This document shows, piece after piece, positions 1 through 40,610 of a stretch of DNA of 40,610 nt (positions are counted from its first letter, which is position 1; the number at the start of each line of letters is the position of its first letter). The position numbers were made by a program, and so were the translations under genes. Source of the stretch: Phycisphaerae bacterium. Lineage in GTDB: Bacteria > Planctomycetota > Phycisphaerae > Sedimentisphaerales > Anaerobacaceae. The DNA lies in NCBI GenBank assembly GCA_030619925.1, contig JAUXAL010000033.1:1-40610 (forward strand). The letters are read 5' to 3'. Under the pieces are notes generated by a model. That model made no database searches, was not told the origin of the DNA, and worked only from the letters and a program-made list of their open reading frames with translations.

Positions 1-45
1 CTAAAACTATAGACTAATAAGCTCCATCCGATCACACAAGAACGC

Positions 46-68
46 GCTACCTGTCATTAACAGGTAGC
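46..68. repeat. Short perfect hairpin
   Basis: GCTACCTGT at 46-54 pairs exactly with ACAGGTAGC at 60-68 across a 5-base loop. It could end transcription from a gene left of the window, but no good T run follows, so the role is open. Confidence 0.4.
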
Positions 69-154
69 TGTTTGAGTGTACTCCACGACTGCCTCGGCCG
101 CAAAGTAGATACGCCTCCGGCGGAATCGATTGAAAACGCCCCCAAAATCCCCGT

Positions 155-196
155 CAGTCTTTGGTCTTACGTCTTGAGTATTCACTCACCTACTCC
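155..196. repeat. Heptanucleotide-period tract 1
   Basis: Read in sevens from 155 the sequence is cagtctt, tggtctt, acgtctt, gagtatt, cactcac, ctactcc. The first three units keep GTCTT in phase and the later ones drift. It is one of seven tracts in this window that share a 7-base period but not one fixed unit. Confidence 0.55.
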
Positions 197-560
197 CCCA
201 CCCCACCATATATAACCACTCCCACCCCACCCGCTGCAACGTTCGATAATCTTTAGCGTTTCCTATCTTCCCTAAACTAACATAATGTTAATTTCAAAAA
301 AGTGCTAATATTTACTCATTTTTACCTAAAAAGCGCGCGTTTTTACGAATTTATACTCAATTTATACTCATTTTTCGTCATTTTTTGATGTTTTTATCTT
401 ATCCAGCTTGCCTAAGCTACGCAAAATGACACACCAATCCTCATTCTTAAACCAAAAACCAAGATCCGCAGGGAAATGAACCTAAAAAAACTGAAAAATC
501 ACCAATTTTCCCCAATTTCTGAAAATTTGAATTTCAAACGTCTGTAAATATGGGTACTTT

Positions 561-1649
561 TTACTCTGCTTTACTCAGCCGTTGAATTTGCACTTCGCGG
601 ACGTGAAGTTCCGCGGATTTGGAGCCCCCCTGCTTCGGTCCGCCTTGCAAACCAGCGGGGCCCTCGATGTACAGCCCAATTTTTCCCTTTGCAGGGCCCG
701 CTGCACGGACGGCACCGATTTCCTCTGCGTTCAGCCAGACCTGGATTCTATCGCCTTCTACCCTGACCGAGAGCGTGTTCCAGCTTTCGCGGTCAATAAG
801 GTCCTCGCGCAGGTTTACCAGGACCAGTCCCTTCCCAGGCACCGAGACACTGCCGGTAAAGGCTTCGGGTTCGCAGCTGTCGAATATCTCAATCCGTGGG
901 CCGTGCCTGGAATCTGCGGCACGCAGCCAGATTCCGGCGTGGATGGGCCACGTGGCTCGGAACGTCACCGCCAGCAGGTAGTCCTTGTACTCGACCTCGG
1001 TCCAAAGAGCGCCACCTTTGCCGTTCGCGCCGGGTGTTGCAATGATTTGGCCGCCCTTAACAACCCAGGAAGCGGCGCCCGAGGGCTGCCAGCCGGTAAG
1101 ATTACGGCCGTTGAAGGCAGCAAGCCATTCGGCAGGCTGCTCACTCTCAGACTGTGTTGCTGTCGGCTTGTGGAGGTTGTGCTTTCCGTGGCAGTCCGTG
1201 CAGACCGAATCGGTCGTGACGGTCCGGCCGTTCGGCCGCATTCGGCCACGCCATTTCTTGAAAAAGGCCTCCACCGCCACAGGGTCGGCGTGGTCCTGAC
1301 GACCATAAACAGTGCGTTGGCCGCCCGGCTTGTGGCACGAAGGATTCGAACACATCTTATTTACTTCCGCCCGGCCGAACAAAAGGTCAGGCTTGGTCAT
1401 CAGCATCTCATCGTGCATGTGCTCAGTCGAAGGGCCGTGACACTCGTCACAGGTAACACCCATACCGAGATGGTTCATCGTAAGTTCCTCGGTCTTCAAA
1501 GCAAGATGACACACGTAGCACTTGCTGTTTCCATTCGATTTTTCAGCCTGCGACCGGCCTGCAAAACAAACGTTGAACACCCAGGCAAAAGCTGTAAAAA
1601 GGAGTATCCCCGCCGCAAGATACAAATTAATTCGAGTATTCGAGCGCAC
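561..1649 (-). CDS. Multihaem cytochrome c fused to DUF1080 (3-keto-disaccharide hydrolase-like) domain
   Basis: 362 residues. A GTG start at 1649 is chosen because AAGGAGA lies just upstream. Residues 7-30 are a hydrophobic signal/anchor. Haem-binding motifs follow: CYVCH (44-48), CDECH (67-71), an atypical CX4CH (100-106) and CTDCH (150-154). From about residue 174 (FNGRNLTGW) to the end is a DUF1080 domain, a concanavalin-like fold found in planctomycete exported proteins and in 3-keto-disaccharide hydrolases. The protein should be periplasmic or membrane-anchored with three or four covalent haems. The gene lies 144 bases downstream of an aldo/keto-reductase-like gene on the same strand, so the two may be co-expressed. 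Haem motifs are seen directly; DUF1080 is a family recognition; the redox-coupled sugar role is inference. Confidence 0.85.
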   Translation of the reverse strand: MRSNTRINLYLAAGILLFTAFAWVFNVCFAGRSQAEKSNGNSKCYVCHLALKTEELTMNHLGMGVTCDECHGPSTEHMHDEMLMTKPDLLFGRAEVNKMCSNPSCHKPGGQRTVYGRQDHADPVAVEAFFKKWRGRMRPNGRTVTTDSVCTDCHGKHNLHKPTATQSESEQPAEWLAAFNGRNLTGWQPSGAASWVVKGGQIIATPGANGKGGALWTEVEYKDYLLAVTFRATWPIHAGIWLRAADSRHGPRIEIFDSCEPEAFTGSVSVPGKGLVLVNLREDLIDRESWNTLSVRVEGDRIQVWLNAEEIGAVRAAGPAKGKIGLYIEGPAGLQGGPKQGGSKSAELHVREVQIQRLSKAE

Positions 1650-1793
1650 CGGTTTTCTCCTTATATTTAGACCAAATCAAAGCGGCAGGCGTAAAATAGC
1701 ACCCGCCGCTAATCTAAACCCTATAGTATCTGACAAGCCCCGATGCAACCGCCATCCTGCCAGTCATCAAAGTTCTGATTGCTGATAAAGCGA

Positions 1794-2972
1794 CTAAACG
1801 ACTTCCCAGTCTCGCAGCCACTCGTATTCCTGGGGCAGATTAGCCCACTGCTGCTCGGTAATATCCGTCAGCCATTCTTTGTCGGCCGCCGTCATACCAA
1901 GCGAACGCGTGTAGGAAGCGCGGGCGGCGTTCTCAACCTCGTAAACCGTTGACAATCCCGGCACTGTGGCTGTAATCGCTTCGTTCGCAAGGATACACTG
2001 AAGCGTCAGCCGAGCCAGGTCATTCTCCGTCTTACTACCCACGCCCATTACCGGAAACTTGAGTTTGCCGTAGCTCTTGAAGAGACTGCCGCCGAAGTAG
2101 GGCTTAATCGTCACGACGCCCACGTCTCGCTCTATGACCGTCTCAAAAATGCTCTGAGTCTGGTCGGCCCGGTGGCCCGGATTGACCTCTTCAACATTAC
2201 CGGCTACCGGAGACCGGCCTTTTACCTTGGTCTTTGCGCTGCAGGGGAAGATTATCATCTCGAATTCAGGGTACTTGTTTAAGACGTGTTCGAACCAGGG
2301 ACGGCAATGAGAAGACATGCCGAGATGCCGAACCTTCCCGGCCTTGTGCAGCTTGTCGAAGGTCTCGATCAGGGCTTCAACTTCGGGATCGGTGTTGAGC
2401 TCATTGGTATTGAGGCGTCCCGCCATCTTGGCCTGGGGCCGCCAGATGTCGAGATAATCGGTCTTGAGCAGGCGCAGGCATTCTTCGACGTTATGTGTCT
2501 GGTCCTTAACGTTACACCGATCGGGCCCGCGCGGGCCGAGGTTGTGGATATCGGCTCCGACGTACATTTTGTCGCGGCGTCCCTTGAGGGCCGCCCCGTA
2601 GCACAGACACTCGGCCGCGGTGGTGATGTCCAGGTAGTTGATGCCGACGTCGATGCAGGCGCCGACAACGTCGGTGCGGTTCCTGGCAACGTCGTCAGGC
2701 ACTTCCTCGTTGGCGAAATGGTCCCAGTACCGGCCGGCGTTACGATTCTTCCAGTGGCCGCCCAGGCTGACCTCTGAAACCATCAGGTTTGTTTTGCCCA
2801 GCCGGCGATAGTGCATTTTCGGATTGTAGTTCAGTATCTTCGATGTATCAGCCGGCTTCGTAGTATCGCAGGGTCTGCATCCCTCGCCCGCCAGTGCACC
2901 GACAATTGTCCCCACGGCCGCCAGAGAAGTGTTACGCATGAAGTCTCTTCTTGAAAGCTTATCGTTCTTCAT
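1794..2972 (-). CDS. Tat-exported aldo/keto reductase family protein
   Basis: 392 residues from ATG with GGGAGA upstream. The N-terminus carries a Tat motif (SRRDFM) and a hydrophobic stretch to about residue 30, so export of a folded protein is expected. The barrel shows AKR landmarks: YRRLGKTNLMVSEVSLGG at the start of the domain, NYLDITTAAE, and LKTDYLDIW. In ordinary AKRs the catalytic set is Asp-Tyr-Lys-His. Here the Asp is kept, but the Tyr, Lys and His positions appear to be Ala, Asp and Gln by eye alignment, so classical carbonyl reduction is doubtful. It lies upstream of the cytochrome/DUF1080 gene on the same strand and is divergent from the C10 peptidase gene. Family assignment is firm; activity and substrate are unknown. 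Confidence 0.85.
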   Translation of the reverse strand: MKNDKLSRRDFMRNTSLAAVGTIVGALAGEGCRPCDTTKPADTSKILNYNPKMHYRRLGKTNLMVSEVSLGGHWKNRNAGRYWDHFANEEVPDDVARNRTDVVGACIDVGINYLDITTAAECLCYGAALKGRRDKMYVGADIHNLGPRGPDRCNVKDQTHNVEECLRLLKTDYLDIWRPQAKMAGRLNTNELNTDPEVEALIETFDKLHKAGKVRHLGMSSHCRPWFEHVLNKYPEFEMIIFPCSAKTKVKGRSPVAGNVEEVNPGHRADQTQSIFETVIERDVGVVTIKPYFGGSLFKSYGKLKFPVMGVGSKTENDLARLTLQCILANEAITATVPGLSTVYEVENAARASYTRSLGMTAADKEWLTDITEQQWANLPQEYEWLRDWEVV

Positions 2973-3162
2973 AGGTTATCTCCCTTTCAATTCGAGCCGG
3001 CTTTAACACTATTGCCCGCACTAAACGGGAATTTGCCAAACAGCCAACTCTAAACTTTTACAATCAAAATTTAGCACTCAACATGATGACAGAATCGCCG
3101 AAAAATGTCAACACTATTTACACTCTTTCTTACCAGCGTTTCAGGATTCTGCGTGAATGTTC

Positions 3163-3190
3163 TTGACAACAAAACGTAAAAGTGTATCAT
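3163..3190 (+). promoter_or_regulatory. Sigma70-type promoter of the C10 peptidase gene
   Basis: TTGACA at 3163-3168 and TATCAT at 3185-3190 are separated by 16 bases. The sequence between them aligns with the promoter at 28034-28061 (CGTAAAAGTGTAT against CGTGAAAAGAGTAT), which supports it by conservation. Confidence 0.7.
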
Positions 3191-3225
3191 ATAGTTATAA
3201 TTATCTTTCGCTGCCTTCAAAGCAC

Positions 3226-3324
3226 TAAAAGGAGGAGCAAAATACAAGTCATTTTATTTGAGATTGTACAGCTCTTACAGCGGTGGTATTGTTGCGCATT
3301 TGGTACGCCTTAAATATTAACAAT
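3226..3324 (+). promoter_or_regulatory. Conserved 5' leader, copy 1
   Basis: It begins with a strong AAAAGGAGG that has no ATG at normal distance (the aligned codon is ATA at 3242). It then matches copy 2 at 28094-28185, with identical blocks CTTACAGCGGT, GCAT and GGTACGCC, then TAAATA after one variable base. AATA (3241-3244) could pair with TATT (3315-3318), at the position where copy 2 has GGGTAT/ATACCC. The 3' end carries AAATATTAACAAT, also found upstream of both Kelch genes. It could be a structured RNA, a leader-peptide gene or a duplicated control region; the sequence does not decide. Confidence 0.6.
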
Positions 3325-3345
3325 CTCTTTTTGGCAGAAGAGAAA

Positions 3346-4920
3346 ATGAAACGAAGAGACATCGTTTTTATCAGTGCCTTGGTTGTGCTGCAATTGTGCT
3401 GCAGCAGCTTATGGGCACGGCCGACAACGGCGTACGAAGCGGAAATGGTAGTGACAGGTTGGCTCAAGGCCGATCCCCGACCGCTCGACACGGCCCTGGC
3501 GCCAGAGGTGATGATGGTCGAGACCTTCACCGATGACTATGGTGAGCCGGCTTATTACATCGTCTATTTGCAGTCGTCCGGATTTGTGATTGTCTCGGCA
3601 GACGATTTGGTTGAGCCGATTATCGGTTTTGCCGACGACGGCATCTTTGACCCCTCACTTGATAACCCGTTAGGGGCATTAGTAACCAACGACCTTAACG
3701 GGCGAATCGCGGCGGTTCGCAGTACATTTAGCGTGCTGACAATGACCCCACAGGCGGTAGTCAGCGAGACCCAGAAGAAATGGAGACGCTTTATCAGCCT
3801 TGGAGAGGCTCCCCCCCGGCTTTCTTACAAAAGCAAGAAAGGGGGTGGGTTTGGCTTAATGGGCCTGACCTCAATCTCCGACTCCAATGTCCGCGTGGTC
3901 CCGCTGGTGAAAAGCAAATGGGGGCAGGGTGATGTCTGCGGCAAGAACTGCTATAACTACTACACGCCCAATAACTATCCTTGCGGCTGTGGTGCCACAG
4001 CGATGGCCCAGTTAATTCGTTATCATCAGCACCCCACCACAGGGATAGGTGTACATGAATTTACGATTAAAGTTGATGGCGTCGAGCAAACAGCTTACAC
4101 GCGCGGAGGCGACGGTTCCGGCGGGCCGTATCGCTGGAGCGATATGGTACTGGCGCCCGATTGCAGCATGAGCGAAACGCAGCGACAGGCCATCGGAGCG
4201 CTTTGCTATGATGCAGGCGTTGCTCTCATGATAGCATACTCGGCTGACGGGTCCTCGGTAGGCACATGGGCTACAGCGGAGGCGGCTAAGACTGTCTTCA
4301 AGTATAGCCATGCGGTCATAGGCTACAATTTGGATTTCCTTAGTTGGAGCCTTCGCAATATCGGTCCAGGGTTGAACGGCATGGTCAACCCCAACCTCGA
4401 TGCCAACAATCCTGTAATGCTCGTCATTTTTCACAGCGAAGAAGACTCTGGGCACGCTGTTTTGTGCGACGGATACGGCTATAACTCTTCAACGCTCTAC
4501 CACCATCTTAATATGGGCTGGTACGGTTGGTACGATGCATGGTACAACCTGCCCACTATTAGTTCCGACCCTCCTTTTAACGTTGTTGATGGATGCATCT
4601 ACAATATTTTCACTTCCGGTTCAGGCGAGATAATCAGCGGGCGGGTTACCGATATATCCGGTAACCCTATCAACGGAGCTACGGTCACCGCGCAAAATGG
4701 CAAGGACCCCTATACTGCGGTAACAAACAGCAGGGGTATCTATGCCCTGGTGAGAGTTAACTCAGAATCGACTTACACCGTCAGCGTAGTGAAGTCGGGG
4801 TACAATTTTACACCTCAGGTTGTGACTACAGGAACATCCAGCGAGGGTAGCGATGTTTCGGGAAACAGATGGGAGATCGATTTTGTCGAGTCCTATATGT
4901 CTCCTCTGGAGGAACTTTGA
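3346..4920 (+). CDS. C10 (streptopain-type) cysteine peptidase, N-terminal part of a frameshifted modular protein
   Basis: 524 residues from the ATG at 3346, chosen over the in-frame GTG at 3283 because a signal peptide (MKRRDIVFISALVVLQLC...) starts there and AGAAGAG lies just upstream. Residues 30-190 are a propeptide-like region. The C10 peptidase follows: VVPLVKSKWGQ, then the nucleophile Cys215 in GCGATAMAQ, and the catalytic His370 in GHAVLCDGYG followed by the usual NMGWYGW. A carboxypeptidase-regulatory-like (Cna-B type) domain begins near EIISGRVTD. The frame stops at 4920, but the protein plainly continues in the next frame (NFETGDFSK at 4913). One extra G in GGAGG at 4908-4912 would explain this. 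The enzyme is predicted to be secreted and self-processed. Frameshift versus assembly error cannot be told from one sequence. Confidence 0.88.
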   Translation: MKRRDIVFISALVVLQLCCSSLWARPTTAYEAEMVVTGWLKADPRPLDTALAPEVMMVETFTDDYGEPAYYIVYLQSSGFVIVSADDLVEPIIGFADDGIFDPSLDNPLGALVTNDLNGRIAAVRSTFSVLTMTPQAVVSETQKKWRRFISLGEAPPRLSYKSKKGGGFGLMGLTSISDSNVRVVPLVKSKWGQGDVCGKNCYNYYTPNNYPCGCGATAMAQLIRYHQHPTTGIGVHEFTIKVDGVEQTAYTRGGDGSGGPYRWSDMVLAPDCSMSETQRQAIGALCYDAGVALMIAYSADGSSVGTWATAEAAKTVFKYSHAVIGYNLDFLSWSLRNIGPGLNGMVNPNLDANNPVMLVIFHSEEDSGHAVLCDGYGYNSSTLYHHLNMGWYGWYDAWYNLPTISSDPPFNVVDGCIYNIFTSGSGEIISGRVTDISGNPINGATVTAQNGKDPYTAVTNSRGIYALVRVNSESTYTVSVVKSGYNFTPQVVTTGTSSEGSDVSGNRWEIDFVESYMSPLEEL

Positions 4921-6310
4921 AACGGGTGATTTCAGCAAATGCACGTGGGAACATGCTGGAGATGCCAGTTGGACCATCACATCGCGCCAGAAGCATTCTG
5001 GAACTTATAGCACCGAAGCCGGCACTATTGAGGATGATGGAAGTACCGCCCTGAAGGTAACACTTGATTGTGTATCGGGCAATATCACCTTCTGTCGCAA
5101 GGTTTCTTCGGAGTCAGGCCGTGACTATTTGAAATTTTACATCGACGGAGTGGAGAAGGACAAGTGGTCAGGCAATAAGGATTGGGCCGAGGTGTCCTTC
5201 GGCGTGACAGCGGGGACAAGAACCTTTGAGTGGACCTATTCAAAGGACGGTTCCGACTCCGGAGGCGAAGATACTGTGTGGATTGATGATATAGAATTTC
5301 CAGTCGCTACTGCCCCCAAGATCGCCTCTAATCCCTACCCGGCTGATGGTGCCAAATATCGGGACACATCTGTTAATCTTCAGTGGTCAGCGGGGGCTGA
5401 TGCAGTCTCGCACAATGTGTATTTCGGCGAGAATTTTGCCGATGTGAACGACGGCACCGCGGGTACGGTCCGAGGCAACCAGACCGCAACATCATTTCGT
5501 GTTGGCTCTCATAGAGACCTTTATTATCCGAACGGTCTTGTTCCAGGCACGACATACTACTGGCGGATAGATGAGGTCGAAGCCCGCGGTACAATACACG
5601 CGGGCGATGTCTGGAGCTTCTCAATAACACCGGATATACCCATTACTGATCCTGATCTTCTTTGCTGGTGGAAGTTTGATGAGACATCCGGTACCACCGC
5701 CAGTGACTCGAGTAGAAATGGGCGCGATGGCACCCTCATGGGTAACCCACAGTGGGTGCCAGGGAATATCAACGGTGCGCTGGAGTTCGGTGGTGACGGC
5801 GACCACGTGGTTGACGAGGACGGTGAGAACTACCTGAATGGTTTGAGCGCCTTAACGGTCTGCATGTGGATCAAATCTGATCTGACTACCACGGATAAAG
5901 GTTTCATCAACTGCGAGGACCCCGACGGCGGTGACAACGTAATTACTATGCGTTATGACCGATCCGGTGTAAATTTCGGAGGCTCGAACGTACTTAAGAT
6001 GGCAGTGACATCAACGCCAGGCGGTGAACAGCAATTAGAAAGCTCCAGCAACCTTCAGACCACCGAGTGGCAGCACGTTGCGATGACCTGGAGCGGCGGA
6101 AACCTAATAAGGTTCTACATTAACGGAGTGGAGGACACACCGTCAGGTCGCAACGGTCCGAACAACGCCGGTACTGTCAGCGGCTGCACGAAGTTGATTA
6201 TTGGCAAGGGCGCCAAAGATTCGGGCGGAGGGTGGGACGGCCTGATTGACGATGTCCGCATCTATAACAAGGCGCTGACGCTGGAAGAGATTAGGCAGAT
6301 TATAAGTTGA
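4853..6310 (+). CDS. C-terminal part of the frameshifted peptidase: FN3-like and LamG domains
   Basis: The open frame begins at 4853, but real homology starts at about 4913 (NFETGDFSK), where it joins the C10 peptidase frame if one G is removed from 4908-4912. Domains in order: a jelly-roll or CUB-like segment (GDFSKCTWEHAGDASW to VWIDDIEF), an FN3-like module (NPYPADGAKYRD ... YYWRIDEV ... WSFSI) and a LamG/concanavalin domain (LLCWWKFDETSGT ... IDDVRIYNKALTLEE). The same FN3-like module occurs twice in the metallophosphoesterase at 18024-19700. These modules usually bind carbohydrate or anchor proteins at the surface. No signal peptide or ribosome site supports independent translation, so it is either the tail of a broken gene or needs a frameshift to be made. 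Confidence 0.8.
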   Translation: MFRETDGRSILSSPICLLWRNFETGDFSKCTWEHAGDASWTITSRQKHSGTYSTEAGTIEDDGSTALKVTLDCVSGNITFCRKVSSESGRDYLKFYIDGVEKDKWSGNKDWAEVSFGVTAGTRTFEWTYSKDGSDSGGEDTVWIDDIEFPVATAPKIASNPYPADGAKYRDTSVNLQWSAGADAVSHNVYFGENFADVNDGTAGTVRGNQTATSFRVGSHRDLYYPNGLVPGTTYYWRIDEVEARGTIHAGDVWSFSITPDIPITDPDLLCWWKFDETSGTTASDSSRNGRDGTLMGNPQWVPGNINGALEFGGDGDHVVDEDGENYLNGLSALTVCMWIKSDLTTTDKGFINCEDPDGGDNVITMRYDRSGVNFGGSNVLKMAVTSTPGGEQQLESSSNLQTTEWQHVAMTWSGGNLIRFYINGVEDTPSGRNGPNNAGTVSGCTKLIIGKGAKDSGGGWDGLIDDVRIYNKALTLEEIRQIIS

Positions 6311-6379
6311 GAGGGTATCAAGAAGCGATGCTTGCAATGACGAGGAAAAGCAGGAGATTCCGCATCAAGTAATGGAGGA

Positions 6380-6745
6380 TTATTTTGCCGCTTGAGCCTG
6401 CTGTTGCTCTTCGGGCGTTTCCAAAGGTGCTTTATCGGGTTCGGAGTCCTTCTTAAACTGCTTAAGCGATTGGGGCTCAGCCACTCTGCGGTAGCCCAGT
6501 GCCTTTATGACCTCAAGAACCTCCGTCCAGGTGGGAAAAGGTCTTGCATTTCTTCGTTTATATTCGTCAATGGCCATAAGAAACTCAAACTGCTCGTCGG
6601 ACATTTGCCCTTGTTCAGCAGCTTTTCGCTCATTCGTCAACCGTCTGCCGGGTCCTCTCCGACGGTCCAGCCCTAAACGTCTGTCGACAACACTTTGCCT
6701 GCGGTCGCTGCCGCTACGACGCTCTGGAAAATGTTCCTTATCCAT
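6380..6745 (-). CDS. Small Arg-rich conserved hypothetical protein
   Basis: 121 residues. The N-terminal 40 residues are a run of RRSGSDRR / [10 protein letters not shown] / GPGRR segments, strongly basic and probably disordered. Residues 48-90 ([15 protein letters not shown] ... [20 protein letters not shown]) look like a compact helical domain. The tail is charged and Gln/Ala-rich. No signal peptide or membrane segment is seen, so it should be cytoplasmic, and the basic segment could bind nucleic acid. The function is not recognised. It is convergent with the LamG frame 69 bases away and lies downstream of the DUF2007-like gene on the same strand, close to a histone-like gene. Confidence 0.7.
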
Positions 6746-6857
6746 TTATATTAAACCTGCGTTCTTTCCACTTTGTTGACTTGCGGATGTGTAAAACAGT
6801 TAATAAGCAGACCGGCAGAATTATGCTATGCTGTATAGCGTTAAAATTCACCGAAGA

Positions 6858-7178
6858 TCAAAAGTCATCTTCTAAAAGGTCACTGTCGAAATCGGCCTCT
6901 CTCTCATCTTCCAATGCAAGATCGTAGAAATCATCATAGGCGTGCTGCGACTCGATTATTACGTGTGCTTCATCAAGAAAATCTTCGGGAACCATTACAG
7001 CAATTTCTTTAGAAGCTAATGAGTGTTCATGCTGCTCACTTATGGCAGCAGGAATATCGTTAACTTCCAGCAGAGCTTTGTAGTTTCCGGCCTGCTCCAA
7101 ATCCTCGACAAAAGCAACAGCAACAAAGCCTTGCACTTTGGCCTGCGATTTTTGAGCTTTTTTGGAACGCTTTGTCAT
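6858..7178 (-). CDS. DUF2007-like putative signal-transducing protein
   Basis: 106 residues. The ATG at 7178 is preferred to the upstream in-frame one at 7223 because GGAGGAAT sits six bases before it. The first 15 residues are Lys-rich (MTKRSKKAQKSQ). Residues 17-80 fit the DUF2007 pattern: a beta-strand (VAVAFVED), a helix that picks up a ligand-side loop (NYKALLEVNDIPAAI), and a second strand-helix unit (IAVMVPEDFLDEAHVIIE). The C-terminus is very acidic (DEREADFDSDLLEDDF). It is cytoplasmic. The family has no well-defined function; the match is by eye and moderate. Confidence 0.7.
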   Translation of the reverse strand: MTKRSKKAQKSQAKVQGFVAVAFVEDLEQAGNYKALLEVNDIPAAISEQHEHSLASKEIAVMVPEDFLDEAHVIIESQHAYDDFYDLALEDEREADFDSDLLEDDF

Positions 7179-7557
7179 TTTATTCCTCCGCAACAAACTG
7201 GGTTCGGCTCCGAACCCTTCCAAACGCCCTTTTCCGCGTTTGGGGTCCTGCTTACTCTGTCCTATCGCAGTGGGACGAGCCTTAAAAGACCTTTCATCCA
7301 GCTTTTTTCGTCAAAATAGACCTCATAAATTATCAAAAATCCCGAACCCGTAAGAAAAAATCTGGTTTGTGGATTTGGCTCTCGTAACCACTTTTTTTGA
7401 CTGTCGGCAGCATAATTACAAAAATTTAGTGTTTGAGCGTATTTTTTTGTTGCAAATTCTGTTGGTTGTCTGTAATAACGACGCTTGACAAAGTACCGGA
7501 TTTAGGGATTGGACGCCGGACTGTTACAATTTAACTCTAACAGGAAGGATTTTTAGA
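7179..7557. other. Divergent intergenic region upstream of the histone-like gene
   Basis: It lies between the minus-strand DUF2007-like gene and the plus-strand histone-like gene. It is AT-rich from 7350, with a TTGACA at 7485-7490 but no well-spaced -10. No repeat or RNA gene was recognised. Confidence 0.5.
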
Positions 7558-7740
7558 ATGGCAAAGAAAGAGTCTTTGGTTGTAGCCAGTAAAATTAAGG
7601 CCTACATCAAGAGCAAAAAGATGATGACCTCATCCGATGCGCTCGGAGCAATCAGCGATAAGGTCTATTGTATTCTCGATGACGCTATTGCCCGAACCAA
7701 GGCCAACCGTCGCAGCACGGTCAAGCCGCACGACCTGTAG
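7558..7740 (+). CDS. Single-fold bacterial histone-like protein
   Basis: 60 residues from ATG with AGGAAGGA upstream. The sequence follows the histone-fold plan of the short bacterial histones (Bdellovibrio Bd0055 type): helix 1 in VVASKIKAYIKSK, a loop MMTSS, the long central helix SDALGAISDKVYCILDDAIART, then the L2 signature NRRSTVKPHDL, close to the GRKTIKAEDI of archaeal histones. Archaeal histones run on for about 10 more residues as helix 3; here the protein stops right after HDL, so helix 3 is missing or vestigial. It is Lys/Arg-rich and small, as expected for a nucleoid protein that dimerises on DNA. It is monocistronic, with a strong hairpin 100 bases downstream. The assignment rests on pattern, not on a database search. 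Confidence 0.8.
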   Translation: MAKKESLVVASKIKAYIKSKKMMTSSDALGAISDKVYCILDDAIARTKANRRSTVKPHDL

Positions 7741-7841
7741 AGGTCGTTAGAACCCATTCGTCGCTTCGCTTCCAACGGAGCAGGTGGGTTATTGGCTAAC
7801 ATCTTTTGGGCACACATCTTACGTTTGCGGCAGCGTTATTT

Positions 7842-7885
7842 AAAGTAAGCCGTTCCGCTTTTTCAACGGCGGAACGGTTTACTTT
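7842..7885 (+). terminator. Long hairpin downstream of the histone-like gene
   Basis: AAAGTAAGCCGTTCCGC (7842-7858) pairs with GGCGGAACGGTTTACTTT (7868-7885) through an A/T-rich loop, about 17 pairs with few interruptions. It lies about 100 bases after the stop codon. No long T run follows on the plus strand beyond TTTACTTTA, so it may also stabilise the message or serve both directions. Confidence 0.6.
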
Positions 7886-8001
7886 ACTGATGTTTGCAAA
7901 ACAAATAGGTATATCCGGCTACGGTGTGCTCCGCCACGACGAGTTGTGAAAACAAGACCCCTGCTTCGTACTTCCGCAGAGCAGCAAGCAAGCTTGTACG
8001 T

Positions 8002-8065
8002 GCCTGCACCTGCGCTTGCGCAGGTATAGGTGCCCACAGCCCCGTCTTGCCCGCAAGTGCAGGCA
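8002..8065. repeat. GC-rich compound hairpin
   Basis: TGCCTGCAC (8002-8010) pairs exactly with GTGCAGGCA (8057-8065). Inside is a second perfect hairpin, CTGCGC tt GCGCAG (8011-8024). A related GC-rich palindrome, CCTGCGCGGGCGCAGG, is found near 30188. Confidence 0.55.
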
Positions 8066-8102
8066 AACAGATTATTTTCAACACCCCCCAAACAAGTTTG
8101 TG

Positions 8103-8175
8103 CTACTCTGCGAAGCAGCGCTTCGGCCCTCCGTAGCAAAGCTACTGCGGAGGACGGGTCGCTGTGAAGCACGAG
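8103..8175 (+). mobile_element. Repeat B (73 bp, palindromic), copy 1
   Basis: The core is CCTCCGTAGC aaa GCTAC.GCGGAGG, flanked by CTGCGAAGCAGCGC on the left and GGGTCGCTGTGAAGC on the right. A nearly identical copy lies at 24315-24387 in the opposite orientation, and a shorter core at 40510-40547. There is no coding capacity, so it behaves like a non-autonomous REP/MITE-type element. Confidence 0.65.
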
Positions 8176-8209
8176 AGGGTGCCACCCTGGGTTGCTTTAA
8201 TAATGCAAA

Positions 8210-8270
8210 CCCCGTTAGAGACCCCCTTGGGGACACCTTACGGCGCCGAAGGACAAAGTCTCTAACGGGG
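8210..8270. mobile_element. Element C: 61-bp MITE-like hairpin with CAAA target duplication
   Basis: Perfect 13-bp terminal inverted repeats, CCCCGTTAGAGAC (8210-8222) and GTCTCTAACGGGG (8258-8270), are flanked by direct repeats CAAA (8206-8209 and 8271-8274). The uninterrupted repeat A at 24 kb has a single CAAA at the matching place. The 24-bp interior segment at 8224-8247 also occurs, identical, at 17641-17664. Confidence 0.65.
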
Positions 8271-8770
8271 CAAAGTCCAATAATTGAGCATTACGAGAAT
8301 GCCGGCAGAATGCTCCGACTTTTAGTTGGAGATGAATGCCATAAAAAAAGCAATTTTCCTCATTTTATTGAGAGAAACGCCGGTTTTTGGTCGGGGAGCT
8401 TCACTATTTGATTGACTAATGACCGCGTATTTCAATGATTACCTGTTGCTGTCGGTCCCCGGCCGTCTGTGGAGAGGACATTCGCCTGGGCACATCGGTT
8501 AAAAGCCGGTAGTCAAATCCGCAATCTATTGTGTTCTGCTCTTTAAATTTGGCTATTAGCCTACAAAATATAGATTATCAGTATCAAAATTCACACTTTT
8601 TAGAAAATTCCTTAAGCTTACTCCGATAAAAACCCGATTTATATAAGAGGGTTTAGTGTAAATATTGTTATTTTTGCCAGCCTCAAATTAAGATTATGTG
8701 ATTTCTTGCCGATAAGGAGCTTGCCAGGAATGTGCAATTCGCCTGTGCGACCACAGAGTTCTTACAGGAA

Positions 8771-8798
8771 TTGTTTTTAGGATGTTCGGTCCTATAAT
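8771..8798 (+). promoter_or_regulatory. Candidate promoter of the glycosyltransferase gene
   Basis: TTGTTT (8771-8776) and TATAAT (8793-8798) are 16 bases apart and 60 bases upstream of the start codon. The -10 is perfect, the -35 only partial. Confidence 0.5.
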
Positions 8799-8857
8799 AA
8801 GGATATTTTAACCCTCATTGAATTGATGATTATAAGACTAAACCAAGGGGGAACCAC

Positions 8858-10153
8858 ATGAGAATTTTGATGTTAGGCTGGGAGTTTCCACCGTTTATCA
8901 GTGGTGGTCTTGGTACAGCTTGCTACGGACTTACCAAGGCGATGGACCAGCTTGGCATGGAAGTTGTCTTTGTTCTGCCCGCAATGGTCGAGAGCAAATA
9001 TGCTACTCATGTGAAGCTCTTGACTCCGAGCTCGCACAGGTCCGCAACATCCTTCAAGTTCAGCGAGCTAAAAAACGTAAGATTTCACGCAATCAGCTCA
9101 GCGCTTCAGCCATATTCGACCCCCGATGTTTACAGGCAGCGAATCGAAGAGAGTCTGAGACAAAAACAAAAAATGCGCGGCGGCAACGTCAGTTCAGCCA
9201 GCCAGCTTATGGCGCCAATAGACTACAGCGGCAATATGTACGCTGAAGTCCATCGTTATGCCGCGGTCGTCGCTGAATTAGCCGCAAATGAGGAGTTTGA
9301 CATTGTTCACGCTCACGACTGGATGACGTACCCTGCGGGAATTGCGGTGGCGGCAATAAGCGAAAAACCGCTGATTGTACACGTGCATTCGACAGAATTT
9401 GACCGCAGTGGCGAGAACGTTAACCAGACGATTTACGACATCGAGCGAGAAGGTATGGAACGGGCAAGCAAAGTAATTGCTGTCAGCTATTTTACCCGCA
9501 GTATTATAATCGGCCGATACGGCATTAGCGGCGAAAAAGTAGAGGTGGTGCATAACGGCGTCGAGCGCAACGACAATAACGATTGGTCTTTAGCAGAAAC
9601 CGGCATCGACAAAGATGAGAAAATCGTCCTGTTTTTAGGCCGAATTACAATGCAAAAAGGGCCGGAGTATTTTCTCCAGGCAGCCAAGAAAGTCCTGGAG
9701 GTGATGGATAACGTCAAGTTCGTTATGGCCGGCTCCGGTGATTTAATGCACCGGGCAATTGAAATGGCAGCGGAACTCGGCATCGGGCACAAGGTGCTGT
9801 TTACAGGCTTTTTACGCGGTGAAGACGTCCAAAAAATATATAAAATGGCCGATTTATATGTGATGCCTTCGGTATCGGAACCGTTTGGAATCGCACCTCT
9901 GGAGGCATTGAACAATGATGTGCCTGTCATAATAAGCAAGCAAAGTGGCGTATCAGAAGTTTTGATACATGCTCTGAAAGTCGACTTCTGGGATGTCAAC
10001 GAGATTGCCAACAAGATTATAGCGGTACTGAAATACCCACCGCTGCAAGAGACATTAGCGAACCACGGCAATGTTGAGGTGAGAAAACTACAGTGGAAAG
10101 ATTCAGCAGCCAAATGTGTGAAAATTTATGAACAGACACTGGTTGCGGTCTGA
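8858..10153 (+). CDS. Glycogen/starch-synthase-like glycosyltransferase (GT4/GT5 fold)
   Basis: 431 residues, ATG preceded by AAGGGGGA. The N-terminal Rossmann half opens with LMLGWEFPPFISGGLGTACYG, matching the GGLG nucleotide-sugar loop of starch/glycogen synthases. The C-terminal half has VLFLGRITMQKGPEYFLQAA and the retaining-GT signature SEPFGIAPLEAL, with the EX7E glutamates at 341 and 349. It is cytoplasmic with no signal. It heads a plus-strand set with a GH57 amylase and a debranching enzyme, which makes alpha-glucan synthesis or remodelling the likeliest role, although other GT4 functions are possible. The donor (ADP- or UDP-glucose) cannot be read from the sequence. Family firm, substrate inferred. 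Confidence 0.85.
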   Translation: MRILMLGWEFPPFISGGLGTACYGLTKAMDQLGMEVVFVLPAMVESKYATHVKLLTPSSHRSATSFKFSELKNVRFHAISSALQPYSTPDVYRQRIEESLRQKQKMRGGNVSSASQLMAPIDYSGNMYAEVHRYAAVVAELAANEEFDIVHAHDWMTYPAGIAVAAISEKPLIVHVHSTEFDRSGENVNQTIYDIEREGMERASKVIAVSYFTRSIIIGRYGISGEKVEVVHNGVERNDNNDWSLAETGIDKDEKIVLFLGRITMQKGPEYFLQAAKKVLEVMDNVKFVMAGSGDLMHRAIEMAAELGIGHKVLFTGFLRGEDVQKIYKMADLYVMPSVSEPFGIAPLEALNNDVPVIISKQSGVSEVLIHALKVDFWDVNEIANKIIAVLKYPPLQETLANHGNVEVRKLQWKDSAAKCVKIYEQTLVAV

Positions 10154-10160
10154 TTTCGTT

Positions 10161-10230
10161 GTGCGTCGCGCGTGTTGCGCAAAAACTGACGCGATACGAT
10201 ATAATACGCATTACCCAGTACGAGATACAA
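10161..10230. repeat. Degenerate heptad tract 2
   Basis: Between the glycosyltransferase stop and the GH57 start the sequence reads in sevens: gtgcgtc, gcgcgtg, ttgcgca, aaaactg, acgcgat, acgatat, aatacgc, attaccc, agtacga, gatacaa. Similar phrases (GTGCGTC, CACGAGATACA, AATACG) recur at 13772-13873. Confidence 0.45.
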
Positions 10231-10233
10231 GAT

Positions 10234-11496
10234 ATGCCTTCAGTATGCTTTTATTTTCAAGTGCATCAGCCCCTGCGGTTGAGACACTATACGGTATTTG
10301 ACAAAAACGACCAGTATTTTGACGACTATAAGAATGGTGCGATATGCAGAAAGGTGGCAAATAAATGTTATCTTCCCGCCAATCGGCTGATTCTGGATAT
10401 AATACGGCAACTCGGTGGCAGGTTTAAGGTGGCATACAGCGTAACCGGCGTATTACTGGAGCAACTCCAGCGTTATTCGCCGGAAGTTATAAGCACTTTT
10501 GATGCCCTGGCGGAAACCGGCTGCGTGGAGTTTTTAGCTGAGACGTATTATCATAGTCTAAGTTTTTTATACTCGCGCGATGAATTCGTAGAGCAGGTGA
10601 ACAAACACGTCGAGACTATTAACCATCTTTTCGGTCAGAAGCCGCGGGTATTCAGAAATACGGAATTGATATATAACAATGATTTAGCTGCGGTTGTCGA
10701 GTCAATGGGCAATTTCGATGCGATAATGACCGAAGGAGCAGACCACATCTTAGGCTTTAGAAGCCCTAATTTTGTCTACCAGCCCAAAGGCTGCGACAAA
10801 CTGAAACTGCTGCTGAAAAACTATTCACTCAGCGACGATATTGCTTTTAGATTTTCCAACCGTGACTGGGCGGAGTGGCCCTTGACGGCAGATAAGTTCG
10901 CCCGATGGATAAGCAACGTTAACGGCAACGGTAACGTAGTTAATCTGTTTATGGACTATGAGACATTCGGGGAACATCAATGGGAAGATACCGGCATATT
11001 CGACTTTATGCGGCATCTGCCACAAGAGATTCTCAAGCACACGGATAACGACTTCAAAACTCCAAGCGAAGTAGTTCAATGTCACCAGCCCGCCGACACG
11101 GTTGATGTGCCGCATATCATAAGCTGGGCAGATACTGAAAGAGACCTCTCGGCCTGGCTTGGAAACGCAATGCAATCCAACGCCATTGGTGAGCTTTACC
11201 GGCTTGAAGAGAAGATCAAACAAACCACCGACGAAAAAATCATTGCGGACTGGCGAAAATTACAGGCATCGGACCATTTTTATTATATGTGTACAAAATA
11301 CTTTGCCGACGGCGATGTACATAAATATTTTAATCCCTACCACTCGCCTTACGACTCTTATATAAACTTTATGAATGTGTTGAATAACCTCAATGGTCGT
11401 TGTTCCAAACAGGCAAGCGAAGACGCATTTTGTCCCGCACCAGGACGGAACACATCGCAAAATAAAAACCCGCCTGATTTGCAACCGGTAAGTTAG
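10234..11496 (+). CDS. GH57 family alpha-amylase/alpha-glucan hydrolase
   Basis: 420 residues from the ATG at 10234; the frame is open upstream to 10159, but the GH57 domain starts at FYFQVHQPLRLRHY right after this Met. There is no clear ribosome site, and the start abuts a heptad tract. Conserved GH57 regions are visible: HQP near the start, the region with the nucleophile Glu144 (FRNTELIYNND), and the acid/base Asp241 in MDYETFGEH. It is cytoplasmic. GH57 enzymes cleave or transfer alpha-1,4-glucan chains with retention. With the flanking glycosyltransferase and debranching enzyme it is likely to act on stored glycogen. The last 35 residues are low-complexity and polar. A true amylase cannot be separated from other GH57 activities by eye. 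Confidence 0.87.
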   Translation: MPSVCFYFQVHQPLRLRHYTVFDKNDQYFDDYKNGAICRKVANKCYLPANRLILDIIRQLGGRFKVAYSVTGVLLEQLQRYSPEVISTFDALAETGCVEFLAETYYHSLSFLYSRDEFVEQVNKHVETINHLFGQKPRVFRNTELIYNNDLAAVVESMGNFDAIMTEGADHILGFRSPNFVYQPKGCDKLKLLLKNYSLSDDIAFRFSNRDWAEWPLTADKFARWISNVNGNGNVVNLFMDYETFGEHQWEDTGIFDFMRHLPQEILKHTDNDFKTPSEVVQCHQPADTVDVPHIISWADTERDLSAWLGNAMQSNAIGELYRLEEKIKQTTDEKIIADWRKLQASDHFYYMCTKYFADGDVHKYFNPYHSPYDSYINFMNVLNNLNGRCSKQASEDAFCPAPGRNTSQNKNPPDLQPVS

Positions 11497-11634
11497 ATGC
11501 TGTAATTCTCTTTGCTACTTGAAGCAATTCTGATTTTCAGCCCCCTGGAAATTTTACAACGGGGCAAGGTGATACAAAAAAGAGATTTCTAACTGGACTT
11601 AGCTCACCGTGATAACGTTGTTTGAGGTAAGATT

Positions 11635-13770
11635 GTGTTAACATTGCAAAAAGCCGACGATGCAGCAACAGTATCGGTATCGACCGGCAATCAACCTATT
11701 GAGAATTTATTGACCAAGGAATGGCTATTGACCAATGAACGCGGCAGCTACGCATCATCAACGATTGCAGGCTGCAATACCAGAGCGTATCACGGCCTGC
11801 TCATCGGCTCGTTAAGGCCGCCAGTTAACAGGGTAATGGCGCTGGCCAATTGCCTGGAGATGTTGATATTCAAAGAACAGGTATTTAATCTTTCAACCTT
11901 TGAATTCAGCGACAAATTTGCGCCGGCAGGTTTTACGCTTCTAAAGCAATTCCGCCGGGATACCGGGGTGCATTTTGACTATGAGTTGAAAAACCTTAAA
12001 CTGACTAAATCCGTATATCTTCTCCGCGATACAGATACGGTTGCGCTGGTTTATGATTTTACCGGCATCCGAGAGCCGGCGAAATTCATTTTGCGGCCAT
12101 TTGTTGGCTTAAGAGACTACCACACACTGCAAAAATCTTACGCTCCGTTACGTTTGAGCCGGGTCGGTGATGGTGTGCTAATCCGCCATGATATACCGAA
12201 CAGCTGTGAGTTGTTTTTGAACTGCCCATCCACGGACTTCGAGAAGGACCGGCAATGGTGGTTTAATTTCATATATCGTAATGACAGAGAAAGAGGCCAG
12301 GATTTTACCGAGGATTTATGGACGCCCGGCTTTTTCAAGTGCTGGATAGATTCACCGACTAAAATTGTTCTCTGGGCAAGCCTGAACCCGCCCACGGCGG
12401 GCTATAATCCCCAGCAGTCAACGAATACTGATATTGACGCAGTTCGCGAGGATTTGCGCAGAGGCCAGGAAAACATAAAACGTAAAGCAAATAGCATCAG
12501 ACGCAATACCCGAGCCTCAATGCGAGAATCGAGAATTGAGAATCGAGAATCGAGATTTGAGATACTTTGTTTAGCCGCCGACCAATTTATTACAACTCGT
12601 GACGCCGGAGCCAAGACCCAAGCCGGGGGCCACGATAGACGGGTCACAATTTTAGCCGGCTATCCGTGGTTTTCAGACTGGGGCAGAGACGCTTTTATAG
12701 CCTTGCCGGGCCTATTGCTCTCAACCGGCAGGTTTGACGAGGCAAAGTCGGTTCTGGTCACCTTTGCCGCAGCAGCCGACGAGGGTATGATTCCAAATCG
12801 CTTCGACGACAGGAGCGATACCGCTCACTTTAACAGCGTCGATGCTTCTTTTTGGTTTGTCAACGCAGCTTTTCGATACCTGGAAGCCAGCGGCGACTCA
12901 AAGACCTTCATGCGGGAGCTTATGCCGGCAATCCGCTGGATTATAGACTCTTACCATAAGGGCACGCGGTTCGGCATTCGCGCTGAGGCCGATGGGCTCA
13001 TAACCGCAGGTAATGACGAAACGCAGCTAACCTGGATGGATGCCAAATACGACGGCATTGCTTTTACGCCCAGATGCGGAAAGGCGGTGGAGGTTAACGC
13101 CCTGTGGCACAATTGTCTTTGTCTTTTAGCTCAATTTTATGCCGGCCGACCCCTGCCGGCAACAAGCAGGGGTGTCATCCCCGCGAAAGCGGGGATAGAA
13201 AACGCAAAGCATTACAAATCTATGGCGGATAAAGTTCAGAGAAGTTTCTGTGAATTATTCTGGAACCAGAAACGCGGCTACCTAAACGATTGCATTTCGC
13301 CCGACGGTTCGGTCGATGAAAGCCTTCGGCCGAACCAGATATTTGCAGTTTCACTCCCCTTTTCACCATTGTCAGGCGAGCAACAAAAGTCGGTAGTAGA
13401 TGCGGTGCAAAAAGAGCTGCTGACACCTTACGGCCTGCGAACGTTAAATATTCAGGATACCCGCTACAAAGGCCAATACACAGGCCCACAGCAGCAGCGT
13501 GATGAGGCTTATCACCAGGGTACAGTTTGGCCATATCTGATAGGGGCATTTGTGGAAAGCTTCTTGAAGGTCAATGAATTCAGCCAAAAAAGCAGGCAAA
13601 CGGCATCTGAGTTTATCCAGCCTTTATTGCAGCATCTAACCGAAGACGGCTGCCTCTGGAGTGTCTCAGAGATATTTGACGGCGATGCCCCTCATAAACC
13701 GAGAGGATGTATCGCTCAGGCCTGGAGCGTAGCCGAGCTCATCAGGGCATATCAGTTGATAAACAGCTAA
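11635..13770 (+). CDS. Glycogen debranching enzyme (amylo-alpha-1,6-glucosidase, GH133-like)
   Basis: 711 residues from GTG with GAGGTAAG upstream. N-terminal domain (LLTNERGSYASSTIAGCNTRAYHGLL) is typical of prokaryotic debranching enzymes. The (alpha/alpha)6 catalytic half has PWFSDWGRDAFIALPG, NDETQLTWMDAKYDG, FTPRCGKAVEVNALWHN, and YHQGTVWPYLIGAF. It would cleave alpha-1,6 branches of glycogen. Two in-frame repeat insertions are visible: a heptad tract (12524-12565) giving RESRIENRESRFE at residues 297-309 between the two domains, and a palindromic repeat (13149-13200) giving a VIPAKAGI stretch at residues 514-521 within the catalytic half. Both keep the frame and may sit in surface loops. 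It is third in the glucan set, 138 bases after the GH57 gene. Confidence 0.9.
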   Translation: MLTLQKADDAATVSVSTGNQPIENLLTKEWLLTNERGSYASSTIAGCNTRAYHGLLIGSLRPPVNRVMALANCLEMLIFKEQVFNLSTFEFSDKFAPAGFTLLKQFRRDTGVHFDYELKNLKLTKSVYLLRDTDTVALVYDFTGIREPAKFILRPFVGLRDYHTLQKSYAPLRLSRVGDGVLIRHDIPNSCELFLNCPSTDFEKDRQWWFNFIYRNDRERGQDFTEDLWTPGFFKCWIDSPTKIVLWASLNPPTAGYNPQQSTNTDIDAVREDLRRGQENIKRKANSIRRNTRASMRESRIENRESRFEILCLAADQFITTRDAGAKTQAGGHDRRVTILAGYPWFSDWGRDAFIALPGLLLSTGRFDEAKSVLVTFAAAADEGMIPNRFDDRSDTAHFNSVDASFWFVNAAFRYLEASGDSKTFMRELMPAIRWIIDSYHKGTRFGIRAEADGLITAGNDETQLTWMDAKYDGIAFTPRCGKAVEVNALWHNCLCLLAQFYAGRPLPATSRGVIPAKAGIENAKHYKSMADKVQRSFCELFWNQKRGYLNDCISPDGSVDESLRPNQIFAVSLPFSPLSGEQQKSVVDAVQKELLTPYGLRTLNIQDTRYKGQYTGPQQQRDEAYHQGTVWPYLIGAFVESFLKVNEFSQKSRQTASEFIQPLLQHLTEDGCLWSVSEIFDGDAPHKPRGCIAQAWSVAELIRAYQLINS
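12524..12565. repeat. Heptad tract 3, inside the debranching-enzyme gene
   Basis: Six units: gagaatc, gagaatt, gagaatc, gagaatc, gagattt, gagatac. Since seven is not a multiple of three, each unit is read in a different frame, giving the peptide RESRIENRESRFE. Unit-number change by anything but a multiple of three would break the enzyme. Confidence 0.7.
13149..13200. repeat. Palindromic repeat inserted in the debranching-enzyme gene
   Basis: Two neighbouring hairpins: ACCCCTGC (13149-13156) with GCAGGGGT, and ATCCCCGC gaaa GCGGGGAT (13177-13196). The second belongs to the widespread TGTCATCCCCGCGAAAGCGGGGAT-type REP sequences that translate as VIPAKAGI. Confidence 0.7.
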
Positions 13771-14058
13771 CGTGCGTCGTGCGTCCTGCTCCGGCGGAGA
13801 CCCTCCGGGCTACGGCGGGCTTCGCCGAGACGAGCGATGCGTATCGCGGGCACGAGATACACAATACGTAACAGGAGAAATTTCGGCTTTGCTGGAGTTG
13901 TTTTCCATCCTGAAAGAGCCGTTGAACATACGCCCCGTTATGATCGTTAATTTCTGAAGGAGGGAGTCTATTTTTTTGTTTTTCCCGCGCTTCGGTAAAA
14001 AATGGTATAATCTATGCAGTGGATGTAAGAGAACCGGTTAGTGTTGGAGGATAGAACA
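13771..14058. other. Intergenic region with hairpin-rich and heptad-like sequence
   Basis: 13772-13840 is GC-rich with overlapping short palindromes (CTCCGGCGGAG, CGGGCTTCGCCGAG). 13842-13873 is a degenerate heptad-like stretch related to 10161-10230 (CACGAGATACA, AATACG). The rest is AT-rich and holds the promoter of the next gene. Confidence 0.45.
14003..14011 (+). promoter_or_regulatory. Extended -10 promoter
   Basis: TGGTATAAT, an extended -10 with a perfect TATAAT, lies about 50 bases upstream of the coiled-coil protein start. No good -35 is seen, as is usual for extended -10 promoters. Confidence 0.5.
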
Positions 14059-14952
14059 ATGAGAATTACCGGAGCCATAAGCATAGTCACATTCATATTA
14101 ATCCTTGCCTTTAGCTGCTTTTCTCAAACTTATGCACGAGCAGACCCGAACTCTATGCAGAGAGCTCTCAGAATCGGAGCCCAAACGCAGCAGAAAACCG
14201 CTGAAACTTCTCAAGCAGCCAGACAACCATCAAGGCTAAGACCAAATTCTGTAAAAACGGCGGATTTCTACCTAAGGAATGGACAGCTCGTATTTGGAAA
14301 GCTGGTCTCGGAAGACAAAAATAAAGTCACCATCGAACAGCTAACTGCAAGCAAGATTATTGTAACGACTTACAGTAGAAGAGAAATTGACCCGAGGACA
14401 CTGCAGACTAAAAACGTGCCCGAGTACAAATACTATATGGACCTCGCCGAATATTTTTCCAGCAAAACATGGGATTTTCGGGACGACCCTGACGATTTTA
14501 TACAGGCAATCCGTTGCTACGAAAAAGCCAAGCAGGCGGTAGTGGGAACTTCCCGGCTGGATAGCGAAAGAATCGAGCAAATAAATGAAGCAATAAAGAC
14601 GCTACAAGCAGACAGACAGGTTTGGGCAAGAGAAGTAGAATCGCGTGCCAAGCTAAAGAAACTGGAATTTGAGGCTGAAGTTCAAACAAGGCTAAATGAA
14701 CTTGAAGACAGGATTAATACAAGCAGCCAAAAGATTGATGAGAGTGCGGAACGACTCAATAATATTATAAGAGAGATACAAGATAACCGTCAGAGACTCG
14801 AACAAAGTTTTTCAATGATGGAGCAGGACATACGCCGGCAATTAAACATACTGGCAAGCCAAGTCGAAGCCAATAGAAGGATAATCGATCCGTTTTACGG
14901 GTATCTCGGCCCTATATATCCTTATAGGTACTACAATAGACCGGGTTATTAG
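14059..14952 (+). CDS. Exported coiled-coil protein of unknown function
   Basis: 297 residues. The ATG at 14059 is chosen over the in-frame GTG at 14041 because GGAGG lies between them at the right distance. Residues 5-30 are a Sec signal peptide ending near TYARA. Residues 75-115 (ADFYLRNGQLVFGKLVSEDKNKVTIEQ) look like a small beta domain of the type that begins with a surface-exposed strand. Residues 125-175 look TPR-like (YYMDLAEYFSSKTWDF ... AIRCYEKAKQAV). Residues 195-280 are a long coiled coil rich in Glu, Asn and Arg. The tail is Tyr/Pro-rich (YGYLGPIYPYRYYN). It is probably periplasmic or envelope-associated. No family was recognised. Confidence 0.75.
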   Translation: MRITGAISIVTFILILAFSCFSQTYARADPNSMQRALRIGAQTQQKTAETSQAARQPSRLRPNSVKTADFYLRNGQLVFGKLVSEDKNKVTIEQLTASKIIVTTYSRREIDPRTLQTKNVPEYKYYMDLAEYFSSKTWDFRDDPDDFIQAIRCYEKAKQAVVGTSRLDSERIEQINEAIKTLQADRQVWAREVESRAKLKKLEFEAEVQTRLNELEDRINTSSQKIDESAERLNNIIREIQDNRQRLEQSFSMMEQDIRRQLNILASQVEANRRIIDPFYGYLGPIYPYRYYNRPGY

Positions 14953-14994
14953 TGTTAGTCCGACCAGCGGAAACCAACGAAAAGCAGAAGCTGT

Positions 14995-15201
14995 TCAAAA
15001 CTCTTTTGCTATTTGTCTTGCTTTCTCGATAGCCTCGGCTCGTCTTTGTTGTGCAATATCCGGTCCGCCCGCAAGGGCAGGCTCAACTACCGCCGAGCGA
15101 ATATCGCTAAAGCCGATAAAGGCCAGGATTAGCTCAAGATACTCCTTCTGCAGATCGAACGCCTCTGTGTCCGTGGCTGGCGATGCCTTTTGGGTATTCA
15201 C
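14995..15201 (-). pseudogene. Remnant of an FMN-dependent NADH-azoreductase (AzoR-like)
   Basis: The 68 codons match the C-terminal end of AzoR-type flavodoxin-fold quinone reductases: DLQKEYLELILAFIGFSDIR, then PALAGGP, then a final Ala/Arg-rich helix. The N-terminal 130 or so residues with the FMN loop are absent, and the 76 bases upstream up to the next gene contain no flavodoxin-like coding. It has no convincing ribosome site. The simplest reading is a decayed, 5'-deleted gene; expression as a short protein is unlikely. Confidence 0.65.
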
Positions 15202-15277
15202 TCACGACGTGCTCCAGACCTGGTCAAAGGCTAAGCGCCAAGCGACAATTCACGGGCTCAAACAGGTGTGCACTATA

Positions 15278-16498
15278 TCATGATTCCATCAACGCTACGT
15301 AGTCTTTCATCTTCCTGACCTTGTTTTGCAGAGCGCCGTACATGCCCTCAGCAGTTTCCTTGATTGTCATGTGCGAGTTGGTGTAGGGGTTGTTCCTTGT
15401 GCCCCGCTCAACGGCTTCTATCCATTCGGCTGGTATGGTCCCGCTGCCGGAGAAAGCACCCGCCAATCCGGCGGCAGTAGCAGCGAGACAGTCGGTATCA
15501 CGCCCGAAGTTAACCGAAACAATGATTGCATCCTTGACATTTCCTTTGGTGGCGGCAAACACCGCCAGGCCTTTGGTTACCGTCTCATAAATCGAAGATG
15601 CACGATAGTGTTTCATCCTGGCATCAGCACAGTAGGGACTTTCTTTGGCGGTGTACATCTCATTAAGCTCGGCCCTGATATCCAGGGGTCTGTTGTGCTT
15701 TTTAGCTATGTCAAGGCCATACTCGATTTCCTTTCTGATTTTGGAAGTGGAATATTTTAGAGCTGTTTCTATGACCGAGGCGACCGTGGCATCGGGTCTC
15801 ATAGCGTGCACAACTGCAGCATTGTAGGGGGCACCCCAGGGAAAGGAATCACTCGATGGCGGCTGATATACCCTGCCGATCTCGTAAACGTCTCTTATTA
15901 CTCCTTCTATATCGCAGGCGTTAATCAGAGAAATAGCGTGGAAGGAGCGGGCTGTAGTGTTCAAATGCGGGTACCTGGACAACCTGCCAAGCTCCCACGC
16001 AGGCACAGTGCCCGATTTTGCGTGGGCCAAAAGCTCTCTGTCGAAGGCTTCGGTCATATACTTCATCTTGTTGGGGTCCAAAACCTTCACCCACGTCTTT
16101 ACTAAATCTTCGGCTGTTATCCTGCCTTGCTTTTCAATAATGGCTGTGCACATGAGTTTCTGGCGTTCTATTCCATCTTCTGTGCTGCCTGCAGGGTGGT
16201 CCCAATCCACGTTGTAGTGGTGATAGGCCACAAGCTTGTCGAAGACGCCATATTTCTTGGCTATTTTGTCCATGTCCCAGCCCTCTACGGCCGCTCCCAT
16301 GGCAGAAGCTATGCGGGAGCCGGCAAGACATCCGTAAATCTTATCGTACATGCTGGGCCTTGAAGGATTTCTTTTTTTCCTGCTTGCGCCGGTGGCCGAA
16401 GCCGGTTTGCTTACTGTCAGAGTAAGGGCTCCTGCACTGACGGCCGAGACAGCCGTGCGGCACAAAAATTTTCGTCGAGTTACATTGTCTTTCTTCAT
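15278..16498 (-). CDS. Tat-exported ADP-ribosylglycohydrolase family protein
   Basis: 406 residues. The ATG at 16498 is preferred over the in-frame one at 16537 because AGGAGT lies just upstream and the Tat signal begins there (VTRRKFLCRTAV...). The mature part starts with MYDKIYGCLAGSRIASAMGAAVEGW, the N-terminal ADPRH signature, and ends with VNFGRDTDCLAATAAGLAGAFSG, the C-terminal metal-binding signature. The family removes ADP-ribose from proteins or small molecules using two Mg ions. Exported members in planctomycetes probably have other N-glycoside substrates. It lies 42 bases after the uroporphyrinogen-decarboxylase-like gene on the same strand, so the two look like an operon. Family firm, substrate unknown. 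Confidence 0.87.
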   Translation of the reverse strand: MKKDNVTRRKFLCRTAVSAVSAGALTLTVSKPASATGASRKKRNPSRPSMYDKIYGCLAGSRIASAMGAAVEGWDMDKIAKKYGVFDKLVAYHHYNVDWDHPAGSTEDGIERQKLMCTAIIEKQGRITAEDLVKTWVKVLDPNKMKYMTEAFDRELLAHAKSGTVPAWELGRLSRYPHLNTTARSFHAISLINACDIEGVIRDVYEIGRVYQPPSSDSFPWGAPYNAAVVHAMRPDATVASVIETALKYSTSKIRKEIEYGLDIAKKHNRPLDIRAELNEMYTAKESPYCADARMKHYRASSIYETVTKGLAVFAATKGNVKDAIIVSVNFGRDTDCLAATAAGLAGAFSGSGTIPAEWIEAVERGTRNNPYTNSHMTIKETAEGMYGALQNKVRKMKDYVALMES

Positions 16499-16540
16499 GA
16501 ATGTTACTCCTTCCTTAAACGCTGAGGCATTTGCCATTTT

Positions 16541-17563
16541 TCAACACTTTAATTCTTCTCGAATCAAACAGCCGTCACAGGGACAGAATGCGCGAATGTT
16601 CTCTTCGGGCGTGGCGGGCGGTACCTCACAGCCCGGCATTAAGATGAATTTGTCTCCGCCGGCCTTGAGACACTCCCTCGCAGCTTTGGCAACATCTTCG
16701 GGGCTGCCCTGCAATAAAACGGCCGAAGGGTCAAAATTGCCGCACAACGTAATCTCCGGACCGACGAGCTGCCTCGCTTGGTCAAGCGGAACCATCCAAT
16801 CAACGTCTATAATATCGGCACCGCTTTGGGCCATGTATGCAATATGATTCTTTATATTGCCGCAGATATGCAACTTGACGGCAGCACCGGCTTCGTGAAT
16901 GGCCGCGAAGAGTTTTTGCTCCAGAGGCAAAATATATTCTTTATACATATCCGGTGCGATAAGACCTGCCACCGCGTCACCGATTCCAATCATGTCGGCC
17001 CCGGCTTTGATTTGGGCAAGGGCAAAGGAAATTTCGTTCTGGATGATAATCCGGCCTGCCTCGACAAACATTTCCGGCTTATCTATCAGGTCCAGCATTG
17101 CACTTTCGACGCCCCGCAAGTCTGCGTACTCTGCCAGTGGGCCCTCCGCCCAGCCTAATACGCTGTGGGTCTGTCCGGCCTGGGCGGCCATCTTCCGCAC
17201 ACTTTCAATCCGCTGCTTCGTTCGTTCTGCGTTTTCAATATCGAGCGGTCTTACCCTTGATAGACAATCGTAAGTTTTTATCAATACATCTCTGGGTTTT
17301 CCGACGCCATCGGCGGGATATTCAAATTCCATCCCGTAGGCGGATGCTTCCCGCCAGGGGTCGCTTATAGCGCTTGCCTGGTCGAGATTAAACGCCCTTG
17401 TAACTGCAAGCTGTGCCTCGGCCAGCACATCCCCATCGAGGTAATAATCCCTGTAAGTACGACCAATGAAATTGGCTGCCCAGGCCATAAAGATGGGGGT
17501 GACAGCGGGACGGTCATAAGAAGTGCCCTTTAGAATTGCATAAATTCGCTCTTTCGGAGTCAT
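16541..17563 (-). CDS. Uroporphyrinogen decarboxylase family / methylcobamide methyltransferase-like protein
   Basis: 340 residues. It begins with MTPKERIYAILKGTSYDRPAVTP, typical of the URO-D superfamily members related to MtaA/MtbA methyltransferases. The putative zinc ligands are present: His and Cys in LHICGN and Cys in MPGCEVPPATP. ADMIGIGDAVAG and ADIIDVDWMVPLDQAR are family motifs. Such proteins move methyl groups between corrinoid proteins and thiols or demethylate O-methyl compounds; true haem synthesis is unlikely given the zinc site. It is cytoplasmic, and it is first in an apparent two-gene operon with the ADP-ribosylglycohydrolase family gene. No corrinoid protein gene is next to it. 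Confidence 0.82.
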   Translation of the reverse strand: MTPKERIYAILKGTSYDRPAVTPIFMAWAANFIGRTYRDYYLDGDVLAEAQLAVTRAFNLDQASAISDPWREASAYGMEFEYPADGVGKPRDVLIKTYDCLSRVRPLDIENAERTKQRIESVRKMAAQAGQTHSVLGWAEGPLAEYADLRGVESAMLDLIDKPEMFVEAGRIIIQNEISFALAQIKAGADMIGIGDAVAGLIAPDMYKEYILPLEQKLFAAIHEAGAAVKLHICGNIKNHIAYMAQSGADIIDVDWMVPLDQARQLVGPEITLCGNFDPSAVLLQGSPEDVAKAARECLKAGGDKFILMPGCEVPPATPEENIRAFCPCDGCLIREELKC

Positions 17564-17590
17564 AAATCAGCTCGATAAACCGGTTTCAAG

Positions 17591-17664
17591 CCATCCCCAA
17601 GCTCGTCCCAATTTTTCGGGACTCGCTTGAGGCTGCCACTCCCTTGGGGACACCTTACGGCGCC
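17591..17664. repeat. Repeat E followed by segment D
   Basis: CCATCCCCAAGCT ... GCTTGAGGCTGCCAC (17591-17639) recurs at 23904-23957 with a different central hairpin. The D segment (17641-17664, CCCTTGGGGACACCTTACGG...) is identical to the interior of element C at 8224-8247. Confidence 0.55.
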
Positions 17665-17822
17665 AGCAAATTAGATGTTACAGAATACTGGATTTTCGCG
17701 CTTTGGCCGATAAGTCCTATCGCCGGGCTAAACGCTCGATTTGGAGGATTTTAAGTGATAAAGACCGAAGATTCACGCACTTTATCTAATATTTCAGCCC
17801 AACGGTACGCTCAGGGCTCTGC

Positions 17823-17990
<168 letters not shown>

Positions 17991-18023
17991 TCAGGTGCCC
18001 TAATCCGCCAGTGACCGGATCAT

Positions 18024-19700
18024 CTATGGCGTTATCGCCCGGTCGTAGATGCGAACGTCATCGATCAGGCCGTAGAAGAAACCGGCAAGTTCAAGGGTTC
18101 TGCCGGCACCAACGTACAGACCGCTGTGTGAACCTACACCACGCACAACATTGGCAGTTTCGGGGGCAAGTGTAAAGCTCCAGATATCGCCTTTAAGCAC
18201 CTTAGCAGCCCTGCCGACGCCAACAACCTCGTCTATTCGCCAGTAGTAAGTCGTGCCCGGAGCAAGACCGCCCGGATAAGGAAATCCAGGAAGACCGACG
18301 GTAAAAGACGTCTCGGTCTGGTTGCTTCGGAACGTGCCGCCGGTGCCGTCATTCACATCGTCAAAATTGTCACCGAAGTACACATTGTGTAAAACCGCAT
18401 AAGCTCCCACTGACCACTCAAGGCTCACCCATGTATCCCGATGTATGGCACCGTCAGCCGGGTCGGGGTTATAGGCAGTATCGGTCGGAACCGTAAAGCT
18501 CCAGAGGTCGCCTTTCCACGGACTATTCGGGTCCAGATCATTGACCTCATCAACCCGCCAGTAGTAAGTCACCCCTCGAACAAGACCCTGCGGAAAAGCA
18601 GATTCAGGAGAACCAACAGCAAAAGACGTCTCGGTCTGGCTGTCTCGGAACGTGCCGCCCGTGCCGTCGTTGACATCGTCAAAATTCTCGCCGAAATATA
18701 CATCGTGTGAAACCGCACCGGCTCCCATCCTCCAGCTAAGGGTTGCCCATGTCTCCGGATGTGCGGCACCATCAGCCGGCTTGGGCTTATAGGCCTTATA
18801 AGGAGGTGCCGGAATATCAACTGTCCAAGATTCTATGGTGGTGAAAGGAGAATTTAGTGTTCCCTGCCAAGTATTAAATATTACCTCTGTCTCTGTTACG
18901 GTAACATCCATAAAAGTCTGCCAAGGCTCCGTGGATGTGGGATTTCCTGCATTTCCCACATCGACCTGCCAGGTAAACGTGGCCCAGTCGCCATCAACCT
19001 GTTTTGCATAATAATGGTGAGTATGGCAGCAGAAATACGCTATCACCTGTTCATCATTTAACAATTTCCAAAATCTATCTCTGTGAGCAGGGTATTGGTC
19101 CAGACTATCACCCACATGACGATATTCTGGATAGGCCGGTTCGTGACCAAAGATGAAGATAACCGGCTTGGTATTAGCCTCTAAATCGGCTACAAGCCAA
19201 TAATAAAGTTCATCCACTATATCTCCGCCCTTCACTGTATCGCTAACGCCATCATAGTATTGATTTAGTGCAACAAAATGCGCATTGCCATAGTCCCATG
19301 AGTATGTGGTTGTTTCGCAGCCTGCCGGGCCTTCGTTAACAATGTATGGAAGGCTGTAATAGGCATTGCGTATCCACTCCATAAACGCCGGTTCATCGAG
19401 TTCATGATTTCCTACTACCGGATACCAGACAACATCCTCACCAAATTGTAGTTTTAGAGAGGCATCGGTAAATTGGGGAGGCTCGAAGTCACCTGGCATA
19501 ATATGGAAAACACCTTCATCGATTATGTTCCTGCTCATTTCGTCCAACAGCCATTCCCAACGAGGAATGTTTTCCGGTTGAACCGGCCTGTGATCACAGT
19601 ATACTGTAAATCTAAAAGTCTCTGCACCGGCTAAGTTGCCAACAATACTCGCCAACAACACAATCAGTAAAACTTTCTTCCAGTAGTCTGCTCTTAACAT
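18024..19700 (-). CDS. Secreted metallophosphoesterase with two FN3-like modules and a truncated LamG tail
   Basis: 558 residues, ATG with GGAAAGGA upstream and a Sec signal peptide (residues 1-26, ending near NLAGA). The calcineurin-like phosphoesterase domain (30-275) shows PGDFE, VVGNHELDE, FGHEPAYPEYR and CHTHHYYA, which are the metal-ligand motifs. Two FN3-like modules follow, each with the pattern PADGA...W...VYFGENFDDVNDGTGGTF...YYWR.DEV...WSFT. The end is only the last 40 residues of a LamG domain (GLYVGAGRTLEL ... FFYGLIDDVRIYDRAITP). The first 110 or so LamG residues are missing with the frame intact, pointing to an internal deletion. Predicted to be secreted or surface-bound; the phosphoester substrate is unknown. 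Confidence 0.85.
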   Translation of the reverse strand: MLRADYWKKVLLIVLLASIVGNLAGAETFRFTVYCDHRPVQPENIPRWEWLLDEMSRNIIDEGVFHIMPGDFEPPQFTDASLKLQFGEDVVWYPVVGNHELDEPAFMEWIRNAYYSLPYIVNEGPAGCETTTYSWDYGNAHFVALNQYYDGVSDTVKGGDIVDELYYWLVADLEANTKPVIFIFGHEPAYPEYRHVGDSLDQYPAHRDRFWKLLNDEQVIAYFCCHTHHYYAKQVDGDWATFTWQVDVGNAGNPTSTEPWQTFMDVTVTETEVIFNTWQGTLNSPFTTIESWTVDIPAPPYKAYKPKPADGAAHPETWATLSWRMGAGAVSHDVYFGENFDDVNDGTGGTFRDSQTETSFAVGSPESAFPQGLVRGVTYYWRVDEVNDLDPNSPWKGDLWSFTVPTDTAYNPDPADGAIHRDTWVSLEWSVGAYAVLHNVYFGDNFDDVNDGTGGTFRSNQTETSFTVGLPGFPYPGGLAPGTTYYWRIDEVVGVGRAAKVLKGDIWSFTLAPETANVVRGVGSHSGLYVGAGRTLELAGFFYGLIDDVRIYDRAITP

Positions 19701-19731
19701 TTCTATGCTTTCCTTTCCGCTCCGTAGGGAG

Positions 19732-19830
19732 CTAACGCGCGAGCGTCTCGATTTCCGCTGCGCTCAGTGCCACATCGTAGATGCGAACGTTATGAATCAG
19801 GCCGGAGAAGCAGGTTCCAGGTTGCATAGC
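19732..19830 (-). pseudogene. C-terminal remnant of a LamG-domain protein
   Basis: The last ~30 codons read CFSGLIHNVRIYDVALSAAE and on to LAR, the standard end of planctomycete LamG proteins. Upstream the frame runs into the repeat element, so the rest of the gene is gone. Compare the intact LamG ends at 6310 and 22054. Confidence 0.7.
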
Positions 19831-19889
19831 TTTGACGGTGCCGGCGCAATGGCGCTTTACGCAGGCAGGTAGATACGGCATTTTTGGCA

Positions 19890-20164
19890 TTTCTTGACGG
19901 AAATTGGCTTTGATTGGCTTTGAATTGGGTTTGTTTTGGCTTTGTTTTTTCATAGCCCCTATCCGCATTTTTCTTCATATTCCTTTGTAAATACACACTT
20001 TGCATCAATTTTACCCTTTGGCAAATTGGGTTTGATTGGGTTTGAATTGGCTTTGAATTGGGTTTGTTTTCACCAAGTGTCCAATCGCTTTTTCTTTCAT
20101 AATTCATTATTACTAATGGCCTTACGTTCACTTGACTTTTTTGAAAATTGGCTTTGTTTTGCAT
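19890..20164 (-). repeat. 11-bp-period repeat element, copy 1 (MQNKANF type)
   Basis: Read on the minus strand from 20164 it begins ATGCAAAACAAAGCCAATTT and contains runs of CCCAATTCAAA. The open frame gives MQNKANFQKSQVNV, then WTLGENKPNSKPIQTQ, then a second, diverged round (KPKQTQFKANQSQF). Copy 2 at 40188-40458 has the same plan. Whether it is translated is unknown; no ribosome site is seen. Confidence 0.6.
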
Positions 20165-20270
20165 AAAAGTAGTCAAAACTTCGTAGTTTTTCCGCTATTT
20201 CGGCCTGATATGACAAAAAATCCCTGTTTTCCGGCGTTTTGCGAAACGATGGCAATTTGGGTAACCTCCT

Positions 20271-20368
20271 GATGTCTGTTATCTGAAGTCTGAAGTCTGA
20301 TGTCTGTTGTCTACGAACAACGAACTATGAACTATGAACTATGAACAACGAACTATGAACCATCCATA
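20271..20368. repeat. Heptad tract 6, 14 units
   Basis: Fourteen 7-mers in phase: gatgtct, gttatct, gaagtct, gaagtct, gatgtct, gttgtct, acgaaca, acgaact, atgaact, atgaact, atgaaca, acgaact, atgaacc, atccata. The unit changes from GANGTCT to ATGAACT at 20313 without losing the 7-base phase. Confidence 0.75.
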
Positions 20369-20552
20369 GTTAACTACATATTATACCACATTTATTATTA
20401 GAAATCAAGTGAAATCAAAGAATTGGAAAACCAGGCGCCAAGAGACATCTGACAGAAAATCCTGAGCCGGTCTAACACAAGGCGCTCTCAATCTTAAGCG
20501 CCCTATTTTGTGCCAACGCCCCGATTTCCTCTGGGATCATTGCTCTGTCGGA

Positions 20553-22004
20553 TTAGCGTACTACTACTTGAATGGAAAAGGTTTTCAGAGGTTCCACACC
20601 TTCTTCCCAGGGTCTATGATAGACGAGTTGAAGAGTCATCTGGCCTGCACTTATGGCCTTGAATCGAAAGATTTCCCAGCCACCCGCACCTACAAGCGGC
20701 GGCTCACCTGTCTCAGATGGCTTGAACTCTGCCTCGCCCATTTGCTCCAGATAAGACTCTTGGTTTTCGGCCTGTTCCCACCGATACCCGGTAGTGGGAT
20801 TTGATTCGAGCGTAACGACAAGAATCTGGCCTTGCTCAAGCTCAACTTGGCTGCCGGCATCGTTCGCATCTACATCCACTTCCATCGTCAAATGCTCGGC
20901 AAGGATGATCAGGTCATAGATATCTACGATACCGTCTCCGAAAGGTGGCGGGGCAATATCACACATCGGCTCATCTGTACCCCAGTGGTCAACCATGATG
21001 CAGATATCTGCACAGTCGACTACTCCGTCCCCGTTAAAGTCAACGACAAGAGAAATCGGTGGGTTATATTCTTCCACTGTTGAAGTAGGCGTCCAAGGCC
21101 AACATTGCACCGACCCCCCAATGGCGTAAATCTTCCCGTTCACCGCGCTGGTGGAGTGCAGAGACCTTGCCGTTGGCATGTCGGCTTTCCTCGTCCATGT
21201 GTCCGTCGCCGGGTCGTATTCTTCCACGGTGGAAAAGACAACTGTCATACCAGTTGCACCCCCAATGGCATATATCTTCCTGTCCACCACGCTGGTGGAG
21301 AGGACTTTCCTTCCAGTCGGCATATTGGCCTTCCTTGTCCAGGTATCCATCGCCGGATCGTATTCTTCCACGATCGAAATACCGGCTCCGACAACGTCAC
21401 CTATTACACCTCCAATTACATATATCTTCCCGTCCACCACGCTGGCGGCAGCCATGGACCTTGCGGTTGGTATATCGGCCTTCGTCGTCCACGTGTCCGT
21501 CGCCGGGTCGTACACTTCCACGCTCGAAGGCCAACCTCCCCCAGGAGCTGTGACACCACCGATGGCATATATCTTCCCATCCACCACACAGGTGGAAAGG
21601 AAGGTCCTTTCGGTTGGCATGTCGGACTTTCGCGTCCAGGTGTCCGTCGCCGGGTCGTATTCTTCCACAGTGGGAATTGATGCCTGCGCACTCGGTTCAC
21701 CGCCGATGACATAAATCTTGCCATTTACCACACCGGCGGCATGTCCACTTCTTGCGGTGGGCATGTCGGCTTTCTTCGTCCATGTGTCCGTCGCCGGGTC
21801 ATACTCTTCCACGGGCGAAAGATAGGCTCCGTACGGGGTTTTTCCACCACCGATGGCATAAATCTTGCCGTCCACTACGCTGGTGGAAAGACCAAACCTT
21901 GCGGTGGGCATATCAGTCTTCCTCGTCCAGGTATCCTCTGCCGCCAGATTCACATAAGCCGGACTCAATATCAAAATCAATACGAATGAAATTGTCTTTT
22001 TCAT
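20553..22004 (-). CDS. Secreted Kelch-repeat protein with dockerin-like segment and C-terminal chagasin-type (I42) inhibitor domain
   Basis: 483 residues, ATG with AAAGGAT upstream. Sec signal to about residue 21. Six Kelch repeats follow (DTWTRKADMPTAR ... VVDGKIYAIGG ... VEEYDPAT), expected to form a beta-propeller. A dockerin-like EF-hand pair is next (DFNGDGVVDCADICIM and FGDGIVDIYDLI). Residues from about 385 to the end form a chagasin-like domain: NPTTGYRW, GAGGWEIFRFKA and LVYHRPWEE are the three loops that block papain-type peptidases. It is secreted, and the inhibitor may control the bacterium's own or foreign cysteine peptidases. It lies 50 bases after its Kelch paralogue on the same strand, and the two share a leader motif. 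Domains firm, role inferred. Confidence 0.88.
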   Translation of the reverse strand: MKKTISFVLILILSPAYVNLAAEDTWTRKTDMPTARFGLSTSVVDGKIYAIGGGKTPYGAYLSPVEEYDPATDTWTKKADMPTARSGHAAGVVNGKIYVIGGEPSAQASIPTVEEYDPATDTWTRKSDMPTERTFLSTCVVDGKIYAIGGVTAPGGGWPSSVEVYDPATDTWTTKADIPTARSMAAASVVDGKIYVIGGVIGDVVGAGISIVEEYDPAMDTWTRKANMPTGRKVLSTSVVDRKIYAIGGATGMTVVFSTVEEYDPATDTWTRKADMPTARSLHSTSAVNGKIYAIGGSVQCWPWTPTSTVEEYNPPISLVVDFNGDGVVDCADICIMVDHWGTDEPMCDIAPPPFGDGIVDIYDLIILAEHLTMEVDVDANDAGSQVELEQGQILVVTLESNPTTGYRWEQAENQESYLEQMGEAEFKPSETGEPPLVGAGGWEIFRFKAISAGQMTLQLVYHRPWEEGVEPLKTFSIQVVVR

Positions 22005-22022
22005 CTTATCATCCTTTCAAAA

Positions 22023-22035
22023 ATTGTTAATATTT
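22023..22035 (-). promoter_or_regulatory. AAATATTAACAAT leader motif of the first Kelch gene
   Basis: On the minus strand AAATATTAACAATTTTT precedes the start codon by about 19 bases. The same 13 bases occur at 23791-23803 and 3312-3324, always just upstream of a secreted-protein start. Confidence 0.5.
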
Positions 22036-22053
22036 CGCTGTGCACAGCTTTAG

Positions 22054-23772
22054 CTATGGGCTTACAGCCCGGTCGTAGATGCGGACGTCATCAATCAGGC
22101 CGGAGAAGAAACTGCCTGCATCGAGATTCTTTCCAGCACCAATGTACAGGCCACCTTCCGAACTTTCTAAACCGGTCTGGGTGTCTTCAGCCACGGCGAC
22201 GCCGTCAACGTATAGGATTCGCTGGGAACCATCCCACACAAAGCCAACGCGGTGCCAGTTGCCATCGGTGATTATGAATTCTGATATTAGTGGCTGCGGG
22301 GCAGTCCGACCACCACCAGGACGTAATAAGCTGGTCCTAAGTTTCCCTTCGGATGGATCGGCCAAAAGCCAATTCGTACCGCCTGTTTGAGAGATGATGA
22401 CCTGGCCTGGAGTGGTGCCTTTAATCCAGGCAAAAACGCTGAACACCGCATCTGCCGGGTCAAGGATAAAGGGCGTGCTGACATAATCATCAATGCCGTC
22501 GAGCTGAAGTGCGCCATCTACATGACCACCGGTAGGCTGCCAGACGGCATCACCAAACACAACTGCATCGTTCACAGCAACACTGTCGTAGGCTATGTCG
22601 CCTTCTGTCTCGTCCAGCTTCCAGTACGCCACAGCGCCAGGATATGTCAGCAAATACTCAGCAAGTACGATCAGGTCCTGGACATCGACGATGCCATCTC
22701 CGAAAGGTCTTGGGCCGATATCATACAATGGCTCATCTGTGCGCCAGTGGTCGATCATCATGCACATGTCTGCACAGTCGACAATTCCGTCGCCGTTGAA
22801 GTCAACGACGAGAGGATTTGGGTCATATTCTTCTACCGTTACACACATTGGGCCAAGCCATGTACCCATATACCCCCCAACGGCGTAGATCTTCCCATCC
22901 ACCACGCTGGTGCGAACCCCACATCTTCCGGTGGGCATGTCGGGTGCTGTTGTCCAGGTATCCGTCGCGGGGTCATAGACTTCCACGGTGGCTAAACCCG
23001 GGTAGGGGGAGCTGCCTGGATGACCCCCGATGGCATAGATCTTCCCATTCACCACGCTGGTAGAAAGTCCACATCTTCTGGTGGGCATATCGGCCTTCTG
23101 GATCCAGGTGTCCGTCACCGGGTCATACTCGTGGACCTTCCCAAGGCCCCCATAGCCCCCAAACGCATAGATCTTCCCATCCACCACGCTGGTGAAACCG
23201 GCTCCTATTCGCGCTGGTATGTCGCCCTTCTGGGTCCAGGAGTCCGTGGCCGGCTCATACACTTCCACCGCTAGAATCGCCGTACCCCCAGAAGGGACGG
23301 AAGACGAGCCGCCAATGACGTAGATCCTGCCATCCAGCACGTTGGCGGAATGCCACCCTCTTGCAGTGGGCATCTCAGATTTCCTCGTCCAGGTGTCGGT
23401 CGCCGGGTCGTATTCTTCCACCGTCGAAAAAGTCTCTGCCCACGAATATGATCCTGAAGGGGATGCGCCGCCGCCGATGGCATAGATCTTCCCATCCACC
23501 ACGCTGGTCGATAAGCCCTGTCTTGCGGTGGGCATATCAGACTTCGTGGTCCAAGTGTCCGTCGCCGGGTCGTATTCTTCCACGGTACGCAACGCCTGAT
23601 AAACAGGTCCAGCACCCCCGATGGCATAGATCTTCCCGTCCACCACGCAGGTGGACAACTCCCATCTTCCCGTGGGCATGTCGGATTTCGTTGTCCAGAT
23701 GCCCTCTGCTGCCAAACTCACGGAAGCCAGGCCCAATGCCAAAACCAATACGAGTGAAATTGTCTTTTTCAT
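22054..23772 (-). CDS. Secreted Kelch-repeat protein with dockerin-like segment and LamG domain
   Basis: 572 residues, ATG with AAAGGAC upstream. Sec signal to about residue 21 (MKKTISLVLVLALGLASVSLA). Six Kelch repeats with IYAIGG-type strands follow, then the dockerin-like pair (DFNGDGIVDCADMCMM, FGDGIVDVQDLIVLAEYL) and a complete LamG domain (AVAYWKLDETEGDIAYDS ... GLYIGAGKNL ... FFSGLIDDVRIYDRAVSP). The first 360 residues are a clear paralogue of the neighbouring Kelch/chagasin protein; the C-terminal module was exchanged. It ends at RIYDRAVSP, the same point as the metallophosphoesterase. Predicted extracellular, binding to carbohydrate or the cell surface. First gene of an apparent two-gene unit. 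Confidence 0.88.
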   Translation of the reverse strand: MKKTISLVLVLALGLASVSLAAEGIWTTKSDMPTGRWELSTCVVDGKIYAIGGAGPVYQALRTVEEYDPATDTWTTKSDMPTARQGLSTSVVDGKIYAIGGGASPSGSYSWAETFSTVEEYDPATDTWTRKSEMPTARGWHSANVLDGRIYVIGGSSSVPSGGTAILAVEVYEPATDSWTQKGDIPARIGAGFTSVVDGKIYAFGGYGGLGKVHEYDPVTDTWIQKADMPTRRCGLSTSVVNGKIYAIGGHPGSSPYPGLATVEVYDPATDTWTTAPDMPTGRCGVRTSVVDGKIYAVGGYMGTWLGPMCVTVEEYDPNPLVVDFNGDGIVDCADMCMMIDHWRTDEPLYDIGPRPFGDGIVDVQDLIVLAEYLLTYPGAVAYWKLDETEGDIAYDSVAVNDAVVFGDAVWQPTGGHVDGALQLDGIDDYVSTPFILDPADAVFSVFAWIKGTTPGQVIISQTGGTNWLLADPSEGKLRTSLLRPGGGRTAPQPLISEFIITDGNWHRVGFVWDGSQRILYVDGVAVAEDTQTGLESSEGGLYIGAGKNLDAGSFFSGLIDDVRIYDRAVSP

Positions 23773-23790
23773 TTTACCGTCCTTTTAAAA

Positions 23791-23803
23791 ATTGTTAATA
23801 TTT
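23791..23803 (-). promoter_or_regulatory. AAATATTAACAAT leader motif of the second Kelch gene
   Basis: On the minus strand GAAATATTAACAATTTTTAA lies directly before AAAGGACGG and the ATG at 23772. Confidence 0.5.
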
Positions 23804-24077
23804 CAGGCCGCCCCCGCGTCTTCTTGTCCCGCTGCCCCGACTTGCGTCGGGAGACGCAGGGGCAGGCGAAGACAAGTGCAGGGGCACCTTTACCGGCCAC
23901 GGGCCATCCCCAAGCTGCGCCCTTCGGCTTCGCTCAGGGCAGGCTTGAGGCTGCCACCCGCCGCTTGTTTTGACGAAATTGTCCTAATTGAGCACCATTC
24001 CGACTTGTCCTCCGAAAAGCTTATTATTGATCTTTGTAAAACAAATGAAACTTATAAATTCACAGAAAACAACTCAG

Positions 24078-24153
24078 AACACCCCCAAAACAAGTTTGAG
24101 GGTGCCACCCTGGGTTCCATTAATAACGCAAAGCTCAATAGATGTAAGCATTA
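24078..24153 (+). repeat. Repeat A, uninterrupted copy
   Basis: AACACCCCCAAAACAAGTTTG is followed directly by AGGGTGCCACCCTGGGTT, TTAATAACG, CAAAG and AGCATTA. It is the reference state that shows elements B and C are insertions in the copy at 8079. Confidence 0.65.
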
Positions 24154-24314
24154 TAACATCTCCTCAGTCCTTTTCAAGAGAAAAACCGTCAAAAATAGCA
24201 TGAAATACCCGGATTGGCCTTCCAGGCAGAATTTATCTTTTACAAATTAGAGAAATGAGCTTGAGACTGCTGCTGATTCTGATAAAATGCTGAGTCCGTG
24301 AAAATTATGGGCGA

Positions 24315-24387
24315 CTCGTACTTCGCAGCGACCCGTCCTCCGCAGTAGCTTTGCTACGGAGGGCCTAAGCGCTGCTTCGCAGAGTAG
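24315..24387 (-). mobile_element. Repeat B, copy 2
   Basis: Reverse complement of 8103-8175 over its full 73 bases with only a few mismatches (for example TTAGGCC for TTCGGCC). Here it stands alone, outside repeat A, which supports independent movement. Confidence 0.65.
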
Positions 24388-24457
24388 TAGTTGCCTGTCA
24401 GTATTGCAGGCCAAATAAAGGATCCGTTAATAGCCAAATATATGGAGGATTATAATT

Positions 24458-25477
24458 ATGGTAAGAGTCGGCATTATGGGATTCGGGTTTATGGGACAGA
24501 TGCACTACAAGTGCTGGAAGGCCATCAAAGGCGCCCAAGTTGTGGCGGTATGCGACATAAATCAGAACATAGAGGAAGATACAAAAAAGGCAGTGGGAAA
24601 TATCGGAGACACGGACGAGGCGATTGATTTTGGCAGCTTTGAGCTATACACGGATTTCGACAAGATGCTCAAGGACGCCAAACTGGATGCGGTCTCGATC
24701 ACGCTGCCAACTTATCTGCACCCGGACTATTCGATAAAGGCGCTCGCTGCCGGAGTTAATGTCATGTGCGAGAAACCGATGGCACTGAATGTCGAAGGCT
24801 GCGACCGGATGATAGCAGAGGCGAAGCGCAGCGGAAAAGTTTTGCAAATCGGACACTGCGTTCGATTTTGGCCGGAATACGCCAAAACTAAACAGCTAAT
24901 CGATAGCGGCAAGTACGGCAAAGTCATTGCAGCGACGTTCCAACGCTTGAGCGCGACTCCAACGTGGGCAATAGACAATTGGATTATGGATGAAAAACGC
25001 AGCGGAGGAGCAGCCCTGGACCTGCACATTCACGACACGGATTATGTGCAGTATCTCTTCGGGATACCGCGTGCGGTTTGCAGCTCCGGGGCAAAAGGTC
25101 CAGGCGGAAACCTGGCACACATAGTTACACAGTATTTTTATGACGATAACAAAGCGGTGACCGCAGAGGGCGGCTGGGCGATGATGCCGGCGTTCGAGTT
25201 TGAGATGAGTTTTAACATTGTGATGGAAAAAGCAACGATTCTTTACGACCTGACGCGGGAGCCGATGTTTAAGGTTTGCCCGGCCAAGGGAGATGCGTTT
25301 ACGCCGGAGGTAGAAGAAGGGGACGGCTGGCTCCTGCAGATAGCCCATTTTGCAAAGGTGATTAGCGGAGAGAAAGCCGAGGCTGTGACGACGCTGGAGC
25401 AGTCGCGGGATTCGGTTAAAATCGTCGAGGCCGAAAAGGAGTCGGCGAAAAAGATGGAAAAGGTTTCACTTAGCTAA
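24458..25477 (+). CDS. Gfo/Idh/MocA family oxidoreductase
   Basis: 339 residues, ATG preceded by TGGAGGA. There is no signal, so it is cytoplasmic. The Rossmann motif is VGIMGFGFMGQMH, and the catalytic lysine is Lys106 in CEKPMALN. The C-terminal alpha/beta half shows GGAALDLHIHDTDYVQYLFG, where the histidines take part in sugar binding. It oxidises or reduces a sugar or cyclitol with NAD(P). It is first in a tight plus-strand set with a TIM-barrel isomerase/epimerase (37 bases on) and an MFS transporter (60 bases on), which fits uptake and conversion of one sugar. The substrate cannot be read from sequence. Confidence 0.9.
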   Translation: MVRVGIMGFGFMGQMHYKCWKAIKGAQVVAVCDINQNIEEDTKKAVGNIGDTDEAIDFGSFELYTDFDKMLKDAKLDAVSITLPTYLHPDYSIKALAAGVNVMCEKPMALNVEGCDRMIAEAKRSGKVLQIGHCVRFWPEYAKTKQLIDSGKYGKVIAATFQRLSATPTWAIDNWIMDEKRSGGAALDLHIHDTDYVQYLFGIPRAVCSSGAKGPGGNLAHIVTQYFYDDNKAVTAEGGWAMMPAFEFEMSFNIVMEKATILYDLTREPMFKVCPAKGDAFTPEVEEGDGWLLQIAHFAKVISGEKAEAVTTLEQSRDSVKIVEAEKESAKKMEKVSLS

Positions 25478-25514
25478 ACATAAAACAAAAAGGTTTTGAT
25501 TGGAGAATGGCACA

Positions 25515-26333
25515 ATGAAATGTAAAGATTGGCCGGTTGGGATTTGTAGTTGGTCGCTGCAGACGGATGTCGCGGGTGTGGCCGAAGCGATGAACAAAAT
25601 TGGGATTGAGCATGTGCATCTGGGGGTCAGAGCTGCGTTAGAGGAAAAAGGAGACGATTTCTTAGCCGCAGTCCAGAAGCAAAACTGGACGGTAAGCAGC
25701 ACAATGATAGATTTCCCGCAGGAAGATTATTCGACGCTGGAGAGCATAAAAGTAACCGGCGGCATCGCACCGGACGAGCACTGGGAGCGGAGCCGCGAAC
25801 TGTTTATAGGAGCGGTTGGGGTGACAGTCAAGCTGGGGGTGAGGTACATCGCGATGCACGCCGGGTTTGTCGATGAAAGTGATGCGGCATACGCCAAGAA
25901 ATTTTACGACCGGACCAGATGTCTGGCCGATGCAGCAGGCGAGAAGGATGTTATGCTGCTGCTGGAGACCGGTCAGGAGACGGCCGAAGAGCTGCGGCAC
26001 TTCCTTGAAGAATTGAATCATCCGGCGATAGGAGTCAATTTTGACCCTGCTAATATGATTCTTTACGACAAGGGCGTCCCGACAGAAGCTATACGGGTGC
26101 TGGCGCCGTGGGTGAAGCACATCCACATTAAGGATGCAATTCGGACGAAGCAGCCCGGCACATGGGGCCTGGAGGTCCCCTGGGGCGACGGCGAAGTGGG
26201 AACCGAGGCGTTTTTGAATGTGCTCAAAGAAATCGGCTTTGATGGAGTTCTGGCGATTGAGCGTGAAGCAGGAGACGACAGGTTCGCAGATATCAAGCTG
26301 GCCGCGGAGCGCCTCAGTAGTTTTGGCCAATGA
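25515..26333 (+). CDS. Sugar phosphate isomerase/epimerase (xylose-isomerase-like TIM barrel)
   Basis: 272 residues. ATG at 25515, with TTGGAGAA at 25501-25507 as the ribosome site, is preferred over the in-frame TTG at 25500. No signal peptide. Features of the AP-endonuclease-2 fold are present: GICSWSLQTDV at strand 1, YIAMHAGF, LLLETGQETAEEL, and GVNFDPANMILYDKG, VKHIHIKDA and GEVGTEAFLNVLKEIGF, in which Glu, Asp and His would bind the metal. It probably acts on the product of the preceding oxidoreductase, as in keto-sugar or inositol routes. Family firm, substrate open. Confidence 0.88.
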   Translation: MKCKDWPVGICSWSLQTDVAGVAEAMNKIGIEHVHLGVRAALEEKGDDFLAAVQKQNWTVSSTMIDFPQEDYSTLESIKVTGGIAPDEHWERSRELFIGAVGVTVKLGVRYIAMHAGFVDESDAAYAKKFYDRTRCLADAAGEKDVMLLLETGQETAEELRHFLEELNHPAIGVNFDPANMILYDKGVPTEAIRVLAPWVKHIHIKDAIRTKQPGTWGLEVPWGDGEVGTEAFLNVLKEIGFDGVLAIEREAGDDRFADIKLAAERLSSFGQ

Positions 26334-26393
26334 GACCCGTTGGAAGCTCAGATTCCGGCGGCACAAATGTGAACTTTAGTTAAGGAGAACGAA

Positions 26394-27578
26394 ATGGAAT
26401 GGAAACTTTACCTCGCTCTGAGCTTTGCGATGTTTATGGAGTATGCGATCTGGGGCGCCTGGATGCCCGTACTGGCCGCACGACTTCTGGGACCGCTAAA
26501 AATGAGCGGCAAGCAGACCGGCTGGATTTACGCCACGCTCCCGCTGGCGTGTATCGTCGCCCCCCTCATCAGCGGACAGCTCGCAGACCAGTATGTGAAC
26601 ACTGAGACCATTCTCGTCGTCGCTCACTTGATCGGCGCAGTTCTAATGTTCGTTGCTGCGCGCAAAACAACTTTCAAAGGCCTCTTTGTGGTCATGCTCG
26701 GCTATTGCCTCTGCTACGCCGCCACACTGCCGCTTGTTAATTCCCTGATGTTCAGCCATTTGGCCAAAAACAACCTCGACTCCGGCGTCCACTCGAAGTG
26801 GATCTTCTTCTGGGCCCCTGCCGCCTGGGCGCTCATCGGCTACTTCCTCACTGGTTGGCGATGGAAATTCAAAACCGGAGACAAGGGCCGCGACTGCCTC
26901 TACCTCGCCGCGATCCTTTCGGTAATAATGGCTGTCGGATGCTTCTTCTTGCCTGATACGCCACCGGCAAAAGCCGGCACCGCCCCAATACTCCAGGCCA
27001 TGAGTATGCTCGAAAACAACAACTTCCTTATCTTTATTGTCGTCTCAATGGTCTTCTTCGGCCTTATGCAATTCTATTTTCTCGGCACTGCTCAATTTAT
27101 GCAGGATATGGGAATACCGAGCAAAAACGTCCCCGCATCAATGGCCGTCGCACAGGGCGTACAGGCAATTGCCACCGTCGTACTCATGACCTTATTGCGC
27201 GAAAGACTCGGAACAAAATGGACCTTGATCGTGGGCGCAACGTTCTGGCTTCTGTTGTACATAGTCTACATACAGGAAAAGCCACGATGGCTGATTGTTG
27301 TTTCCCAATCGTTCCACGGCCTGGCATACGTACTCTTTGTCATCGTCGGCCAGATATTTGCAGACACCCTGGCGTCAGATGAAACACGAGCTTCTATGCA
27401 GTCCCTGCTTTTTGCCGCCACTACAGGCGTCGGCCTGTTCCTGGGAACCCAATTCGCCGGTTTCATAATGGACAAGTTCAGAAAAGAAGAGAAGTTCCAG
27501 TGGCGCCAGATTTTCATGGTGCCGGGCGCGATAGCACTCGTGTGCATTTTGGTGTTTGTATTTTTCTTAAAAGGTTAA
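26394..27578 (+). CDS. MFS transporter, nucleoside/sugar:H+ symporter-like
   Basis: 394 residues, ATG with AAGGAGA upstream. It has about 12 hydrophobic segments. The N-terminus (LALSFAMFMEYAIWGAWMPVLAARL) and the loop after helix 2 (PLISGQLADQYVNTE) resemble the NupG/XapB-type nucleoside:H+ symporter branch of the MFS. It is an inner-membrane importer, and its position as the third gene after an oxidoreductase and an isomerase suggests that it brings in their substrate. Uncommonly Cys/Trp-rich helices are normal for this branch. Substrate could be a sugar rather than a nucleoside. Confidence 0.85.
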   Translation: MEWKLYLALSFAMFMEYAIWGAWMPVLAARLLGPLKMSGKQTGWIYATLPLACIVAPLISGQLADQYVNTETILVVAHLIGAVLMFVAARKTTFKGLFVVMLGYCLCYAATLPLVNSLMFSHLAKNNLDSGVHSKWIFFWAPAAWALIGYFLTGWRWKFKTGDKGRDCLYLAAILSVIMAVGCFFLPDTPPAKAGTAPILQAMSMLENNNFLIFIVVSMVFFGLMQFYFLGTAQFMQDMGIPSKNVPASMAVAQGVQAIATVVLMTLLRERLGTKWTLIVGATFWLLLYIVYIQEKPRWLIVVSQSFHGLAYVLFVIVGQIFADTLASDETRASMQSLLFAATTGVGLFLGTQFAGFIMDKFRKEEKFQWRQIFMVPGAIALVCILVFVFFLKG

Positions 27579-27916
27579 GCGGGGAGAAACGTAAGGCTGG
27601 GATTTATAAAGTGTTGTGATTAAGGATTGCCGACGGCAGAGGAAAGTTTTTATGCTCAAAATTCCTCAGCAGCAGGCTGACTTCGCCTATTATCCCAGAA
27701 TCCCTGCGGGCCAAGTATGCTGCCGTTTTGCTTAACTCAGGATGTTTCAGATCTACATCCCCTAACGCGGCCCGCCCCCATGTTTACGTCTTCTGACAAG
27801 ACAACTTCCAATGAACCGCCAAGTGTACAGTGGTATCCGGACAAGTATCGAGAATCAGATGGATTGTTTTCCGTCAGCAAGAGTGGCACAGTTTGATGCT
27901 TTTGGTAACGAGAATG

Positions 27917-27954
27917 TTTCAAGCAGTTTTCAAGGGGCAGGAAACTGCTTGAAA
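27917..27954. repeat. Perfect 13-bp hairpin
   Basis: TTTCAAGCAGTTT (27917-27929) pairs with AAACTGCTTGAAA (27942-27954) across a 12-base loop. No T run follows, so it is not a standard terminator; it could be part of a small RNA. Confidence 0.5.
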
Positions 27955-28002
27955 TCGCCGATTTTAGTTCCACAATCAGTCCCGGGGGCCGGAAAAAGAG
28001 TT

Positions 28003-28030
28003 GAGCAATGGCAATAATTTGCTCTTTTTT
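28003..28030 (+). terminator. Intrinsic terminator
   Basis: GAGCAA (28003-28008) pairs with TTGCTC (28019-28024) and is followed at once by six T (28025-28030). It ends four bases before the -35 of the next promoter, insulating it from upstream reading. Confidence 0.65.
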
Positions 28031-28033
28031 ACC

Positions 28034-28061
28034 TTGATTTGCGGCGTGAAAAGAGTATAAT
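28034..28061 (+). promoter_or_regulatory. Sigma70-type promoter of the DUF11 protein gene
   Basis: TTGATT (28034-28039) and TATAAT (28056-28061), 16 bases apart. Homologous to the promoter at 3163-3190. Confidence 0.7.
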
Positions 28062-28093
28062 CATCGTAGCGGCCCTGGTAGCTCCCAAGGTGC

Positions 28094-28185
28094 TGAAAGG
28101 AGAAGGGTATGCAATTCCTTTTAGCTGGGTTTCTACAGGTCTTACAGCGGTATCACTTGGCATAAGGTACGCCATAAATACCCGC
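28094..28185 (+). promoter_or_regulatory. Conserved 5' leader, copy 2, with possible leader peptide
   Basis: It aligns with 3226-3320, sharing ACAG.TCTTACAGCGGT, GCAT..GGTACGCC and TAAATA. Here AAAGGAGAA is followed at normal distance by ATG (28109), opening an 18-residue frame, MQFLLAGFLQVLQRYHLA, that stops at 28165. In copy 1 the same frame (ATA instead of ATG) keeps Gln, Leu and hydrophobic positions. GGGTAT (28105-28110) can pair with ATACCC (28178-28183), closing a stem around the block. Confidence 0.6.
28109..28165 (+). CDS. Candidate 18-residue leader peptide
   Basis: MQFLLAGFLQVLQRYHLA, with a good ribosome site. Comparison with copy 1 (3242-3313, which would need an ATA start) shows codon pairs GTC/TTC, ATT/CTT, ATT/TTT, GTA/CTA and CTC/GTC that keep hydrophobic residues, which hints at coding. 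An opposing hint is that the aligned block is also similar in another frame (TGLTAVSLGIRYAIN against TALTAVVLLRIWYALN), so coding is not proven. Confidence 0.35.
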   Translation: MQFLLAGFLQVLQRYHLA

Positions 28186-28199
28186 AAGACATAGAAACA

Positions 28200-28406
28200 T
28201 TGGTTCTTACAGGTGAACATTATCATATTAGCAAGAAGCTATTTCACTTTTTGGTTAACTTGGCGAAAACTTGTACCGATATTACATTTGAAATCCGGGG
28301 AGATTGTACCGGCTTAAACGGGACAGCTAAAATGAGGATTGAAAATCTATCGGACGTTCTTCTTCTCGTTGTTTCGCCTAAAGATGCGAAAGGAGATATC
28401 CAATGA
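28200..28406 (+). CDS. Possible small open frame overlapping the DUF11 gene start
   Basis: 68 codons from a TTG at 28200 end at TGA 28404-28406, overlapping the next ATG as ATGA, the pattern of translational coupling. The TTG has no ribosome site, and the frame is open upstream to 28125. Residues 14-60 (FHFLVNLAKTCTDITFE ... GLNGTAKMRIENLSDVLLLVV) faintly recall the helix-strand order of HPr-type proteins, but the active-site histidine region is absent. Not recognised; it may be non-coding leader. Confidence 0.3.
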   Translation: MVLTGEHYHISKKLFHFLVNLAKTCTDITFEIRGDCTGLNGTAKMRIENLSDVLLLVVSPKDAKGDIQ

Positions 28407-30031
28407 AAAAATTACTGAATATTTCGCTTCTCTTGCTGGTGCTTGGTTTGTCCGGTCCCTTCGGTTGCAAGAGCATCCCCGGTTCTCGTGAGACTGAGCC
28501 GGAAGAAGCAGACCTCATGGAAAAGCTTTTTAGGGACGAAGGGCTTTATGAGGACCAGTATCACCGACCCACAACTGCCGCTCCAGTAGAAGAAGCGCCT
28601 GCTTTTGTCGAGCCAGAGCCGACGGCTATAAGTCGGCCCACTCCGCATATAATCTCAAGGATTTATCCGTGCGCAGAATGTGGGACTATTCAGCTGGACA
28701 AGATCATGCCAAAGGAAGTTGAGTTAAACCAGCCGTTCGATTACTCTATCAACGTCACAAATCTAACAAACATGATGCTGACCGATGTTGTGATAACCGA
28801 AAACCTTCCAGACAATTTCCAATTCACGGGCGCCATTCCAACAGCGCAAAAAAACGCGAACAATCTCAGGTGGGAAATGTATTCGCTTGAGCCAAAAGCC
28901 AGCAGGCAAATCATAATTTCCGGCATTGCTATCGACACCGGCCATCTAAAACATTACACAACCGCTATGGCCAACGCCGTTCCAGCCTGTACAAGCGTGG
29001 AAGTTGTCCAGCCCAAGCTGGAGCTGACGATGACTGCGCCGGCCAAGGTTTTGTCATGCGACCCGATTCCAATAATATTTGTGGTGTCCAACTCAGGAAC
29101 AGGGTCCATCCGCGACGTCAAAATCGTAGATGCCCTTCCTGCAGGGCTACGGGCGACTGACGGCACGAGTGAACTTGTATTTGATGCAGGAACCTTGACG
29201 ACAGGTCAGTCGCGGCAATTCTTGGTCAAGCTCCAGCCCGCCATAATCGGCAGATATGTTAATAGGGCCGTGGCCAGCTCGGCCACCGGTCTAAAAGCAA
29301 GCTCGGCGGCAGCCACAATGATTGTGGGCCAACCTGTGCTGACAATCAAGAGTACCGGCTCTGAACGTTGGTACCTCGGTCGAGTAGCTACCTATGAAAT
29401 AACGGTCACCAATAAGGGAGACCTACCGGCGAAAAATACCGTTATAGAAAATGTCATTCCCGCGGGAGTAACTTTGGTAGAGGCAACTGCGGAAGGAAGG
29501 CTTTCCGGATCAACGTTAACATGGGAGCTGGGTATTCTTGCACCTAACGCTTCGAAAACAGTAAGTGTATCCTGCATACCAATAAAAGAAGGTCTGCTGA
29601 CGAATATCGCAACTGCAACTGCCTACTGTGCAGAGCCTGCGACTGTTTCGGCGAAGATCTCAGCCGCCGGAATACCCGGGGTACTGCTGGAAGTCATTGA
29701 CATCGAGGACCCGGTCATCATAGGCGGCCTCGTGACATACGTGATTACGGTAACAAATCAGGGCTCAGCACATAGCACAAACATCCGTATTGCCTGCGTT
29801 CTGGAAGATAACGTTCGATACGTTTCGTCAGCCGGCACAAGTCCCGGCCAGATAAAGGGCAACACGGTGAGATTTGCTCCGTTAGGCATTCTTCCGCCGA
29901 AGGCCAAGGCGACCTGGCGCGTGGTTGCCACAGCCGTAGAGCCGGGAGATGTACGCTGTAAAGTCACTTTGAATTCCGATCAGCTTACTCGTCCTGTTGA
30001 AGAAACCGAAGCTACATATCTGTACGAGTAG
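28403..30031 (+). CDS. Exported DUF11-repeat surface protein
   Basis: 542 residues, ATG with AAAGGAGAT upstream. The N-terminus has a hydrophobic signal followed by GPFGCK, so it may be a lipoprotein, although the lipobox is poor. Residues 35-90 are acidic and Pro-rich. Four DUF11-type immunoglobulin-like repeats follow, recognisable by NVTNLTNMMLTDVVITENLP, VVSNSGTGSIRDVKIVDALP, TVTNKGDLPAKNTVIENVIP and TVTNQGSAHSTNIRIACVLE. These form stalk-like structures on cell surfaces. It is the gene behind leader copy 2, and no partner gene lies in the same unit. The exact role (wall, adhesion, S-layer) is unknown. Confidence 0.85.
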   Translation: MKKLLNISLLLLVLGLSGPFGCKSIPGSRETEPEEADLMEKLFRDEGLYEDQYHRPTTAAPVEEAPAFVEPEPTAISRPTPHIISRIYPCAECGTIQLDKIMPKEVELNQPFDYSINVTNLTNMMLTDVVITENLPDNFQFTGAIPTAQKNANNLRWEMYSLEPKASRQIIISGIAIDTGHLKHYTTAMANAVPACTSVEVVQPKLELTMTAPAKVLSCDPIPIIFVVSNSGTGSIRDVKIVDALPAGLRATDGTSELVFDAGTLTTGQSRQFLVKLQPAIIGRYVNRAVASSATGLKASSAAATMIVGQPVLTIKSTGSERWYLGRVATYEITVTNKGDLPAKNTVIENVIPAGVTLVEATAEGRLSGSTLTWELGILAPNASKTVSVSCIPIKEGLLTNIATATAYCAEPATVSAKISAAGIPGVLLEVIDIEDPVIIGGLVTYVITVTNQGSAHSTNIRIACVLEDNVRYVSSAGTSPGQIKGNTVRFAPLGILPPKAKATWRVVATAVEPGDVRCKVTLNSDQLTRPVEETEATYLYE

Positions 30032-30412
30032 TTATGGTGGTAAAATACAGCACCACGGCGGTGTTTGCGTCGTAGTGCCCTGCTGAAAATCCATACTGCT
30101 TCTATAGCCGATTACGATGCTCATACTCTCGAGTTCTGGCACGCTCGTCTTTATCATTTTTATCCGGGCGGTTCCCATCGGCGCTACCCGCCTGCGCGGG
30201 CGCAGGCTTTGCGGAGACAAGCTCATCTCCGTGAAAGCAGAGCTAAGCTTTCAGGAAATGGAAAATGAGAATGGCTTGAAGGAAAAGTCTTGCCTTATTC
30301 TGCCGCAAAAGTTAGAATTTTACAAACGGTAGCTGTCGGCAAGGCAGATATTATGTGGGGACCCTGAGAGGTCACAAAATGGGGACCCCTTTGTATTGGA
30401 GCTAAAACAAAA
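30032..30412. other. Intergenic region
   Basis: No gene is supported. A GC palindrome CCTGCGCGGGCGCAGG lies at about 30188-30203 and a direct repeat of GGGGACCC at about 30357-30400. Small open frames here lack ribosome sites. Confidence 0.5.
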
Positions 30413-32134
30413 ATGCAAATTCAGCTTGAGTTCCAAACCTTAATCGACCTTTTTAATAAGTCCCTCAGCAGGGTCAAACCGTTAGATAAGGAATGCCTGG
30501 AAATCATCAGAACAGAACGAGAAGAAAAGCTCACCTTCGAACAGTTAAAAAAAAGGGCACAAGACTTTGCGTTATGGCTTATTCGAGCCAGAGACATCAG
30601 GATAAAAGACAAAGTGGCGATATTGGGCAAAAACCGCGCGGACTGGGACGTAGCCCTTTGGGGGGTTGTGCTTGCAGGTGCGGTGCCGGTATTGATTGAC
30701 CCGGAGAGGCCGGTTGAAGGGGTAAAAAATCATGTGTCTCATACCAACGCCCGCCTGATTGTTATGGCTGACGATTATCAGGATGCAAATTCCCGACAGG
30801 AGCTGAAAGAATGGACCTCCGGCCGGGACCTGGGCCTGATTGAGATGACTTCGTATGAAAAAATCAGTTCAGATAATATTGAAACAAGCACATTGCTAAG
30901 TGAGATTCGCACAAAGATTAAAGCTGGTGACACAGCGGTAATCCTGTGCACTTCCGGCACCACCGGGAACCCGCGAGAAGTTGAGCTGACCGGCGCCAAT
31001 CTGATTGCCAATCTTAAGGGTACTGTGGAGAAAATCAGAATAACCCACGAGGACGTACTCGGACACATCCTTCCACCCCATCACTCTTTTGGCCTGACCG
31101 TTGGTAAGCTGCTGCCTTTTTGGGCTGGAGCAACCAATGTTTACACTAACAGATACCGCCGGATTTCCGAGCTTACCAGGGACAAAAGCGTAACTATTTT
31201 CATTGCAGTACCTGCTCTTTATACGGTTCTGGCTAAAAAGATTGAAGAAAACCTCGCCACGCTGAAAAAGGCAAAACCATTCGTCAAACTGCTTGACCGC
31301 TACCTGCCGAAATTAGTTGGAAAAAGAATCAGAAAAAAACAGGGCTGGGACAAACTTCGATTTTTCTTATCAGGATCGGCACCGATGCCAAAGTGGGTGC
31401 TGGATGTGTTCTGGAGACGGGGTTTGAAACTATACGAGGGCTATGGTACCACAGAAAACTCGCCTGTTTACGGGTATAACGACGACCCCCAAAAATTGGG
31501 CTCCGTTGGTAAACCCATTTCCACGCTGCTGGCCAAGACTGTCAATGAAAAAAACGAAACTCTCCAGCCGGGCGAAAAGGGCGAAATTGTCCTCGGCGGC
31601 CCATGCATTATGAAGGGCTACTACAAAAACCCCGAAGCCACTCAAGCTGTCATCGATACAAACGACGACGGCATCCGCTGGCTGCATACAGGCGATTTGG
31701 GCTACCTGGACGAAGATGGAAATCTTTTCATTACCGGCCGAAAGAAATATGTGATAGTGCTGCCCGGCGGCAAAAACGTTAACCCCGAACTCGTCGAATC
31801 GGCGCTTTCCGAGGCTCAGTATGTAAAAGACATATTGGTGGTTCCCGGTTTCCAGATAGATTCAACCGGCGTAGCAGAAGAAACTGTCAAGGCAATTGTC
31901 CACCCGGCCTGGGACGTAATAGAGACCCATGCCAATCTTTCCTACTCTGATTTGGTAAAACAACCACAAGTGCTCAAATCCCTCGTTTGGCAAAACATCA
32001 ATGAATGTCAACAAAAGAGCCAGCAGTTGTCTTATTTTGAAAAGGTATCGTCGCATCATCTTGAAATAAAAATAGACGAGTTTCAAAAAACCTCAACCGG
32101 AAAGATTAAACGAGAAGTTTATATTAAGGTATGA
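30413..32134 (+). CDS. AMP-forming acyl-CoA synthetase (adenylate-forming enzyme)
   Basis: 573 residues, ATG with TTGGAG upstream. The ANL-superfamily core motifs are in order: the phosphate loop TSGTTGNPREVELT (from Thr180), LPPHHSFGLTVG, the A5 motif YGTTENSP, HTGDLGYLDEDG, GRKKYVIVLPGGKNVNP, and the C-terminal catalytic Lys564 in TSTGKIKRE. In the phosphate loop the usual PKGV is PREV, a substitution of both Lys and Gly. It probably activates a fatty or other carboxylic acid to the acyl-AMP and then to CoA. No signal peptide. It stands alone, with no carrier-protein or acyltransferase gene beside it. The specificity is not readable. Confidence 0.87.
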   Translation: MQIQLEFQTLIDLFNKSLSRVKPLDKECLEIIRTEREEKLTFEQLKKRAQDFALWLIRARDIRIKDKVAILGKNRADWDVALWGVVLAGAVPVLIDPERPVEGVKNHVSHTNARLIVMADDYQDANSRQELKEWTSGRDLGLIEMTSYEKISSDNIETSTLLSEIRTKIKAGDTAVILCTSGTTGNPREVELTGANLIANLKGTVEKIRITHEDVLGHILPPHHSFGLTVGKLLPFWAGATNVYTNRYRRISELTRDKSVTIFIAVPALYTVLAKKIEENLATLKKAKPFVKLLDRYLPKLVGKRIRKKQGWDKLRFFLSGSAPMPKWVLDVFWRRGLKLYEGYGTTENSPVYGYNDDPQKLGSVGKPISTLLAKTVNEKNETLQPGEKGEIVLGGPCIMKGYYKNPEATQAVIDTNDDGIRWLHTGDLGYLDEDGNLFITGRKKYVIVLPGGKNVNPELVESALSEAQYVKDILVVPGFQIDSTGVAEETVKAIVHPAWDVIETHANLSYSDLVKQPQVLKSLVWQNINECQQKSQQLSYFEKVSSHHLEIKIDEFQKTSTGKIKREVYIKV

Positions 32135-32354
32135 CAAGGCAGCACCATAGATTCGGCACTTTGAAGAAATAGACCCGGATTTCCTAAGTAAAGTAGTGCA
32201 ATGAAATGTGGATTTGATAGTATCAAGCTTGACTCGCGGGGAAATGTCGGATTGTTCCCGGATTTTCCTTGAATTAAAGTTTTTTAGGTGTTTGAATTGT
32301 AGCAGTGCAAAAGTGAAATTCCCTATCAATTTGTCTCTTTTAGGAGGATCTACG

Positions 32355-33605
32355 ATGCAAGGTTCTTACTCCCGCCGGAAGTTCTTAAAGACCGCTGCGG
32401 CCGGCAGCGCCGCCTTAGCTATGTCTGCCACAAGTTACTCCCGCGTCATCGGCTCCAACGACCGGATATCGATCGGCATCATTGGCTGCGGTGGCCGTGG
32501 GGTCGGCGCCCATATGCCCGGCGTGCACGAACACGCCAAAAGCCAGAACATCGAAATCACGGCTGTGGCCGACCCGTGGCGGCTTCGTCAAGAAGCCGCC
32601 TCTGCCCAGGTGAAGGAATGGTACGGCCGCAATGCGCGGAAGTTCTCATCGTACCGCGACCTGCTGGCCCTAGAGGACGTGGATGCCGTTATGATCGCCT
32701 CGTGCGACCACCAGCACACCACGCACCTCAAAGCGGCCGCCAGAGCAGGCAAGGACGCCTACTGCGAAAAGCCGCTGGCAATGAGACTCAATAGACTCCG
32801 GGACGCCTATGACGCCGTCAAGAAGGCCAAAGCGGTCGTCCAGATAGGCACGCAGTTGCGGAGCCTTCCCAGCTTTACCGGGTGCCGGAAACTCTACAAA
32901 ACGGGCATCCTCGGCACAGTGGGCCGAATCGAGCAGTGCCGCAACAACGAGCAGCCCTACTGGTATCAATATGTCAAGGACGTCAAAGCCGAGGACGTGG
33001 ACTGGAAGGAATTCCTGATGGACCGTCCCTATCGCCCGTTTGATCCGGTGCTGTACTCGGGCTGGTATGGTTACCGGGAGTTCTCACCAGGGCCGGTGAT
33101 GGGCTATGGCAGCCACTTCATCGACCTGGTGCACTACATCACCGGTGCGAAGTTCCCCACGAGCAGCGTCTGTTTGGGCGGCACGTTCACATGGAAAGAT
33201 GAGCGCAAGTTCACCTGCCCCGACCACGTTGCGGCCCTGTGGATTTACCCTGAGGGATTTATGGTCAGTTACTCTACGTACTGCGGCAACGGCAGCGGAA
33301 ACAGCTTCAAAATCTTCGGCGACCAGGGCGTACTCGATATGGTCAAGTGGACTGAGCCGGTCCTGACGGCCGAGGGCGGAAGCAAGAGGATGGGTCGGAT
33401 ACGTGGCAGGAATCCCGTAGAGGACGTACCGCGGCCGGACCACTTCCTCGATTGGCTTCAATGCCTGCGGTCCCGCAAAACGCCCAACGCCTCCATCGAC
33501 GCCGGTTACCAGCATGCGGTCGCGTGCATCATGGCGATGCAGGCGTACGACACCGGCCGCCGAACCATCTACGACGCCAAGAAACGTGAGATTCGCGAGG
33601 GATAG
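32355..33605 (+). CDS. Tat-exported Gfo/Idh/MocA oxidoreductase
   Basis: 416 residues. The ATG at 32355, with AGGAGGA at 32342-32348, is chosen over the upstream in-frame start at 32208. Tat signal SRRKFLKTAAAGSAALA. The Rossmann motif is IGIIGCGGRGVGAH, and the catalytic Lys139 lies in CEKPLAMR. The C-terminal half has the conserved GPVMGYGSHFIDLVHYITGAKFP. Exported members of this family occur in planctomycetes in gene sets for polysaccharide sugars, and some carry NAD(P) bound inside the protein. It is the first gene of a plus-strand set, and its stop codon region is part of the tandem duplication that follows. Substrate unknown. Confidence 0.9.
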   Translation: MQGSYSRRKFLKTAAAGSAALAMSATSYSRVIGSNDRISIGIIGCGGRGVGAHMPGVHEHAKSQNIEITAVADPWRLRQEAASAQVKEWYGRNARKFSSYRDLLALEDVDAVMIASCDHQHTTHLKAAARAGKDAYCEKPLAMRLNRLRDAYDAVKKAKAVVQIGTQLRSLPSFTGCRKLYKTGILGTVGRIEQCRNNEQPYWYQYVKDVKAEDVDWKEFLMDRPYRPFDPVLYSGWYGYREFSPGPVMGYGSHFIDLVHYITGAKFPTSSVCLGGTFTWKDERKFTCPDHVAALWIYPEGFMVSYSTYCGNGSGNSFKIFGDQGVLDMVKWTEPVLTAEGGSKRMGRIRGRNPVEDVPRPDHFLDWLQCLRSRKTPNASIDAGYQHAVACIMAMQAYDTGRRTIYDAKKREIREG

Positions 33606-33669
33606 CGGCGAGTGCATTCGGGCGCTGTCGCTGCGACGAATACCTCCGCAACAAATGGAGAAAACGCCA

Positions 33670-34638
33670 ATGAATTCTTTCGACCAACTCTCCCGCCGAG
33701 GCTTTCTGGGCCGGACCCTGAAGCTCGGCGCGGCAGGCCTGGCGGCCTCCTGTGCCGCAACATCATGCGCGACGAGCCCCACGGGAGCTACAACCAGCGG
33801 TCGCTGGCAGATCGGCTGTTACACGCGTCCCTGGGCCGAGCACGATTACCGCGTGGCGCTCGACGCCATCGCCGAGGCGGGCTTTAAGTATGCCGGCCTG
33901 ATGACCACCAAGTCCAAGACACGGCTTGTGATTTCGGTTTCCACCACACTCGAAGAGGCCGAGCAGGTCGGCGAAGAGGTAAAGAAACGCGGCCTGGCGG
34001 TCCCGTCCGTTTGGGGCGGCGGCATCCCCGTAGCGAAGTCACTCAAGGCGGGCATCGAGGGGCTCAAGAAACTCATCGACAACTGTACCGCCTGTGATGC
34101 GAAGAACCTGCTAATGGGCGGAATCGGCAAAGAGGAGCTCCACAATGTATATTACAAAGCCATCGCCGAATGCTGCGACTACGCCGCTGAAAAAGGCATC
34201 GGCATCAGTGTCAAACCGCACGGCGGCCTAAATGCCACCGGGCCCCAGTGTCGCAAGACCATTGAGATGGTCGGCCACAGGAACTTCCGCATCTGGTACG
34301 ACCCGGGGAACATTTTTTACTACTCGAACGGCGAACTCGACCCGGTCATCGACGCCGCCACCGTCGATGGGCTCGTGGTCGGGATGTGTATCAAAGATTA
34401 CAAGCATCCCAAGAATGTCTCATTGACGCCGGGGACGGGCCAGGTAAACTTCCCGGCGGTCCTTGCGCGGCTCAAGAAAGGCGGCTTTACTCACGGCCCG
34501 CTGGTCGTAGAATGCCTTGAGCCCGGAGACCTGACGCAAACGCTTGCCGAGGCCAAGAAGGTCCGAAGCTTTCTGGAGGAAATCACCGGGCAGAAGGGTC
34601 GGACTTTGCAGGAGTCGCCTGTTGCCACAGCCGGCTAA
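33670..34638 (+). CDS. Tat-exported sugar isomerase/epimerase (TIM barrel), short copy of a duplication
   Basis: 322 residues from ATG with GGAGAA upstream. Tat signal (MNSFDQLSRRGFLGRTLKLG), followed by Cys-containing AASCAATSC, which could be a lipoprotein site. The barrel is the xylose-isomerase-like type: WQIGCYTRPWAEHDYRVALD, GISVKPHGGLNATGPQ, FRIWYDPGNIFYYSNGE and GPLVVECLEPGD hold the likely metal ligands. It ends at TAA right after the linker (PVATAG), where copy B continues into a hydrolase domain. It is nearly the same as the N-terminal half of the next gene. Periplasmic processing of a sugar made by the neighbouring oxidoreductases is the likely role. Confidence 0.87.
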   Translation: MNSFDQLSRRGFLGRTLKLGAAGLAASCAATSCATSPTGATTSGRWQIGCYTRPWAEHDYRVALDAIAEAGFKYAGLMTTKSKTRLVISVSTTLEEAEQVGEEVKKRGLAVPSVWGGGIPVAKSLKAGIEGLKKLIDNCTACDAKNLLMGGIGKEELHNVYYKAIAECCDYAAEKGIGISVKPHGGLNATGPQCRKTIEMVGHRNFRIWYDPGNIFYYSNGELDPVIDAATVDGLVVGMCIKDYKHPKNVSLTPGTGQVNFPAVLARLKKGGFTHGPLVVECLEPGDLTQTLAEAKKVRSFLEEITGQKGRTLQESPVATAG

Positions 34639-34740
34639 CCTGGCCGCAGGGGTCACGGTCACCGACATCACGCCGCCCGGCGGTTTACTGCATGAGTGGA
34701 TACTTTCGCAAGCGGCTGAGCACCGGCACGCCGAACGATC
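34639..34740 (+). pseudogene. Remnant of the ceramidase-like domain after copy A
   Basis: The bases after the stop match the start of the hydrolase domain in copy B (GTCACGGTCACCGACATCAC, then GGATACTTTCGC.AGCGGCTGA.CACCGG). A one-base shift (GGCTAACCTGG against GGCGACCTGA) creates the stop. Homology ends at 34740, the duplication junction. Confidence 0.75.
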
Positions 34741-34819
34741 TTCGCGAGGGATAGCGGTAAGGCAGCGACAGCGCTGTCGCTGCGACGAATACCTCTGAAC
34801 GAATAAGGAGAAAACGCGG

Positions 34820-37111
34820 ATGAAGTCTTTCGACCAACTTTCCCGCCGAGGCTTCCTGGGCCAGACCCTGAAGCTCGGCGCAGCAGGCTTGGCGGCTCCC
34901 TATACCGCTGCATCACGCGCGACGGCCGCCACGGCAACTGCAACCGGCGGTCCCTGGCTATTCGGCTGCTACACGCGTCCCTGGGACAAGTACGATTACC
35001 GCGTGGCGCTCGACGCCATCGCTGAGGCGGGTTTCAAATATGCCGGCCTGATGACCACCAAATCCAAGACGCGTCTTGTGATTTCGGTCTCCACCACGCT
35101 CGAAGAGGCCGAACGGGTCGGCGAAGAGGTAAAGAAACGCGGCCTGGTGCTTCCGTCCGCTTACTGCGGCGGCATCCCTGTAGCAAAGTCACTCGAGGCG
35201 GGCATCGAAGGTCTCAAAAAACTCATCGACAACTGTGCCGCCTGCGATGCGAAGAACCTGCTGATGGGCGGAGTCAGCGATGAGAAGCTCTACAAGGTAC
35301 ATTACAAAGCCATCGCCGAATGCTGCGACTACGCCGCTGAAAAAGGCATCGGCATCAGTGTCAAACCGCACGGCGGGCTAAATGCCACAGGGCCCCAGTG
35401 CCGCAAGACCATCGAGATGGTCGGCCACAGGAACTTCTGCATCTGGTACGACGCCGGGAACATTCTCTACTACTCGAACGGTGAACTCGACCCGGTTGCC
35501 GACGCCGCTACCGTCGACGGGCTCGTGGTCGGGATGTCCATTAAGGATTACAAGCATCCCAAGAATGTCTCAGTGACGCCTGGGACGGGCCAGGTGAACT
35601 TCCCGGCGGTCCTTGCGCGGCTCAAGAAAGGCGGCTTTACCCACGGCCCGCTGGTCGTAGAATGCCTTGAGCCCGGAGACCTGGCGCAAACGCTCTCCGA
35701 GGCCAGGAAGGCCCGGAGGTTTCTGGAGGAACTGACCGGGCAGAAGGGCCCGGCTTTGCAGGAGGCGCCTGTTGCCACAGCCGGCGACCTGACCGCAGGG
35801 GTCGCGGTCACCGACATCACGCCGCCCACCGGTTACCGCATGAGCGGATACTTTCGCGAGCGGCTGAACACCGGTACGTCGAACCCGCTCGGCGCCAAGG
35901 CTATCGTCCTTCGCCAGGGCAGCGAGCGCGCAGCGCTGGTCTTCTGCGACATCATCGGCCTGTCGCTCGACGTCTCGTCGCGTGCCCGCAGGCAGGTGGC
36001 CGAAAAGACCGGCATCCCGGCTGCGAACATCCTCATTGCCGCCACGCACACCCACACCGGGCCGCTTTACTTCGGCGCTTTGAGGAAGCACTTCCACGAC
36101 CTGGCCGTCGCCAGGCACCGCAGCGATCCGTGTGAGAAGGTCGATTACGCCTCCGAACTCGTCGCGAAACTCGTCAAGGTAATAACGCGAGCCAACGCGG
36201 CGGCAAAGCCCGTCCGGCTCGAGGCCGGAATGGCCGAGCAGCGGAACCTTTCGTTCAATAGGCGGTTCCACATGAAAAATGGAACCGTCCGCTTTAATCC
36301 CGGTGTGCTTAACCCCGACATCGTCCGCCCTGCCGGCCCAATCGACCCCGAGGTTGGGATCGTTTTTTTCCGTGAGGCCGGCGGCGGCAGCGCCGCTGCG
36401 GCGCTGGTGAACTTCGCCCTTCACCTCGACACAGTCGGCGGAACCAGGTACGCAGCCGATTATCCTTTTTACTTGGAGCAGTCGCTCCGCGAGAGGTATG
36501 GCGAGGACTTCGTTCTGCTGTTCGGCACGGGCACGTGCGGCGACATCAACCACATAGACGTCACCAAGAAACAGCGCCTCAAGACCGACTACATCGGCAA
36601 GAGGCTGGCCGAGACGGTGAACACGAAAGCGGGTCGCCTAAAGACCGTCGCCGAACCCGCCCTGGCGGTGCGAAGCGAGATCGTCCACGTGCCGGTTCAA
36701 CGTTACGGGCCGCAGAAGCTTGCCTGGGCCCGTGAGAACATCAAAAAGGTCGGCACCAGGGAACTACCGTTTCTCAAACAGGTCGAGGCGTACAAGATTC
36801 TGGCAATCGAGATGCGCCGCGGCGAGACGATTGGGCTCGAAGTCCAGGTCTTTCGGCTGAGCCATGATGTTGCGGTGGTCGGCCTGCCGGGCGAGGTCTT
36901 TGTTGACCTGGGTCTGGCAATCAAACGCGCCAGCCCCTTCCCAACCACGCTGGTAATCAAACTGTGCCAGGACGCTCCCGGCTACATCCCCACGAAAAAG
37001 GCGTTCGCCGAAGGCAGTTACGAGACGGTTAACTCGCGGATTGCCCCCGGAGGCGGCGAAATGATGGTCGAAGCAGCGGTGCGACTCCTGAAGGCACTCG
37101 GACCGGCATGA
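34820..37111 (+). CDS. Fusion protein: Tat-exported isomerase/epimerase + neutral ceramidase-like hydrolase
   Basis: 763 residues, ATG with AAGGAGA upstream. Residues 1-320 are the Tat signal and isomerase barrel, almost a copy of the preceding gene. From about residue 325 (VAVTDITPPTGYRMSGYF) to the end is a domain of the neutral/alkaline non-lysosomal ceramidase N-terminal type: IAATHTHTGPLY (T409-H412, zinc ligands), NRRFHMKNG, and LLFGTGTCGDINHID, matching the GTG..GD catalytic region. In planctomycetes such domains are common and may cleave amides or esters other than ceramide. The fusion puts an isomerase and a hydrolase in one exported chain. The junction linker is PVATAGDLTAG. Domain families firm, joint substrate unknown. 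Confidence 0.87.
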   Translation: MKSFDQLSRRGFLGQTLKLGAAGLAAPYTAASRATAATATATGGPWLFGCYTRPWDKYDYRVALDAIAEAGFKYAGLMTTKSKTRLVISVSTTLEEAERVGEEVKKRGLVLPSAYCGGIPVAKSLEAGIEGLKKLIDNCAACDAKNLLMGGVSDEKLYKVHYKAIAECCDYAAEKGIGISVKPHGGLNATGPQCRKTIEMVGHRNFCIWYDAGNILYYSNGELDPVADAATVDGLVVGMSIKDYKHPKNVSVTPGTGQVNFPAVLARLKKGGFTHGPLVVECLEPGDLAQTLSEARKARRFLEELTGQKGPALQEAPVATAGDLTAGVAVTDITPPTGYRMSGYFRERLNTGTSNPLGAKAIVLRQGSERAALVFCDIIGLSLDVSSRARRQVAEKTGIPAANILIAATHTHTGPLYFGALRKHFHDLAVARHRSDPCEKVDYASELVAKLVKVITRANAAAKPVRLEAGMAEQRNLSFNRRFHMKNGTVRFNPGVLNPDIVRPAGPIDPEVGIVFFREAGGGSAAAALVNFALHLDTVGGTRYAADYPFYLEQSLRERYGEDFVLLFGTGTCGDINHIDVTKKQRLKTDYIGKRLAETVNTKAGRLKTVAEPALAVRSEIVHVPVQRYGPQKLAWARENIKKVGTRELPFLKQVEAYKILAIEMRRGETIGLEVQVFRLSHDVAVVGLPGEVFVDLGLAIKRASPFPTTLVIKLCQDAPGYIPTKKAFAEGSYETVNSRIAPGGGEMMVEAAVRLLKALGPA

Positions 37112-37285
37112 TCCGGGTCCTCATCCGATAGTACTAATGCATAATGGTAATACTTTCATCCCGGCACGCCGGAATTACAATTGCATATCCACTCCTGGCG
37201 GTTATAATGACCGGAAGATAATTGAAAAGCACATAAGAGCAAAAGCTCCTTGTGATTTATGCACTCGCGAAAGGAGGACTGCAAA

Positions 37286-38539
37286 ATGTCGGAAAAACGA
37301 AAAGCTTTAGCCGCCGGAAAAAGGCGGGGGCCGATTACTCGTCGTCAGTTCATCGCCGGTGCCGGCACGGCTGCTCTGTCATTTACGGTGGTCAAACCCC
37401 GGCTTGTCCACAGCTATGCCGCCAACTCAAAGCTTGACTTGGGGATAATCGGCTGCGGCGGCCGGGGGACCTGGATCGCCGAGCTGTTTAAGCAACACGG
37501 CGGATACAATGTCGTGGCTGCGGCGGACTATTTCCAGGACAGGGTTGACAATTTAGGTAACAAATTGGGTGTCGACAACGCCCATCGTTATACCGGCCTG
37601 TCAGGTTACCGCAAACTCCTGGAAGAGGCCGACGCGGTGGCCATCGAGAGTCCACCATATTTTCACCCCAAGCAGGCTGCTGAGGCCGTAGAGGCCGGCT
37701 GTCACGTCTACATTGCCAAGCCACTGGCGGTGGACGTGCCCGGCTGTCACAGTATCGCCGACAGCGGCAAGAAAGCCACGCGCAAAAAGCTTTGTTTTCT
37801 CGTTGATTTCCAGACCCGCGCCGAACCGTTCTACCGTGAGGCGCTCAAACGTGTTCACGACGGGGCGTTGGGCCGGTTTGCATTCGGCGAGTCAACCTAC
37901 CACGCCGGTGACCCTTTCCTGAGCAAGTACAAATACCTCAAAGACAACCCAGGCAATCCTGAGAACCGCTTGCGGGCCTGGGGTTTGGACCGGATAATAT
38001 CCGGCGACATTATTACCGAACAGAATATCCACACCCTCGACGTAATGAGCTGGATAATGGACGAGGAACCGATTTGGGCGGTGGGGACCGGTGGGAGAAC
38101 GGTTCGTCCGGCCGGCACCTGCTACGACCACTTCGCGCTGCTGTTTCAATATCCAAACGATGTCGGCATTACCTTTAGCTCCAAACAATTCGAGGGCCAC
38201 GGCAGTCAACCTGACGGGATTAGAAACCGGATGTTCGGCTCCAAAGGCGTGCTTGAGACCCAATACGGCGGGCAGGTTATTATCCGAGGAGAGAATTTCT
38301 ATCGTGGCGGTAAAAACCCCGGAATATACAAAGAAGGTGCTGTCGCCAACATCGCAACTTTCCATAAGAGCATTGCCGGCGGAAATTTCGACAATCCGAC
38401 GGTCGCGCCGAGCGTCCGCAGCAATCTTGTGACAATCCTTGGCCGCACCGCCGCCTACCAAGGCCGCAAGGTGACCTGGAACGAGATTATCAGAAGCAGA
38501 AAGAAGCTGGACGCAAATCTTAAAGGTTTGAAGGCATAA
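37286..38539 (+). CDS. Tat-exported Gfo/Idh/MocA oxidoreductase, second type
   Basis: 417 residues. The ATG at 37286, with AAAGGAGG upstream, is preferred over the in-frame ATG at 37259. Tat signal TRRQFIAGAGTAALSF. The Rossmann motif is LGIIGCGGRGTWIAE. The catalytic motif is AKPLAVD with Lys145; the usual Glu of EKP is Ala here. The substrate half shows SGDIITEQNIHTLDVMSWIMDE, typical of planctomycete secreted members. It lies 174 bases after the ceramidase fusion, possibly in its own unit. It differs clearly from the oxidoreductase at 32355, so the two are not recent duplicates. Confidence 0.88.
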   Translation: MSEKRKALAAGKRRGPITRRQFIAGAGTAALSFTVVKPRLVHSYAANSKLDLGIIGCGGRGTWIAELFKQHGGYNVVAAADYFQDRVDNLGNKLGVDNAHRYTGLSGYRKLLEEADAVAIESPPYFHPKQAAEAVEAGCHVYIAKPLAVDVPGCHSIADSGKKATRKKLCFLVDFQTRAEPFYREALKRVHDGALGRFAFGESTYHAGDPFLSKYKYLKDNPGNPENRLRAWGLDRIISGDIITEQNIHTLDVMSWIMDEEPIWAVGTGGRTVRPAGTCYDHFALLFQYPNDVGITFSSKQFEGHGSQPDGIRNRMFGSKGVLETQYGGQVIIRGENFYRGGKNPGIYKEGAVANIATFHKSIAGGNFDNPTVAPSVRSNLVTILGRTAAYQGRKVTWNEIIRSRKKLDANLKGLKA

Positions 38540-38745
38540 AAAAATTGAAGGCGAAAACACCACAAGACTCAAGACTCCAGACTTAAGACTCAAGTCCTGG
38601 GTCTGCGGTCCTGGGTCTGGCGTGGCCCGCTGGGGATAGAGAAAAGTTGCCGCTATGACGCCAGATACCTGCGGACCATCTTTCCACCCAAGATATAAAT
38701 GTAAAAGAAATCGGCCGCCGGCCGGATAAAAGGAAAGGACAGAAT
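38540..38745. other. Short intergenic region carrying heptad tract 7
   Basis: 38563-38618 is a heptad tract, described separately. The rest is plain sequence ending in AAAGGACAG, the ribosome site of the next gene. Confidence 0.5.
38563..38618. repeat. Heptad tract 7
   Basis: Eight 7-mers: caagact, caagact, ccagact, taagact, caagtcc, tgggtct, gcggtcc, tgggtct. The unit core AAGAC is the complement of the GTCTT core of tract 1. Confidence 0.7.
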
Positions 38746-40101
38746 ATGAAATCACACAATCGTTTGGCAACTCTGGCTGTGCTGGTTCTTGCCATGGCGC
38801 AGCTCGCTTTTGGCACGCCACTGGACGACTACGTAGCAGCGCCCGATGCGAGCTACCGCTATAGTCTTGTGAAAACCATCACACGTCCAGGCTACACGGC
38901 CTACGTTCTGGATATGACCTCGCAGTCCTGGCGCAGCGAGACCGAGGTGGACCGAACGGCGTGGCGGCATTGGCTGACAATAGTCAAACCCGACAACGCC
39001 ACCGGCAATAAGGCTCTGCTCTGGATAAACGGCGGCAGTAACCGCGGCTCGGCTCCATCTTCAGCGGACGAAATGTTCGTCCGGGTGGCCTTGGGTTCAA
39101 ACTCGGTAGTTGCGGACCTTCGAATGGTGCCGAACCAGCCTTTGAATTTCCCCGACGGTGGCAGGCCTCGATCTGAAGATGCGATTATCGCTTACACTTT
39201 CGATAAATATATGAGCACCGGCGACGAGATCTGGCCGCTGCTGCTGCCGATGGTCAAAAGCGCCGTGCGGGCAATGGATACGATTCACAGCCACCTCTCC
39301 GATGTTACCGGCGGCAAGCTGAACATAAATAAATTCGTCGTTTCCGGGGCGTCCAAGCGGGGCTGGACGACCTGGCTGACCGCCGCGGTCGATAAGCGGG
39401 TCATCGCGATTATCCCGGCGGTCATCGACGTGCTGAATATGGATGAGCAGATGAAACACCACTTCAGCGTGTATGGGTTTTATTCCAATGCTATAAAGGA
39501 TTTCGAGGACATGAATATTTTCAAGAGGCTTGACACGCCGGAAGGTCGGGCGCTGACAAAATTTATCGACCCGTACGAGTATCGCAGCCGCTATACAATG
39601 CCCAAGTTTGTGGTAAATTCGAGCGGTGACCAGTTCTTTGTGTTGGATTCGGCCCAGTTTTATTTTCACGACCTGCCGGGCGAGAAATACCTCCGCTACG
39701 TCCCCAATACAGACCACAGCCTTAACACAGATGCCGTGACCAATCTGGCATTGTTCTACAAGTCCATCCTGACCGGCTCGCCGCGTCCGAAGTTTAGCTG
39801 GAAAGTCAGAGACGATGGTGCAATAGAGGTCAATACACAGACAGCGCCAACAGCTGTAAAATTGTGGCATGCGACGAACGAAAACCAGCGTGATTTTCGC
39901 CTCGAAACCATCGGGGCGGTCTGGGAAAGCACGGACCTCGGTGCCCACGGCAAGGGGACATATATAGCTAAGATTGCCGAGCCGAAGAAAGGCTGGACCG
40001 CCTTTTTCGTCGAGCTGACCTTCAATAGCGGAATCGACATCTCTTACAAGTTTACCACGGAGGTGCACGTAGTGCCGGACACTCTGCCCTTTGCCAAATA
40101 A
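38746..40101 (+). CDS. PhoPQ-activated pathogenicity-related (PqaA-like) alpha/beta hydrolase
   Basis: 451 residues, ATG with AAAGGACAG upstream. Sec signal to about residue 24 (MAQLAFG). The rest fits the PhoPQ-related family: TPLDDYVAAPDASYRYSLV, LLWINGGSNRG, VVADLRMVPNQPLNF, the nucleophile Ser203 in SGASKRGWTTW, and His324 in PNTDHSLN. The C-terminal 110 residues form the beta-sandwich usual in this family. Planctomycetes often keep several such genes. It is predicted to be a periplasmic or secreted hydrolase of unknown substrate. It is on the plus strand behind the oxidoreductase gene, 206 bases away across a heptad tract. Confidence 0.88.
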   Translation: MKSHNRLATLAVLVLAMAQLAFGTPLDDYVAAPDASYRYSLVKTITRPGYTAYVLDMTSQSWRSETEVDRTAWRHWLTIVKPDNATGNKALLWINGGSNRGSAPSSADEMFVRVALGSNSVVADLRMVPNQPLNFPDGGRPRSEDAIIAYTFDKYMSTGDEIWPLLLPMVKSAVRAMDTIHSHLSDVTGGKLNINKFVVSGASKRGWTTWLTAAVDKRVIAIIPAVIDVLNMDEQMKHHFSVYGFYSNAIKDFEDMNIFKRLDTPEGRALTKFIDPYEYRSRYTMPKFVVNSSGDQFFVLDSAQFYFHDLPGEKYLRYVPNTDHSLNTDAVTNLALFYKSILTGSPRPKFSWKVRDDGAIEVNTQTAPTAVKLWHATNENQRDFRLETIGAVWESTDLGAHGKGTYIAKIAEPKKGWTAFFVELTFNSGIDISYKFTTEVHVVPDTLPFAK

Positions 40102-40187
40102 CAACGCCCTTGCGAACGCCGTAGACAACAAGAAGGCCATCGCGGGACTGCGGCGGTGAGAAACAGGCCTTGGAGTTGTCTCGAAAT

Positions 40188-40458
40188 TGGCTCTGATTGG
40201 GTTTGAATTGGCTTTGTTTTCCGGGACTGCGAAAATGTCATTTCTTTCATAATCCTTTGTTAATATTGAATTTATGCTCATTTGGGCATCCGACAAATTG
40301 GGTTTGATTGGGTTTGAATTGGGTTTGAATTGGGTTTGAATTGGGTTTGAATTGGGTTTGTTTTCACCAAGTGTCCAATTGTATTTATATTCATAAGCCG
40401 TCTGTAAATAGATACTTACGTTCATTTGACTTTTTCGGAAATTGGCTTTGTTTTGCAT
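40188..40458 (-). repeat. 11-bp-period repeat element, copy 2 (MQNKANF type)
   Basis: On the minus strand it starts ATGCAAAACAAAGCCAATTT at 40458. The array at 40303-40360 repeats GGGTTTGAATT on the plus strand every 11 bases. Three units make 33 bases, so one frame gives an 11-residue repeat, PNSNPIQTQFK. The frame reads MQNKANFRKSQMNV, WTLGENKPNSNPIQTQ, then a second round ENKANSNPIRANF. Confidence 0.65.
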
Positions 40459-40509
40459 AATTGACTCATAGGCGCAAAGACACGCTCACAGCAGGCTATG
40501 ATGCGGAAT

Positions 40510-40547
40510 AGCGACCCGTCCTCCGCAGTAGCGCAGCTACGGAGGGT
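40510..40547 (-). repeat. Repeat B core, copy 3
   Basis: GCGACCCGTCCTCCGCAGTAGC..AGCTACGGAGGG matches the central hairpin of repeat B but lacks its outer arms. Confidence 0.55.
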
Positions 40548-40610
40548 GGATTCTTGTTTAAAGTTGTGGATGCTCGTAACGATACTTGCTGTAGAGGCTT
40601 GAAGCTTGTT

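Follow-up and report, generated by a model that had tools for sequence, protein, structure and literature searches.

Tandem arrays of changing seven-base words in a Phycisphaerae genome: in-phase word chains, dispersed copies and convergent pairs

INTRODUCTION

The STRR heptanucleotide repeats of cyanobacteria consist of seven-base units in tandem and are mostly intergenic. Repeats of TAACTGA have been described in Beggiatoaceae, Cyanobacteria and Bacteroidetes, those of Microcystis being often mixed with other heptamers, and indels between two Cyanothece strains are mostly in 7-nt increments (MacGregor 2015, PMC4679880). The GGGNATC repeats of Xanthomonas and the GGGGA(C/T)T repeats of Nostoc are heptads near gene edges, the G-rich words of which form quadruplexes in vitro; two Xanthomonas genomes hold 70 and 75 convergent pairs, and lengths vary between relatives (Rehm et al. 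2015, PMC4692102). The same paper notes an over-representation of heptamers in bacteria and relays a proposal that seven bases correspond to the stretch of DNA that the polymerase holds. In the P6b stem of the Nostoc trnL intron, which carries Class I (TDNGATT) and Class II (NNTGAGT) repeats, one heptad word has repeatedly been replaced by another at one homologous place while the seven-base repeats and the stem were kept (PMC4476775). Class 3 paired sites of Geobacter metallireducens, with five tandem MTYCTGA units and eight pairs, have been read as regulator sites (PMC2700814), and a satellite survey mentions heptamers of Chloroflexus (PMC6749651). No earlier paper on heptad arrays in Planctomycetota was found in a literature search whose reach excluded most subscription papers.

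The DNA analysed here, hereafter the window, is a stretch of 40,610 nucleotides (GenBank assembly GCA_030619925.1, contig JAUXAL010000033.1) and forms contig 113 of a 4.02-Mb, 141-contig, 92.8% complete genome of a Phycisphaerae bacterium. An initial annotation likened its seven-base tracts to the cyanobacterial repeats, and the likeness holds for the tandem seven-base units and the whole-unit length steps. As far as the STRR and TAACTGA repeats are described in the sources above, the present arrays are like them in consisting of seven-base tandem units in mostly intergenic DNA, but differ in their many word families per genome, in-phase word chains and convergent pairs of prevailing order. 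With the GGGNATC class, as published, they share convergent pairs and heptads near gene edges; unlike that class, the commonest words here (AAGACAG, ACAGAGG, ACTCGAT and AATCGAG) have no GGG run, and their arrays fall short of the four or more GGG runs per array expected of quadruplexes. The Nostoc trnL stem is described as a single RNA-structural locus, whereas word change is genome-wide here. The Geobacter MTYCTGA sites, judged from their published description, resemble the TCTGACT family of this genome, both occurring in opposed pairs.

RESULTS

Heptad tracts of the window

Tracts were scored by adding 1 per lag-7 match and subtracting 1 per mismatch, and a run score of at least 14 was taken as strong. 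Seven tracts had been claimed, and four of them reached this score (12523-12563, 17809-17990, 20269-20363 and 38563-38617), with TRF calling repeats at all four places and lag-7 identities of 0.83, 0.96, 0.74 and 0.67 over 12524-12565, 17823-17990, 20271-20368 and 38563-38618, respectively. One further tract was marginal and two were weak. The marginal one, a decayed tract of GCGT and ATACGAT/AATACGC-like words at 10161-10230 (identity 0.46; empirical lag-7 p = 0.0004, uncorrected), contains words known from the genome's other arrays (p = 0.018, uncorrected), and a GGTCTTN-like tract at 155-196 was weak (identity 0.51; lag-7 p = 0.001 and words p = 0.07, uncorrected). A heptad tract at 13842-13873 was unsupported (lag-7 identity 0.40, p = 0.067; words p = 0.09); close by, TRF reported a short repeat of CGTGCGT (13771-13789).

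The array at 17809-17990 is built of CTTCTGT/CCTCTGT units (the CAGAAGA family on the minus strand), lies 33 bases past the stop codon of gene 18024-19700 on that strand and has at least 45 matches in its own genome, with 40 of 117 candidates scored. At 38563-38618, CAAGACT units are followed by GGTCTGN/GGTCCTG units as a convergent pair, supported by TRF and the lag-7 score; the predicted DNA fold (-8.6 kcal/mol, z -1.3) would make a weak hairpin at best. A search of the window against Rfam gave nothing at gathering thresholds. Longer tandem repeats of approximately 144-150 bases at 21118-21936 lie within a Kelch-repeat gene and are ordinary protein repeats.

Specificity for lag 7 in the genome and its relatives

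Two sets of stretches from the same genome were picked by contig number; contigs earlier sampled for hits, as well as C9 and C29, were excluded, and one stretch consisting entirely of N (L063) was dropped. The first set (19 stretches, 274 kb) contained 42 tracts at lag 7 against 0-5 at lags 4-6 and 8-13, and the second (20 further stretches, 318 kb) 47 against 0-6. No lag-7 tract appeared when the first set was replaced by a first-order Markov copy, which rules out a chance origin. Identity in intergenic DNA was 0.280 at lag 7, 0.256-0.266 at lags 4-6 and 8-13, and 0.278 at lag 3, and coding DNA had no identity peak at lag 7 (0.245). Tandem seven-base units are dispersed at many, mainly non-coding places. 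Six contigs of this genome (C19, C29, C34, C83, C100 and C130) break off inside CTTCTGT-type arrays or within a few bases of them, and the number and length of arrays are therefore probably underestimated.

When the window's glycogen debranching enzyme (GDE) was used as query and 80 of the 448 confirmed loci were retained, the best named relatives proved to be MAGs labelled Planctomycetota, Phycisphaerae or Sedimentisphaerales. The nearest family member showed 76% identity in the GDE protein, and the genomes compared included none of the same genus. Twenty loci of named relatives contained 26 lag-7 tracts, and each of lags 4-6 and 8-13 gave 1-4. In stretches chosen near hits, genome G019 had 40 lag-7 tracts against 0-4 at other lags, and G005 had 34 against 0-2. 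Two planctomycetotal genomes of other families, G218 (half of the stretches chosen near hits) and G243, contained 33 and 21 lag-7 tracts; lags 6, 9 and 12 were raised there too (7-17), as coding DNA would cause, and the remaining lags gave 0-4. Among 60 loci, mostly of other phyla, lag 7 (20 tracts) exceeded lags 4, 5, 8, 10, 11 and 13 (2-7), lay below lags 6 and 12 (31 and 30) and was level with lag 9 (19); 17 acidobacterial loci among them had 7 lag-7 tracts against 0-2. The genome-wide excess at lag 7 over other lags that the initial annotation had proposed to look for is thus present in this genome (42 and 47 tracts against 0-6 at lags 4-6 and 8-13) and its kin, where the period is seven, hardly any other, and is kept across changes of word, as that annotation had held.

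Outside arrays, intergenic two-copy duplications of seven bases numbered 52 against 16.4 expected (approximately threefold), although approximately ten of the 52 are repeat copies of other dispersed sequences and are non-independent; this count replaces an earlier one (45 against 39.5) that had masked too much. The corresponding intergenic counts were 8 against 4.1 at lag 8 and 9 against 1.4 at lag 9, and coding DNA gave 30 seven-base duplications against 26.6. A known array word lay within 21 of the 52 duplications, no excess given the 42% of random 14-mers that contain one. Two-copy duplications do not clearly single out seven, and the specificity thus lies mainly in the growth, survival or spread of arrays. 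A mechanism adding seven bases at a time, as first suggested from the window, finds no support as a process acting on DNA generally, since duplications at lags 8 and 9 are also in excess and coding DNA shows little.

Gene context was assessed for 121 tracts, with gene calls from a custom codon score that are coarse. After 27 tracts at stretch edges and 16 inside genes had been set aside, 57 of the remaining 78 lay between co-directional, 14 between divergent and 7 between convergent genes, compared with 66%, 24% and 10% of intergenic bases.

The dispersed element around tract 20271-20368

The tract at 20271-20368 belongs to a copy of a dispersed element on the minus strand (19880-20460), which in aligned homologous copies comprises a promoter-like sequence, a heptad leader, a short frame and modules with 11-base repeats. 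The element has at least 64 matches in its own genome (40 of 134 candidates scored), and dozens of copies are present. Read on the minus strand, its 100-nt leader array (20272-20371) consists of ATAGTTC/GTTGTTC units followed by ACAGACA/TCAGACT units in unbroken phase, confirming the in-phase unit switch originally noticed. Just upstream lies a sequence that, by eye, resembles a promoter (TTGATT, 17 bases, TATAAT; 20380-20408, minus strand), and the TATAAT region is found again in other copies. From a comparison of copies, a Shine-Dalgarno-like AGGAGG (20265-20270, minus strand) borders the array on its downstream side and precedes a predicted short reading frame conserved in many copies behind the heptad leader. 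This frame has 27 residues in one copy (L213:1640-1723, MAIV...TTKF; MAIVLQNAGKQGFFVISVRNSGETTKF); in the window it is predicted at 20256-20173 on the minus strand, where the start codon position reads ATT.

The switch from GTTC-type to CAGA-type units recurs in several other copies of the same element, and the switch in the window is thus one inherited junction. Propagation and slippage of existing arrays would suffice, so that no special enzyme is needed for it. Different copies carry different heptad chains between the promoter-like sequence and AGGAGG; the junction word ACAGACA is expanded in one copy (L221), and the chain of another (L222) is longer and mixes words. Where both strict anchors are present, in seven copies, the leader array measures 58, 72, 72, 79, 100, 100 and 142 bases, all 2 mod 7, so that homologous copies differ by whole units. 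An eighth copy, L045, whose changed start AACTAATGA was anchored by allowing two mismatches, measures 82 (5 mod 7) and is off phase. In copy L226 the loose anchor falls in the promoter and the array length is not comparable, and seven more copies carry the 3' anchor without the start anchor. The array at the 3' end of the element also varies, from 2-3 units (L234) to approximately 15 (L032), behind the constant flank TTTCAAATCGGAAGACAGAAG.

Other repeats were noted. AATTGGSTTTG 11-base repeats of this element occur in the window at 19902-19945, 20024-20066, 40185-40216 and 40296-40360, and repeats of this type make up most of the listed 10-base duplications (intergenic lag 10, 24 against 0.3 expected; lag 11, 7 against 0.1). 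The downstream modules of the element, of approximately 100-120 bases, are in tandem. A 16-base tandem repeat, CACTTTAGGCACTTTA, is present at two or more loci (L033:10353-10390 and L264:243-305).

Heptads in the linker of the glycogen debranching enzyme

The GDE gene of the window (11635-13770, plus strand; Pfam GDE_N at residues 28-240 and GDE_C at 314-704) contains an in-frame GAGAATC array in the linker between its two domains (12523-12563, plus strand; translated as RESRIENRESRFE). Fifty homologous loci were examined (the first 20 of 80 from one search and 30 from another, several genes occurring twice). A lag-7 run score of at least 11 was reached in ten and in none of the others; as one of the ten is the window itself (L180) and two genes are present twice (L100/L181 and L110/L187), these represent seven distinct relatives. 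In all seven, an array lies in the linker or within approximately 50 residues after it, and its words differ from GAGAATC: AAATTTC in L100, GAGTATC in L101, AAAGCGT and ACGCAAT in L102, AACCACA-like in L110, CGTCTCT-like in L116 and ATTTCCG-like in L184 and L193. In relative L100, the C-terminal domain of GDE holds an additional in-frame array, of GACAGAG, with CTTCTGT units after it. That seven relatives carry heptads in or next to one gene linker, with differing words, is a new observation. The same gene of the window also has an in-frame palindromic repeat insertion at residues 505-518 (core CCCCGCGAAAGCGGGG), and a similar palindromic repeat lies in the linker of L102.

A shared vocabulary of words

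Exact tandem pairs in 132 tracts of the window's genome could be sorted by rotation and strand into 54 classes, the commonest being AAGACAG (17 tracts), ACAGAGG (11), ACTCGAT (7) and AATCGAG (6); TAACTGA was absent among the 40 of the 54 classes listed. The earlier view that no one motif accounts for the tracts is borne out by this diversity, which rules out a single selected motif. Fifty-two tracts of relatives gave 36 classes. Both collections had 11 classes in common; uniform drawing from 1172, a null that ignores base composition, would give 1.7. Recurrence at many loci and across genera indicates that the words form a shared vocabulary and are not arbitrary. A four-unit CAGANNN pattern was found in 49 of 246 Planctomycetota genomes and in none of the other 197, a very uneven distribution; its places outnumbered those of a reversed control in the window's genome (524 against 115), G243 (307 against 8) and G218 (206 against 21), and control places were in the majority in a few genomes. 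Further words, for example GTCACGC, AATCGGA and TGAAGTA, occur in G218 and G243.

Convergent pairs and their order

An array of a word is often followed by an array of its own reverse complement. In the first set of stretches from the window's genome, CAGA preceded TCTG in all 18 places, and the phase at the junction of the arms was unlocked, with offsets of 0, 6, 2, 1 and 3 in 7, 4, 3, 2 and 2 of these pairs, respectively. A search for pair order with 16 words over all sets, eight of which yielded no pairs and two of which (TTGAT and TTGAC) were counted together, gave 50 rows in seven families with a single order per family in 50 of 50: CAGA 27/27, GAT.CT 10/10, TTGA(T/C) 5/5, GTTC.T 3/3, TAGCG 2/2 and GAATT 1 in one order, and TTTCG 2/2 in the opposite sense. 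These rows are places rather than independent origins; L265:6290 repeats L028, and L064 and L071, for example, look like copies. An unsupervised comparison that took in all sets counted 455 event pairs as concordant and 65 as discordant, without de-duplication, and a looser search of the window's genome 76 and 5 among 37 events.

Likewise new is the finding that convergent pairs of almost all word families follow a single order, with some exceptions in the looser searches. The order of the window's genome is reversed in a G218 pair of AAATCAG type (L293) and in a pair of AAAACT type in relative L102 (compared with L079), which rules out a universal biochemical polarity of the words. Purine-first, tried as a general rule, holds for the CAGA family and, as inspection showed, breaks down in others. 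Of 25 CAGA pairs, 18 had arms of mixed subtype (GTCAGA versus GACAGA) and 7 had arms alike, which is only suggestive of a rule that the arms always differ. The prevailing order may reflect descent from inverted pairs dispersed within the lineage.

DISCUSSION

Probably, the tracts are heptanucleotide minisatellites that change by whole units and have been dispersed in elements and convergent pairs. Arrays of seven-base words occur throughout the genome, with copies carried by dispersed elements and arranged in inverted, convergent pairs; the length of arrays would change by whole units through slipped-strand mispairing or unequal exchange, and units would gather point mutations and copy their neighbours. 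Gain and loss by whole units would explain why the phase of seven survives drift of the word, and why an inherited junction of two word families stays in phase. The observations behind this reading are the specificity for lag 7, length steps of 7n between fixed flanks, the similarity of neighbouring units, multicopy dispersal, the vocabulary and the prevailing pair order. Unit identity fell from 0.78 between adjacent units to 0.60 six apart in 77 tracts, which had been selected by lag-7 score. With 26 tracts far above threshold, used to remove this selection bias, it was 0.87 adjacent and 0.76 six apart, and shuffling the unit order reduced adjacent identity to 0.75 (maximum 0.77 of 50). Neighbour similarity together with 7n lengths is as expected from slippage or unequal exchange plus point mutation, and slippage may be the step by which length changes. 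Seven-base loops escape MutS, which is present in the genome, as is a partial Ku-like match (43.6 bits). Some results weaken this account. Simple slippage should favour shorter units, and lags 4-6 yield only 0-2 tracts per sample of this genome; a single order per word family in convergent pairs would not be expected from slippage by itself; and homologous copy L045 does not share the phase of the other seven. The preference for seven over five, six or eight is not explained by the slippage model.

Selection could instead keep the seven-base pitch, with arrays acting as binding sites or hairpins (leader RNA, 3' stem-loops or protein sites). The position of the 20271-20368 array between promoter-like and Shine-Dalgarno-like sequences in many copies agrees with this, as do three chosen convergent pairs that fold well single-stranded (z -6.2, -4.8 and -2.5) and the opposed heptad pairs proposed as regulator sites in Geobacter (PMC2700814, as described there). 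However, the words are many, arrays lie inside coding DNA, gene context shows no clear preference, no fold is predicted for 20271-20368 (z +1.3) or 17823-17960 (0 kcal/mol), and that of 38563-38618 is weak, so that we regard selection for pitch as unlikely. An artefact of assembly or chance, to which the several arrays at contig ends might point, is the least credible explanation, given the empty Markov control and the presence of arrays in named relatives and within a 2.76-Mb contig of G243.

The order and phase of the convergent pairs would suit a dedicated, telomerase-like enzyme that extends 3' DNA ends with templated heptads, break ends then being joined head to head: one order per family in all rows (one family having a single row, and at least one row being a duplicate) and unlocked junctions are what two independently grown ends would give. 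Against it, arrays also lie in frame within genes and inside copied elements, and pair order is not universal. An RVT_1 profile had no match at E ≤ 0.001 in the 92.8% complete genome, whereas 3 of 14 control genomes matched, ruling out an RVT_1 reverse transcriptase as the maker of the repeats. We therefore hold such an enzyme to be very improbable. As regards REP/BIME palindromes, which pair a short conserved palindrome with a Y1 transposase (TnpA-REP), four weak Y1_Tnp matches (23.8-27.8 bits) were present, and the palindromic repeat of the GDE gene is separate from the arrays. A shade less probable still than the heptad-adding enzyme is its broader form, a seven-base-specific DNA-end process in several bacterial lineages that adds 3' heptads of lineage-specific vocabulary and joins ends head to head. 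If true, it would explain together why the period is exclusive, why the words are many, why one pair order prevails and why the junction phase is unlocked; the enzyme involved would have to differ from an RVT_1 reverse transcriptase.

On the minisatellite reading, precedents cover most traits singly, and this genome looks like a particularly rich case of known bacterial seven-base repeats. For the frequency of seven-base units in bacterial tandem repeats this genome is a natural experiment, with dozens of same-flank element copies differing in heptad content, gene linkers of variable words and, in several word families, pairs of prevailing order. Any account of the seven-base step, whether by polymerase slippage, end repair or selection, must be compatible with these observations and can be put to the test in relatives that have long contigs.
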